Of a stretch of DNA of 64,000 nt, positions 1 through 64,000 are shown piece by piece (position 1 is the stretch's first letter; each line of letters opens with the position of its first letter). The stretch lies in the NCBI GenBank assembly GCA_020724265.1, contig DYHH01000001.1, positions 192,674 to 256,673 of the forward strand. The letters are read 5' to 3'. Both the position numbers and the translations under genes were made by a program. The DNA is from Melioribacter roseus. Lineage in GTDB: Bacteria; Bacteroidota; Ignavibacteria; Ignavibacteriales; Melioribacteraceae. Under the pieces are notes generated by a model that ran no database searches, was not told the DNA's origin, and saw nothing but the letters and a program-made list of their open reading frames with translations.

Positions 1-427
1 CCTTAGTTTTCTCTAATCTCTTCTTTAGTTTCAGTGTGAGAGCAGCAATTTTTTTATAATCGGCATTAAGCCCTCTAATCATAACCTCTTTGGTTATACC
101 GGGAAAGGTTGCAACTCTTACACCTTTTGCAGATGCACTTCTTCTTGCGTCTGTATGAGTTAATGATTTTGCAGTCGGACAAAGTACTACATCGAATTTT
201 TTCATCAACTCAGCAACATACTCCGGGGGCTCTTCACCATTAATCTCTCGTGATTTCATTTCAACAAACAAAGCTTCGTGACCTAAACTTAGAGCATTCT
301 CATAAAGTGATAGACCGATTTCTCGCTTTAGTTCATCAGTTACAATTAATATCTTTTCATTTTTTTTGGCACCCATGCAGTCACGGATAGCAATTTGAGA
401 AGCTCTGTCTAATTTTGTTAACGGCAT
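1..427 (-). CDS. Aminopeptidase (leucyl aminopeptidase/NicX-like family), N-terminal part, truncated by window edge
   Basis: Reading the minus strand from the ATG at 425-427 gives an open frame that runs off the left edge, about 142 residues. It begins MPLTKLDRASQIAIRDCMGA and contains a nucleotide-binding-like strand (EKILIVTDE), then GEEPPEYVAELMKKFDVVL and the stretch CPTAKSLTHTDARRSA, which I recognise as typical of the metal-dependent aminopeptidase family annotated as leucyl aminopeptidase (aminopeptidase T-like). The catalytic C-terminal half lies outside the window, so activity cannot be judged. The next minus-strand gene upstream ends 10 bases before this start, so the two may be co-transcribed. 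An SD-like GGAG lies upstream of the ATG. The family call is by memory of conserved sequence. Confidence 0.72.
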   Translation of the reverse strand, partial: MPLTKLDRASQIAIRDCMGAKKNEKILIVTDELKREIGLSLYENALSLGHEALFVEMKSREINGEEPPEYVAELMKKFDVVLCPTAKSLTHTDARRSASAKGVRVATFPGITKEVMIRGLNADYKKIAALTLKLKKRLEKTK

Positions 428-437
428 TTTTACTCCT

Positions 438-1181
438 TTATAATGGAAAACCTAAATTTAGCTGAACTGCAGCTGCAAAACCTCCCTTTTCAATAAAAGG
501 TTTGTTGATAGATGGATGTACAAAATTTATTCTATCAGAATTTTCTACAGAATCAATTTTAAAGAAATGATACATTGCAGTTCCTTCAATACTAATATAT
601 CCTTCAATAAGATTAATTATTAAACCGGTTCCAATGTAGTAACCAATTTCAGGTCCGTCATTTTCATATTTATTTTCGGTTAATACTTCATTGTCAGAAA
701 TAATTTTTTCTTTTAGTTCAATATTATAGAATGTTATTCCGCCTTCTATTAATTTCAGATGAAGAAAATTAAATACAGGTAAACCAAAATCTAGACCAAA
801 GCCCCAATGATTACTTGTTAATTCATATTCATTTTTTAAAAATACTCCGACTTGATTAGGATCTTCAAATGAGTGTTGTTCTTTCGAGAATTGGAAAAAA
901 CCTTTAGCCGTAAGAAAAACATGGTTAAATTCAGCGCGTAAAATATTTGCACCGAATCTAAACCCGGTGGCTTTTTCGAATTGAATCGGGGAATTAACTT
1001 CAGATTGATTGTTGGCAAAAATTAAATCTAAGCTTTTATTAAGACCAACCGGTTCATATGTATGCTGTCCATAACCGCCGTAAAAACCGCTTAAACCAAG
1101 ACAACCAAAACCAAATGTTTGAGCAGTCAGTGATGAAGCTGCATACAAAAATGATAATATTATAAGAGTACCGATTTTCAT
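438..1181 (-). CDS. Secreted, probably outer-membrane beta-barrel protein, function unknown
   Basis: A 247-residue protein with a clear signal peptide (a hydrophobic stretch ending near AASSLTAQ, residues 1-21). The mature part is rich in glycine and alternating aromatic and polar residues (FGFGCLGLSGFYGGYGQ, then strands such as WGFGLDFGLPVF and YYIGTGLIINLI). This fits a small outer-membrane barrel or barrel-like protein. I do not recognise a family. It sits 10 bases upstream of the aminopeptidase gene on the same strand and 55 bases downstream of the PqqD-like gene. No functional assignment is supported. Confidence 0.7.
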   Translation of the reverse strand: MKIGTLIILSFLYAASSLTAQTFGFGCLGLSGFYGGYGQHTYEPVGLNKSLDLIFANNQSEVNSPIQFEKATGFRFGANILRAEFNHVFLTAKGFFQFSKEQHSFEDPNQVGVFLKNEYELTSNHWGFGLDFGLPVFNFLHLKLIEGGITFYNIELKEKIISDNEVLTENKYENDGPEIGYYIGTGLIINLIEGYISIEGTAMYHFFKIDSVENSDRINFVHPSINKPFIEKGGFAAAVQLNLGFPL

Positions 1182-1236
1182 TATATCTATATTGATATCT
1201 TTATTATTAATCTACAAAAAATAGAGAATAACTACA

Positions 1237-1560
1237 TCATTTTATCGTGTAAAATCGTATGAACTTTTTATTTTCCAACTGCGTAAGAAATAGTGAAACA
1301 CGCTGGTCTATCTTCTCATCTTTGGAGAATCTAACTTGTGTCAATTCAATTATTCGCTTAACATTATTTTTGCCGTCGCAGTTTAGCCAAATGAAGCTAC
1401 CGATTTCATCAAGTTCAATTTCAGCAACTTTTTCCTTTCTAGGTTTGATGAATTTATCCAACCAGGTTTTTTCAAATTTATCATAATGAACAAACACTTT
1501 TTCATTTTTAATTTTATGGCTGCATTCTCTTACAGGTATATAATCAGAAATATCAATCAT
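1237..1560 (-). CDS. PqqD-family small protein
   Basis: A 107-residue protein. Its core, IGSFIWLNCDGKNNVKRIIEL followed by a C-terminal helix ending LTQLENKKFIRFY, matches the PqqD fold (helical, peptide-chaperone-like; known in PQQ, mycofactocin and other radical-SAM peptide systems). Its start codon overlaps the stop of the MFS transporter by four bases (ATGA arrangement), so the two are translationally coupled. No radical SAM gene or short precursor peptide is visible next to it, so a role in peptide modification is not shown. Stand-alone PqqD-like proteins beside transporters may have other functions. Confidence 0.72.
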   Translation of the reverse strand: MIDISDYIPVRECSHKIKNEKVFVHYDKFEKTWLDKFIKPRKEKVAEIELDEIGSFIWLNCDGKNNVKRIIELTQVRFSKDEKIDQRVSLFLTQLENKKFIRFYTIK

Positions 1561-2849
1561 TCTTTTTTACCTGAAGGATATTCAAGACCATGACCATCAG
1601 GCCCCATTTCACTTCGTCTTAACATAAATGCAAAGAATAATCCTAAGAATCCTAGTATAGAAAATATCCACATACCATATTCGTAACCTGATGGGTTCTG
1701 AGCCGAGGCACCGCCATAATCATTTGCCGCACCTATCATCCAATTGAAACCGGCTAAACCAATTTGTTGAATTAAAGTCATTAATGAATAAGCAGTTCCA
1801 AGTCTATTTGCACTTACAATATATGCAACAGAGGGCCACATAACTGCAGGTATTAGCGAAAAAGCAACTCCCATTAATGCAATCGGAACGAATAGAGAAA
1901 TATCCGTATATACCATCATTAAATAAACAGGAAGAAGTACTAACGAACCTGCCATCATAAAGAGAGAGCGTTTCCCAACTTTGTCGACAATTAAACCAAA
2001 GATTGGTGTTGCGATCATAGCTGATAAAGGTAAAATACTATTTAGAAAACCGGCAAATTCGCGAGATGTACCGTGTGCTTCAATAAAAAATTTAATTGCA
2101 AAACTTCGGAAAGGAAATATTGCAGAATAAAAAACGATGCATAAACCAACTATGTACCAATAAGATTTACTGAACTTCAATAGATCAGACCAAATAAACT
2201 TTTCAGTTTCTTCTGCTTCGCCAAGAGTATATCTTTTTTCGGCATTGCTTTCAAGAATAAAATAGGTTACACCTCCTACCAAGCAACTCAAACCAATCAT
2301 TGCCGACAGATAAAGTGGGTCCTGCCAATTTGTGTAGAGTCCGCTAGCCCATGTTGGTGAATTATCTGCGGCTACTGATCCAAGCCGTGCTATTGTTAAA
2401 TTTATACCAAAGGCAAAACTAAGTTCTTTTCCTTTAAACCATTTTGCAAGAGCTGTTGTGATTGCTACAATTAACGGTTCGGCTCCTAAACCTAAAAGAA
2501 CTCTACCAAACAACATAAGATACAAATCCGGAGATATTGCCGTAACAATAGCAGCAACGGAACAAACAAAACCAAATAACATTGTTGAGCGTTTAGTACC
2601 GTATTTATCGATTATAATACCACCGATCATTAAAACAATGATAGCAGCAAAACTATAAAATGAATATAACTGACCGATATTTTCATCAGAATAGCCAAGA
2701 TCAGCTTTTAGAATATCGGCAATCGGAGCAATGCTATCATACACATAATAATTACCGAACATTGCTATACTAATAACAATTAGAACAAACCATCGGTAAA
2801 ATACCGGCGGTTTTGGTTTTCCGTTTTGCAGATTGTTTTCGTTAATCAT
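1557..2849 (-). CDS. MFS transporter
   Basis: A 430-residue integral membrane protein with about twelve hydrophobic segments. It carries the MFS motif A after TM2 (GGIIIDKYGTKRS), a related loop in the second half (GLIVDKVGKRS), and a short soluble tail (GPDGHGLEYPSGKKE). The substrate cannot be read from sequence. The length and two-fold repeat are normal for the superfamily. The next gene downstream is a PqqD-like protein coupled by a four-base overlap. The TIGR02757 gene upstream ends 41 bases before this start. Confidence 0.85.
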   Translation of the reverse strand: MINENNLQNGKPKPPVFYRWFVLIVISIAMFGNYYVYDSIAPIADILKADLGYSDENIGQLYSFYSFAAIIVLMIGGIIIDKYGTKRSTMLFGFVCSVAAIVTAISPDLYLMLFGRVLLGLGAEPLIVAITTALAKWFKGKELSFAFGINLTIARLGSVAADNSPTWASGLYTNWQDPLYLSAMIGLSCLVGGVTYFILESNAEKRYTLGEAEETEKFIWSDLLKFSKSYWYIVGLCIVFYSAIFPFRSFAIKFFIEAHGTSREFAGFLNSILPLSAMIATPIFGLIVDKVGKRSLFMMAGSLVLLPVYLMMVYTDISLFVPIALMGVAFSLIPAVMWPSVAYIVSANRLGTAYSLMTLIQQIGLAGFNWMIGAANDYGGASAQNPSGYEYGMWIFSILGFLGLFFAFMLRRSEMGPDGHGLEYPSGKKE

Positions 2850-2890
2850 ACTCTACCAAATTTTTATTTGATAAATAGTTTATTAGTATT

Positions 2891-3679
2891 TCAGAATTTC
2901 AACTTACGCATTCCAATATGACAAATTGCAAAATCATATTTAACAGGGTCTTTTGCATCATATATTTTCAGATTATTTGTAATTTCTTCAGCCATTTTCC
3001 AGGATACATTTTTTTGTTTTGTCAATTTTAATTCTGTGCAGATTCTTGCAACGTGAGTATCAACAGGAATAACAAGTTTTTCGGTGGGAATTTCCGACCA
3101 TAATCCTAAATCAAGCTCATCTTTGCGAACCATCCATCTTAAAAATAAATTAGTTCTTTTGCATGCACTTCCTTTGAAAGGATCAGGAAACATAAAAACC
3201 ATTCCTCTACTCGGTTCTTTATGATCTGCAATTATATCAATCATATTTCTCGAATAAAAATGTATCGCATTTTTTAGATGTTCTTCTTCTGAAAAATAGT
3301 AAAGTAAAAATAATCTTTTGAGCGAGCCGTAATTAATATAAATTTTATGAATGGCATTAAAAAGGGAAACTATATCTTCCGATGAATAAAATCGATGAAC
3401 AATTTTTCTAAATAATTTATCATCTCTTTTAGAGCTGTAGTTTTTAATGAATTCGTAAGGTTTACCATCCATAATTGCATGGAGTTTATTAAGAGTGGAA
3501 TTAATTTGCCGTACATTTCCATAAGCGAAAACAGATGAAAGTAAACCGGAAATTTCGATATCGTAATAGTCCGAATATCTATGTAAAAATTCCAACGGGT
3601 CAGGAGAAATTTGCGAGTAATCAAAATACTTGTAATGATAATCTAATTTTTGTTTGAGGAGTTTTTCTTTTTTTTTCAT
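2891..3679 (-). CDS. TIGR02757 family protein (DUF2400)
   Basis: A 262-residue protein that I recognise as the TIGR02757/DUF2400 family. Typical parts are SPDPLEFLHRYSDYYDIEISGLL, the stretch PSRGMVFMFPDPFKGSACKR, LFLRWMVRKDELDLGLW, and a C-terminal region VIPVDTHVARICTELKL resembling a helix-hairpin-helix DNA glycosylase fold (HhH-GPD). The biochemical role of the family is not established; a nucleic-acid function is suggested only by the HhH-like end. It lies downstream of pdxJ on the same strand, across a 118-base spacer full of GGTTCA half-sites. Confidence 0.8.
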   Translation of the reverse strand: MKKKEKLLKQKLDYHYKYFDYSQISPDPLEFLHRYSDYYDIEISGLLSSVFAYGNVRQINSTLNKLHAIMDGKPYEFIKNYSSKRDDKLFRKIVHRFYSSEDIVSLFNAIHKIYINYGSLKRLFLLYYFSEEEHLKNAIHFYSRNMIDIIADHKEPSRGMVFMFPDPFKGSACKRTNLFLRWMVRKDELDLGLWSEIPTEKLVIPVDTHVARICTELKLTKQKNVSWKMAEEITNNLKIYDAKDPVKYDFAICHIGMRKLKF

Positions 3680-3737
3680 TAGAAAGAGCTACATAATTCA
3701 TTAGCTGTTTAGCAATTTATTTTTTTGTGAAACAAAA

Positions 3738-3808
3738 TAGTTCAAAAATCAATTTTGAACCAAATCGGTTCATTTTTAATTTTTGAACAAAAATGGTTCA
3801 AAAACCTT
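3738..3808. repeat. Cluster of alternating GGTTCAAAAA-type inverted half-sites
   Basis: Five related half-sites alternate in orientation: GTTCAAAAATC (3740-3750), TTTTGAACC (3753-3761), GGTTCATTTTT (3767-3777), ATTTTTGAAC (3779-3788) and GGTTCAAAAACC (3795-3806). The last one contains the pdxJ stop codon. The array can fold into two consecutive hairpins. It could act as a terminator or RNA stabiliser behind pdxJ, or be a decayed palindromic repeat. Confidence 0.6.
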
Positions 3809-4523
3809 TTCTCAATCTTATTAAGGCTATCATTTCTTTTACAGCTTTTTCTAATCCAACAAAAACCGAACGAGCAACAACGGATTGCCCGATGCTGACT
3901 TCATCAATATCTTCAATTGCTATAAAATGTTTCATATTGTTGTAATTCAATCCGTGGCCTGCATTTACCCCGAGTCCTAATTTCTTAGCATGTTTTGATG
4001 CTTGTCGTATTCTTTCCAATTCTTCAAACATGTCATCTTCACTTAATGCATTTGCAAAATTACCTGTATGTATTTCAATAAAATCGGAATCAATTTCCGA
4101 AGCAGCATCGATCTGCGCTATATCCGGTTCAATAAAAAGCGAAACAGGAACTTCCGCTTCATGAAGTCGCTCAATAGTTGTTCGAAGGAGATTAATATTA
4201 TCAATAACATTAATACCGCCTTCGGTTGTTAATTCTAATCTTTTTTCAGGCACAATGGTTGCAAGTTCAGGTTGAACATCAATTGCAATTTTTATAATCT
4301 CATCTGTGGCAGCCATTTCAAGATCTAATTTGGTAGTCAGCATTTCACGCATAAGTCGAAGATCTCTTTCGTTTATATGCCTTCTATCTTCACGTAAATG
4401 CACGACTATACCGTCAACTCCGTATTGCTCCGCCATTAAAGCATATGTAACCGGATCAGGATTGACTTCCATTCTTGCATTTCTCAAAAAAGCCACGTGA
4501 TCAACGTTTAGACTAAAGAGCAT
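3798..4523 (-). CDS. pdxJ: Pyridoxine 5'-phosphate synthase
   Basis: A 241-residue protein of normal PdxJ length. PdxJ condenses 3-amino-2-oxopropyl phosphate (1-amino-acetone 3-phosphate) with deoxyxylulose 5-phosphate to form pyridoxine 5'-phosphate in the DXP-dependent vitamin B6 pathway, in the cytoplasm. The N-terminal NVDHVAFLRNAR, the phosphate-binding VHLREDRRHI, the NAGHGLNYNN loop and the C-terminal IGQSVVARSVFVGLEKAV are all present and typical of this TIM barrel. The position usually occupied by threonine in NVDHVATLR is phenylalanine here. The stop codon lies inside an inverted-repeat cluster. The gene is probably transcribed alone or with the TIGR02757 gene. Confidence 0.95.
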   Translation of the reverse strand: MLFSLNVDHVAFLRNARMEVNPDPVTYALMAEQYGVDGIVVHLREDRRHINERDLRLMREMLTTKLDLEMAATDEIIKIAIDVQPELATIVPEKRLELTTEGGINVIDNINLLRTTIERLHEAEVPVSLFIEPDIAQIDAASEIDSDFIEIHTGNFANALSEDDMFEELERIRQASKHAKKLGLGVNAGHGLNYNNMKHFIAIEDIDEVSIGQSVVARSVFVGLEKAVKEMIALIRLRKGF

Positions 4524-4582
4524 TTTTACTTTTCTCCTATTTTGAAATGAACGAAATAAAAATAGAGAATAATTTCGTTTTC

Positions 4583-5350
4583 TTAAAATATCTTTGCTAA
4601 TAATTCCGAAATGAATTCGGACCTTGATCTTAGCGTTGAAAATATATCAATACCGATCATGATAGCAAAATGAATAAAAACACCGTATAAAAATGAACGA
4701 GTACGTAAAGCAACTATCCCTAAAATTATTCCACCAAGAATTGAGCTGAAGGTTTCTAATTCAGGTTTACCGTTATGCAGAATTACGAATGGAATCATTT
4801 GAATAAATACGGCATAATAACCGAACTTTTTTTCCAAACCGAATAACATAAATCCGCGCCAAATAAATTCCCAGGCAAAAAGATAGATTAACATTCCGAT
4901 TTCATAAATTATAAAAATAGACCAGTTACTTTTTGCCATTTGGAGATGCGGATACTTCGCAGCAAATTCCGGTGAAGCGGAAATAAACCACAATATGGGT
5001 AACATTACAGCTATTGAGATTAGAGTTACTGTAAAACCAACTTTATAATCACCAAATTTTACTCCGTAATCGGAAAGTTTTTCCTTGAATAAGAAAATGA
5101 TAATAATAGATGGAAGTAAAAAAAGTGAAATGAAATCACCAATGAACCAAAACAAATACTCATAAAGTTGAACAAATTGATTTTCGGAAAAATATTGGTA
5201 ATAAAAATTTGCTCTGAAAAATTTTCGTGAAGTGTAATACCAAGAGACTGTTTGAAGAATTGCAACTGCAAGAAAAATAATCACTACTTTTTTATCGAGT
5301 GATTTAATCTGATTCCATTGCTCGGCTATTTCTTTTTTTAATGATCGCAT
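4583..5350 (-). CDS. CPBP family intramembrane metalloprotease (CAAX/bacteriocin-processing type)
   Basis: A 255-residue membrane protein with about seven or eight hydrophobic segments. The CPBP (Abi) signature is visible: AWEFIWRGFMLFG (E161 and R165, with W160 in place of the first glutamate of EExxxR), then FVILHN (H192) and a final FIHFAIMIGID (H227). The family cleaves prenylated or membrane peptides, or acts in bacteriocin self-immunity; the substrate here is unknown. The upstream 40 bases before the ATG are a degenerate CCACTAAG/ACACAAA repeat with no obvious Shine-Dalgarno, so the start is less certain than the family. Confidence 0.82.
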   Translation of the reverse strand: MRSLKKEIAEQWNQIKSLDKKVVIIFLAVAILQTVSWYYTSRKFFRANFYYQYFSENQFVQLYEYLFWFIGDFISLFLLPSIIIIFLFKEKLSDYGVKFGDYKVGFTVTLISIAVMLPILWFISASPEFAAKYPHLQMAKSNWSIFIIYEIGMLIYLFAWEFIWRGFMLFGLEKKFGYYAVFIQMIPFVILHNGKPELETFSSILGGIILGIVALRTRSFLYGVFIHFAIMIGIDIFSTLRSRSEFISELLAKIF

Positions 5351-5353
5351 GTC

Positions 5354-5386
5354 ACACTTTGTGGTTTTTTGTGTTCTTAGTGGTCA
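5354..5386. repeat. Fragment of a dispersed ACCACAAAG/ACACAAAG-type intergenic repeat
   Basis: Between the reductase stop and the CPBP start, the plus strand reads CACTTTGTGG, a T run, then GTGTTCTTAGTGGT. Read on the other strand this is ACCACTAAGAACACAAA followed by ACCACAAAG, the same family as the inverted copy at 60.88-60.95 kb. It is probably a decayed non-coding repeat. Confidence 0.45.
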
Positions 5387-5390
5387 ATAT

Positions 5391-6671
5391 TCAATTTCCC
5401 AAATATTCTTCCAAATATTTAAAGTTTGGAGTCAATTCTCCTTTATAAACAACGCATGCATTTTTTAATTCATCAATCAAATTAAGTTCGTCAAATCTTT
5501 TTAAATAATCTGCTTCAAATAATTTTGGGACAAGAGGCATTAGTGATTTGCTAAACCATTCTGAAGATTCGACAGGAATTTCAGCAGGGAGATTATCAAC
5601 TGTCATTAATGCGATTCCTTCACCATCAAAACCATCTTTTATTGAATCAGTTTGTGGATTGTAAATGAAAACCGGGTTATCTGACAGAGTTGCTTTTTCG
5701 GTCATCTCAATCGAACCGTTTATATCGCAACTTAAATCTGCAATAGCAATTAAATTGTGCAATTCATTTTTTGAAATAATTTCTTTTGTAACTAACCGCG
5801 GATATTTTTCTTCCCAATAAATTGCATTTACAAGCAGATTAATTTTAGGTAAATACTGCTCGAACTTCGATTTATATTTGTCAGGTTCATTATAGTATTC
5901 TTCTAAATCAAATGTACCCCCGTCAATCTTTTCAACCAAATCTTCTTCTTTGAATACAACTTTATAGATTTTGTTTTTCTCAAGTTCATTCCCTAATAAA
6001 TCATTCGGTTCTATTTGAGTTACCGGAAGTAAATCCAATATTTTTTGAGCACCGATTGATACATTACCATAGCCGGTTATTCCGACAATTAAAGGATTTA
6101 TTTCATTCGGTAGTTTTAAATCATTTCCCAGCCTTTTTATTTCTTCTTTTGCGGTTTCCAAATCTGGATAATCTTTAGCCTGTTTTATACTAACAAATTG
6201 ATTTTTTATTCCCAAAGAACTTAATCTTCGTCCAAGCGTAAACAACCCATTAACCATTCCGGCATAACCGGCATGTCTTCCGAAGAAAACAAGTCGTCTA
6301 TCATTTTCATCTTTTATTGGTTCGTAATCAATTAGTGTACATTTTTTATCAATGAGTGTTTGAAGCAGCGGCATATTGTATGGCTGCCCTTTTATTGTGT
6401 GTGAAAAGAATAAATAAATTTTATTCTCGAGAATGTGTTTGATTGGGATTTCTTTTACTGCAAGAATAATTTCTGCTTCATCAAGAATTTCTCGTGCTTG
6501 GGCACCGGCATCAATATAATCCTGATCATCAAAAATTCTTTTTTCGGAAAGCTGAAACAAAGTTTTGATACCGAAATTATCTTCGAGTTCTTTAACGGCA
6601 GCGGGAGTAAGAGTTACCCTCCTCTCCCACTTATTTTTTACTTCTTTTCTAATACCAAGAATTTTTTTCAT
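5391..6671 (-). CDS. Lysine-ketoglutarate reductase domain protein (stand-alone LKR)
   Basis: A 426-residue protein closely resembling the N-terminal LKR half of the bifunctional aminoadipate-semialdehyde synthase (AASS). It reduces the lysine/2-oxoglutarate adduct to saccharopine with NADPH. Shared landmarks in order are WERRVTLTPAAV, FFSHTIKGQPYNMPLL, RLVFFGRHAGYAGMVNGL, the nucleotide-fold turn ITGYGNVSIGAQKIL, NAIYWEEKYPRLVT, AIADLSCDINGSIEMT and DNLPAEIPVESSEWF. The saccharopine dehydrogenase half is absent and no separate copy lies nearby. The gene sits 14 bases downstream of an ALDH7-type dehydrogenase, so the pair is likely one transcript with the Rrf2-type regulator. Assignment is by sequence memory; substrate is inferred. 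Confidence 0.82.
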   Translation of the reverse strand: MKKILGIRKEVKNKWERRVTLTPAAVKELEDNFGIKTLFQLSEKRIFDDQDYIDAGAQAREILDEAEIILAVKEIPIKHILENKIYLFFSHTIKGQPYNMPLLQTLIDKKCTLIDYEPIKDENDRRLVFFGRHAGYAGMVNGLFTLGRRLSSLGIKNQFVSIKQAKDYPDLETAKEEIKRLGNDLKLPNEINPLIVGITGYGNVSIGAQKILDLLPVTQIEPNDLLGNELEKNKIYKVVFKEEDLVEKIDGGTFDLEEYYNEPDKYKSKFEQYLPKINLLVNAIYWEEKYPRLVTKEIISKNELHNLIAIADLSCDINGSIEMTEKATLSDNPVFIYNPQTDSIKDGFDGEGIALMTVDNLPAEIPVESSEWFSKSLMPLVPKLFEADYLKRFDELNLIDELKNACVVYKGELTPNFKYLEEYLGN

Positions 6672-6685
6672 AATGTAAAATATAA

Positions 6686-8218
6686 TTATATATCGAATTT
6701 AATACCTTGAGCCAAAGGCAATTCTTTGCCGAAATTAATCGTATTGGTTTGACGACGCATATATGCTTTCCATGAATCGGAACCGGATTCACGACCGCCT
6801 CCGGTTTCTTTTTCACCGCCGAAAGCTCCACCAATTTCTGCACCTGAAGTTCCGATATTTACATTTGCTATACCGCAGTCACTTCCCCAAGCTGATAAAA
6901 ATTCTTCTGATTCTCTAACATCATTTGTAAAGATTGAAGATGAGAGTCCTTGCACAACATTATTTTGTAATTCAATTGCATTATTTACTTCACCAGAATA
7001 TTTAATTAAATATAATAATGGAGCAAAAGTTTCTTCTTGAACTATTTGGTAATGATTTTCAACTTCAGCAATTGCGGGTTTTACATAACATCCGGATTCA
7101 TAACCTTTTCCTTCTAAAACTTCACCTCCAAAAATTATTTTCCCGCCTTCTTCTTTTACTTTCTTTTGAGCATTTAAGAAATCTTCAACTGCAGCTTTGT
7201 CAATAAGAGGACCGACATGATTTGAAACATCCAACGGTGAACCGATTTTTAATGTTTCATAAGCTTTCAACAATGATTCTTTTACTTTATCGTAAATTGA
7301 TTCATGCATTATAATTCTGCGGGTTGATGTACATCTTTGCCCTGCAGTACCTACCGCACCAAAAACAATTGCCGGAATAGCAATTTTAAGATCAGCATTT
7401 GGCGTAAGAATAATTGCATTGTTCCCGCCAAGTTCGAGAATTGTTCTACCGAATCTTTTTGATACGACTTGTGCAGCATGTCTTCCTACAGAAGTGGAAC
7501 CGGTTACTGAGACCAAAGGGACACGTTTATCATTGAGCATTCTTTCACCGACAGTTTTTCCTCTACCGATAATGAGAGAAAATAAACCTTCAGGTAAATC
7601 GTTTTCTTTAATTACGTCAGCCAGAATATTCTGAACTGCAATTGATGTTAGCGGAACTTTTGAAGATGGTTTCCACAAATTTGAATCGCCGCAGACAGTT
7701 GCGATCATTGCATTCCAGCTCCAAACAGCAACCGGGAAATTAAACGCACTTATAGTTCCTACAACTCCAAGCGGATGATATTGATCATACATTCTATGAT
7801 TTGGTCTTTCGGACTGCATTGTGAAACCGTATAGTTGACGTGAAAGACCCACTGAGAAATCACAAATGTCGATCATTTCTTGAACTTCGCCCAACCCTTC
7901 CTGAAGCGATTTACCCATCTCGTAACTTACAAGTTTACCAAGCGGTTCTTTATACTTTCTAAGTTGCAAACCGACTTGCCTAACAATCTCTCCCCTTTTG
8001 GGCGCCGGTATTTTTCTCCATTGTAGAAATGCTTCGTGAGTAATTTTTGCTACTTGCTCATAATCATCTTCAGTTGCTTGATATACTGTTGCAATATGTT
8101 TGCCGTCAACCGGTGAATGTACATCAATTTTATCACCAGATTTTTCACCGTACCATTTTAAACCTGTTGATGCTCCTAAATTTTCATCTTTAATTCCGAG
8201 TACTTTTAAGAAATCCAT
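6686..8218 (-). CDS. ALDH7-type aldehyde dehydrogenase, probable L-aminoadipate semialdehyde dehydrogenase
   Basis: A 510-residue enzyme of the ALDH7A1 (antiquitin) type. It probably oxidises aminoadipate semialdehyde (piperideine-6-carboxylate) to 2-aminoadipate with NAD. Seen are the substrate-side [17 protein letters not shown], the cofactor motif [23 protein letters not shown], catalytic glutamate in [11 protein letters not shown], catalytic cysteine in [12 protein letters not shown] (the arginine after it is typical of ALDH7), and the C-terminal [21 protein letters not shown]. All residues look intact. The regulator gene ends 18 bases upstream and the LKR gene follows 14 bases downstream, which supports lysine catabolism. 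Confidence 0.9.
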
Positions 8219-8236
8219 TTTACCTCCTCCTTCAAA

Positions 8237-8671
8237 TCATTTGTAATTTGATTTGATACCGGTTTGTTTCATAATTGATAATAAGTTTATTTTTTTCATT
8301 TTGTTTTCGATGTCAACTTGTATATCGGAAAAAAGATTTAAAAAATATTCGTTAAAAGTTACGTTAATATTTTTCCCTTTCCCGCTTTTTTTATTTACAT
8401 CAAGATGGAATGCTTTTCTATCTTCTATTGCACAGTAAATTTCTTGTAAATGTAAATCCTTGGGATGTTTGTTTAACAAAAATCCACCGCTAATACCCTG
8501 TGTACTTTTTACAATATCGTTCTTTGTAAGCATAGACATTAATCTGCGCAGCTTAGAAGCATTTACCCCAATTTGTTCAGCAATATTCGCGCTATTATGC
8601 GTAGTGGGATGTGTTGCTGCAAGATAGCTTAAAGCCTTTACAGAAGTCGATAATTTTGTTGATGCAGACAT
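8237..8671 (-). CDS. Rrf2 family transcriptional regulator
   Basis: A 144-residue protein with the Rrf2 winged-helix layout: STSVKALSYLAATHPTTHNSANIAEQIGVNASKLRRLMSMLTKNDIVKSTQGISGGFLLNK, with the wing glycine pair in QGISGGF. It has a single cysteine (C80), so it cannot form the three-cysteine Fe-S site of IscR or NsrR. It belongs with the Rrf2 members that sense something else (for example CymR or YwnA-like). It is first in a probable operon with the ALDH7 and LKR genes. A perfect 11-base inverted repeat starts 10 bases upstream of its ATG, which suggests autoregulation. The inducer is unknown; lysine or a degradation intermediate is a reasonable guess. Confidence 0.85.
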   Translation of the reverse strand: MSASTKLSTSVKALSYLAATHPTTHNSANIAEQIGVNASKLRRLMSMLTKNDIVKSTQGISGGFLLNKHPKDLHLQEIYCAIEDRKAFHLDVNKKSGKGKNINVTFNEYFLNLFSDIQVDIENKMKKINLLSIMKQTGIKSNYK

Positions 8672-8680
8672 AATTTTCTT

Positions 8681-8707
8681 TATTTGTTACAGTAAGTGTA
8701 ACAAATA
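8681..8707. promoter_or_regulatory. Perfect palindromic operator upstream of the Rrf2 gene
   Basis: TATTTGTTACA (8681-8691), a five-base spacer, then TGTAACAAATA (8697-8707): an 11-base inverted repeat without mismatch. It lies 10 bases before the start codon of the Rrf2-type regulator, the usual place for a self-repressing operator. The size and dyad fit an Rrf2 dimer. Confidence 0.75.
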
Positions 8708-8779
8708 CGTTATTTAAAGGCAAGTAGGTTTCTTTGTGAAATAGAGATTCCATCATTTCAAAAAATGGAACCAACTAAT

Positions 8780-9370
8780 TTATAATAATTGAATAGATCC
8801 AATAGACTGCTTAATTTTCTCGTATTCCGAATTGAAGTGTGTTGCTTTTGATGTGAATTCGAATTGAATTATATCTTCAAATTTATTTTGGAAGATCAAT
8901 CTTTTAGAAATAATACTGCCTTGATCAATTGAAAACTGAGTAAACTTAATTCCATCTTTTACAAATTGATCAACTTTGTGGTCAAGTCCGCTTTGCTTTG
9001 AAATCAATATATGAGAATAAATATTTAGCACATCTTCTCTTCCTTTAAGAGAATCCGGTGTAATAACTCTTCCCAAGTTCAGCACTGAAGTAGTCGAATC
9101 ATCGAAAAAAAGATAACTTGGATTAAAGACAAATTCTCCAATTATACCTTTAGATTTTTCAATTCTCTTGGATATTTCTGAAGTTCGTAAATCCCAATTA
9201 ATTGGTGAACGAAAAGTTATACCTAAGTTAAAATCGGTTGTTTTATCTATTAATTCATTTGTTCCCGAGGAATAAAAAATTACTGCCGGAGATTTTTCGT
9301 CTTCACATGAGATGAAAATGAATGAAATGAGAGAAAGAATTAATATTTTTGATAGAAGTCTCATACGCAA
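8780..9370 (-). CDS. Putative lipoprotein, function unknown
   Basis: A 196-residue protein with a lipoprotein signal: a basic start (MRMRLLSK), a hydrophobic core and a lipobox ending FISC with cysteine 22, followed by EDEK. Aspartate is not directly at +2, so either membrane is possible. The mature domain (residues 40-196) contains FNLGITFRSPINWDLRTSEISKR and ISKRLIFQNKFEDIIQFEFTSKA, reminiscent of PsbP/Mog1-like fold proteins with a GFTFRYPxxW pattern, but I would not assign it. It is transcribed convergently to the Rrf2 operator side and divergently from lysine 6-transaminase. Confidence 0.65.
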   Translation of the reverse strand: MRMRLLSKILILSLISFIFISCEDEKSPAVIFYSSGTNELIDKTTDFNLGITFRSPINWDLRTSEISKRIEKSKGIIGEFVFNPSYLFFDDSTTSVLNLGRVITPDSLKGREDVLNIYSHILISKQSGLDHKVDQFVKDGIKFTQFSIDQGSIISKRLIFQNKFEDIIQFEFTSKATHFNSEYEKIKQSIGSIQLL

Positions 9371-9616
9371 AAATCATTTTGTAAAATATAAGAAATATTT
9401 TTTGATATTGACTTGCGCTGACTTAATTAATAAGTTTCATGTAAACGATAGGTTATTTATGCCACATTACAAAGATTTTCATAAAATAACCGGATTTAAA
9501 TCCCTCAAAAGTTACGTAATATCCCGCTTCGAGCACGTATTTTAATACCCTTTTTACTTCCCTATTTATTTACAAGTACAGTAAGAAATAAAATTTTCTC
9601 AAAATGGGAGTTTTCT

Positions 9617-10960
9617 ATGAACAATGAAACCTTGAAAAAAAGTGATTCCATAATTAGTGCTAAAGATGTTCACAAAATAATTGGCCAAAGAATGTTAGCC
9701 GATGGGATGAAATTAGTCCTTGACCTTGAAAATAGTTACGATTTAAGAATAGTTGATGCTCTAACCGGTGATGAATACTTAGATATGTTTTCATTTTTTG
9801 CTTCTTCTCCTCTTGGAATGAATCATCCGAAAATTCACAACGATGAATTTATTAACAAAATAGGAAAAGCAGCTTTAACAAAACCTTCTAATTCTGATGT
9901 ATATACAAGAGAAATGGCACACTTTGTTAAGACTTTCGGTGATGTTGCAATGCCGGAACATTTCAAACATCTCTTTTTAATTTCCGGGGGTTCGCTTGCC
10001 GTTGAAAATGCTCTTAAAACCGCATTCGATTGGAAAGTAAGAAAGAATTTTCAAAAAGGTTATAAAGAAGAAAAAGGTCATCAAGTAATTCATTTTAGAG
10101 AAGCATTCCACGGACGTTCGGGTTACACAATGTCACTTACTAATACGGATCCTAATAAGATATTGTATTTTCCAAAATTCAACTGGCCAAGAATAACTAA
10201 TCCTAAAATTACTTTTCCATTGAGTGAAAATCTTGAAACGATAAGACAACTTGAAGAAAAAGCAATTAATGAAATTCACGAAGCTATAAAAAATAATAAG
10301 GACGATATTGCCGCAATAATTACGGAACCTGTACAAGCGGAAGGCGGAGATAATTTCTTCAGAAAGGAATTCTTTATTAAACTTCGTGAAATTGCTGATG
10401 AGAATGAAATCATGTTGATATTTGACGAAGTGCAGACAGGTATCGGTTTAACCGGTAAGATGTGGGCACATGAATATTATGTTAAACCCGATATAGTTGC
10501 ATTCGGTAAGAAGATGCAAGTATGCGGAATTATGGCAAGTGAAAGAGTAGATGAAGTTGAAGAAAATGTTTTTAAAAAATCAAGCAGAATTAACTCGACT
10601 TGGGGCGGAAACTTAGTTGACATGGTTCGCTCACAGAAATTTTTAGAAATTATTCATGAAGAAAAACTTGTTGAAAACTCAAAAACGGTTGGAGAATACT
10701 TGCTTCATAATTTGGAAGAAATTCAAATTCAATTCCCAGAGTTAGTATCACAAGCACGTGGATTAGGACTTATGTGTGCCTTCGATTTCCCTACCCCGGA
10801 TCAAAGAAATACATTTTTACAAGGGCTTTACGAAAATAAAGTATTAATGCTTGGTTGCGGAAACAGATCCGTAAGATTCCGTCCACCATTAAATGTAACA
10901 ACAGAAAATATTGATCAAGCAATAAAAATTATCAAAAAAGTTCTTTCAAAAATGAGATAA
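9617..10960 (+). CDS. lat: L-lysine 6-transaminase
   Basis: A 447-residue class III aminotransferase of the lysine 6-transaminase type. It transfers the epsilon amino group of lysine to 2-oxoglutarate with PLP, giving aminoadipate semialdehyde. It shows MFSFFASSPLGMNHPKI, the PLP phosphate site ISGGSLAVENALKTAFDW, REAFHGRSGYTMSLTNT, the cofactor aspartate in MLIFDEVQTGIGLTGKMWAHE, and the Schiff-base lysine in AFGKKMQVCGI. The pattern FPKFNWPRI is typical of Lat. It is divergent from the ALDH7/LKR operon 1 kb away and provides a second route into the same intermediate. A class III aminotransferase of other specificity is the main alternative. Confidence 0.9.
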   Translation: MNNETLKKSDSIISAKDVHKIIGQRMLADGMKLVLDLENSYDLRIVDALTGDEYLDMFSFFASSPLGMNHPKIHNDEFINKIGKAALTKPSNSDVYTREMAHFVKTFGDVAMPEHFKHLFLISGGSLAVENALKTAFDWKVRKNFQKGYKEEKGHQVIHFREAFHGRSGYTMSLTNTDPNKILYFPKFNWPRITNPKITFPLSENLETIRQLEEKAINEIHEAIKNNKDDIAAIITEPVQAEGGDNFFRKEFFIKLREIADENEIMLIFDEVQTGIGLTGKMWAHEYYVKPDIVAFGKKMQVCGIMASERVDEVEENVFKKSSRINSTWGGNLVDMVRSQKFLEIIHEEKLVENSKTVGEYLLHNLEEIQIQFPELVSQARGLGLMCAFDFPTPDQRNTFLQGLYENKVLMLGCGNRSVRFRPPLNVTTENIDQAIKIIKKVLSKMR

Positions 10961-10986
10961 ATAAAGTTCCCTCTTTTCTTCTGCTG

Positions 10987-11028
10987 ATAAGCGGTCTATG
11001 TAAGCAGAACATATATAGACCGCTTTGT
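10987..11028 (+). terminator. Hairpin terminator after lat
   Basis: AAGCGGTCTAT (10989-10999) pairs with ATAGACCGCTT (11015-11025), an 11-base stem with a 15-base loop and a short T-rich tail, 28 bases behind the lat stop codon. Confidence 0.6.
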
Positions 11029-11068
11029 ATATTAGAAGTCAGCTAAGAATTTTATTTATATTCTCTCT

Positions 11069-11704
11069 GTGAATAAATTCTTTTTTATAATATTATTTCA
11101 AATAATTACTATAATAGCACAACCACTTGATACAAGTGTAAGTTATCTCGCAAATTATATAATATCAGACGATTTTGTTTCAATTAAATCTTCCATTGAC
11201 GATCTCTCAGCAGTTGACTCGCTCTATAAAGTATCTTTAAACTATCACAAAGGAAATACAGCAGAGGCTTTACTTACAGTTACATTTGCTGCCCTTGCAT
11301 TCTATGAATTACCAATTCAAGTTCCGATAATCGGCTTAAAAATAAATTTACCATTAGTAAAAGTTGATCGAATATTATTTGAAAGAAAAATTGATGCACT
11401 TCCCAAATATTTATTCTTTGATTCACCCCAAAATAAATTCGGTGATATGGATAAGATAGCTCACTTTTTTGGAAGCGCCTATTTTTCAAACACTGTGACA
11501 ATCTTCAAACTTTCTAAATTTATGGGTATCTTTGTTGAGTTTTTTGAAGCAGCGTTTAAGGTTGACGGCTTTCTTGACTACAGAGATATGAAAGTTAATA
11601 ATCTTGGTGAACTTTTCGGATTAGCATTAAGAGAAAAACCGGATTTGATGCCGTCCCAAGTTTTAAAATTATACAACTTATTTTACTACAGACAAACAAA
11701 TTGA
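11069..11704 (+). CDS. Secreted or membrane-anchored protein with DKxxHFF motif, function unknown
   Basis: A 211-residue protein that starts with GTG at 11069 and has an N-terminal hydrophobic signal (MNKFFFIILFQIITIIAQ). The central part holds GDMDKIAHFFGSAYFSNT and the later part DMKVNNLGELFGLALR. This combination of DK..H and N..G...G resembles the DUF2279/YfiM and VanZ-like families, but the match is too weak to assign. It ends seven bases before the response regulator, so the two are probably co-transcribed. No clear Shine-Dalgarno precedes the GTG, which leaves the start tentative. Confidence 0.6.
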   Translation: MNKFFFIILFQIITIIAQPLDTSVSYLANYIISDDFVSIKSSIDDLSAVDSLYKVSLNYHKGNTAEALLTVTFAALAFYELPIQVPIIGLKINLPLVKVDRILFERKIDALPKYLFFDSPQNKFGDMDKIAHFFGSAYFSNTVTIFKLSKFMGIFVEFFEAAFKVDGFLDYRDMKVNNLGELFGLALREKPDLMPSQVLKLYNLFYYRQTN

Positions 11705-11711
11705 GAAATAT

Positions 11712-13088
11712 ATGTCGAAGATTTTAATTATTGATGACGAAAAGGAGATTTGTGAAAGTATTCAAATGATTCTCGAATATTCCGATGGTGCATTCGGAGA
11801 AGATTACGAGGTTGAATTTACTACTTCATCAAAAGTAGGTGTTGAAAAATTAAAGAAGAATAGCTACGATGCTTTGTTACTTGATATTCAAATGCCGGAG
11901 ATGAACGGTTTTGAAGTTTTAAAGTGGATTCAAGATGAAAATGTTTCAATAAAAGTGATAATGATTTCCGCTCACAGCAGTCTTGAAAATGCAGTAAAAG
12001 CAACGAAGTTAGGTGCATTTGATTTTGTAGAAAAACCAATTGACCGAGATAAAATCTTAATCAGTGTTAGGAATGCCGTTGAACAGTCTTTTCTTCTAAA
12101 AGAAAATAAAAAATTAAAAGATGTACTTGGTGAAGAAGGTGAAATATTAGGAAGTTCAAGTGGTATTAAAAATGTTCTTGAAACTATTAAAAGGGTTGCA
12201 GCTACCGACGCACGAGTTTTAATAACCGGAGAAAATGGTACCGGTAAAGAATTAGTTGCTCGTGCTATTCATAAATTAGGTAAGCGAGCAAAGAAAGAAT
12301 TAGTTGAGGTAAACTGTGCCGCAATACCAAATGAATTGATTGAATCGGAGTTATTCGGTCATGAAAAAGGTTCGTTTACCGGGGCAATTAAACAGAGGAT
12401 CGGTAAATTTGAACAAGCAGACGGCGGCGATTTGTTTTTAGATGAAATTGGAGATATGAGTATTCATGCGCAAGCAAAAGTACTACGTGCAATTGAAGAC
12501 GGAAAAATCGAACGGGTCGGTGGTAATACTAAAATTTCTGTTGATGTAAGAATTATTGCTGCAACAAATAAAATTCTTAAAGCAGAAATTGAAGAAGGAA
12601 ATTTCAGAGAAGATCTTTTCCATCGATTGAATGTGATTCCAATAAACATACCACCGCTAAGAGAACGAAAAGAAGATATCCCGATTTTGATTGAACATTT
12701 TACAAAAACTATCTGCGAAAAGAATAAATTCCCTATCAAATCTTTTGATAAAAAAGCAATTGAACTTTTACAAAAATTACCATGGACGGGTAACGTCCGT
12801 GAATTAAGAAATTTAGTTGAGCGTATTGTAATTATGGTTCCTCATAATGATATAACAGAGAAGGATATTGTTGAACTTATACCGCACTCAAGTTCAAAGA
12901 TGGACGATATTTTAAGTGTTACAAATTCATTCCAAGAATTTAAGGAAAAATCTGAAAGAGCATTTATTCTAAAACAACTTGAATCTAATGGTTGGAATAT
13001 CAGTAAAACTTCAGATGTACTTGGCATACAGAGAAGTCATCTTTACAGTAAAATGAAAAAATATGAAATTGAAAAAGGGAGTGACTAA
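11712..13088 (+). CDS. Sigma-54-dependent response regulator, NtrC family
   Basis: A 458-residue three-domain regulator. Receiver domain (1-125): acidic pair IDDE, phospho-acceptor D58 in LLLDIQMPEMNG, T/S in ISAHS and K108 in VEKP. AAA+ domain (about 143-375): Walker A GENGTGKE (173-180), the sigma-54 contact loop as GSFTGA (220-225), Walker B LFLDEIGDM (241-249), and an arginine-finger region HRLNVIPINIPPLRERKEDI. C-terminal Fis-type helix-turn-helix (about 417-455, NISKTSDVLGIQRSHLYSKMKK). No sensor kinase is adjacent. The stop codon overlaps the HIT gene start by one base (TAATG). Confidence 0.95.
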   Translation: MSKILIIDDEKEICESIQMILEYSDGAFGEDYEVEFTTSSKVGVEKLKKNSYDALLLDIQMPEMNGFEVLKWIQDENVSIKVIMISAHSSLENAVKATKLGAFDFVEKPIDRDKILISVRNAVEQSFLLKENKKLKDVLGEEGEILGSSSGIKNVLETIKRVAATDARVLITGENGTGKELVARAIHKLGKRAKKELVEVNCAAIPNELIESELFGHEKGSFTGAIKQRIGKFEQADGGDLFLDEIGDMSIHAQAKVLRAIEDGKIERVGGNTKISVDVRIIAATNKILKAEIEEGNFREDLFHRLNVIPINIPPLRERKEDIPILIEHFTKTICEKNKFPIKSFDKKAIELLQKLPWTGNVRELRNLVERIVIMVPHNDITEKDIVELIPHSSSKMDDILSVTNSFQEFKEKSERAFILKQLESNGWNISKTSDVLGIQRSHLYSKMKKYEIEKGSD

Positions 13089-13432
13089 TGAACACCATTT
13101 TTTCAAAAATAATAAATCGAGAAATTCCAGCGAATATTGTTTATGAAACTGATTCAGTTCTGGCATTTCGAGATATTAATCCCCAAGCACCAACACATAT
13201 TTTGATCATCCCGAAAATTGAAATTCCGAAAGTAACTGATATAAAAGGATCGGAGCACGCAGAGTTACTCGGTGAAATGTATGATGCCGCCAATAAAATT
13301 GCTAAAGATGAGGGAATCGCCGAAAATGGATTCAGATTGGTAATGAATTGCGGTAATAACGGTGGACAAGAAGTTTATCATCTGCATATGCACTTACTTG
13401 GCGGTAGACAAATGCAATGGCCTCCGGGTTGA
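13088..13432 (+). CDS. HIT (histidine triad) family nucleotide-binding protein
   Basis: A 114-residue HINT-type protein. It begins NTIFSKIINREIPANIVYETD, contains ALAFRDINPQAPTHILIIPK-like sequence, and ends with the histidine triad in VYHLHMHLLGGRQM. This family hydrolyses nucleoside phosphoramidates and related AMP conjugates in the cytoplasm. Length and motifs are normal. It is coupled to the response regulator by a one-base stop/start overlap, an arrangement that suggests co-translation rather than a shared function. Confidence 0.92.
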   Translation: MNTIFSKIINREIPANIVYETDSVLAFRDINPQAPTHILIIPKIEIPKVTDIKGSEHAELLGEMYDAANKIAKDEGIAENGFRLVMNCGNNGGQEVYHLHMHLLGGRQMQWPPG

Positions 13433-13435
13433 TTT

Positions 13436-13555
13436 TGTAAAGCGACCATCTCGCCGGGGGCGGAGTCTGTAGACCTTGATCGCTTGCTTTGGGTTTACAA
13501 AAATTTTGGATATTACTTTAATAAATTAAAAGCGACGAGGGATCGTCGCTTTACA
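13436..13555. repeat. Approx. 120-base element with imperfect terminal inverted repeats between convergent genes
   Basis: The left end TGTAAAGCGACCATC (13436-13450) and the reverse complement of the right end, TGTAAAGCGACGATC (13541-13555), match at 14 of 15 positions. The element fills the whole gap between the HIT gene and purD. Its right end supplies the purD stop codon (TAA within TGTAAAG). Inside the right end is a second perfect dyad, AAAGCGACGA / TCGTCGCTTT (13529-13552). No coding capacity. Confidence 0.6.
13529..13552. terminator. Possible hairpin terminator between convergent genes
   Basis: A perfect 10-base stem (AAAGCGACGA, loop GGGA, TCGTCGCTTT) overlaps the purD stop codon. It has moderately T-rich flanks on the minus strand, so it could terminate purD. 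It is part of the repeat element described for the same gap. Confidence 0.45.
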
Positions 13556-14825
13556 GTGCTTTATCAGAAATATCTGTTCGGTAGGTTATTCCTTCAAAAT
13601 TTATTTTCGATAAGGCGTCGTAAGTTGTTTGTTTAGCTAATTTAATATTGTTTTCTTTCAGAACAGATGTAACACCTAAAACTCGTCCTCCATTTGTTAC
13701 AATCCTATTATTTAATTTCTTAGTTCCGGCGTGATAAATTATTACATTTTCATGTTTTAAGTCCAATCCGGTAATCTCAAATCCCTTTTCATAATTATCG
13801 GGATAACCTTTTGATGCAGCAACAACACAAACAGAACTTCCACCGTTATATTTGACTGCTGTTTGATCTATCATTCCAATCGCGGTTGAATGTAATAATT
13901 GTAGGAAATCTCCATCAAGAAGTGGGAGCACACACTGTGTTTCAGGATCTCCAAATCGACAATTAAATTCAATTACTTTGGGACCTTCTTTGGTAATCAT
14001 AAGTCCACAGTAAAGACAGCCATTGTATTTTCTGTTTTCTATTTTCAGCGCATTTAAGGTTGGCACAATAATTTTTTCTTCAATTTGCGCTAATAACTTC
14101 TCGGAAATAATCGGTGCTGGAGAATATGCTCCCATTCCCCCGGTATTTTTACCTTTGTCACCGTCTAATGCTCTTTTATGATCCTGTGAAGATGGTAGAA
14201 TCACATAATTATCTCCATCTGTTACAATAAAAATTGAAGCTTCTTCACCTTCAAGAAATTCTTCAATAACAATCGTATGTCCGGATTTACCAAAAATTCC
14301 ATTTTCAAAATATTCATCTACAATTAAGATTGCTTCCTTTTGAGAATTACAAATTGCCACACCCTTACCAGCAGCTAAACCACTTGCTTTAATTACAGTC
14401 GGATAAGATATTTTATCTAAATAGTTTAGTGCATTATCTTTCTCATTTTTTGTGAATACTTCAAAATCAGCGGTTGGTATTGAGTATTTTTTCATTAATT
14501 CTTTGGAGAATGATTTATCTCCTTCAATCATTGCTGCTTCTTTATTAGGTCCGAAAACATTTACCCCGTTTGCTCTTAAATGATCAGCTAAACCGTCGAC
14601 TAACGGCTGCTCCGGACCAACAACAACTAAATCAATTCCTTTTTCCTTAGCAAAAACAACAATATTGTTAAAATCAGAAGTTGATAATTCAACTAATTCA
14701 GCAAATTCTTCTATACCAGGATTTCCGGGAGCACAATAAAGTTTGGTTAATTTACTGCTTTCAAAAATTTTATAGGCTAATGCATGTTCTCTTCCACCCG
14801 AGCCTATTAAAAGAACGTTCATCAT
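13551..14825 (-). CDS. purD: Phosphoribosylamine-glycine ligase
   Basis: A 424-residue GARS, the second enzyme of purine synthesis: it joins glycine to phosphoribosylamine using ATP. It shows the N-terminal GSGGREHALAYKI, GPEQPLVDGLADHLR, the ATP-grasp core (TVIKASGLAAGKGVAI, IVIEEFLEGEEASIF) and the metal-binding IEFNCRFGDPETQ. Length is normal. The stop codon lies within a small inverted-repeat element, so the last residues may have changed by insertion. The start overlaps the stop of the upstream glycosyltransferase by four bases. Confidence 0.97.
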   Translation of the reverse strand: MMNVLLIGSGGREHALAYKIFESSKLTKLYCAPGNPGIEEFAELVELSTSDFNNIVVFAKEKGIDLVVVGPEQPLVDGLADHLRANGVNVFGPNKEAAMIEGDKSFSKELMKKYSIPTADFEVFTKNEKDNALNYLDKISYPTVIKASGLAAGKGVAICNSQKEAILIVDEYFENGIFGKSGHTIVIEEFLEGEEASIFIVTDGDNYVILPSSQDHKRALDGDKGKNTGGMGAYSPAPIISEKLLAQIEEKIIVPTLNALKIENRKYNGCLYCGLMITKEGPKVIEFNCRFGDPETQCVLPLLDGDFLQLLHSTAIGMIDQTAVKYNGGSSVCVVAASKGYPDNYEKGFEITGLDLKHENVIIYHAGTKKLNNRIVTNGGRVLGVTSVLKENNIKLAKQTTYDALSKINFEGITYRTDISDKAL

Positions 14826-16102
14826 TCTTCCTTCAAGAAAAATTGAAATTGTTTTGCCAATTGTTCAGTTAAAACTACCCTATTATGTTTATCAACAAAT
14901 TCTTTATTAGGTTTAGGCAGCATATTTCTTTTATACAAATCATTAATTTTAATAAGCATATTGTAAATTGCGTCAATATCATCCGGTGGAGCAATAAAAG
15001 AAGCACCATATTCTTCTAATGCAGTTTTTGCTGCTCCATCAGGCACACATCCCAATACCGGTTTCTTTGATCCGAAATATTCAAAAAGTTTGCTTGTAGA
15101 TATCGTATCCGCACTTTGAGTATTCCCTACCATCATCCATAATACATCGCTTGAAATAAGGCGCGTAATACTATCCTTATGATTTAGATACCCATAGTCT
15201 CTGAAAAACTCCTGTAACCCAAGTTTATTAACAAGCTTTTGATTTTCCTTTCTGAAATATCCTACAAAATGCAATTCATAATTAGCTGCAACATCCGGTC
15301 TTTCTCGTGTTAATTTTTTAAATGCCTTTATAAAATATTTAGGTGTAATATTTTCATAAAAAATACCGGAATACGTCATAATTAATTTGTTATTCGGCTT
15401 TTTAATTTTAATTGCATTTTCAAAGTCTTCGGGATCAAAACCATGCGGGATAATTGAAACATCATCAAAAGTTAAGAACGGATATTGTTTGAGAATCCTT
15501 TCTTTAATTCTTCGATTAATTACAACAACACGATCTGCGGTTTTGAGTGATGCATATTCGTAATTTTTGTGTTTTATTTTATGATAAGGTGTTGGAATAA
15601 ACGAAAACTGATTTCCATTCCACAAATCACGATAATCAACAAATAAAGGTAAACCAAAATCTTTTTTTAGTTTTACTGCTGTCATAAATGACGAGAAAGG
15701 CGGACAAGTCACATAAATCAAATCAAATTTTTCTTTGGATAATATTTCTTTGCCTTTACTATATGCAGCGTTAGACCAACCTAATTTATTATCGGGGATA
15801 AAGAAAACTTTACTTAAGTTGCTGAGAGTTTTTCTGATGAATTCTCTCGGCATTTTAATTTCTTTTTTCTTTCCAAGTTTAGAATTAATGTGACTTCCGT
15901 CGATTCTTATAATATTTAATTCTGCAGCTTCGGCTTCTTTAAGAAGTGAATAATCGTGAGCATAATAAGCAGTATCTCCTGTAGTGAGAATTGTCGGTTC
16001 CCAGTCGAATTGTTTGAGATATTTTGCAAATTTTAGTGAACGCTGCACACCGCTCAATCCCATAGGAGGGAAATAATATGAGATGAAAAGAACTTTGAAC
16101 AT
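14822..16102 (-). CDS. Glycosyltransferase, GT-B fold (GT4-like)
   Basis: A 426-residue GT-B protein. The N-terminal half begins VLFISYYFPPMGLSGVQRSLKFAKYL, a start typical of GT4-like enzymes, with FDLIYVTCPPFSSFMTAVKLKK. The C-terminal half has VSIIPHGFDPEDF, LIMTYSGIFYENITPKYFIKAF and a nucleotide-sugar site near TISTSKLFEYFGSKKPVLG. Acceptor and donor are not readable. It is translationally coupled to purD by an ATGA overlap and follows guaB by 14 bases, so it sits in a purine-gene transcript without an evident functional link. Confidence 0.88.
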   Translation of the reverse strand: MFKVLFISYYFPPMGLSGVQRSLKFAKYLKQFDWEPTILTTGDTAYYAHDYSLLKEAEAAELNIIRIDGSHINSKLGKKKEIKMPREFIRKTLSNLSKVFFIPDNKLGWSNAAYSKGKEILSKEKFDLIYVTCPPFSSFMTAVKLKKDFGLPLFVDYRDLWNGNQFSFIPTPYHKIKHKNYEYASLKTADRVVVINRRIKERILKQYPFLTFDDVSIIPHGFDPEDFENAIKIKKPNNKLIMTYSGIFYENITPKYFIKAFKKLTRERPDVAANYELHFVGYFRKENQKLVNKLGLQEFFRDYGYLNHKDSITRLISSDVLWMMVGNTQSADTISTSKLFEYFGSKKPVLGCVPDGAAKTALEEYGASFIAPPDDIDAIYNMLIKINDLYKRNMLPKPNKEFVDKHNRVVLTEQLAKQFQFFLKEE

Positions 16103-16116
16103 ATGGAGATTAATTC

Positions 16117-17586
16117 CTATTTAACTCTATAATTTGGAGCTTCTTCTGTAATTACAACATCATGCGGATGACTTTCTCTCAAACCTGCATTTGTTATTCT
16201 AACGAATTTACTCTTTGTTTTTAATTCCTTGATATTTTTTGTACCGCAATAACCCATTGCCGCTCTTAAACCACCAACAAATTGATGAATTGTTTCGGAT
16301 AATGGTCCTTTGTATGGAACTCTACCTTCTATTCCTTCCGGAACTAATTTTTTGATGTCGTCTTCCATATCCTGGAAATATCTGTCTTTGCTTCCGAGTT
16401 TCATTGCACCGAGAGAGCCCATACCTCTATAAACTTTAAAAGTTCTACCCTCGTATAAAACCTTTTCACCGGGAGATTCATCAACACCGGCAAACATTCC
16501 GCCCATCATTACTGTATCGGCACCGGCTGCAATTGCTTTTGCAACGTCACCGGTTTGTTTAATTCCGCCGTCGGCGATTATTGGAATGTTCTTACCTTTA
16601 ACTGATTTAGCAACTTCCATTACAGCACTAATTTGAGGAACTCCGACACCGGCAATAACCCGTGTCGTACAAATCGAACCGGCACCAATACCAACTTTTA
16701 TCGCATCAACTCCGGAATCTATTAAAGCTGCGGCAGCTTCTTTTGTAACAATATTACCTGCTATCAATTGTAAATTTTTATACTTTTTCCTGATTACTTT
16801 AATTGTACGTAACACACCTTCAGAGTGACCATGTGCAGTGTCGACAACAATAACGTCAACATGACTATCAATTAAAGCATTAACTCTATCCATTGTATCT
16901 GCAGAAACTCCGACAGCAGCACCGACTCTCAATCTTCCGAGATGATCTTTACATGCATTCGGGAATTTCTTTTTCTTAGCTATATCCTTAAAGGTTATTA
17001 AACCGTGAAGTATTCCTTCTTTATCAACAACCGGAAGTTTTTCAATTCTGTACTTTTGTAAAATCTTTTCTGCTTTTTCTAATGTTGTTCCTTTGGGAGC
17101 TGTAATGAGATTTTCTTTAGTCATTACATCCCATACTTTTTGTTTAATATTTGGTTCGAAACGCAAGTCTCTGTTTGTAAGAATCCCTATTAATTTATTA
17201 TTATTATCGACAATCGGGATGCCGGAAATTCTATATTTAGCCATTAGCTCAAGAGCATCTTCAATAGTTTTATCGGGTTTAAGTGTAATCGGTTTATGAA
17301 TCATTCCGCTTTCGGATCTTTTAACTTTATCGACTTCTTCGGCTTGTCTTTCAATCGATAAATTTTTATGAATTATTCCAATGCCACCTTGAACAGCCAT
17401 CGCAATTGCCATTTTAGATTCCGTAACTGTATCCATTGCAGCGGATAGAAAAGGAATATTTAACTTAATCTCGGGAGTTAAATAAGAAGTAATATCCGTC
17501 TGACGAGGAAGAACTTTCGATTCTGCCGGCAATAATAAAATATCGTCAAATGTTAATCCTTCATAAACAATTCGTTTAGAATCCAT
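16117..17586 (-). CDS. guaB: Inosine-5'-monophosphate dehydrogenase
   Basis: A 489-residue IMPDH, which oxidises IMP to XMP with NAD at the guanine branch point. It shows the N-terminal [18 protein letters not shown], two CBS domains inserted at about 95-205 ([23 protein letters not shown] and [16 protein letters not shown]), the catalytic loop [20 protein letters not shown] with the active-site cysteine, the phosphate-binding [10 protein letters not shown], and the flap [18 protein letters not shown]. It is the normal full-length form and belongs to the guaB-glycosyltransferase-purD run. Confidence 0.97.
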
Positions 17587-17624
17587 TTCAATTTCCTTTT
17601 ATTTATCGGCTTAAGCCAAATAAG

Positions 17625-18797
17625 TTAACTATCAAAGGATGCGAATCCGGTTATATCTTCACCGAGAATTAAAGTATGCATCTCATGTGTCCCTTCGTAA
17701 GTTTTAACCGATTCCAAATTTGCAGAGTGTCTCATCACAGGATATTCGTCAAGTATACCGTTAGCACCCAATATCTCTCTGGCAATTCTTGCAATCTCAA
17801 GAGCCTTTTCACAATTGTTTCTTTTTGCCATCGAAATGTGTGTATGTTTGACTTTTTTTTGATCTTTTAACACAGCTAATCTATAGTTAAGCAATTGTGC
17901 TTTTGTAATCTCGGTAAGGATATAGACCAGCTTATCTTGTGTTAATTGATATGCGGCAATCGGTTTACTAAACTGAACACGAGATTTTGCATAATTCAAA
18001 GCAGAATCATAACAAGCCATCATTGAACCGGTAACTCCCCATGCAATTCCGTATCGTGCTTGATTAAGACACATCAAAGCAGATTTTAATCCGTCCGATT
18101 TGGGTAATAAATTTTCTTCCGGTATAAAAACATCTTGTAATATAAGTTCGGATGTAACAGATGCTCTTAATGAGTGCTTCCCTTTCATCTCGGGTGCACT
18201 AAAGCCTTCGGTTCCCTTTTCAACTAAGAATCCTTTTACAACTCCATCCAACTTAGCCCAAACCACAGCAATATCGGCGAGTGTACCATTTGTAATCCAC
18301 ATCTTAGCACCGTTTAAAATATATCCACCTTCGGTTTTAACAGCTTTTGTAACCATTCCCCCGGGATTGGAACCATAGTCCGGTTCGGTTAACCCGAAAC
18401 ATCCGATTTTTTGTCCGGCTGCTAATTGAGGCAGCCATTTTTCTTTTTGATCGTCGGAACCGAAAGTAAAAATTGGATACATTACTAATGCACTTTGAAC
18501 CGAAGCAAAACTTCTTACACCGCTATCACCTCTTTCGAGTTCTTGCATTGCTAGTCCGTAAGCGACGTTGTTCATTTCGGCGCATCCATATTTTTGCGGA
18601 AGTGTCATCCCGAAAACACCGAGTTCACCGAGTTTAGGTATTAAATCCATTGGGAATGTACCGTCTTGATAATGCTTTTCAATTACCGGGATAACATTAT
18701 CATCTATAAATTTTCTAACTGAATCACGAACTAAAATTTCTTCTTCTGAAAGTAAATCTTCTATATTATAGTAGTCAACGCCTACGAATTTTTGCAC
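17625..18797 (-). CDS. gcdH: Acyl-CoA dehydrogenase, glutaryl-CoA dehydrogenase type
   Basis: A 390-residue flavoprotein. It follows glutaryl-CoA dehydrogenase closely: SGVRSFASVQSALVMYPIFTFG (the arginine that binds the glutaryl carboxylate), IGCFGLTEPDYGSNPGGM, WITNGTLADIAVVWAKLDG, LNQARYGIAWGVTGSM, RNNCEKALEIARIAREILGANGI, and the catalytic glutamate in KTYEGTHEMHTLILG. It would convert glutaryl-CoA to crotonyl-CoA, the end part of lysine and tryptophan breakdown, which fits the lysine genes 9 kb away. A related acyl-CoA dehydrogenase is possible. It is transcribed upstream of guaB with a 38-base gap. Confidence 0.85.
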   Translation of the reverse strand: MQKFVGVDYYNIEDLLSEEEILVRDSVRKFIDDNVIPVIEKHYQDGTFPMDLIPKLGELGVFGMTLPQKYGCAEMNNVAYGLAMQELERGDSGVRSFASVQSALVMYPIFTFGSDDQKEKWLPQLAAGQKIGCFGLTEPDYGSNPGGMVTKAVKTEGGYILNGAKMWITNGTLADIAVVWAKLDGVVKGFLVEKGTEGFSAPEMKGKHSLRASVTSELILQDVFIPEENLLPKSDGLKSALMCLNQARYGIAWGVTGSMMACYDSALNYAKSRVQFSKPIAAYQLTQDKLVYILTEITKAQLLNYRLAVLKDQKKVKHTHISMAKRNNCEKALEIARIAREILGANGILDEYPVMRHSANLESVKTYEGTHEMHTLILGEDITGFASFDS

Positions 18798-18871
18798 GGG
18801 AGAACCTTTCTTTTGAGATAATTTTAATCAACAAAGTTAATAAGAATTTCGAGATTTTATCAAATTTTAAG

Positions 18872-19495
18872 TTACTCTTCTTCTAATATTTCATCAACAA
18901 CTTGCTTTATTATATCAGAAGAATAACCTTTGTTGTTAAGATAAGAATACAACTTTTGCTTTTTTTGATTTGCATCATACTTTTTGTAATTAAAAGTTTC
19001 CAGCTTTTTTTGGGCGAGTAATTTTGCATTTTCCGTAATAGATTTATCGTCATCAAATTTATTAAATAATTGCTCAATTATAGCTCGAGATATTCCTTTG
19101 GAAAATAATTCGGATTTAATTTTCATCAAACCTTTTTTCTTCTTTATTCCTTCATCAATAAATCTTTCTGCAAAGTCTTTATCGGATAAATATCCTTTTG
19201 AATTAAAGTCATGAATAATTTCGCTGATATCTTCCTTATTAAATTTTTTTTTCAACAACTTAGTTTTTAATTCATACGAAGAATGGGGTCTTCTAGATAT
19301 TAACCTGAAGGCAGAGTTTTTTAAATTGAACAGGTCTTCCGTTTTCTGAATTGATTTTAATTTCTCATCGGAAAGTTCATCGTTTTTCCTTAGGCTGCAT
19401 TTGACCGCAACTTCATAATGCAGCCTTAGTTTTTCATCGTTATCAAAAGTAACAATTACGTAATTATTCTTCTTGACTAAGTATAAAATTTTCAT
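18872..19495 (-). CDS. recX: RecX regulatory protein
   Basis: A 207-residue RecX. It inhibits RecA filaments. Three-helix RecX repeats are visible: AFRLISRRPHSSYELKTKLLKKKF, IIHDFNSKGYLSDKDFAERFIDE and a third towards LYSYLNNKGYSSDIIKQVV. An N-terminal extension of about 65 residues precedes the repeats, as in other Bacteroidota proteins. It starts six bases after the recA stop, the usual recA-recX arrangement. Confidence 0.93.
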   Translation of the reverse strand: MKILYLVKKNNYVIVTFDNDEKLRLHYEVAVKCSLRKNDELSDEKLKSIQKTEDLFNLKNSAFRLISRRPHSSYELKTKLLKKKFNKEDISEIIHDFNSKGYLSDKDFAERFIDEGIKKKKGLMKIKSELFSKGISRAIIEQLFNKFDDDKSITENAKLLAQKKLETFNYKKYDANQKKQKLYSYLNNKGYSSDIIKQVVDEILEEE

Positions 19496-19501
19496 CCAAT
19501 T

Positions 19502-20557
19502 TTATTTTTTACCTTTTACAGGTTTTTCTTCTTTTTCTTTAGTCTCTTCTTTTACTTGATCTTCAATCATTCCTAAACTTTTCTTTACTTCCAATTCAAG
19601 TTTATTAAAAACATTTTCATTTTCGATTAAGAATTGTCTAAACTGTTCTCTCCCCTGGAAACGATCATCACCGTATGTAAACCATGCTCCGCTTTTCTTA
19701 ATAATATCAGCATTTGTAGCTAAATCAATTAAATCACCCGCTTTGCTGATACCTTCATTGTAAAGAATATCAAATTCAACTTCCTTAAATGGAGGAGCAA
19801 CTTTACTTTTTACAACTTTTACTTTAGTTCTGTTACCTACAACATTTTGACCATCTTTAATTGCAGCAATTCTTCTTATATCCAATCGTAAAGATGCATA
19901 AAATTTAAGCGCATTACCGCCAGTTGTTGTTTCGGGATTTCCGAACATAACACCGATTTTACTTCTCAACTGGTTTGTGAATATTACAACAGTTTTTGAA
20001 CGGTTAATTGCCCCGGTAAGTTTTCTTAATGCTTGAGACATTAATCGAGCTTGAACTGCCATGTGCGGATCACCCATATCTCCTTCAATTTCTGCGCGAG
20101 GTACCAATGCAGCAACTGAATCCACAACTATAATATCAAGTGCATTTGAACGAACAAGTGTATCAACTATTTCTAATGCTTGCTCGCCGTAATCCGGTTG
20201 AGATAAAAGCAAGTTTTTTACATCAACGTGTAATTTTTTTGCATAACCGATATCAAGAGCATTTTCTGCATCGATAAATGCTGCTAATCCTCCGCGCTTT
20301 TGTGCTTCGGCAATAATGTGAAGACATAAAGTTGTTTTACCTGAAGACTCCGGTCCATATATTTCAACAATTCTTCCTCTTGGCACACCTCCGATTCCTA
20401 GGACATAATCCAAGGAAATTGATCCGGTCGGTATTGAATCAACTTTATTAATTACTCCATCTCCTAATTTCATAATTGTACCTTTACCGTACTGTTTTTC
20501 AATATTGGAGATGGTATTATCTAATATTTTCAATTTTGCATCTTGTTCTGCAGACAT
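19502..20557 (-). CDS. recA: Recombinase RecA
   Basis: A 351-residue RecA, the DNA strand-exchange protein and SOS co-protease. It shows the Walker [10 protein letters not shown], the Walker B region [24 protein letters not shown], loop L2 [30 protein letters not shown], and a charged C-terminal tail ([15 protein letters not shown]). A strong GGAGG precedes the ATG, and the start overlaps the thpR stop by one base. No obvious LexA box was found just upstream, since the gene is internal to an operon. Confidence 0.98.
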
Positions 20558-21120
20558 TATTCCTCCGTTTTACTTAATTCAAAACTTTTTATTATAGAAT
20601 AAACCGATCCATTCGGTTTTAAATCACTTTTTATTAAAGATATAGTTTTAACTGAAAAATTGATAGGAACAATTTTACTTTCTTTTATTTCTTCTAATCT
20701 TTTTATGTTTTCAAATCCTCTAATTCTTAATAATGTTAAATGAGCGTGAAAATTTCTTCTTTCTTTTTCGAATCCTAATTCCCGGCATTCTTCATCAATT
20801 TGTTTTTGTAAATTGATTAAATCATTATTTACATCTAAGCCTAACCAAAATATTTTTGGTTCGTTATTTCTATAAAATATTCCGAATTTATTAAACGATA
20901 AATGTTGTTCTGTATACTCATCACTGATTTTATGAAGTATGTTTTCTAAAGAAGGAATTAATTTTGAACCGGTATCACCTAAAAATTTTAATGTAATATG
21001 TAGCTTGTCTCTCCCTTCCCAACGTACACGGTCATTTCGATACAATTCATCTCTAATTTTAATAATCTCATCAAGAGTATCTTCGGGAATATCTAAAGTA
21101 ATGAATAATCTATTCGTCAT
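20557..21120 (-). CDS. thpR: RNA 2',3'-cyclic phosphodiesterase
   Basis: A 187-residue 2H phosphoesterase of the ThpR (LigT) family, which hydrolyses RNA 2',3'-cyclic phosphates. Both catalytic HxTx motifs are present: [12 protein letters not shown] and [13 protein letters not shown], the first after the typical [12 protein letters not shown] start. It overlaps cinA by 11 bases and recA by one base, so it is co-translated in the cinA-thpR-recA-recX run, a frequent bacterial order. Confidence 0.92.
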
Positions 21121-22366
21121 AAGGAATGCCGAGTAAATTTCTTCTTAGCATTTCAAGTGCTGCTTGTGACGTTCTATCTTTATTTAATAACCTATCATCC
21201 CCAAATCTGAATTCTTTAGCGGTGCAAAGATTCTCATCACAAATACCGATATAAACAAGTCCGACCGGTTTATTTGGCGTAGCACCTGTCGGTCCCATTA
21301 TACCTGTAACACTTAGACCGATTTCCGTTCCGGATATAGCTCTAACACCTTCAGCCATTAACCTTGCAACTTCCAAACTTACCGCACCATATTTTTGAAG
21401 TAAGTCTTCATCAACTTTAAGAATTTCAACTTTGGAAGCGTTGCTGTAAGCAATAACTCCTCTTTCAAAAAATGCACTGCTTCCGGAGACATTAGTTAAT
21501 CTGGAAGATATTAATCCTCCAGTACAAGATTCTGCAATAGCAACCTTTAATGACCTGTCAATTAATAGTCTAGCGATAACTTCTTCCAATTTTTCGTCGT
21601 CTTTACCGTAAATATATCTTCCGACAATTGTTCTAATTCTTTGTTCTAATTCCGAAAGTTTATTATTGCATTCGTCTTGATTAGCACCTTTAACCGTAAG
21701 TCTAAGTTTAACACCGAACTGATTCGGTAAAAAAGCTAATTTTGATCCGTTAAGCAATTCATCTATATCTCCAAGTTTTTCATAAAGGTGTGATTCTGCG
21801 ATGCCGGTTGTCATCAAATTTTTAATTACAGTAAATTCCTTCCGGTCTTTCAGTAGTAATTCAAGTTTAGGAATAACCGTTGAGTTCATCATTTCAGTCA
21901 TTTCATAAGGAACACCGGGCATTACTACAAATATTTTTTCATTCTTTTTAATCCACATCCCCGGCGCAGTTCCTCTCGAGTTACGAATAACTTCGGCTAT
22001 TTTGGGAACTAATGCTTGTTCTTCGTTAGTTTTTGTTACTTCTCTTCCCCTGCGCTTAAATATTTCTTTAATATCGTGTAGGACTTCTTTGTTTTTAACT
22101 AATTCCGTATCAAAAAATCTCACGACACAACTTTTTGTAACGTCATCATGTGTAGGACCTAAACCGCCGGTAACAATTATTAAATCGGCATGATTGTACG
22201 CATCTTCAAATTCTTTCATTATTAGTTCATCATTATCGCCTATAACAGTAGACTTAATAACCTCAACTTGTAGATTTGTTAATTTCTCCCCGATAAAAGA
22301 AACGTTGGTATTTACAGTCTGACCGATTAAAATCTCATCGCCTATAGTTATAATTTGTGCTTTCAT
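21110..22366 (-). CDS. cinA: CinA family protein (NMN deamidase / competence-damage-inducible)
   Basis: A 418-residue two-domain CinA. The N-terminal MoaB/MogA-like domain has ITIGDEILIGQTVNTN and LIIVTGGLGPTHDDVT. The C-terminal PncC domain, which deamidates nicotinamide mononucleotide, has LKVAIAESCTGGLISSRLTNVSGSSAFFERGVIAYSN and GLSVTGIMGPTGATPNKPVG. Both halves look intact. It lies 17 bases downstream of pgpA and overlaps thpR. Confidence 0.95.
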   Translation of the reverse strand: MKAQIITIGDEILIGQTVNTNVSFIGEKLTNLQVEVIKSTVIGDNDELIMKEFEDAYNHADLIIVTGGLGPTHDDVTKSCVVRFFDTELVKNKEVLHDIKEIFKRRGREVTKTNEEQALVPKIAEVIRNSRGTAPGMWIKKNEKIFVVMPGVPYEMTEMMNSTVIPKLELLLKDRKEFTVIKNLMTTGIAESHLYEKLGDIDELLNGSKLAFLPNQFGVKLRLTVKGANQDECNNKLSELEQRIRTIVGRYIYGKDDEKLEEVIARLLIDRSLKVAIAESCTGGLISSRLTNVSGSSAFFERGVIAYSNASKVEILKVDEDLLQKYGAVSLEVARLMAEGVRAISGTEIGLSVTGIMGPTGATPNKPVGLVYIGICDENLCTAKEFRFGDDRLLNKDRTSQAALEMLRRNLLGIPYDE

Positions 22367-22383
22367 TTAAAATAAATTCCTAT

Positions 22384-22836
22384 TTACTTAACAAAGTATA
22401 CAATAATTTGAATAATTATTAATGAATAAAAACCGGCAATAATATCATCTAACACAATTCCGGTTCCGCCTTTAATTTTTTCAGCAAATCCGGCAGGAAA
22501 AGGTTTAATAATATCTAGAATCCTCCAAACTAAAAAAGCTAATGGAACAAACAAAATGGTTTTAGGAACAAGAAGTAAACTTATCCAGGTTCCAATAACC
22601 TCATCTAAAGTAAATTGGGATGGGTCTTTACCATAACATTTTTCAAATTTAGTGCCCAATTTGATTCCACCGATTATACAAACAGTAATTGCAGAAATCA
22701 TAATAGTCGGATTTTCAAAACCGGGGAGTAAATATATCAAGATTGCAGCCAAACTACCAAAGGTACCGGGTGCAAATTTAATATAACCCGTAAAGAAAAC
22801 AGAGCCAATCAGTTTTTCAATATAATTAAGTTTCAT
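22384..22836 (-). CDS. pgpA: Phosphatidylglycerophosphatase A
   Basis: A 150-residue membrane enzyme that dephosphorylates phosphatidylglycerophosphate to phosphatidylglycerol. It shows FAPGTFGSLAAILIYL, the acidic TLDEVIGTWISLL and GTGIVLDDIIAGFYSLI. Several hydrophobic segments place it in the inner membrane. It overlaps pgsA, which makes its substrate, by 11 bases; this context supports the call. Confidence 0.93.
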   Translation of the reverse strand: MKLNYIEKLIGSVFFTGYIKFAPGTFGSLAAILIYLLPGFENPTIMISAITVCIIGGIKLGTKFEKCYGKDPSQFTLDEVIGTWISLLLVPKTILFVPLAFLVWRILDIIKPFPAGFAEKIKGGTGIVLDDIIAGFYSLIIIQIIVYFVK

Positions 22837-23422
22837 TTAGAAACATCTTGCCAATTAGTTTTCTATTTGCAGCAATATATTTTATCCCGGAGAAAAGTGT
22901 AATTAAAGTAACAATGAACATCGTCCAATAAATTAAATGCTCGTTAAAAAGAATATCGAAAAGATTAGAATAATTTTGTTCCATAGTTTCAAAAGTTCTT
23001 AATACATAAAAGAAGAGCAAGTAATAAAGAAATACTAATTGAATGAAGGTTTTCACCTTTGCTAACCTGGAGGTAGAGAAATTTATTTTTTTATAATCAG
23101 CATAAATTCGTAAAAAGGTGATTAAAAAATCTCTTACGGCAATGATAATAACCATCCACAATGGAAGAATACCAAGAAAAACAAAAGCAAAAAATGCCGT
23201 TGAGGTAAGAATTTTATCAGCAAGAGGATCCATAAACTTACCCCAATTAGTAATGTAGTTGAATTTTCTTGCAAGCCAACCGTCATACCAGTCGGTAATT
23301 GCCGCAGCAATAAAAACTAAGAATGAAATACGAATAAGGTAGGGATCACCAGAAATAAATAAAAAAAGAAAAACGGGAGTAAGAATTATTCTTAATGTTG
23401 TAAGTTGATTTGGTAGAAGCAT
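22826..23422 (-). CDS. pgsA: CDP-diacylglycerol-glycerol-3-phosphate 3-phosphatidyltransferase
   Basis: A 198-residue CDP-alcohol phosphotransferase. The signature D-G-x2-A-R-x8-G-x3-D-x3-D is present as DWYDGWLARKFNYITNWGKF followed by MDPLADKIL, after the N-terminal LPNQLTTLRIILTPVFLFLF. It makes phosphatidylglycerophosphate in the inner membrane. The gene overlaps pgpA, the next step of the pathway. It is about 15 bases downstream of the DUF971 gene. Confidence 0.95.
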   Translation of the reverse strand: MLLPNQLTTLRIILTPVFLFLFISGDPYLIRISFLVFIAAAITDWYDGWLARKFNYITNWGKFMDPLADKILTSTAFFAFVFLGILPLWMVIIIAVRDFLITFLRIYADYKKINFSTSRLAKVKTFIQLVFLYYLLFFYVLRTFETMEQNYSNLFDILFNEHLIYWTMFIVTLITLFSGIKYIAANRKLIGKMFLNET

Positions 23423-23437
23423 TTACAAAAATTGTTT

Positions 23438-23725
23438 TTAAGTTGATAATTTTTTTAGCTTATTAAATTCAAAAATACCGGTGTTGTGCCCGTCTTTCCA
23501 CTTTATTCCAACTGCATAGCTACCAACTAAATTAATCTCCGAGATTTCTAGTTGTTCATCGGAAAATAATGGAATATAAGTTTCACTTTGTTCTTCTCTG
23601 TCCTTACCGCAATGTGCGCAAGGGCAATTAATTCGTAAATTCTTTAATCCAATCTCTGAGGATGAATTATCATTCCATTTGATATGTAATTTATGATTTT
23701 TGATTTCGAGTTTTTTTGGAGACAT
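23438..23725 (-). CDS. DUF971 domain protein (gamma-butyrobetaine hydroxylase N-terminal-like)
   Basis: A 95-residue protein made of one DUF971 domain: LEIKNHKLHIKWNDNSSSEIGLKNLR, then NCPCAHCGKD with cysteines able to bind zinc, and a C-terminal VGSYAVGIKWKDGHNTGIFEF. In eukaryotes this domain forms the N-terminus of gamma-butyrobetaine hydroxylase; bacterial stand-alone copies are often tied to Fe-S assembly. Its role here is unknown. It leads the pgsA-pgpA-cinA-thpR-recA-recX run. Confidence 0.88.
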   Translation of the reverse strand: MSPKKLEIKNHKLHIKWNDNSSSEIGLKNLRINCPCAHCGKDREEQSETYIPLFSDEQLEISEINLVGSYAVGIKWKDGHNTGIFEFNKLKKLST

Positions 23726-23818
23726 AAAGTATTACCTAAATTATTACTCTTTAACACATTTGAGAGTAAGAGTAAGATTATGATTAAGAGCAAGAATACG
23801 ATATAAGATTACGAATTT

Positions 23819-24709
23819 TTATAACTCGATACCCGTCAATTTATACAGTGCCTCTTTGTACTTTGCACTTGTATTGTTAATTACTTTATCCGGTAACTTC
23901 GGAGGCGGAGGTTGTTTATTAAAATTAATTGATAGTAAATAATCACGTACATATTGTTTATCATAACTATTTTGCGCTCTTCCCGGTTGATAATCTTCCA
24001 AAGGCCAAAAACGTGATGAATCCGGAGTAAGTAATTCATCGATAATAATTATTTTATCTTCATAAATACCGAATTCCATTTTAGTATCGGCAATAATTAT
24101 TCCTTTGCTTAAAGCATATTTTGAGGCTTTAGTATAAATAGAAATAGCTTTCTCTTTTATAAAATCATAATATTCCGAACCTATTAAGATTCTTGCGTCC
24201 TCTTCGAAAATATTCTCGTCATGATCACCAATTTCCGCTTTTGTTGAAGGTGTAAATATCGGTTCATGAAGCTTATCTGATTCTTGAAGCCCTTTGGGAA
24301 GATCAATACCGCAAATTGAGTTGAACTTTTTATAATCATTCCATCCGGAACCGGATACATAACCTCTCACAATACATTCCAAAGGAATTAATTCGGATTT
24401 TTTTACAATCATCGATCTATCTTTCAGATCTTCAATATAAGGTTGACAATTTTCGGGATATTCTAAAACATCTGTCGTTATTATATGGTTCTCTATTATA
24501 TCTTCAACATAGTTAAACCAAAATTCGGATATTTTTGTAAGGACTTTGCCTTTGGAAGGAATTCCCTCATTCATTATAACATCGAATGCAGAAAGTCTAT
24601 CAGAAGAAATCATTAATAAAGTTTCACCAAGGTCGTAAATATCTCGTACCTTGCCCTTTTTATATAATTTAAGCTCGGGATAATTTGTTTGAAGAAGAAT
24701 TTTTTCCAT
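23819..24709 (-). CDS. purC: Phosphoribosylaminoimidazole-succinocarboxamide synthase
   Basis: A 296-residue SAICAR synthetase, which adds aspartate to CAIR with ATP. It shows [56 protein letters not shown], the aspartate region [30 protein letters not shown], and the C-terminal [15 protein letters not shown] typical of the longer form. It stands alone, with a 217-base promoter region upstream shared with the divergent POT transporter. Confidence 0.96.
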
Positions 24710-24857
24710 AATATTGTTAACGATTTATTAAATATTGAAAAGAAAGTTAATTAAAAATTGTATAAGAGAGTACTAGCATAAAAATAAATTTTCAATCGAT
24801 TTTTCTATATTGGTTATAGATCTACAATAGGAAACTTAATTAAATCCTTGTATTAGC

Positions 24858-24888
24858 TTGCAAAAACTATCTTCTTAGCTTATCTTCG
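24858..24888 (+). promoter_or_regulatory. Bacteroidota-type promoter of the POT transporter
   Basis: TTG (24858-24860), a 20-base spacer, then TATCTTCG (24881-24888), one mismatch from the TAnnTTTG -7 consensus. It lies 39 bases upstream of the transporter ATG. Confidence 0.5.
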
Positions 24889-24926
24889 ATTTTTATTTTC
24901 TTTAATTCCACAAAAAATGAGGAATC

Positions 24927-26456
24927 ATGGCTACAGAAAAAATCCGACTTAAAGAATTTCCTTCAACATTTTGGGTAGCAAACACCTTAGAAATATTTGA
25001 GCGCATGGCATGGTATGGTTTCTTTGCTGTTTCATCTCTCTATATTACCGGGGCAGTTGAAGACGGAGGTTTAGGTTTTACAGATGAAGACCGTGGAGTG
25101 CTTCAAGGTGTTGTTACTTTTTTCCTTTATCTATTCCCTGTTGTTTCCGGTGCATTGGCAGACCGGTATGGTTTTAAGAAATTATTAATAACAGCTTTTT
25201 TAATCTTAGTACCCTCATATTATTTACTTGGCTTACTGAAAACTTTTCCTACCTTCTTTTTTGCATTTATGCTTGTAGCATTGGGTGCAGGCACTTTTAA
25301 ACCGGTAATAGTCGGAACTATTTCAAAAACAACAAATGAAAAAACCGGTTCTATGGGATTTGGTATTTTTTATATGATGGTCAATATCGGTGGCTTTCTT
25401 GGTCCCGTGGTAGCAGGTATTATGAGAGCAATGTCTTGGGATTATGTGTTTCTTGCTTCTTCAATTTGGATAGCAATCAATTTAGTTATTGTAACATTAT
25501 TTTATAAAGAACCTACTACTGAGAGCACTTCTGCAAATCCACGTTCATTAAAAAAAGTTTTTAATGACATGGTTATTGTTTTAGGTAATGCAAGATTTTT
25601 CTTATTCGTTTTCGGATTACTTGTAATACTTGTTCTCGGTTCTAAGTTTACTTCGACCGGTGCCATAACCTGGACAGCAATTACAATCTTATCTTTTACT
25701 TGGCTTGCATTTAATTTGTTATACGATTTTATTCTATGGAAAACTAAATCAAATAATAGCACGTGGTTTACTTCACCTATGAAACTGGCAGATTGGAGAT
25801 TTGCTCTATTCTTATTGTTGATGTCCGGATTTTGGACTTCATTCAACCAGATATTCTATACTCTTCCTTTATATATTCGTGATTTCACAGATACATCAGA
25901 TCTATTCGGATTTTTATATCGAACACTTGAATCAATAGGATTAGTTACCTGGGCTGATTCGTTAAATGCAGGAATGGTTACTCCTAATCAATTAAATCCC
26001 GAATATATCATTAATATAAATGCCGGAGGGATTGTTCTGTTTCAAGTTATTGTATCATATCTTGTAACTCGATTGAAACCATTTACAACTATATTTTGGG
26101 GAACAATAATTACAATATTCAGCTTTATTATTTTAATATTCGGAACAACAGGATGGATAGTTGCCGGTGGTATCTTAGTTTTCTCATTCGGTGAAATGAT
26201 GGCAAGTCCAAAGCAAAAAGAATATACCGGAAGAATAGCACCTCCGGGAAAAGTTGCCTTATACATGGGCTATTTTTATTGGTGTGTTGCTTTAGGTAAT
26301 TTATTCGGTGGAATATTATCCGGACAAATGTATGCAGCATTTGCACGAGATATGCAGAGACCCGATTTAATGTGGTTAATTTTTGCTATTCTTGCTACTG
26401 TAACTGCCTTTTTAATTTATTTATACGATAGATTGGTTATTAAACGAAATAAGTAA
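24927..26456 (+). CDS. POT family (proton-dependent oligopeptide) MFS transporter
   Basis: A 509-residue membrane protein with 12-14 hydrophobic segments. The POT hallmark ExxER is present in LEIFERMAWYGFFAVSSLYI, followed by a motif-A loop (GALADRYGFKKL) and the PTR2-like MGFGIFYMMVNIGGFLGPV. The second half has SPKQKEYTGRIAPPG and MGYFYWCVALGNLFGGI. It probably imports di- or tripeptides, but the substrate is not provable. The gene has its own upstream promoter-like element and a strong terminator behind it. Confidence 0.85.
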   Translation: MATEKIRLKEFPSTFWVANTLEIFERMAWYGFFAVSSLYITGAVEDGGLGFTDEDRGVLQGVVTFFLYLFPVVSGALADRYGFKKLLITAFLILVPSYYLLGLLKTFPTFFFAFMLVALGAGTFKPVIVGTISKTTNEKTGSMGFGIFYMMVNIGGFLGPVVAGIMRAMSWDYVFLASSIWIAINLVIVTLFYKEPTTESTSANPRSLKKVFNDMVIVLGNARFFLFVFGLLVILVLGSKFTSTGAITWTAITILSFTWLAFNLLYDFILWKTKSNNSTWFTSPMKLADWRFALFLLLMSGFWTSFNQIFYTLPLYIRDFTDTSDLFGFLYRTLESIGLVTWADSLNAGMVTPNQLNPEYIININAGGIVLFQVIVSYLVTRLKPFTTIFWGTIITIFSFIILIFGTTGWIVAGGILVFSFGEMMASPKQKEYTGRIAPPGKVALYMGYFYWCVALGNLFGGILSGQMYAAFARDMQRPDLMWLIFAILATVTAFLIYLYDRLVIKRNK

Positions 26457-26465
26457 AAAATGTTA

Positions 26466-26499
26466 TTCCCCGGTAAATTTTTTATCGGGGATTTTTTTT
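26466..26499 (+). terminator. Rho-independent terminator after the POT transporter
   Basis: CCCCGGTAAA (26468-26477) pairs with TTTATCGGGG (26481-26490), one mismatch, followed by A and eight T residues. It lies just behind the transporter stop codon. Confidence 0.85.
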
Positions 26500-26508
26500 G
26501 AGGTTATT

Positions 26509-26922
26509 ATGAAAACTTACAAACTAATAGGAATCATTGGCATTTTGATTTTAATCATTGGCGGATTTTTGCCTCTTGCACATTTAAGTGATGAAGTAAT
26601 TACGATTGCACCGGTTTACAATAATTATGACGTTGCAAAAAGTCTTTGGGTTTGGAAAGATATCTCTGCATTTGCAATTACTTATGGTTTATCACTAATA
26701 GTATGTTTTTACCTTCTGTTAAAGAATTACAAACCGGGATATTTGATCTCAGCATCTCTTGCTTTAATTGCAATAATGTTTATTTATTTTTCGGTTTGGT
26801 TGACCTCAATTAAAGTTGCAGAATTCGGGAATGTGGAATTTAAACTTTGCTATGCGTGGATAATCTTTCTTATTGGATTTATTTTGATTTTTTTCTCAGG
26901 ATTGAAAATCAAAAAGAATTAA
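26509..26922 (+). CDS. Small four-helix membrane protein, function unknown
   Basis: A 137-residue protein with four predicted membrane helices: residues about 5-25 (LIGIIGILILIIGGFLPLAHL), 53-71, 77-97 and 115-133. A soluble loop of about 25 residues follows helix 1. No family recognised. A Shine-Dalgarno-like GAGG lies 8 bases before the ATG, directly behind the terminator of the previous gene, so the gene is either expressed by read-through or has a promoter overlapping the terminator. Confidence 0.65.
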   Translation: MKTYKLIGIIGILILIIGGFLPLAHLSDEVITIAPVYNNYDVAKSLWVWKDISAFAITYGLSLIVCFYLLLKNYKPGYLISASLALIAIMFIYFSVWLTSIKVAEFGNVEFKLCYAWIIFLIGFILIFFSGLKIKKN

Positions 26923-26964
26923 TTAACCGAGTTGATTATGAACTAGTTTAATCAACCCGGTTAA
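26923..26964. terminator. Bidirectional hairpin terminator between convergent genes
   Basis: TTAACCGAGTTGATTA (26923-26938) pairs with TAATCAACCCGGTTAA (26949-26964), 15 of 16 positions, loop of ten bases. It lies between the small membrane protein and the convergent amidohydrolase, ending three bases from the latter's stop codon. Confidence 0.75.
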
Positions 26965-26966
26965 GT

Positions 26967-28139
26967 TTATTTACACTCATTCTCATATACTTTGCCGTTT
27001 ATGATTACCACACAACAATGTGTAGTATATTCGAAAGGATCGCCGTTATAAATTGCAATATCGGCATCTTTGCCAATTTCTAAACTTCCAACTTTTTTGT
27101 CTATTCCTAAAATTTTTGCCGGATTAATTGTAATGGAGGCTAATGCCTCTTCAAATGATAATCCGTTTGCTGCAGCAATTGCAGCTTCAAATAATATAAC
27201 ACGAGTTTTGGGAACATAAGACTCATATCCACTTTGAATTGCAAACTGAATTTTATTTTCTTTCAATAATTTTGGAGTATCGTAGGAGAGGTTTTTTGTC
27301 CTGGACATCATTGAGTGCAAGAAGATCGGAATACCACTTTTTTTTATTTCATCTAAAATAAGGTAAGATTCTGCACCGCCATCCAGTATTAGTTTAAAAT
27401 TGAATTCTTCTGCAAGTCTTAACGCAGCAAGAATATCAACGGCATTGTTTGCTGTTATAACAGCCGGGATTTTACCTTGTAATATTTCTCCGAGAATTTC
27501 ATTACGAAGATTCTTCCCTTTTTTATCTTCACTCTCCATATATGTTTTTGCTTCTTGAAATGCAGTTCTTAGCATAGCAATCCCTTTAGGTCTACTACCG
27601 GGTTTCTTGAATTGTCCGGAAACATCAGAACCAAGACTAAATACAACAGAAGAAACCGTATCGAGAATATCGTTGTTCATTTCACCTGTTGTTTTTATTA
27701 TCATTGTTTGACCGCTTGATAACCCCCCGGGAGCATGACCCGTATTGATCGTAGTAACACCAAATTTTCTAATCCAACCAAGTAATTCTTCTCTTGGATT
27801 AAATGCATCAATAGCTCGAAGTTCAGGTTGAATTGGGTCTGAAGTTTCTAATTGATCTTGATCATGCTTTTGATTGTATATCCCTGCCAATCCTACGACC
27901 GATCTTGCATCAATAAGACCGGGTGTAACTATTTTTCCCTCAACGACTTTAAAGTCTTCCGGAATTTCAATTTCGGAGCTATTTCCAATCGCTATAATCT
28001 TGCCATGTTCAGTTAAAATAACTCCATCTTCAACTACCGCTCCGGACATTGTATAAATTTTTTCACCTTTTACAGCAATTTGGGCAATTGCTTGAGATAC
28101 TAAAATTAGTAATGATATAATGAATATATTTTTTTTCAT
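26967..28139 (-). CDS. Secreted amidohydrolase-like protein without metal ligands
   Basis: A 390-residue protein with a signal peptide (residues 1-19, ending SQAIAQ) and an overall imidazolonepropionase-like amidohydrolase layout: a small beta domain, the barrel, and the C-terminal ITINPAKILGIDKKVGSLEIGKDADIAIY. The barrel entrance, normally D-x-H-x-H, reads LIDARSVVG (R79 and V81 in place of the two histidines). The later histidine positions are also lost (AVITANNAVDIL and LILDGGAES). It is therefore probably not catalytic alone. It overlaps the intact amidohydrolase gene by four bases, so the two may form a complex. Confidence 0.85.
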   Translation of the reverse strand: MKKNIFIISLLILVSQAIAQIAVKGEKIYTMSGAVVEDGVILTEHGKIIAIGNSSEIEIPEDFKVVEGKIVTPGLIDARSVVGLAGIYNQKHDQDQLETSDPIQPELRAIDAFNPREELLGWIRKFGVTTINTGHAPGGLSSGQTMIIKTTGEMNNDILDTVSSVVFSLGSDVSGQFKKPGSRPKGIAMLRTAFQEAKTYMESEDKKGKNLRNEILGEILQGKIPAVITANNAVDILAALRLAEEFNFKLILDGGAESYLILDEIKKSGIPIFLHSMMSRTKNLSYDTPKLLKENKIQFAIQSGYESYVPKTRVILFEAAIAAANGLSFEEALASITINPAKILGIDKKVGSLEIGKDADIAIYNGDPFEYTTHCCVVIINGKVYENECK

Positions 28140-29425
28140 CTTTCTAATTCCTCATCAATATGAATATGTCCTTCTCTAGGATAAACCTGGTAACCACCTT
28201 GTGCATATTTGTAATCTTCATCCATTGATCTATCAAAAACTTTTTCACCGTCTATCCATGTTTGTTCAATTTTTGTATAAACGCTGAACGGATCACCCGA
28301 AAGAATAATAAAATCGGCATCTTTCCCTTTTTCCAACGAACCAATTCTATCATCTAAATCGAGCATTCGGGCACCGGCAATTGTCAATGATTCTATTGCT
28401 CTTTCTTTTGATAAACCGGCACGTACAGCCATTGCACCTGATCTCAAAAATAACCTTGAATCGGTTATCCAATCATCTGTGTGTAATCCAAAATCTACAC
28501 CGGCTTTATCAAGTATTAGAGGTGTATCAAAACTCAAATTAACAGCTTCTAATTTACCACCGGGAGAATCAATCATAATAACAGAAGCCGGAACATCAGC
28601 TTTTGCAATTTCATCAGCAACTTTCCACCCTTCGCTTACATGTTGAAGTACAACTTTAAAGTCAAACTCGTTTTTTAATCGAAGTACAGTCATAATATCA
28701 TCTGCTCTATGAGTATGAAAATGCACGGTTCTTTCTTTGTTCAGAATCTGAACAATCGGTTCGAGTTCAATATTTCGAGGAGGGATTTTTGACTTATCAT
28801 TTTTCGCGGATTCAATTTTGTTTTTGTAGTCAATCGCTTTATAGAATAGACTTCTAACAATTGCAGCAGATTTGCCTCTAGTCCCCGGGAATGGTGAATT
28901 ACGAATAGAGTTTGTTCCGTTAGCCATTTTCATACCGCCGCAGATTCCGTTTATCAAATCATCGCAAAAAACCATTTCATTTATTGTCTTTGCTTTTTTC
29001 GATTTTAGATATACTGTTTGTCCGCTCATTAAATGTCCGGAGCCCGGCATTATATTTAAAGTAGTAATTCCACCTGCTCGTGCACGTCCGAATGTTTCAT
29101 GATTCGGATCTATTGCGTCTAGAATTCTAATATCAGGATGTGTCGGAGAATCGCTGTCAAAACCCCAATCAAGACCGATATGTGAATGTGTATCGACCAA
29201 ACCTGGTAGAATAACTTTACCGGTTAAATCATATACTTCTGCATCGGCAGGTAATTTGAACATTCTCTGATCGCCAACGTAATTTATATGTCCGTTTTCT
29301 ACTACCAGGACACCATTTACAAAATGTTCACCTGCGGCTGTATAAATTTCAGCACCCTTAAAAACTTTTAGGTTAGATGCGGTTAGAATTGAAGCGAACA
29401 AAAAAATTAAGTATAAATTTTTCAT
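28136..29425 (-). CDS. Secreted metal-dependent amidohydrolase
   Basis: A 429-residue amidohydrolase with a signal peptide (MKNLYLIFLFASILTA). Metal ligands are intact: GLVDTHSHIGLDWGF (H80, H82), TVHFHTHRADDIMTVLRL, VVLQHVSEGWK, and aspartate in FGLHTDDW. The C-terminal barrel end IAGARMLDLDDRIGSLEKGKDADFIIL is typical of imidazolonepropionase-like periplasmic enzymes. Substrate unknown; cyclic amides or dipeptides are usual for the superfamily. It is the first gene of a two-gene operon with the degenerate homologue. Confidence 0.88.
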   Translation of the reverse strand: MKNLYLIFLFASILTASNLKVFKGAEIYTAAGEHFVNGVLVVENGHINYVGDQRMFKLPADAEVYDLTGKVILPGLVDTHSHIGLDWGFDSDSPTHPDIRILDAIDPNHETFGRARAGGITTLNIMPGSGHLMSGQTVYLKSKKAKTINEMVFCDDLINGICGGMKMANGTNSIRNSPFPGTRGKSAAIVRSLFYKAIDYKNKIESAKNDKSKIPPRNIELEPIVQILNKERTVHFHTHRADDIMTVLRLKNEFDFKVVLQHVSEGWKVADEIAKADVPASVIMIDSPGGKLEAVNLSFDTPLILDKAGVDFGLHTDDWITDSRLFLRSGAMAVRAGLSKERAIESLTIAGARMLDLDDRIGSLEKGKDADFIILSGDPFSVYTKIEQTWIDGEKVFDRSMDEDYKYAQGGYQVYPREGHIHIDEELER

Positions 29426-29512
29426 TTTCTTTAGGTAACTCCAAAATATAAATGGATAAGAGATCGGTTAAAATAATAAATGAAGTAATTGTATCAAAGA
29501 AAAGATAAATAG

Positions 29513-29544
29513 AAAGAAAACGGACAACCAACACGGGTTGTCCA
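29513..29544 (-). terminator. Hairpin terminator of the small secreted protein gene
   Basis: GGACAACC (29522-29529), loop of six bases, GGTTGTCC (29536-29543). On the minus strand it is followed by a T-rich stretch (GTTTTCTTTCT), about 60 bases behind the stop codon of the gene at 29605-29952. Confidence 0.6.
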
Positions 29545-29604
29545 TCAAATTTGACTAAGAAAAAAATTTACGGGTCATCAGAAGAAGCAGAGTACAATAA
29601 ATTA

Positions 29605-29952
29605 TTATTCCATTATTGCGTAAGGACCATCATCTGTCATTGTTAACGTAATAACGAAATACTCACAAAGATCAATATTTGTCCAGGTCGCATAACTTCC
29701 ATCCTCTGCATAAGCTTGAATATCCCACCCGCATTCGGAATAACCCGTAAAATAAATATCGCATTCTTCATCCGGAGCAAGAACATCAACTGTTAGTACA
29801 TCTTCACCCCAGTTATCTGCTTGAGTTGGAGTAATATAAACATGAGTGATAATAAAATCACATCCGTTTACAAGAGTAAAATTTTGCTGTTGTGCAAAAG
29901 ATGTTAAGCCAAAAGCAAATATCATAACAACTGCAAGGAATATTTTTTTCAT
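29605..29952 (-). CDS. Small secreted protein, function unknown
   Basis: A 115-residue protein with a clear signal peptide (MKKIFLAVVMIFAFGLTSFAQ, cleavage near residue 21). The mature domain of about 94 residues is acidic and contains four cysteines (NGCDF, DEECDIY, SECGWD, DLCEYF) that may form two disulfides, consistent with a periplasmic or extracellular location. It is aromatic-rich and beta-like. I do not recognise a family. It is monocistronic, with its own terminator behind and a repeat-rich intergenic region ahead. Confidence 0.7.
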   Translation of the reverse strand: MKKIFLAVVMIFAFGLTSFAQQQNFTLVNGCDFIITHVYITPTQADNWGEDVLTVDVLAPDEECDIYFTGYSECGWDIQAYAEDGSYATWTNIDLCEYFVITLTMTDDGPYAIME

Positions 29953-30255
29953 ATTTACCTCATAAAAAATGATTAAATGGTTTGTGATTATTCTGTTAAC
30001 AAGGAAGGAAGAATAATTGTAGATAATATAGCTTATTTAAATTCAGATGCAAACAAAAATTTACTTGATAGAGCATTCGTGTTAATTTTTCAACAAGCAT
30101 AATTTCTGTTGACAAAAATAGTTAATCACTGAAGCTTCGCAATACGAATAATGGCACACAGATAACACAGATACAACTGATTTTCACAGATTTCTTTCAG
30201 CGAAAATCTGGAGACTGAAGTCTGGAGAAGGTTGGAGTCTCAAGACTCTAACGAA

Positions 30256-30279
30256 CGTAGTCTTCCGACAGTTAAAATC
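30256..30279 (+). repeat. Copy A of a 24-base repeat shared with 60264-60287
   Basis: The segment CGTAGTCTTCCGACAGTT plus six more bases matches 60264-60287 at 22 of 24 positions in the same orientation. Both copies lie in non-coding, repeat-rich spacers. Confidence 0.6.
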
Positions 30280-30386
30280 GGCGTTATTAGCGGTAATTCG
30301 TGAATACATTAGCGAATTGGCAGCTTATGGTTTTTGCTTTAATATTGTTCGAATAAAAACATAGCACTTGAAACTAAACTCTTTTT

Positions 30387-30412
30387 AGCCGCGAATTCGC
30401 TAATACGCGGCT
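30387..30412. repeat. Hairpin-forming inverted repeat
   Basis: AGCCGCG (30387-30393), loop of twelve bases, CGCGGCT (30406-30412), within the decayed-repeat spacer. It is followed by T-rich sequence but lies near no gene end. Confidence 0.45.
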
Positions 30413-30675
30413 TAGCTTTGTTTATTTCATTTAACCCGTAGTATTTTATCCACCTGTCATTCCGAGTAGCGAATAATTATCTTTTCTATTTTTTTTACCA
30501 GCCTCTTTATGTGTGTTCTATTTCTTATTGATAGTAACGGAAAGTGGATATAGCGAACTGTTGCGTAAATTCAGTTAATCAGATATTTAGTTTATTGAAC
30601 CTATTTTCCCGATTTATTAGATTTATAATAGTTCTTTCAATGGTAAAAACAATAGACCAAAGGGAGGATAGAATT

Positions 30676-30843
30676 ATGCCGAACTATGAATTCAGATGCA
30701 TTAAATGTAATGAAAAGTTTTCACTGCAGATTTCAATTTCGGATTATGAAAACAGAAAAACCTTTACATGCCCCAAGTGTAAAAGTAACGAAACGAAAAG
30801 GGTTTTTTCCGGTTTTACTGCAATGACATCAAAGAAGAGTTGA
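30676..30843 (+). CDS. FmdB family zinc-ribbon protein
   Basis: A 55-residue protein. I start it at the ATG at 30676, which has a strong GGGAGG Shine-Dalgarno nine bases upstream and gives the canonical MPNYEFRCIKCNEKF; a longer frame upstream has no homology. Two CxxC pairs (C8/C11 and C32/C35, CIKC and CPKC) form a zinc ribbon, and the ending KRVFSGF is typical of the FmdB/CxxC-CxxC-SSSS family. The role is not established (named after formamidase regulation). Confidence 0.9.
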   Translation: MPNYEFRCIKCNEKFSLQISISDYENRKTFTCPKCKSNETKRVFSGFTAMTSKKS

Positions 30844-30892
30844 AGATTAATACGTAAATTTTCAAATGAAAATTCAAGTTATTGCTTATAAC

Positions 30893-30921
30893 AAAAAAAC
30901 CCGCGGTCGGTATCGCGGGTT
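30893..30921 (-). terminator. Rho-independent terminator of tRNA-Phe
   Basis: On the minus strand, AACCCGCG (complement of 30914-30921) pairs with CGCGGGTT (complement of 30898-30905), an eight-base stem, followed by a run of seven T residues. It lies 11 bases behind the 3' end of tRNA-Phe. Confidence 0.85.
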
Positions 30922-30931
30922 ATGTTTAAAG

Positions 30932-31004
30932 TGGGCAGAGACGGAATCGAACCGCCGACACAAGGATTTTCAGTCCTTTGCTCTACCGACTGAGCTATCT
31001 GCCC
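30932..31004 (-). tRNA. tRNA-Phe (GAA)
   Basis: A 73-base cloverleaf on the minus strand. The acceptor stem GGGCAGA pairs with TCTGCCC, discriminator A. The D arm is AGCTCAGTCGGTAGAGC, the anticodon loop ACTGAAAAT with anticodon GAA, and the T arm GGTTCGATTCC. The terminal CCA is not encoded. Confidence 0.97.
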
Positions 31005-31018
31005 TCAAAAAACGAATT

Positions 31019-31050
31019 CAAAAATAGATGTTTTTTATAATATTTCCAAA
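31019..31050 (-). promoter_or_regulatory. Bacteroidota-type promoter of tRNA-Phe
   Basis: On the minus strand, TTTG (complement of 31047-31050), exactly 20 bases, then TATTTTTG (complement of 31019-31026). This matches TTTG-N19-21-TAnnTTTG and lies 14 bases before the mature tRNA 5' end. Confidence 0.7.
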
Positions 31051-31060
31051 AGGAAATTTA

Positions 31061-32062
31061 TTACTCTCCTAATGTTGCAACCATTACTGCTTTAATTGTA
31101 TGTAATCTATTTTCCGCTTCATCAAATACAATTGATTGATCGGATTCAAAAACATCATCAGTAACTTCCATTGCTTCAAGACCGAATTTTTGGAAAATCT
31201 CTTCACCGACTTTTGTTTCTCTATTATGAAAAGCCGGTAAACAATGCAAAAATTTTACGTTCGGGTTCCCGGTATTTTTTATCATATCCATATTAACTTG
31301 ATAAGGTTTCATAAGCTTAATTCTCTTTTCCCATTCTTCTTCGGGCTCGCCCATGGAAACCCAAACATCTGTGTATAAAAAATCAACTCCTTTTACACCT
31401 TCAACAGGATCATCGGTTAAAGTAATTGTAGCACCGGTTTGTTTTGCAATCTCTTTACTTGTCTTTACAAGTTCTTCGTTCGGCCATAACATTTTTGGGG
31501 CAACTGCCCTAAAATTCATTCCCATTTTAGCAGAGCCAACCATTAATGAATTACCCATATTATTTCTTGCATCACCAAGATAAGCCCAAGTAATTTCATT
31601 CAACGGTTTATTTGAATGTTCCATCACTGTTAATAAATCTGCTAATACTTGTGTAGGATGAAATTCATTTGTAAGTCCGTTCCAAACCGGAACACCGGCA
31701 TATTTTGCTAACTCTTCTACAATTTCTTGTCCATAACCACGATATTCAATACCATCATACATTCTGCCTAAAACTCGTGCAGTATCTTTCATCGATTCTT
31801 TTTTTCCCATTTGAGAACCGGACGGACCGAGATACGTAACACCAGCACCTTGATCCAAAGCTGCAACTTCAAAAGCACAACGGGTTCTTGTTGAATCTTT
31901 TTCAAAAAGTAAAACAACATTCTTCCCTTTCAGTTTTTGCCTCTCTGTACCGGCATATTTTGCCGCTTTAAGATCTTTGGAAAGATCTAATAAAAATTTG
32001 ATTTCTTGTGGAGTGAAATCTAATAGTTTAAGAAAACTTCTATTTCTTAGATTGAAAGCCAT
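31061..32062 (-). CDS. arcB: Ornithine carbamoyltransferase
   Basis: A 333-residue OTC of the long ArgF/ArcB type. It shows the carbamoyl-phosphate loop [47 protein letters not shown], the ornithine-side [13 protein letters not shown], and HCLPAFHN. The direction is not readable from sequence, but it is followed upstream in the same operon by carbamate kinase, so a catabolic role (citrulline to ornithine plus carbamoyl phosphate, then ATP) is likely. There is no arginine deiminase in the window. It is 10 bases downstream of arcC. Confidence 0.93.
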
Positions 32063-32072
32063 ACTTATATCC

Positions 32073-33020
32073 TTAAATTTGTTTTACAATTCTTGTTCCG
32101 CAATTATCCATGTGAATCTCTTCCATTGATGTAATAACTGCTTCAGTGCCTCCGCCATTTACAAATTGAACAGCAGCTAAAACTTTTGGACCCATACTTC
32201 CGGCGGCAAATTCACCTTGTTGATAATATTTCATTATTTCATCAACTGAAATTTTATCAAGTTGTTTCTGATTAGGTTTATTAAAATTAATATAAACCTT
32301 AGGTACATCGGTAATTATATAAAAAGCATCTGCTCCAATTTCATTAGCAAGTAAAGCTGAAGCAAGGTCTTTATCAATAACTGCTTCAATTGCTTCGAGG
32401 TGTTTATCTTTATGTTGAAATACAGGGATTCCCCCGCCGCCCGCAGCAATTACTATATGACCTTTTTTTGCCAAGTCTTTAACTATCTTTTTATTTAGAA
32501 CATCAATCGGTTGAGGTGATGCAACAACCCTTCGCCAACCTCTTTTTCTTGGATCTTCTTTAAATGTCCAGTCATTTGATTTGGCAAGTAAATCTGCTTC
32601 TTCTTTTATGTAGAACGGACCAATGGGCTTGGTCGGTTCTTTAAAAGCCGGGTCTTCTCTATCAACAAGTACTTGAGTAATAAGTGAGACAACATTTTTT
32701 TTAATTTTTAATTCGGTAAGAACATTACGCATCATTCTCTCAATCATGTAACCGATTCCGCCTTGGGAATCGGCTACACAAATATCTAATGGCATCTTTG
32801 GAATTTTATATACATTGTAACCGGCATCATTTCTTAAAAGAATATTACCTACCTGCGGACCGTTACCGTGAGTTATGATTAAATTAAAGTCCTGTTTTAT
32901 TAAACCGATTACTTTTTTACAAGTATCAAAAGTGTTTTTTTCTTGTTGTTCAATAGTACCAATTTCATTGCCGCGGAGTAATGCGTTTCCACCGAAAGCG
33001 ACAACGGCTAACTTTTTCAT
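32073..33020 (-). CDS. arcC: Carbamate kinase
   Basis: A 315-residue amino-acid-kinase-fold enzyme that makes ATP from carbamoyl phosphate and ADP (reversible). It shows the start [83 protein letters not shown] and the ATP-site [23 protein letters not shown], plus [16 protein letters not shown]. All landmarks are present. It overlaps the COG2403-like gene by four bases and precedes OTC by 10 bases, so the three form one transcript. Confidence 0.95.
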
Positions 33021-34336
33021 AAAATACCTTTTTCTTTTAACACGGTTTCAATCGTATTTTGTCCGATTTCCTGAAGCTCGTATTTTACTCTTGTTGATGG
33101 TTTATTGATCTTAAGAATCCTTCCTAAATCAATAGGAGTTCCAATAACAACAGAATCGCACTCAACTTTATTAATAGTTTCTTCCAAATCTTTCATTTGT
33201 TGTTCGCCATATCCCATTGCAGGTAGTAAAATCCCGATGTTCGGATATTTTTCATAAGTCTCGGTAATTGATTTAACTGTATAAGGTCTTGGGTCAACAA
33301 TTTCTGATGCACCTAATTTTTCTGCAGCAACAGTACCCGCACCAAATTGCATTTCACCATGAGTTAATGTTGGTCCATCTTCAACCACTAATACTTTTTT
33401 ATCTCTTATTACTTCGGGATTATCAACAAACAACGGTGAAGCAGCTTCAATAACAATTGCATGAGGATTAACATGTTTTACATTATGCATAACTTCAAGA
33501 ATATCTTCTCCATTGGCAGTATCAATTTTATTAATTACAACTGCATCGGCTAAACGAAGTGAAGTATTGCCAGGATAATAATAAAGCTCATGTCCCGGTC
33601 TATGAGGATCTGCAACAGTAAAAGTTATATCAGCATGATAGAAAGAAGTATCGTTATTACCGCCATCCCATAAAATTACATCAGCTTCTTTCTCTGCCTC
33701 ACGAAGAATAGCTTCGTAATCAACTCCTGCATATATAATTCCGCCTAATGCAATATGCGGTTCATATTCTTCAATTTCTTCAATTGTACATTCGTGTTTT
33801 TTTAAGTCTTCAAGAGTTGCAAAGCGTTGAACTTTTTGTTTAACCAAATCGCCATAAGGCATCGGGTGACGGATTGCAACAACTTTTTTACCCGCATCAG
33901 CTAATAACTTAACAATTTTTCTTGATGTTTGAGACTTTCCACAACCGGTTCTAACCGCTAAAACTGAAACGACTGGTTTACTACTTTTAACCATTGTTTC
34001 TTCAGCACCTAATAATCTAAATGAAACTCCGGCTGCGTTTACTATCGATGCTTTTGTCATTACATAATCGAAAGGAACATCGGAATAAGAGAAAACAACT
34101 TCGTGAACATCAAATTTCTTTATTAGTTCAACAAGTTCTTCTTCCGCATAGATTTTGATTCCTTCAGGATATAATTTACCTGCTAACTCTGCAGGATATT
34201 TTCTGTCATCAATATTTGGAATTTGTGTTGCAGTGAAAGCAACTACATTATAGTCTTCATTATCTCTAAAATAGACATTGAAATTGTGGAAGTCGCGACC
34301 TGCTGCCCCCATTATAATTACATTTTTCTTTGACAT
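33017..34336 (-). CDS. COG2403-like P-loop protein (predicted GTPase; cyclic 2,3-diphosphoglycerate synthetase relative)
   Basis: A 439-residue protein. I use the ATG at 34336 (MSKKNVIIMGAAGRDFHNFN), which has a GGAG Shine-Dalgarno seven bases upstream, rather than an ATG 7 codons earlier that overlaps glmS. It has a Rossmann-like N-terminal domain, then a P-loop domain with VLAVRTGCGKSQTSRKIV, VILWDGGNNDTSFYHADITFTVADP, VVINKIDTANG (NKxD-like, guanine specificity) and VVEDGPTLTHGEM. The family includes the archaeal cPGS and many uncharacterised bacterial proteins. Its pairing with OTC and carbamate kinase suggests a role with acyl or carbamoyl phosphates, but this is inference. Confidence 0.8.
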   Translation of the reverse strand: MSKKNVIIMGAAGRDFHNFNVYFRDNEDYNVVAFTATQIPNIDDRKYPAELAGKLYPEGIKIYAEEELVELIKKFDVHEVVFSYSDVPFDYVMTKASIVNAAGVSFRLLGAEETMVKSSKPVVSVLAVRTGCGKSQTSRKIVKLLADAGKKVVAIRHPMPYGDLVKQKVQRFATLEDLKKHECTIEEIEEYEPHIALGGIIYAGVDYEAILREAEKEADVILWDGGNNDTSFYHADITFTVADPHRPGHELYYYPGNTSLRLADAVVINKIDTANGEDILEVMHNVKHVNPHAIVIEAASPLFVDNPEVIRDKKVLVVEDGPTLTHGEMQFGAGTVAAEKLGASEIVDPRPYTVKSITETYEKYPNIGILLPAMGYGEQQMKDLEETINKVECDSVVIGTPIDLGRILKINKPSTRVKYELQEIGQNTIETVLKEKGIL

Positions 34337-34349
34337 ATGATTCTCCTTG

Positions 34350-36182
34350 TTATTCAACTGTTACACTTTTTGCTAAATTTCTCGGTTGATCAACATTTAA
34401 TCCCTTTTTAACCGCAATATGATAAGCTAATAATTGCAAAGGAATTACTGTTAAAACCGGCATTAACATTGGAATTGTGGACGGCACTTTGATTGTATTC
34501 TCAACTAAGTCATCAATTTTGCCGTTATCGTTATTTGCGACGGCTATTATTCTACCGCCGCGTGCTTTTACTTCTTCTATGTTACTTACAACTTTTTCAT
34601 AAACTGAATCTGTCGGTGCAATAAATACAACTGGCATGTTCTCATCAATAAGTGCTATTGGACCGTGTTTCATTTCTGCTGCAGGATATCCTTCGGCATG
34701 TATATAAGATATTTCTTTTAGTTTTAGAGCACCTTCTAATGCAACCGGGAATTGATATCCTCTTCCTAAATAAAGGAAATTATGTGCATCGACAAATTTT
34801 TCTGCAACTTTTTCAACCAATTCATTTTGATTAAGAATTTCCTGAACTTTTTCAGGTAATTCTAAAATTGCTTGAGCAATTTCACGACCTTCTACAACAC
34901 TAAGATTTTTCTTTCTAGCAATAAGCAAAGTTATTAATGAAAGTACAATCAACTGTGAAGTAAATGCTTTTGTAGAAGCTACACCGATTTCAGGTCCTGC
35001 ATGGATATAAACCCCGGTATGAGATTCTCTGGCAATTGTGCTGCCAACAACGTTTACAACACCTACACAAAGTGCCCCTTTTCGTTTAGCTTCTTTTAAT
35101 GCAGCCAATGTATCGGCAGTTTCACCGCTCTGAGAAATAAAAATCACGGTATCATCTTTTGATAAAATTGGATTACGATATCTAAACTCGGAAGCATACT
35201 CTACTTCAACCGGTATATCAGCATATTGCTCAATCATATATTCTGCAACTAATCCTGCATGCCAAGATGTACCGCAGGCACAAATAATTATTCTTTTTGA
35301 TCCAGCAATTCTATCTTCGTAACCAATTAATCCACCTAATTTGGCAAGCCCATCTTTAAGAATAACTCTACCTCTTAAAGAGTTCTTAATTGATTCGGGT
35401 TGCTCCATGATTTCTTTTAGCATAAAATGAGGGAAACCGCCTTTTGTTATTTCTTCAATGCTTCCTTCAATTTCCTCAATATGCTTTTGAAGCTTCTCGT
35501 CATTCAATGTTTTGACAATGAACCTATCTTTGTAAATTTCGGCAACTTCGTTGTCTTCCAAATAAACTACTCTCTTTGTATGTGCAATTAAAGCATTAAC
35601 ATCTGAAGCGATTAGATTTTCTTCCTCGCCAACGCCAATAACTAAAGGCGAACCCTTTCTAGCTACAACAATTTTATCCGGTTCATTCTTATAAATTGCA
35701 GCTATGCCGTAAGTACCTTCTACTTTAGAAAGCGCAAATCTTACAGCATTACAAAGATTAAGCTCTTTCTTTAGATAAAAATCTATTAAATTAACCAGGA
35801 CTTCAGTATCTGTATCGCTGATAAATTCATAACCTTCGTCTCTTAAGTTTTTCTTCAGTACTGTATAATTTTCAATAATTCCGTTATGAATTACCAAAAG
35901 AGTTTTTTCAGGATTAAAGTGCGGATGTGCATTTACTTCATTCGGAATACCATGAGTAGCCCACCGGGTATGACCAATACCAACTTTTGAATTTAATTTA
36001 AATTCGGAAATGTGTGATTCAAGATCACTAACTTTTCCTTCTTTCTTATATACTTCGGCAGATTCATTTGAAAGAATTCCAACCCCAGCCGAGTCATAAC
36101 CTCTATATTCTAGTCTTTTAAGACCATCAATTAAAATAGGCACACTATTTTTATTTCCGATATAACCTACAATACCGCACAT
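34350..36182 (-). CDS. glmS: Glutamine-fructose-6-phosphate aminotransferase (isomerizing)
   Basis: A 610-residue GlmS, which makes glucosamine 6-phosphate for the cell wall. The N-terminal nucleophile cysteine C2 in MCGIVGYIGNKNSV is followed by RLEYRGYDSAGVGI and the glutaminase domain to about 240. Two SIS domains follow (HAGLVAEYMIEQYADIPVEVEYASEF, FISQSGETADTLAAL; and YLGRGYQFPVALEGALKLKEISYIHAEGYPAAEMKHGPIALI). The C-terminus NLAKSVTVE is canonical. No glmS ribozyme is apparent. It is first in a run with the COG2403-like gene, arcC and arcB, 13 bases apart. Confidence 0.98.
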   Translation of the reverse strand: MCGIVGYIGNKNSVPILIDGLKRLEYRGYDSAGVGILSNESAEVYKKEGKVSDLESHISEFKLNSKVGIGHTRWATHGIPNEVNAHPHFNPEKTLLVIHNGIIENYTVLKKNLRDEGYEFISDTDTEVLVNLIDFYLKKELNLCNAVRFALSKVEGTYGIAAIYKNEPDKIVVARKGSPLVIGVGEEENLIASDVNALIAHTKRVVYLEDNEVAEIYKDRFIVKTLNDEKLQKHIEEIEGSIEEITKGGFPHFMLKEIMEQPESIKNSLRGRVILKDGLAKLGGLIGYEDRIAGSKRIIICACGTSWHAGLVAEYMIEQYADIPVEVEYASEFRYRNPILSKDDTVIFISQSGETADTLAALKEAKRKGALCVGVVNVVGSTIARESHTGVYIHAGPEIGVASTKAFTSQLIVLSLITLLIARKKNLSVVEGREIAQAILELPEKVQEILNQNELVEKVAEKFVDAHNFLYLGRGYQFPVALEGALKLKEISYIHAEGYPAAEMKHGPIALIDENMPVVFIAPTDSVYEKVVSNIEEVKARGGRIIAVANNDNGKIDDLVENTIKVPSTIPMLMPVLTVIPLQLLAYHIAVKKGLNVDQPRNLAKSVTVE

Positions 36183-36485
36183 AATTTTACTCCTTTAGAT
36201 TTTAGAAAAAACAAACGAAATGGATGTTACAGATCTGGACAGTGCCTGAGCAACATTGGATTGAGTTTTTGAAGGTAAAATTTTTCTTCGCCTGATAAAT
36301 AATTCATATAAGCTTTATTATAATTGATATGCAAATTCAGAAAATTTGACTTTATTATCAAGAAAATCCGGTCAGAAAAGATATAGAAACTACTCCAATA
36401 AATGGGTAGCAACGCGAGGTTTAGAATTTCAAGAATGTTTATTTATTGCTTTTGAAGGGTTAAAAAGGTATTTTTGCAGTTCTTT
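36183..36485. other. Intergenic region with divergent promoters, no gene
   Basis: About 300 AT-rich bases. It must contain the promoters for glmS (minus) and tRNA-Leu (plus). The tRNA side has a clear TTG-N20-TATTTTTG element. On the glmS side I see no matching element. A 61-codon frame on the minus strand has no recognisable features and is not supported. Confidence 0.5.
36446..36476 (+). promoter_or_regulatory. Bacteroidota-type promoter of tRNA-Leu (TAG)-tig-clpP
   Basis: TTG (36446-36448), 20 bases, TATTTTTG (36469-36476), nine bases before the mature tRNA 5' end. It is the only promoter-like element ahead of tig. Confidence 0.6.
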
Positions 36486-36570
36486 GCGAGAGTGGCGGAA
36501 TTGGCAGACGCGCTAGACTTAGGATCTAGTACCGCAAGGTGTGGGGGTTCGAGTCCCCCCTCTCGTACCA
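36486..36570 (+). tRNA. tRNA-Leu (TAG)
   Basis: An 85-base class II tRNA with a variable arm. The acceptor stem is GCGAGAG with CTCTCGT (one G-T pair), discriminator A at 36567, CCA encoded at 36568-36570. The D arm is TGGCGGAATTGGCAGACGC, the anticodon loop ACTTAGGAT with anticodon TAG, the variable arm TACCGCAAGGTGT, and the T arm GGGGGTTCGAGTCCCCC. Trigger factor starts 31 bases downstream with no terminator between. Confidence 0.97.
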
Positions 36571-36600
36571 TATTCCTTCTTAAATAAATTCGAGGTTAAA

Positions 36601-37899
36601 TTGGATTCTAAAGTTAATGTGCTTGGTAGTTATGAACATGAAGTTGAAGTAACGCTTTCTTATGACGAAATTAAAACAGATATTGACGACGCCTATAAAA
36701 AGGAACGAAAAAATATAGAACTTCCCGGATTCAGAAAAGGTAAAGTTCCGATGCAAATGCTAAAAAAAGTTTATGGTGAAGCAATTGAATATAAAGCCAG
36801 CGAATCAATTGCACAAAAGAAATTTTGGGATGTTGTTGAGGAGTTGAAATTGAATCCTATCAGTATGCCTCAGTTAACTGATATTGATTTTCAAATGGGG
36901 GAGAAACTTTTCTTTAAAGTAAAATATGAAGTTAAACCTGAAGTTGAAGTAAAAGATTACAAAGGTATTGAAGTAGAAAAACCAATTTTCAAAGTAAAGG
37001 AAGATGATATTGAAAGAGAAGTTACAAACCTTTTAAAATCTCATTCAAATTTTCAAGAAGCTGAACTTATAGATGATGATAAATTCAGAATAACTGTTGA
37101 TTTAAACAGAATTGATGAAAATGGTTTACCAGTTGTTGGACAAGGTCAACAAGATATGTTGATTGATTTGAGTGAAACGAATATTAATCCTGCTATTTTG
37201 GAAGGTGTCAGAGATAAAAAAGTTGGTGATGATTTTAAGTTTGAGTTTGTTGATGAACATTATCACGGCGAAGAACTGCATCGTGAAGAATTCAAGTATT
37301 CAGGTACAATCAAGAAAATAGAAAAAATAGTTCTTCCTGAAGTAACCGAAGAACTTTTATCAAAAATTTCTCGTTCAAAAGCAAAAACTCTTGATGAATT
37401 TAAACAGCAAATTCGTGATAACTATTCTTCATATTATAAATCACAAGCTGAAAACATAGTAACAAATTCTTTATTGAATAAAGTAATTGAGCAAAATGAT
37501 TTTCCTGTTCCACCCGGCTATGTTGAAACAATTTTGAATAATCTTGTGGAAAGTGAAAAAGAAAACGCTAAAAGATATAAAACGCCAAATTTTGATGAAA
37601 AAGGAGTTCGTGAGTATTTAAAACCTCGGGCTGAATGGACAGCTAAATGGCAAATAATAATGGAAGTAATTGCATCAAAGGAGAATTTAAAAGTTGAAGA
37701 TTCCGACTTAGAAAAAATTGCCGAAGAAGAAGCAGAGAAAACCGGTATCTCGAAAGAAAAACTTGTTAAATTCTATAAGGATTCAAATAGAAGTATTGGA
37801 TTACTTGAAGAAAAAGTCATAAACTTCTTAAAAGAAAATGCAAATATTAATGAAATTGATGCTGAACAAAGAGCTAAAGAAAAAAAGGATAAAAAATAA
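36601..37899 (+). CDS. tig: Trigger factor (ribosome-associated peptidyl-prolyl isomerase chaperone)
   Basis: A 432-residue trigger factor starting from TTG at 36601, with a GAGG Shine-Dalgarno five bases before it. A longer open frame reaches into the tRNA-Leu gene but would not be a sensible start. It shows the ribosome-binding domain with [20 protein letters not shown] and the signature [14 protein letters not shown] (about residues 40-54), a PPIase-like middle domain, and the long helical C-terminal chaperone domain ending in a lysine-rich tail ([11 protein letters not shown]). It overlaps the clpP start by one base. Confidence 0.95.
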
Positions 37900-38546
37900 T
37901 GAATACAAAAAATCCTGAAATTTATAACCAATTAATTCCGTATGTAATTGAACAAACCGGTCGTGGCGAAAGAGGAATGGATATCTTCTCACGCCTTCTT
38001 CGAGAAAGAATCATTTTCTTAGGAACGGCAGTCGATGACCATGTTGCAAGTTTAATAATTGCACAACTACTGTTTCTTGAAGCCGAAGACCCTGAGAAAG
38101 ATATTTACCTTTATATTAATTCCCCCGGAGGAAGTGTTTCAGCCGGTTTGGCAATTTATGATACTATGAAATACATACGAGCAGGCGTGTCTACCATTTG
38201 TGTTGGTTTAGCTGCAAGTATGGGAGCCGTTTTATTAGCCGGCGGCGAAAATGGGAAACGTTCTGCACTACCCCATTCAAAAATTATGATTCATCAGCCT
38301 TGGGTTGGTGGTTTATCGGGTCAAACTACAGACATAGAAATACATGCCAAGGAAATGATTAAAACACGTGATACCATTTACAATATATTATCTGAACACA
38401 CAGGTAAAACAATTGAACAGATTACAAAAGATTGTGACAGAGATTATTTTTTGTCATCAACAGAAGCTAAAGAATATAAATTGATTGACAGTATACTTGA
38501 AAAAAGAAAAATCCCGGGTGACAAACCCAAGAAAGAAGAAAAATAG
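37899..38546 (+). CDS. clpP: ATP-dependent Clp protease proteolytic subunit
   Basis: A 215-residue ClpP. It shows [48 protein letters not shown], the catalytic serine in [14 protein letters not shown], the catalytic histidine in [12 protein letters not shown], and the C-terminal [22 protein letters not shown] with the catalytic aspartate. It is coupled to tig by TAATG. clpX, often next in this order, is absent; a convergent gene follows. It has a strong terminator. Confidence 0.98.
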
Positions 38547-38576
38547 CATAATATTATTAGACTATGATAAAAAGAA

Positions 38577-38609
38577 AAACCCCGACAATTTTGCCGGGGT
38601 TTTTTTTTC
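38577..38609 (+). terminator. Rho-independent terminator of tig-clpP
   Basis: ACCCCGACAA (38579-38588) pairs with TTGCCGGGGT (38591-38600; one mismatch), followed by a run of nine T residues. It sits between clpP and the convergent metalloprotease gene. Confidence 0.85.
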
Positions 38610-38626
38610 TAAAAATGAATTGGGAA

Positions 38627-40843
38627 TTACTTGAGAAGAATCATCTTCATTGTTTGAGAATAATTACTCCCATTAACTCCGCTTGCTTCTATTCTATAAA
38701 AATAAATACCGCTGCTTATGGAATTATTTACAGCATTCCATCTTAGCTCATAAGTTCCGGCATTCATGAATCCCTCTTTTAATACGTCAACTTGTTCGCC
38801 AAGTATATTGAAAATTTTCAATGATACATTTGCATTTACCGGTAAATTAAATTTAATAGTTGTTGACGGATTAAAAGGATTAGGATAATTCTGAGAAATA
38901 GAAAAGACATTTGGTAAATCTTCATTTCTTAAATCAATTTCAACACTTGTTGCGAAATCTTCATTACCTAAATATTTAATTGATCTAACAAGAATAGTAT
39001 CTCGTACACTTTTAGAAATTTTATCTAAATCTTCTGGTATCAAAACAAATTTCCATCCATCAGACTCATTATGACTTCTAATACCAGCAATATTGATTGT
39101 GTCTGCTAAGGAGCTGCCATAATATAATACTTTATTAACCGAACCAAGATTTTCAGAGGATAGTTTCATTACATCTTTCCCAGATCCCAAAAACAAAACG
39201 CTAACTCCGTCGCCTATAAAATCTCCTTCAAACCCAGAAATACGGCTTAAAGATGTATTACCAGCAAATTTTACACCGGCAAAGCCTTTTAGCAACATAT
39301 CATTTGAATCAGAATATTCTAGAAAGTTATGCCCAGATATAAATAGCCTATTACCATTGCTTAAATGATTTTCCAATGTATTAACATCATTTTCAGATAA
39401 CCCTAATGTATCTCCTCCACTTATCCAAAAGATAGATAGTGGTTCACTAAACTCATTTAATGCATCAATCGATGGTGAAGTCCCGATATCATCAATATTC
39501 CATCTGACAAATGAAACTCCTAAATCATTAAAACTATTGAAATAGGTTTCAGCAGCAATACTGTTGTTATTATTATAAACTACTAGACGATTTGCTGGGT
39601 CAATACTAATGTTTAAAACAGAATTTGATGAACCAACAAAAACACTATCTATAATGTGAAGAGGTTCAAATGGTGGCTCCAAATTTAGTTCTATTCTATA
39701 GTATTCATTTGCTGTTAATTCAATAGAATAATTTCCTGATTCATTTGTTACAATTGATTGGATCTCATTTGAATCACCTACCCAAACAACATTGACATCA
39801 CTAACAACAGGCGAATTAGTTTTTTTATTTGTTATACTTCCACTTAACTCAATTTTAGGACGTAAAACAAGTTCAAAATTTGCATTGAATTCTTGTGTAT
39901 TTCCATAACCAACAGGCGTGTCAAAATTAACATTTTCTACCTGCGAAGACTCATAACCAAATTTCTCAACTTGAAATGAAAAATTTGCAGTATTCATAGC
40001 AAGTAAATAGCTTCCATCGACTAACGTCGGAGCTTCAGTATAAACTTCACCAGGTCTCAAACCACGACCAGAAGACAATGAAGGCTCAACAGGGCCAACA
40101 TAAGCAGCATAAGTACCTTCGTTAAAAACAAGTTTTGCATTTTCAATTGGGTCGCCTGTTTCCGCATCTGTAATTGAGCCTGCAATAATAAAATTAGGAT
40201 AAATAGCAACAGCACCCATTTCATCATGTAAACCAAGTTCTCTTTTTAATGAACCACGAGCAACTGACCAATACATTACTTGATCAGGTAAATTAAGACC
40301 ACACCCCTCAGAACCAGCACCATTGCTATTGCCAGCGGGTCCATGATGGCTTAAACCCATATGATGACCAATTTCATGTAACGTAATAGTTACCAAATCC
40401 ATGTTATTAGGGTTACCATTTGTTGCTGGTGGAAATCCGGCAGCATTATAAATATAATCTGATTCAATAGCATGGTAACCGCCTACAGTCGAAGTCCTTG
40501 TAGATGAGAATGCAATAGTATTTGATCCTGGAGTAAAATTATCGTAGTTATTATCAAAATACAGTAAGTTTATTCCGTCGGCAAATGCACCATTAGCAGT
40601 TGAACGCGGACCCAAAATAAAATCAAAATAACTTCCTTCAACAGCGTTCCATGTACCTAAAGCATATAGAATGTGTTCGTCGTAAGATTCCGGTGTATCA
40701 ACATTCATTTGAATAACAAATGGTAAATCTTCAGGCCAATAACTTCTATATACACCTTGCGTATTTGTAATTATACAGAAACCGATTATTGCAGAGGCAA
40801 TTAATAGAATTATGGATTTTTGTATTAATGTAATTTTTTTCAT
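38627..40843 (-). CDS. Secreted matrixin-like zinc metalloprotease with type IX secretion sorting domain
   Basis: A 738-residue multidomain exoprotein. It has an N-terminal signal (about 1-30) and a matrixin-type catalytic domain with HEIGHHMGLSH (zinc ligands H156, H160, H166) and a Met-turn region DQVMYWS. Two carboxypeptidase-regulatory-like beta domains follow (IAGSITDAETGDPIENAKL and LSGSITNKKTNSPVV), then a domain of about 200 residues (430-635) with FWISGGDTLGLSENDV and RLFISGHNFLEYSD resembling a ThuA/GATase-like fold. The C-terminal type IX sorting domain starts near 645 with ISQNYPNPFNPSTTIKFNL. The upstream gene is a small secreted protein that may work with it. Confidence 0.9.
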   Translation of the reverse strand: MKKITLIQKSIILLIASAIIGFCIITNTQGVYRSYWPEDLPFVIQMNVDTPESYDEHILYALGTWNAVEGSYFDFILGPRSTANGAFADGINLLYFDNNYDNFTPGSNTIAFSSTRTSTVGGYHAIESDYIYNAAGFPPATNGNPNNMDLVTITLHEIGHHMGLSHHGPAGNSNGAGSEGCGLNLPDQVMYWSVARGSLKRELGLHDEMGAVAIYPNFIIAGSITDAETGDPIENAKLVFNEGTYAAYVGPVEPSLSSGRGLRPGEVYTEAPTLVDGSYLLAMNTANFSFQVEKFGYESSQVENVNFDTPVGYGNTQEFNANFELVLRPKIELSGSITNKKTNSPVVSDVNVVWVGDSNEIQSIVTNESGNYSIELTANEYYRIELNLEPPFEPLHIIDSVFVGSSNSVLNISIDPANRLVVYNNNNSIAAETYFNSFNDLGVSFVRWNIDDIGTSPSIDALNEFSEPLSIFWISGGDTLGLSENDVNTLENHLSNGNRLFISGHNFLEYSDSNDMLLKGFAGVKFAGNTSLSRISGFEGDFIGDGVSVLFLGSGKDVMKLSSENLGSVNKVLYYGSSLADTINIAGIRSHNESDGWKFVLIPEDLDKISKSVRDTILVRSIKYLGNEDFATSVEIDLRNEDLPNVFSISQNYPNPFNPSTTIKFNLPVNANVSLKIFNILGEQVDVLKEGFMNAGTYELRWNAVNNSISSGIYFYRIEASGVNGSNYSQTMKMILLK

Positions 40844-40855
40844 ATCAGTCGCCCC

Positions 40856-41401
40856 CTATTCCATTCTTGATAATGATTGAACTTTACCGAAGAGATCAAA
40901 TAATTGGTATTCACCTTTTAGTTCTTCACCGATTTTATTGTTCAAAGCCTCAACAAATTCTATATCGTTAAAACCGTTAACGGCATATTTTACTCCGCCG
41001 GTTTCAATAACGACATAACCGCCGATAGCCATTGAGTGAATCCAATAATTTCCCTTCCAATCTACTAAGAAGAAGAATACTTCATCTCCGACTTCATAGG
41101 AGGGTTGACCTGAAATTTCATCAGCATATGGACCAATTTTGCCACCATATTGTTTAACTTGTATAGTTTCTCCGATGCCGTCACCTTTTGCTACATCAAA
41201 TACCTGAAGAGTTAGATAAGTATTAATTTGCTTACCTTCCCAAACAGATATTTTATCAATAACTTTTCCATGAACTATTACATGGGATTCGGAAATGATT
41301 TCTTCCAACGTTGCTTTTTCAACTATAATTGCATTTAATGTAATAGCCAAACCAAATAGCAAAAGAAGTAACGAAGGAGTTTTTACAATTCGCAACATCA
41401 T
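40856..41401 (-). CDS. Secreted protein linked to the matrixin protease, function unknown
   Basis: A 181-residue protein with a signal peptide (MMLRIVKTPSLLLLLFGLAITLNA). The mature domain has IISESHVIVHGKVIDKISVWEGKQINTYLTLQVFDV, followed by VKQYGGKIGPYADEISGQPSY and EVGDEVFFFLVDW, a small all-beta pattern. I have seen this kind of protein beside matrixin proteases but do not know a name or function. It is upstream of the protease on the same strand, 12 bases apart, so the two are almost certainly one operon. Confidence 0.75.
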   Translation of the reverse strand: MMLRIVKTPSLLLLLFGLAITLNAIIVEKATLEEIISESHVIVHGKVIDKISVWEGKQINTYLTLQVFDVAKGDGIGETIQVKQYGGKIGPYADEISGQPSYEVGDEVFFFLVDWKGNYWIHSMAIGGYVVIETGGVKYAVNGFNDIEFVEALNNKIGEELKGEYQLFDLFGKVQSLSRME

Positions 41402-41620
41402 GCACTCCGTTTTATTGTTGTTAAATATATATTAATAGTCATTTATTGAATATAGGATTTGCAAGATATATTTAACATCACTATTAATCAAGAAATAAAG
41501 ATGTCAATACAAATTTTCATTTAGATTCTTCTTTTTATTTTTTTGCAGATAAGGAATAGATTTTATCGTATTAACATATTTTTTTTTATTTTGATATAGC
41601 TCTTAATAAAATATTGATGA

Positions 41621-43972
41621 ATGGATACCCGAACAAAAATTGAATTAATCAATAAGTATAATTATTTAATTGAACTTGCCAGAAATGGAAACGACAGTTT
41701 CATTAATCATCTCTGTAACTTTTTAGTTAATTATTACGAATACCAATCAACTATACTCTTCAAAATTATTAAAGAAGATACTTTCCAGGTACTTGGCAAA
41801 TCCTCAAACGCGAGAAAAAACTTTTTAACGGGAAGTGAATTTAAATGTAGTGTATGTAAAGCTGCAAAATCTTCATCGACTTCTTTTCATAGTGATTCGC
41901 AATGCGAGCTTCAGATATCCGAATATTTAGTCTATGAAGTATGTTCCAAATTTGAAATTGATCATACAAATTCAGTGTTGATTAAAATTGCAAAGAAAAC
42001 AGCATTCACACAAAATGATTATGAAAATATCGGTAAAATATCCGAACTGATTAAGTATATAATTAAAATCTGGAACGATGCTAAGGGAGGTAAATTTACA
42101 ATCCCAGATCAATCTTTCAATGAGATAGTAAATAGTTCCGTGTTAAGCCTCCGAAATCCGGCTAATTCTATTATTGGGTTTACCTCTATTCTTGATGATG
42201 ACAATTTAACTTCCTCTCAAGCTGAATATATACAAACAATTAAAAAGCATGCACAAGATTTGTTGTCATCACTAAATGATTTGCTCGATATAACGAAATT
42301 CGAATCGGGGAAAATATCCATTGATTTGAGACAGATCGAGTTAAAGAATTACCTGGATGATTTGATAAAATCCTTTTCAGAAAAATATAAGGATAAGCTT
42401 TCTTTCGGAGTTCACATTGACTCTAAATTAAAACAATATTTCTTAACGGATACACAAAAACTTCGATATATATTACAAACGTTAATTTATTCTTCTCAAA
42501 ATTTAGTTGAAGAAGGAAATATTAATATTGTTGTTACTGGAATTAATAATCATCTTAAATTCGAAATTGGTTCTGATACAGGTGGAATTGCAATAAAGGA
42601 TGAGAAAAGAATCTTTAAACCATTTGAAATAAGTCGCATTGAAAAACTTAGACAAACAAACTTAACACCTTTAAGCTTCACTTTGGTTGAAAAATACATT
42701 AATATATTAGATGGAGAAATTGTATTTTCGTCAGATAAAAAAAATGGCTTTAAATTCATCTTCACAATAAAGGGAGAGTCAATGTCTCAATTAGAATCAA
42801 CCTTGTCATCTTTGCCTAAACCGGATAAACACAACAAAGTTTTGGTAATTGAGGATGATTATGCTACCTCAAGATTATTAAGTAACTATCTTAACAAATG
42901 GGGATACGAACCCTCGGTTGTAAGCACAGAAGAAGATACTTTAGACATTATTGAGAGAGAATTATTTTTAGCTGTATTGCTTAATATTGAATTGCCCAAT
43001 ACAAACGGATTAGAGTTGCTCAAGAAACTTAATGAGCATCCGAATTTAAAAAATACCCCGGTAATTGTTTCTGCAGTTGAAGCAGATCAACAAAAAGCTT
43101 TTATGCTCGGAGCCGTTGAATATTTTGTTAAACCGATAAACTACAATTATCTTGTTGAAGTACTAACAAGTTATAAACTCCGTAAAGATTCGAATATTCT
43201 TTGTGTTGATGATGATCTGCCTACTCTTAACCTTTTAAAACAAGCTGTTGAAACAGCCGGTTATTATGCAGTTGCAGAAAATATATCTGCAAAAGTTATG
43301 GATAACATCAAAGATAAAGATATTGATCTGGCAATTATTGACTTAGATATGCCTCATCCAAACGGCTTTGAATTAATAAAAATTATAAAATCCGAAAAAC
43401 GTTTCTCCAATCTTCCAATTATTATTTATACCGGTAAAGAGAATTACCAAGAAGACTTAAAACAAATAGACGGTTTATTCGACGAACTTTTTAGCAAGCA
43501 AAGTACAAACATCGAAGACTTGCAGGAAGTAATGAACTCTATGATTAACCGTTATGAGACTCCCCCTCCTGCCGAAGAAGTTATTAAAAAGAAAGATGTA
43601 ATTAAAATACTTTTAGCTGAAGACTATAAACATTCACAAATAATTGTTACACGTCTGCTTAAGAAAAATAATTTCGAAAATGTTATCGTAGTTGATAACG
43701 GCGAAGATGCTCTCAATTACGCAAAGAAGGAAAAATTCGATTTAATTCTTATGGATATGCAAATGCCGATTATGAACGGGTTTGAAGCAACCGAAAGCAT
43801 AAGAAGATTAGAAGGATATAAAGACGTTCCTATTATTGCTCTAACTGCATTTGCGATGAAGGGTGATAGAGAGAAATGTTTGGAAGCCGGTGCTACCGAT
43901 TACATTCCTAAACCAATCGATAGTAAAGAGTTTATTGATAAAGTGAAACATTATACACACGAAGAAGCTTGA
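41621..43972 (+). CDS. Triple-receiver hybrid protein with degenerate histidine kinase core
   Basis: A 783-residue signalling protein. Residues 1-160: an alpha/beta region with a cysteine cluster (FKCSVCK at 75-80, C95, C108). Residues 165-385: a histidine kinase layout whose H box reads VLSLRNPANSIIGF, with L175 where the phospho-histidine should be. The N box also lacks its asparagines (LQTLIYSSQ). Three receivers follow: 405-520 with N455 replacing the phospho-aspartate (LLNIELP), 525-640 with D574 intact (IIDLDMP) and 660-780 with D712 intact (LMDMQMP). It is probably a pseudo-kinase scaffold or phosphate acceptor rather than an autokinase. No partner is adjacent. Confidence 0.92.
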   Translation: MDTRTKIELINKYNYLIELARNGNDSFINHLCNFLVNYYEYQSTILFKIIKEDTFQVLGKSSNARKNFLTGSEFKCSVCKAAKSSSTSFHSDSQCELQISEYLVYEVCSKFEIDHTNSVLIKIAKKTAFTQNDYENIGKISELIKYIIKIWNDAKGGKFTIPDQSFNEIVNSSVLSLRNPANSIIGFTSILDDDNLTSSQAEYIQTIKKHAQDLLSSLNDLLDITKFESGKISIDLRQIELKNYLDDLIKSFSEKYKDKLSFGVHIDSKLKQYFLTDTQKLRYILQTLIYSSQNLVEEGNINIVVTGINNHLKFEIGSDTGGIAIKDEKRIFKPFEISRIEKLRQTNLTPLSFTLVEKYINILDGEIVFSSDKKNGFKFIFTIKGESMSQLESTLSSLPKPDKHNKVLVIEDDYATSRLLSNYLNKWGYEPSVVSTEEDTLDIIERELFLAVLLNIELPNTNGLELLKKLNEHPNLKNTPVIVSAVEADQQKAFMLGAVEYFVKPINYNYLVEVLTSYKLRKDSNILCVDDDLPTLNLLKQAVETAGYYAVAENISAKVMDNIKDKDIDLAIIDLDMPHPNGFELIKIIKSEKRFSNLPIIIYTGKENYQEDLKQIDGLFDELFSKQSTNIEDLQEVMNSMINRYETPPPAEEVIKKKDVIKILLAEDYKHSQIIVTRLLKKNNFENVIVVDNGEDALNYAKKEKFDLILMDMQMPIMNGFEATESIRRLEGYKDVPIIALTAFAMKGDREKCLEAGATDYIPKPIDSKEFIDKVKHYTHEEA

Positions 43973-44012
43973 GAATTCTTTCACCTCAATTTTCTCTCAC
44001 TAATTAATTTTT

Positions 44013-44020
44013 TATTTTTG
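44013..44020 (+). promoter_or_regulatory. TATTTTTG -7 element upstream of gltX
   Basis: TATTTTTG, identical to the -7 boxes of the tRNA genes, 30 bases before the gltX ATG. The -33 position has TTTC instead of TTTG. Confidence 0.4.
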
Positions 44021-44049
44021 TGCTTTACAAAAATCATTAGGTTGTATAT

Positions 44050-45510
44050 ATGATTAATGATGTTGTACGTGTACGTTTTGCGCCTAGTCCTACCGGTTAT
44101 CTTCACGTGGGAGGTTTAAGAACAGCGCTCTATAATTACCTGTTTGCAAAACATAATAACGGCGTATTTGTTTTAAGAATTGAAGATACCGATCGCAACC
44201 GTTATGTCGAAGGTGCTGTAGAAAATCTTATTTCAACAATGAAGTGGAATGGACTTGGTTATGATGAAGGTCCCGAAGTTGGCGGGGAATACGGACCCTA
44301 TTTTCAATCTCAAAGATTAGAGATTTATAACAAACATGTAAATGAACTAATCGCAAAAGGTAATGCTTACAGATGTTTCTGCTCTGCCGAACGAATTCAG
44401 AAATTGAGAGAGGAACAGCAAGTTCAAAAACTGCAAGCAAAATATGATAAACATTGTCTTAATCTGACAAAAGAAGAAATTGAAAATAAGATACAAGCCG
44501 GTGAGCAATTTGTCATCCGATTAAATGTACCAGCAAACCAAAGAATTATAATCGAGGATATTGTTCGCGGAAATGTCGAGTTTAACAGTGATACCGTTGA
44601 TGACCAGATATTAATAAAAAGTGACGGCTTCCCTACCTATCACTTGGCAAACGTAGTCGATGATCATTTAATGAAAATCACACATGTAATCAGAGGCGAA
44701 GAATGGTTATCATCAACACCAAAACATGTTTTACTTTATGATTTTTTGGGGTGGGAAAAACCTAAGTTTGCGCATCTCCCATTGCTTCTTAATCCGGATA
44801 AATCTAAACTAAGCAAGCGACAAGGCGATGTTGCTGTTGAAGATTACCAGAAGAAAGGTTACTTAAAAGAAGCGTTGATTAATTTCGTTGCACTGCTTGG
44901 ATGGAATGCCGGAGATGATGTTGAAATTTATGAAATAGAACAGCTAATTGAAAAATTTTCTCTCGAAAGAGTTAATAAAGCCGGTGCAGTTTTTAATGTA
45001 GAAAAACTCGACTGGCTGAATTTCGAACATCTTAAGAAAAAACCTAATGCAGAAATTTTAATAATGTTGAAAGAAGAACTGAAGCATTCCAAATATGCCG
45101 AAATAAATTTCTCGGATGAATATTTACTTAATGTAATTGATTCAATGAAAGAAAGAGTAAATTTTGTGAAGGAATTTATTGACAAAAGTTTTTATTACTT
45201 CGAATCCCCAACAGAATTTGATGAAAAGGTAATTCAAAAAAGTTGGAAAGAAGATACACCGCAACAACTTACAGAACTTCGATCAGCATTCGAAAAAATT
45301 GATAATCCAAAAAAAGAAGATTTTGAAAATGCTTTGAGATCAACAGCCGAAAAATTGAATGTTGGAGCGGGAAAGCTTATTCATCCACTTAGATTAGCTG
45401 TGTCGGGCACCGGACAAGGTCCAGGACTTTTCGATTTACTTTATACACTTGGTAAAGAAGAAGTTATAAAAAGAATCAACACTGCTCTTGAAACTATAAA
45501 ACCGAACTAA
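44050..45510 (+). CDS. gltX: Glutamyl-tRNA synthetase
   Basis: A 486-residue class I synthetase. The HIGH-like motif is in [20 protein letters not shown], and KMSKS is in [14 protein letters not shown]. It also has [16 protein letters not shown], the zinc-region-like [30 protein letters not shown] and the anticodon-binding C-terminal helices ([23 protein letters not shown]). It charges tRNA-Glu. With glnS next to it, it need not misacylate tRNA-Gln. It is two bases ahead of glnS. Confidence 0.97.
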
Positions 45511-45512
45511 TT

Positions 45513-54193: not shown

Positions 54194-54958
54194 TTATCTT
54201 GTAGCAAAAATTTCTTTTACGAAATTGATTACTAAATCATCCAATTCTGATTTTTCCTTATAACCGAGTGATTCAGCTTTTTTCAACCATTCTTTTGATT
54301 TAGTGGAATTTTCGGAAGAAGCAAAATGCAACGCCGCATAAATTTCTTTCGAGGTCAATTTCTGATTTAATGCCGTTTCAAAATTTTTATAAGCAGATTC
54401 TTTATCATCAAAAAAGGTTAGTTGGAAATATCCTATTACAAAATTCAACTTGGGTGATGGGTTGGTATCGTTTAGTTTTTGTGCCTCGGTAAAAAGCTGG
54501 TAATCTTGAAAAGATAATTTTTCAAACAAACCAACCGACATAAAGTTCAAGAGAGTTCGCATATTAGAAGGTTCATAAAAACCGGGGACAACATCAATTA
54601 AAAGTAGTTCATTAGTAAGAAATGCTGTAGATGGGAAACTTCTTACACCAAGTTCTGAAGCCAATTGCTGATAAGAAATTGATACGTTAGGCAAATTTAT
54701 TGAACCGGGTTTTTCCGGATTAATTTTTACCGGAACAAAATCTTTGTTAAGCATTTTTTTGATTTCTGCATCTGAATAGGTTTCCCTATCCATTTTCTTA
54801 CACCACCCGCACCAATCAGTATAAAAACTGACAAGTATAATTTTATCATCCTTTTTAGCAGTACTTAGTGCATCTTCAAATTTCTGCCAGTGTAATTCAT
54901 TTGCTGTAAGTGATAAACTAATTATTATTAATAATATTATACTTAGCATTAACTTCAT
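54194..54958 (-). CDS. Secreted thioredoxin-fold protein
   Basis: A 254-residue protein with a signal peptide (about 1-19), then a thioredoxin domain with the redox motif CGWC (C50, C53) in SFYTDWCGWCKKMDRETY, and cis-proline region VRSFPSTAFL. The C-terminal part (about 150-254) is helical and TPR-like (ESAYKNFETALNQKLTSKEIYAALHFASS). The first domain belongs with thioredoxin_7/DsbDgamma-like proteins that reduce periplasmic partners. It lies 78 bases upstream of the esterase-like gene and may or may not belong to that operon. Confidence 0.88.
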   Translation of the reverse strand: MKLMLSIILLIIISLSLTANELHWQKFEDALSTAKKDDKIILVSFYTDWCGWCKKMDRETYSDAEIKKMLNKDFVPVKINPEKPGSINLPNVSISYQQLASELGVRSFPSTAFLTNELLLIDVVPGFYEPSNMRTLLNFMSVGLFEKLSFQDYQLFTEAQKLNDTNPSPKLNFVIGYFQLTFFDDKESAYKNFETALNQKLTSKEIYAALHFASSENSTKSKEWLKKAESLGYKEKSELDDLVINFVKEIFATR

Positions 54959-55089
54959 TAGATAAAATCCCTTCTCAGATTTTTATTTTTCAATTAGATA
55001 ATATTTTTCACAAAACGATTCAGAATTAATGGAGAAAATATTAATCAATTTTGATTGAGTAAATAAATGAAGTGGGTTAAGATAATAAA

Positions 55090-55116
55090 TCCCCGGGATA
55101 ATAATACCCCGGGGAA
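55090..55116. terminator. GC-rich hairpin terminator behind the DHOD-like gene
   Basis: CCCCGGGATA (55091-55100) pairs with TACCCCGGGG (55105-55114), nine of ten positions, short loop. It lies 11 bases behind the stop codon at 55127. Flanks are only moderately T-rich on the minus strand. Confidence 0.55.
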
Positions 55117-55126
55117 ATTCCAATTA

Positions 55127-56125
55127 TTAAAGAAGTGTTTTATAACTTTGAAGTGTTTTCATATAGTTTGCTCTTTCAAAAGCGGCTGGTTCACCGACTT
55201 TCTTTTGGCTCATACTTCCCTTCATCATATCAATCGATTCATATTCGTTTTCTCTCATCCAGTTTTCAACACCTTCAAGTAAATCTTTGATTCTGCTTGT
55301 ACCTTTCATTAATAATTCCGAACAAATCTGGGCGACATCACCACCAGCCATCATAACTTTTATGATATCTTCGGATGAATGAACACCGCTTGTCAAAGCT
55401 AAACTTGCGTTAATGTTTCCGTAAAGTATTGAGATCCATCTTAAAGGTAATCTCATTTCCCAATTTGTACTTAACATTAAATTAGGAACAACTTCAAGTT
55501 TTTCAAGATCGAAATCGGGTTGATAAAATCTGTTGAACATTACTAATGCATCAGCGCCCGCTTTATCTAATCTTTTAGCCATGTTTGACATTGACGAAAA
55601 ATACGGACTTAATTTAACAGCCACGGGGATCTTAACATTTTCTTTAACTGTTTTTAGAGTATCTATATACATATTTTCAATTTCCGAACCGGCTAAATTC
55701 GGGTTTGTGGGGATGTAATAGACATTTAATTCCAATCCATCTGCACCGGCATCTTCAATATTTTTTGCATATTTAACCCAACCACCTGCACTTACTCCGT
55801 TCAAACTTCCGATTACCGGAATCTTTACAGCTTTCTTAAGGTTGGCAATGTGGTCAAGATATTCGTATGGGGTTAATTTAAATTCTTCAGGTTCTGGAAA
55901 GTATGATGTAGCTTCGGCATACATTTCCGTTCCGTATGATAAATAATGATCAAGTTCGCCTGATTCATGAGTTATTTGTTCTTCAAAAAGCGAGTAACAA
56001 ACAACAGCCGCAGCACCTGCATCTTCCATTCTTTTAACGGAATCAACACTTTCAGATAATGGCGAAGCCGAGGGTACTATAGGGTTGTTGAGTTTCAATC
56101 CCATATAAGTTGTTGATAGATCCAT
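55127..56125 (-). CDS. Dihydroorotate dehydrogenase-like FMN protein
   Basis: A 332-residue TIM-barrel protein of the dihydroorotate dehydrogenase-like group. It shows [122 protein letters not shown] (FMN phosphate site). The class 1 NxSCPN loop is replaced by [13 protein letters not shown], without the catalytic cysteine, so it is probably not PyrD. It is on the same strand directly downstream of nifJ, 81 bases apart, a pairing that suggests a link to pyruvate:ferredoxin oxidoreductase. Confidence 0.88.
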
Positions 56126-56168
56126 TTGTTTACTCCAATTTATTTTTCAAATTTTTTCCTAATAGATT

Positions 56169-56198
56169 ATCAGAACCCGACTTGAGCCGGATTCTGAT
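56169..56198 (-). terminator. Weak hairpin between nifJ and the DHOD-like gene
   Basis: ATCAGAACCCG (56169-56179) pairs with CGGATTCTGAT (56188-56198), one mismatch. There is no strong T run on the minus strand, so attenuation rather than full termination is likely. Confidence 0.35.
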
Positions 56199-56206
56199 TT
56201 TATCAA

Positions 56207-59200
56207 TTAATTTACTTTCTCTTCCTCTTTCCCATTTCCATTAATTGAATAATCCATAGCAGCAAGTTGTTCATAGTGTTTCCATTTCTTGAGAACATTT
56301 TCTTGAGCTATTTTCAGCAGTTCTTTTGCTTCTTTAGGATGAGATTTTGTCAACATTTTATATCTTGTTTCTCTGTAGAAATAATCTTCTAATTTTACTT
56401 TCGGAGCTTTTGAATCTAACTTCAACGGATTTTTACCTTCTTTTAATGAATCAGGATTAAATCTGAATAAAGGCCAGTGTCCGCTCTCTACAGCAAGTGT
56501 TTGGTTTTCCATACCTTTAGCCATATTAATACCGTGTGCAATACAATGACTGTATGCAATTATTAAAGAAGGGCCGTCATAGGCTTCGGCTTCAAGAATT
56601 GCTTTAAGAGTCTGAAGATCATTTGCTCCCATAGCTATTTGAGCAACATAAACATTACCATAGCTCATTGCCATTTGAGCTAAATCTTTTTTAGCGGTTG
56701 GTTTACCCGCTGCGGCAAATTTAGCAACCGCACCCATTCCGGTAGCTTTGGACATTTGCCCACCGGTATTTGAATATACTTCGGTATCAAGCACAAGAAT
56801 ATTTACATTTTTACCTGATGCAAGTACGTGATCCAAACCTCCGAAACCGATATCGTAAGCCCAGCCGTCGCCACCCATTATCCAAATTGATTTTTTGATT
56901 AAGTAATCAGCAACCGCTAATAAATTCAGGGCTTCATCAGAACCGTCTGTCTCTAATATTTCTTTTAGTTTGGCTACTCTTTCTCTTTGTTCATAAATAC
57001 CCATTTCATCGGATTGATCGGCAGAAATAAGTTGTTCAACAAGTTCTTTACCAATCTTATCTGTTAATTTTAACAATAGTTCTTTTGCATATTCATTATT
57101 TTTATCAACTGCTAAGCGCATACCAAAACCAAATTCGGCATTATCTTCAAATAATGAATTCGACCAAGAGGGACCACGACCATCTTTATTGGTAGTCCAT
57201 GGTGTTGTTGGCAGGTTACCACCATAAATCGAAGAACAACCTGTAGCATTTGCAACCATTGTTCTATCACCGAATAATTGGGAGACCAATTTCACATAAG
57301 GAGTTTCACCACAGCCAGAACATGCACCGGAAAATTCAAATAAAGGTTCGAGTAATTGACTGCCTTTTATTGTATTTACTTTTACTTCTCTTCTATCGAA
57401 TTCAGGTATTTGAAGGAAATATTCGAAGTTTTCTCTTTCCTGGGTTCTAATCGGAAGTTGCGGAACCATATTAAGTGCTTTTCTACCTGTTTCTTTTTTA
57501 TCTTTTGCGGGACATACTTCTACGCAAAGTTCGCACCCTGTACAATCTTCTACAGCAACCTGAATAGTATAAGCCAAACCATCATATTCTTTACCACGTG
57601 CATCCGTATGTTTAAAGGTAGCAGGTGCATTTTCTGTAAAAGATTTTGGATAAGCTTTTATTCTTATAGTCGCATGAGGACAAACCATAGCACACTTACC
57701 GCATTGAATACATAAATCCTCTTCCCATGCAGGAACAGACAATGCAATATTTCGTTTTTCCCATTTGGTTGTACCCGAAGGGAAAGTCCCGTCTATTGGC
57801 ATTCCGCTAACAGAAATATCATCACCTTTTCCTTCCATAATTTTTGCCAGTACATTTTTCACATAATCCGGGGCTTTTTCAGAAACTATCGGAGGAAGTT
57901 CGATACTGCTCGTTACTGATTCCGGGTATTTAATTTCATGAAGATGTTCAAGAGTTTCATCAACTGCTTTATAGTTTTTCTTTACTATATCTTCGCCTTT
58001 ACTTCCGTAGGTCTTTTTTATAGCTTCTTTTATCTTGTTAATTGCTTCATCTTTCGGAAGAATACCGGAAATTGCAAAGAAGCAAGTCTGCATAATTGTA
58101 TTTACTCTCGCACCCATTCCCGTTAGATTAGCTACTTCGTATCCATCAATTGAATAGAATTTTAGTTTTTTATCAATAATTTCTTGCTGAACTTTTTTAG
58201 GTAATTTATCCCATACCTCATCTTTGCCGTATGGACTATTAAGCAAGAATGTTCCACCTTCGACTACTTTTTCAAGCACATCAAATTTCTCTAACAGAGT
58301 AAATTGATGACAGCCGACAAAATTTGCACTCTGAATTAAGTAAGTAGAATGTATCGGTTTCTTACCAAACCTTAAATGCGAAATTGTTGTTGAACCGGAT
58401 TTTTTTGAATCGTAAACAAAATAACCTTGAGCGTAATTATCAGTTTCTTCACCAATAATTTTAATCGAGTTTTTATTTGCTCCAACCGTTCCATCTGCAC
58501 CCAATCCATAAAACATTCCTCTAAAAACATCTTTTCCTTCAATAATAAACGAATGATCATATTCTAAGCTTGTAAAAGTTACATCATCATTTATACCGAT
58601 TGTAAAGTGGTTCTTTGGTTCATCTTTCTTTAATTCATCAAATACAGCTTTTACCATAGACGGTGTAAATTCTTTTGAAGATAAACCGTAACGACCACCG
58701 ACTATTTTCGGCATTGATTTGAAAGGTGCGATACCGTTATTTAATGCTTCTACACAACCGGTAACAACATCTTGATAAAGTGGTTCGCCGATTGCACCGG
58801 GTTCTTTTGTCCTATCAAGTACGGCTATTTTTTCAACAGTTGGTGGTAATGCATCCATCAGATGTTGTACTGAGAACGGTCTATACAATCTAACTTTTAT
58901 TGCCCCGACTTTTTCTTCGAGTCTTTCACTCATGTAATCAACTGTTTCTTGCACTGTTTCAGCACCGGAGCCCATTAAAATAACAACACGTTTAGCATCG
59001 GGAGCACCGTAATAATCAAATAATTTGTATTGTCTTCCGGTTAACTCTGCAAATTTGTTCATTGCATTTTGAACAACATCCGGACATTCATTATAGAATT
59101 TATTTACAGTCTCGCGCCCTTGGAAATATACATCAGGATTTTGAGCTGTTCCGCGAATAAATGGTCTTTCGGGATTTAAGGCTCTCATCCGATGTTCATG

Positions 59201-59800
59201 TACAAATTTTTCATCAATTAGTGACTTTAAGTCTTCTACTGTAAGTTGTTCTATTTTATTAACTTCATGCGATGATCTAAACCCATCGAAGAAATGAACA
59301 AACGGGATTCTTGATTCAAGCGTAGATTTGTGGGCAATTGCTGCTAAATCCATTACTTCTTGAATTGATCCGGAAGCAAGTAGTGCAAATCCGGTTTGTC
59401 TTGCAGCCATTACATCACTATGATCACCAAAAATCGATAAAGCAGATGCAGCCAAAGACCTTGCCGAAACATGAAATACTGTTGGAGTTAACTCTCCAGC
59501 AATCTTATACATATTTGGGATCATTAGGAGCAAACCTTGAGATGCAGTAAATGTAGTTGTTAATGCTCCTGTTTGTAATGCACCGTGCACGGCACCGGAT
59601 GCCCCGCCTTCACTTTGCAATTCAGAAACATGAGGTACTGTGCCCCAAATATTCTTTTTACCTGCCGCTGCCCATGCATCCGAAAGTTCACCCATTCCGG
59701 AAGAAGGAGTAATCGGATAAATGGCAATTACTTCACTATTGTGAAAACCGACATATGCTGCAGCGTCATTTCCGTCAATTGTAATCATTTTTCTGCTCAT
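56207..59800 (-). CDS. nifJ: Pyruvate:ferredoxin (flavodoxin) oxidoreductase
   Basis: A 1197-residue single-chain PFOR, which converts pyruvate and CoA to acetyl-CoA, CO2 and reduced ferredoxin. Domain I starts ITIDGNDAAAYVGFHNSEV and YPITPSSGMGELSDAWAA. Domain II and III follow, with GSGAETVQETVDY and LYRPFSVQHLMDALP. A 2[4Fe-4S] ferredoxin domain has LCIQCGKCAMVCPHATI and CTGCELCVEVCPAKD. The TPP-binding end has FSGACSGCGETPYVKLVSQLFGDRTMVANATGCSSIYGG and IMGGDGWAYDIGFGGLDHVL. All clusters and cofactor motifs are present; length is normal. It indicates an anaerobic or facultative metabolism. Confidence 0.98.
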   Translation of the reverse strand: MSRKMITIDGNDAAAYVGFHNSEVIAIYPITPSSGMGELSDAWAAAGKKNIWGTVPHVSELQSEGGASGAVHGALQTGALTTTFTASQGLLLMIPNMYKIAGELTPTVFHVSARSLAASALSIFGDHSDVMAARQTGFALLASGSIQEVMDLAAIAHKSTLESRIPFVHFFDGFRSSHEVNKIEQLTVEDLKSLIDEKFVHEHRMRALNPERPFIRGTAQNPDVYFQGRETVNKFYNECPDVVQNAMNKFAELTGRQYKLFDYYGAPDAKRVVILMGSGAETVQETVDYMSERLEEKVGAIKVRLYRPFSVQHLMDALPPTVEKIAVLDRTKEPGAIGEPLYQDVVTGCVEALNNGIAPFKSMPKIVGGRYGLSSKEFTPSMVKAVFDELKKDEPKNHFTIGINDDVTFTSLEYDHSFIIEGKDVFRGMFYGLGADGTVGANKNSIKIIGEETDNYAQGYFVYDSKKSGSTTISHLRFGKKPIHSTYLIQSANFVGCHQFTLLEKFDVLEKVVEGGTFLLNSPYGKDEVWDKLPKKVQQEIIDKKLKFYSIDGYEVANLTGMGARVNTIMQTCFFAISGILPKDEAINKIKEAIKKTYGSKGEDIVKKNYKAVDETLEHLHEIKYPESVTSSIELPPIVSEKAPDYVKNVLAKIMEGKGDDISVSGMPIDGTFPSGTTKWEKRNIALSVPAWEEDLCIQCGKCAMVCPHATIRIKAYPKSFTENAPATFKHTDARGKEYDGLAYTIQVAVEDCTGCELCVEVCPAKDKKETGRKALNMVPQLPIRTQERENFEYFLQIPEFDRREVKVNTIKGSQLLEPLFEFSGACSGCGETPYVKLVSQLFGDRTMVANATGCSSIYGGNLPTTPWTTNKDGRGPSWSNSLFEDNAEFGFGMRLAVDKNNEYAKELLLKLTDKIGKELVEQLISADQSDEMGIYEQRERVAKLKEILETDGSDEALNLLAVADYLIKKSIWIMGGDGWAYDIGFGGLDHVLASGKNVNILVLDTEVYSNTGGQMSKATGMGAVAKFAAAGKPTAKKDLAQMAMSYGNVYVAQIAMGANDLQTLKAILEAEAYDGPSLIIAYSHCIAHGINMAKGMENQTLAVESGHWPLFRFNPDSLKEGKNPLKLDSKAPKVKLEDYFYRETRYKMLTKSHPKEAKELLKIAQENVLKKWKHYEQLAAMDYSINGNGKEEEKVN

Positions 59801-60203
59801 ATAGCATACCTGTATTTATTTATGTTAACTAATAATTCTTTATTGGTGCTTCATAAAAAACAAAAATTGCGCCATATTTAAGAGTCAGTTATCTGCTTTT
59901 TTAACATAAAAATGCATATTTTTGACTATAATCAGACTATTTATCGTAATTCTTTAAGAAAAATGAGTCTTCTGCTCTTAATTTTGAGAATATGAACTCA
60001 AAACCAATTTTAATTATACGATTATTTTTTTAGATATTAAAGACCTTCTTATCGTAATCATGTGTGAGGTAAACCGTTGAAACGGTTAGAGAGTCTTTCG
60101 GTGTGAGTTCTAGTACAACGAATAAATTCGTGAATTAAGATAGTGTTTGCAGTCGCTTAAAACTCATTGATGCATCTGTGGGCGTGGTATATACTCCAAT
60201 TTA

Positions 60204-60339
60204 GAGGTTGTCTTAAAAGTAAATATCAAATAAAAAATCTGTGGAAATCTCGCCAGAGTTCGGCGTAGTCTGCCGACAGTTCAAATCTGCGGTATCTGTG
60301 GTCTAATTTAATAACAAACTTTACTTTTGAGACAGCCTC
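60204..60339. mobile_element. MITE-like element of 136 bases with terminal inverted repeats
   Basis: The left end GAGGTTGTCTTAAAAGTAAA (60204-60223) and the reverse complement of the right end, GAGGCTGTCTCAAAAGTAAA (60320-60339), agree at 18 of 20 positions. There is no coding capacity. Ends of this kind (GAGGCTGTCTCAAAA) recall the terminal repeats of transposase-encoding insertion sequences. No target-site duplication is apparent. The interior shares a 24-base block with 30256-30279. Confidence 0.65.
60264..60287 (+). repeat. Copy B of the 24-base repeat shared with 30256-30279
   Basis: The block beginning CGTAGTCTGCCGACAGTT matches copy A at 22 of 24 positions, mismatches at positions 9 and 19. 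It lies inside the MITE-like element. Confidence 0.6.
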
Positions 60340-60374
60340 GACGGAAAATCAAAACAATAATATTCTGATCGGTT

Positions 60375-60866
60375 TCAACCGTTTTTTTTAACATTCTTCG
60401 CCATAGATTCTTCAGCCATCTTTTTCTTGTAATCTATAATTTTTTGTTGAAGTTTTTCATCCGATGTTGCGATTATTTCTGCGGCGAGGATTCCGGCGTT
60501 TTTTGCTCCGCCGATTGCAACAGTTGCAACCGGTACACCGCCGGGCATTTGTACGATTGAGAGAAGTGAGTCCAATCCCTTCAGTGATTTTGATTCAACC
60601 GGGACTCCTATTACAGGTAAAGGTGTATATGAAGCGGTCATTCCGGGTAAATGTGCCGCACCACCTGCACCTGCTATTATAACTTTCAATCCCCTCTCGT
60701 GTGCTGTTTTACCGTATTCTGCCATTGCATCAGGAGTTCTGTGAGCCGATACAATTTTCACTTCGAAAGGAATTCCAAATTCTTTTAGAGGTTCGATGGC
60801 TTTTTCCATTGTGGGAAGATCAGAATCACTTCCCATTATTATTCCGACTACTGGTTTGTCTGACAT
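60375..60866 (-). CDS. purE: N5-carboxyaminoimidazole ribonucleotide mutase
   Basis: A 163-residue PurE class I, which moves the carboxyl of N5-CAIR to carbon 4. I start at the ATG at 60866 ([20 protein letters not shown]), preceded by GGAGA at a proper distance. An in-frame start 26 codons upstream would translate a dispersed repeat. It shows [25 protein letters not shown] (catalytic histidine), [28 protein letters not shown] and [23 protein letters not shown]. The stop codon sits in a CGGTTTCAACCG palindrome. purK is upstream on the same strand. Confidence 0.96.
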
Positions 60867-60882
60867 TTTTGATCTCCGTTTT

Positions 60883-60950
60883 CTTTGTGATCCTTTGTGC
60901 GCCTTGTGGTAAATCGTTTCACCACAAAGGACACAGAGTTCCACAGAGAT
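60883..60950. repeat. Inverted pair of ACCACAAAG/ACACAGAG-type repeats between purK and purE
   Basis: On the plus strand ACCACAAAGGACACAGAG with a following CCACAGAG (60921-60948) faces an inverted relative (complement of 60883-60910, beginning ACCACAAGGCGCACAAAG). It separates purK from purE and lies directly upstream of the purE Shine-Dalgarno. Similar fragment at 5354-5386. Confidence 0.6.
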
Positions 60951-62087
60951 TTAAATAATAATTTTTTGCTCCATCTTTTTTGCTTTGCGCAATGTTGTAT
61001 TCAATTTATCACCGATAATTGTAATGTGCCCCATCTTTCTACCAATACGCGATTTTTCTTTACCATATACATGAAGATGCAAATCCGGTTCACTTAAACT
61101 TTCGGGATAATTTTGGACTACACCTTTCCCATCCCTTTTACCAAGGAGATTTATCATCACAGCATATTTTTTAACCAATTCTGTTGAACCAAGAGGTAAA
61201 TTCATCACAGAGCGAATATGATTTTCGAACTGAGAAGTTATACATCCTTCAATTGTGTAATGACCCGAGTTATGCGGACGCGGAGCCATCTCATTTACTA
61301 ATATTCTACCTTTTTCATCAATAAACATTTCAATGCCGAATAATCCGAAACCTTTGACTGCCTTAACACATTCAATTCCTATTTGCTCTGCCATTTTTAT
61401 TTTTCTTTTTGATATTTGAGCTGGTGAAATAACTGTATGACATATATGATTCTTCTGAATTGTCTCAACAACCGGGTAAGTTTTTATTTCTTTTTTAGTC
61501 CTGACAACCATCACTGCTAACTCTTTTGAGAATTTTACAAATTCTTCTGCGTAAAGTTTTGAGTGACGGTTTGTCAATTTCTTATAAGCATCTTTAAAAT
61601 CAGTTTCATTCATTACATCAGCATTACCATATCCATCATAACCCATTTTTCTAGATTTAATGATAAATCGCTTTCCTAATTTTGTCGATATTTTTTTATA
61701 ATCATTAATCGATTTTACTTCCATAAAATTAGGAAGCGGAATATTGTACTTTGATAAAGTTTTTTTCTGTGTGAATTTGTCTTGAATTAATCGAATTGTA
61801 TATGCCGAAGGAATAACTCTTTTACCAAGAGATTCGATAAACTTTAATCTGTCCGCATCAATAAATTCATTTTCTAATGTGATAATATCACATTCCTCTG
61901 CAAATTGTTTTAACAGTTTATCGTCATCAACCCAGCCTACAAATTCATTTTGGGTTAACTGTCCGGCAGGTGAGTTTTTTTCTTTTTCTAAAATCGCAAT
62001 ATCGAAACCAAGTTTATAAGCTTGAAAAGCAGACATGCGTGCTAATTGTCCGCCACCAAGTATTCCTATTGTTTTTCGCTTAATCAA
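60951..62087 (-). CDS. purK: N5-carboxyaminoimidazole ribonucleotide synthase
   Basis: A 378-residue PurK, an ATP-grasp enzyme that carboxylates AIR with bicarbonate. It shows GILGGGQLARMSAFQAYKLGFDIAIL, the ATP-grasp core KRFIIKSRKMGYDGYGNADV, LYAEEFVKFSKELAVMVVR, and the signature VKGFGLFGIEMFIDEKGRILVNEMAPRPHNSGHYTIEG. It feeds PurE, the next gene, 84 bases downstream across an inverted repeat. Normal length. Confidence 0.96.
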   Translation of the reverse strand: MIKRKTIGILGGGQLARMSAFQAYKLGFDIAILEKEKNSPAGQLTQNEFVGWVDDDKLLKQFAEECDIITLENEFIDADRLKFIESLGKRVIPSAYTIRLIQDKFTQKKTLSKYNIPLPNFMEVKSINDYKKISTKLGKRFIIKSRKMGYDGYGNADVMNETDFKDAYKKLTNRHSKLYAEEFVKFSKELAVMVVRTKKEIKTYPVVETIQKNHICHTVISPAQISKRKIKMAEQIGIECVKAVKGFGLFGIEMFIDEKGRILVNEMAPRPHNSGHYTIEGCITSQFENHIRSVMNLPLGSTELVKKYAVMINLLGKRDGKGVVQNYPESLSEPDLHLHVYGKEKSRIGRKMGHITIIGDKLNTTLRKAKKMEQKIII

Positions 62088-62205
62088 AATGATTTGATAG
62101 ATAATTAAGAATTACTCAAAATTAGATTTTAATGAGGTAAGAAACAACCGAACATTTTATGGAATTGATTATCGAACAAAGAATTATGTGATAATAATTT
62201 TAATG

Positions 62206-62859
62206 CTAGAATTCCTTTTTAATAATTCTTCCCAATCCCGATACATTGGTACTTATATCATCAGGATCTCCGTAATAATTAATATTACCGACACCGGAAA
62301 TTTCCGCTATAATTGACTCTGAAGCATAAACATCTGCGTTTGAAGCACCGCTGCTGGAAATATCAACAAACCTAGCAAATAATTCTTTAGCTTCCAATCT
62401 ACCCGCACCGGAGAGTTCCGACGTAAATTGCTCAACTTTCCCTTGCAATTCAATAAATCCGGCACCGCTTAGATCAAGTAAAAATTCCTGTTCATCAATT
62501 CCGGATGCATAAATATTGCTTACGCCGGATGAACTGATTTCTTCTAGATCAGGGACTGTAATATTAATTCTAATTTTCCGTTTAGGTGAAATTGCTCTTG
62601 AATTTTCAATTCTCAATGTATTGTTTATAACTTCGGTAATAATGTACTGCTGTAAATTATCTTCGGCAGAAATTTCTAAAGATGTTCCAATTCCAACCAA
62701 GATTTCAATGTTATAAGCGCCGCTGACTTTGAGTCTATTGAAATCCTCAATAGACCTTTGTTCTGTTACTATATTTCCGCTCCCTTTAACACCCATTTCT
62801 CTGCAGCCGATAAAAAGAACTAAAAAGATTAATGACAGTGACAATATCATTTTTTTCAT
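62206..62859 (-). CDS. Head-GIN (DUF2807) domain lipoprotein
   Basis: A 217-residue lipoprotein with lipobox FIGC (C19). The head-GIN domain begins VKGSGNIVTEQRSIEDFNRLKVSGAYNIEI and continues as a beta-helix-like series of GSG/SSG turns (EEISSSGVSNIYASG, LDLSGAGFIELQG, LSGAGRLEA, DISSSGASNADVYA, AEISGVGNINYYG, TNVSGLGRI). The regular spacing indicates a right-handed beta-helix, common in Bacteroidota surface proteins. Function unknown; probably outer-membrane attached. Monocistronic. Confidence 0.9.
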   Translation of the reverse strand: MKKMILSLSLIFLVLFIGCREMGVKGSGNIVTEQRSIEDFNRLKVSGAYNIEILVGIGTSLEISAEDNLQQYIITEVINNTLRIENSRAISPKRKIRINITVPDLEEISSSGVSNIYASGIDEQEFLLDLSGAGFIELQGKVEQFTSELSGAGRLEAKELFARFVDISSSGASNADVYASESIIAEISGVGNINYYGDPDDISTNVSGLGRIIKKEF

Positions 62860-63006
62860 AACAGACTCGTTTTTGAATTTTTAGACGCCTCAATATTGTA
62901 AATGTTACAACTATATTCAAACCAGGTTATTGTGATGATTATTAAATTTAATATATCAATTCAAATTCATATCTTTACGGATGCTTGTTGAATTCGATTA
63001 TATAAT

Positions 63007-64000
63007 ATGACAACAGAAGAACTCAATACACTTCAGGAAGAAGCTTACGACCACTTGTGGAACGGTCGTTACAGAATGGCGCTTGAAGCCGCTAAAAAGG
63101 TTTATCGAGACCGCCCGGATGATAGTGAATCTGCTATTTGTCTTGCTTGGGCATTACTTGAAAACGGTAATCCTGTTAAAGCAATGGAGTATGCCAATTT
63201 AGCGGTTGAACTTAAAGGTGATTCAGTTAAAGCGCATTTGTACCGTGGTTATTTACTAATGAGAATGAGCATATTTGAAGGTGCTGTTTCCGATTTTGAT
63301 TTTGCAATTCATCAGCAGAAAGAATCACTCGCTTGGGCTTATCTAAATAAAGCTCGCACCTTAGCCGGTATGGAAAAATTTTCGGAAGCAGAAAAAACTC
63401 TTGAACTGGCAATTTTAATCGACCGAGGGAAAAATCCAAATTGGACAGAGATTAAGAAATGGTATGCTTCAGCAAAAAACATAAATGCCGGCAATGAAAA
63501 AATCAACTCAAAAAATACAAAAGAGTATTTATTAAAATGTTCTGAAGCAATCAAACAAAAAGAATATTGGTATGCATTAAAGATTGCCAGAATGATTCAA
63601 AATGATTTGCAATCCAAAAAGGATGAAAAACTTTCTGCAGAATTTACCGAATTGGAAGCAATGTTTTATTTGTATCAATTTCGTCCCGCTTTAGAAAAAG
63701 CAGAAAAACTTAAAAGTAAATTCAAGAAGGATGAAAAATTTCAAAGTATATATAACTCCTTACGTAAATTTATTACACAAGAAGAATCCGAACAATTGGA
63801 AAAAGAACTTTCTGTTGTAGGACCTCCTTCTTTAAATGAAAAAAGAAAAACTAAACCGACCGATATTTCAGGGAAAACTCATGCTATATTTTTCCCAAAT
63901 AAAAATGCTGATGTATTTTCAGCCAAGATTTTTGATGCAATAAATGATGTTGATAACGGTGATAGAAATTTTTTACTTGCCGTAAATGTTAATACTGTTA
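63007..64000 (+). CDS. TPR-repeat protein, truncated by window edge
   Basis: The frame from the ATG at 63007 is open to the end of the window, 331 residues. It begins MTTEELNTLQEEAYDHLWNG and shows several tetratricopeptide-type helix pairs: YRMALEAAKKVYRDRPDDSESA, NPVKAMEYANLAVELKG, FEGAVSDFDFAIHQ, FSEAEKTLELAILIDRG, then a charged region and PSLNEKRKTKPTDISGK followed by THAIFFPNKNADVFSAKI. No signal peptide, so it is likely cytoplasmic and a scaffold. The C-terminal domain, which could reveal an enzymatic part, is outside the window. Confidence 0.75.
   Translation, partial: MTTEELNTLQEEAYDHLWNGRYRMALEAAKKVYRDRPDDSESAICLAWALLENGNPVKAMEYANLAVELKGDSVKAHLYRGYLLMRMSIFEGAVSDFDFAIHQQKESLAWAYLNKARTLAGMEKFSEAEKTLELAILIDRGKNPNWTEIKKWYASAKNINAGNEKINSKNTKEYLLKCSEAIKQKEYWYALKIARMIQNDLQSKKDEKLSAEFTELEAMFYLYQFRPALEKAEKLKSKFKKDEKFQSIYNSLRKFITQEESEQLEKELSVVGPPSLNEKRKTKPTDISGKTHAIFFPNKNADVFSAKIFDAINDVDNGDRNFLLAVNVNTV

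Follow-up and report, generated by a model that had tools for sequence, protein, structure and literature searches.

A pseudo-histidine kinase with three receivers retained in single copy across the Ignavibacteriales

Within the 64,000 nucleotides of Melioribacter roseus DNA analysed here (the window), an open reading frame at 41621-43972 (+) encodes a 783 aa pseudo-histidine kinase with three receivers, as assigned from the reading frame, Pfam and orthologues in 64 of 65 genomes of the order. With a probability of roughly 0.6, we consider the protein a cytoplasmic pseudo-histidine kinase of an order-wide core family, which would be phosphorylated in trans at receivers 2 and 3, acting as a regulator comparable to DivL or RetS. 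The coordinates and all residues named by a previous sequence-only reading agree with the open reading frame list, Pfam and the alignment; the four-Cys motif, the adjacency of gltX and the retention of the gene in three HPt-less genomes were not part of that reading.

By its fold, the protein is built as an active hybrid kinase, with DHp and CA domains followed by C-terminal receivers (Pfam, AlphaFold2, Foldseek). The DHp (HisKA) helices span residues 166-232 (42116-42316, +; Pfam, alignment, AlphaFold2), yet the HisKA match of Pfam covers residues 177-230, from profile position 13 on and thus past the His position, and alignment with canonical relatives places L175 (42143-42145) in the column of the phosphorylated histidine, as had been proposed. 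The degenerate HATPase_c/CA domain, residues 237-388 (42329-42784, +; Pfam, alignment, AlphaFold2, Foldseek), gives a marginal match of 28.1 bits against a Pfam cut-off of 26.4. There, T287 and S291 occupy both Asn columns of the N box (42479-42493, +), so that the box indeed lacks its asparagines, and NLTPLSF fills the column of the G2 box GGTGLGL (42659-42679, +). The G1 segment DTGGIAI (42575-42595, +) fits two registers that differ by one residue, one of which nominally has D-x-G, but with the second Gly and the spacing off it is degenerate as previously described. Neither the H-box His nor the N, G1 and G2 boxes of an active kinase are thus found. An alternative alignment with a His in the H box was sought and ruled out, as the column is pinned by R178, P180, N182, I184 and G186, and so was a sequencing or frame error, the frame being open and the same Leu being present in the 92% and 74% identical orthologues.

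As phospho-His, N box and G2 box are gone while the fold is kept, autophosphorylation is not expected, and the kinase is almost certainly dead in this species. Judged from its residues, the protein would fall under the definition of a pseudo-histidine kinase as a recognisable transmitter without at least one kinase function (PMC12632262). Such proteins are rare, the H-box His being missing in 0.9% of 76,471 HisKA domains and the Asp in 2.0% of receivers, and few of them are understood; given these background rates, the residue losses of the 783 aa protein appear to exceed chance (PMC12632262). In its own genome the protein ranks 66th of 72 HATPase_c matches, and by pattern matching the H box is intact in most of the other HisKA-type kinases. 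A separate kinase ATPase match of the same genome (G000:C50:117897-118226) lies in an 825-codon frame with an in-frame TGA, possibly a recent pseudogene or an assembly error.

The listed substitutions hold for this species, but not family-wide. Among 74 non-redundant orthologues, the H-box residue is N in 23, Q in 13, H in 11, S in 6 and L in 5, plus others, the N-box Asn is kept in seven, and His and N-box Asn occur together in two (L118, L143). No orthologue possesses the complete catalytic set, so that homologues do not keep the canonical residues as a whole and the proposed inability to autophosphorylate by the usual mechanism is supported as an expectation. With its neighbours at 92% and 74% identity, the window protein ranks among the most heavily eroded members. 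Nearest to intact is L118, with the His, both N-box Asn and G2 present and one G1 Gly changed; it and some other relatives could, by their residues, retain weak kinase activity, so that the kinase can be called dead with confidence only in this species and in the majority of the family. On a receivers-only tree, a quick tree with many forks unresolved, at least 8 changes fall on the His and 7 on the Asn, and because of these several independent changes the catalytic erosion of the kinase core has probably happened repeatedly.

This retention of single residues bears on the possibility of a non-canonical or residual kinase, the core of which would bind ATP or heterodimerize with an intact kinase whose His loads the receivers. 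The DHp/CA fold is retained (AlphaFold2, Foldseek), and His, N box or G2 are still present in several f2-family orthologues, but with N box and G2 lost in this species, the full set in no orthologue and a HATPase_c domain that scores only 28 bits here and has no Pfam match in L138, residual activity is quite improbable.

The three receivers, all detected by Pfam as Response_reg stretches, have fared differently. Receiver 1 (residues 405-520; 42833-43180, +) is a pseudo-receiver in this species, with N455 (42983-42985) in place of the acceptor Asp, as had been noted, and A485 (43073-43075) in place of the Ser that most orthologues have at the Thr/Ser position. Its inactivation, right for this protein, is no family property, since 70 of the 74 orthologues retain the acceptor Asp. 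N455 is common only to the window protein, its 92% identical neighbour, L139 and L140, with three origins on the receivers-only tree, and A485 is also found in the 92% and 74% identical neighbours and in L052; as both are lineage-specific, the loss of receiver 1 seems recent. Receiver 2 (residues 524-645; 43190-43555, +) has a complete catalytic set with D530/D531 and the invariant D574 (43340-43342), T604 and K626, and so has receiver 3 (residues 661-779; 43601-43957, +) with E667/D668, D712 (43754-43756), T742 and K764. D574 and D712 are thus intact as claimed, and from their residues both receivers should be able to take phosphate. The acceptor Asp is retained in 68/68 orthologues in receiver 2 and in 67/68 in receiver 3, where L114:1495-3849, with a Val, represents the sole apparent loss. 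In receiver 3, 14 consecutive residues of the first helix (667-680) and residues 742-749 are invariant in 68 sequences. The first helix of receivers is the usual docking surface for a kinase or HPt, and the invariant stretches suggest a fixed docking partner. H671 (43631-43633), within this helix (EDYKHSQ), is invariant, while the canonical relatives examined have other residues at this position.

Constraint is concentrated in the same domains. In close pairs, dN/dS lies at about 0.01-0.07 for the receivers; for HisKA it is 0.05-0.10 and for the HATPase region 0.06-0.37. These values refer to the estimable pairs only, since silent sites are saturated in many others; wherever estimable, the ratio is well below 1. 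Mean pairwise identity within the family amounts to 0.43 for HisKA, 0.32 for HATPase and 0.72, 0.72 and 0.82 for receivers 1, 2 and 3, as compared to 0.85, 0.64, 0.63, 0.53 and 0.77 in the canonical relatives, of which five sequences only were available. This inverted pattern indicates that constraint has shifted from the kinase to the receivers, which are, on the evidence of these comparisons, under strong purifying selection. A functionless relic of a decaying hybrid kinase, as could be imagined from the repeated loss of His and Asn (8 and 7 changes) and the threefold loss of the receiver 1 Asp, is accordingly hardly credible in view of 64 of 65 genomes each carrying one copy, nearly always with an open frame, dN/dS values far below 1 and the near-invariant acceptors of receivers 2 and 3. 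The triple receivers might also work alone, as an acceptor with several sites or as a sink, with the kinase core reduced to a dimer spacer. The receivers are the constrained part, and neither a DNA-binding nor any other output domain is present; however, the HisKA helices and the N-terminal Cys motif are constrained as well, which suggests that sensor input is routed through the core and makes a stand-alone receiver array rather unlikely.

The N-terminal domain, residues 1-155 (41621-42085, +), has no Pfam match; it is called GAF-like after the succession of its strands and helices in the AlphaFold2 model, thus from topology only. It harbours the motif C76-x2-C79-x15-C95-x12-C108 (41846-41944, +), all four Cys of which are present in 59 of 68 orthologues. 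The four Cys tend to vanish together, as four sequences are without at least three of them, an outcome reached by none of 20,000 column shuffles, which ignore the relatedness of the sequences. Binding of a metal or an Fe-S cluster by this site is, from its pattern of conservation, somewhat more probable than its absence. The AlphaFold2 model, built from the orthologue alignment, retains the DHp and CA folds (pLDDT 80), whereas its domain placement is unreliable owing to a pTM of 0.43; a single-sequence fold of the N-terminus was discarded at a pLDDT of 46. The top Foldseek matches include ShkA (6qrj), DivL (4q20) and RetS (6dk7/6dk8), of which the latter two are explainable without a shared mechanism, as the ancestral fold is retained. 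The 19-residue hydrophobicity mean reaches a maximum of 1.18 without any candidate membrane span, and since no hydrophobic stretch points to one, the protein is probably cytoplasmic.

A first alignment, from a genome scan, comprised 41 orthologues including the window protein at 42-92% identity, from Ignavibacteriales, Melioribacteraceae and related MAGs. Whole-genome searches recovered the gene in 58 of 59 genomes of the same order (Ignavibacteriales) and in 64 of 65 of a second, overlapping sample, with one copy per genome, in one case divided between two contigs. Outside the order, samples of the class and the phylum yielded only distant relatives of 30-35% identity, five of which belong to one other family (f13) of the same class. 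The relatives examined, from f13, Desulforamulus and two paralogues of order members, have all four boxes (H, N, G1, G2) intact and carry three receivers, those of f13 and Desulforamulus also a C-terminal HPt-like stretch. As the closest outside relatives are canonical, the family has, judging from these sequences, most likely descended from a canonical triple-receiver hybrid kinase by loss of catalysis and HPt. With its dead kinase part, its well-kept receivers and its presence in nearly every sampled genome of the order, the protein probably functions as a core relay or a brake that other kinases feed, and not itself as a kinase. While the principle of pseudo-histidine kinases and pseudo-receivers is already known, no description of this family was found in open-licence papers, nor was the combination of a dead transmitter with three receivers, a four-Cys domain and order-wide single-copy retention. 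The near-universal single-copy family, which spans nearly complete to fully eroded sites and has a canonical outgroup, constitutes a good natural series for scaffold and receiver roles after catalysis is lost, and lets one ask why receiver 1 can be given up, but receivers 2 and 3 hardly ever are.

In the mechanism we favour, one or more other histidine kinases would donate phosphate in trans to receivers 2 and 3, the DHp helices would provide the scaffold of a dimer or heterodimer and the four-Cys GAF-like domain might sense a redox or metal cue, while the phosphorylation state of the receivers would set binding to, and restraint or stimulation of, a partner protein (kinase or response regulator), much as in DivL and RetS. 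Phosphorylation of receiver 2 or 3 in trans is the reasonably likely part, whereas the idea that the protein acts, on balance, as an acceptor for or a brake on a partner kinase is put forward tentatively, at somewhat less than even odds. Pfam finds no C-terminal Hpt match, and the protein stops 8 residues past the last Pfam receiver residue, so that it lacks the C-terminal HPt of a triple-receiver phosphorelay kinase. Nor can an HPt elsewhere be an obligatory partner as a general rule, as three genomes of the order without any HPt match retain the gene, where the donor should consequently be a kinase. This genome has two HPt, one located in a 609-aa CheA-sized frame and one in a receiver-HPt protein, which lies in a motility cluster with, by sequence reading, FliW/CsrA/MotA/MotB-type neighbours. 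This genome has 72 HATPase_c matches and thus many candidate donors, which counts against the favoured explanation. A more far-reaching and unlikely version would make the protein a core, order-wide, non-catalytic integrator, in which the four-Cys redox domain, via the dead kinase dimer, gates which kinases load receivers 2 and 3, a phosphate-reading hub without a kinase or HPt of its own.

Conversely, the DHp domain could remove phosphate from a partner receiver through an acidic-x-x-T/N motif, for which the His is not strictly needed. HisKA phosphatase activity is possible without the His (PMC12632262), RetS has transmitter phosphatase activity (PMC5992135), and among the 63 His-less orthologues, 57 have E/D at the next position and 39 the E/D-x-x-T/N pattern. 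The window protein, however, has S176 at the acidic position and a degraded ATP site, so that a phosphatase fits its relatives better than this species; moreover, the comparable DivL, which senses DivK~P, is without kinase and phosphatase activity (PMC4211667), and phosphatase action as a general role of pseudo-kinases has been argued against (PMC12632262), which renders this reading unlikely.

The gene neighbourhood does not contain a kinase or regulator partner of the pseudo-kinase; the neighbours are tig, clpP, an oligopeptidase-like ORF, gltX and glnS. The glutamyl-tRNA synthetase-like gltX (44050-45510, +; named from reading of the sequence) adjoins the 3' end; of 43 loci, among them a few from the same species, 35 have it as the following co-directional gene. 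Many genomes of the order have tig-clpP upstream (36541-38546) and gltX-glnS downstream (44050-47198) of the gene. Pseudo-kinase and gltX look like a conserved transcription unit, which implies no functional link to tRNA charging, and promoter sites in a promoter/terminator scan were no more numerous than in shuffles. Between clpP and the pseudo-kinase, about a dozen loci carry the oligopeptidase-like ORF of 720-750 aa; in the window, 38627-40843 (-) encodes a 738-aa protein with, on reading of its translation, an HExxHxxGxxH metallopeptidase motif and a C-terminus resembling secretion sorting domains.

Among known systems, RodK of Myxococcus xanthus carries three receivers on one hybrid kinase, as here, but is an active kinase; DivL is not known to have receivers, and RetS is membrane-bound with two. 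The canonical triple-receiver hybrids (L128-L132 and Desulforamulus L050) share the order DHp-CA-R1-R2-R3 at 31-35% identity over residues 163-781, but keep H, N, G1 and G2 boxes, have a different N-terminus and end in the HPt-like stretch, which in L128 reaches 20.4 bits, under the Pfam cut-off of 24.6. The Caulobacter pseudo-histidine kinase DivL (PMC4211667) likewise combines sensor domains with a dead transmitter in which the HisKA/HATPase fold is kept and the phospho-His replaced, yet has PAS domains and a Tyr at the His position, as against three receivers and a GAF-like four-Cys domain here. Pseudomonas aeruginosa RetS (PMC5992135), the structures of which match at 21-23% identity, resembles the model proposed here as a hybrid restraining another kinase, from which it also takes phosphate, and differs in its transmitter phosphatase activity and domain make-up. 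Caulobacter ShkA (6qrj; reviewed in PMC8534201), the best match both by Foldseek and by sequence in the PDB, is also cytosolic and a hybrid, in which a canonical receiver comes after a pseudo-receiver, REC1, but it is an active kinase gated by c-di-GMP, while here the kinase is dead and only few species have a pseudo-receiver in first position.
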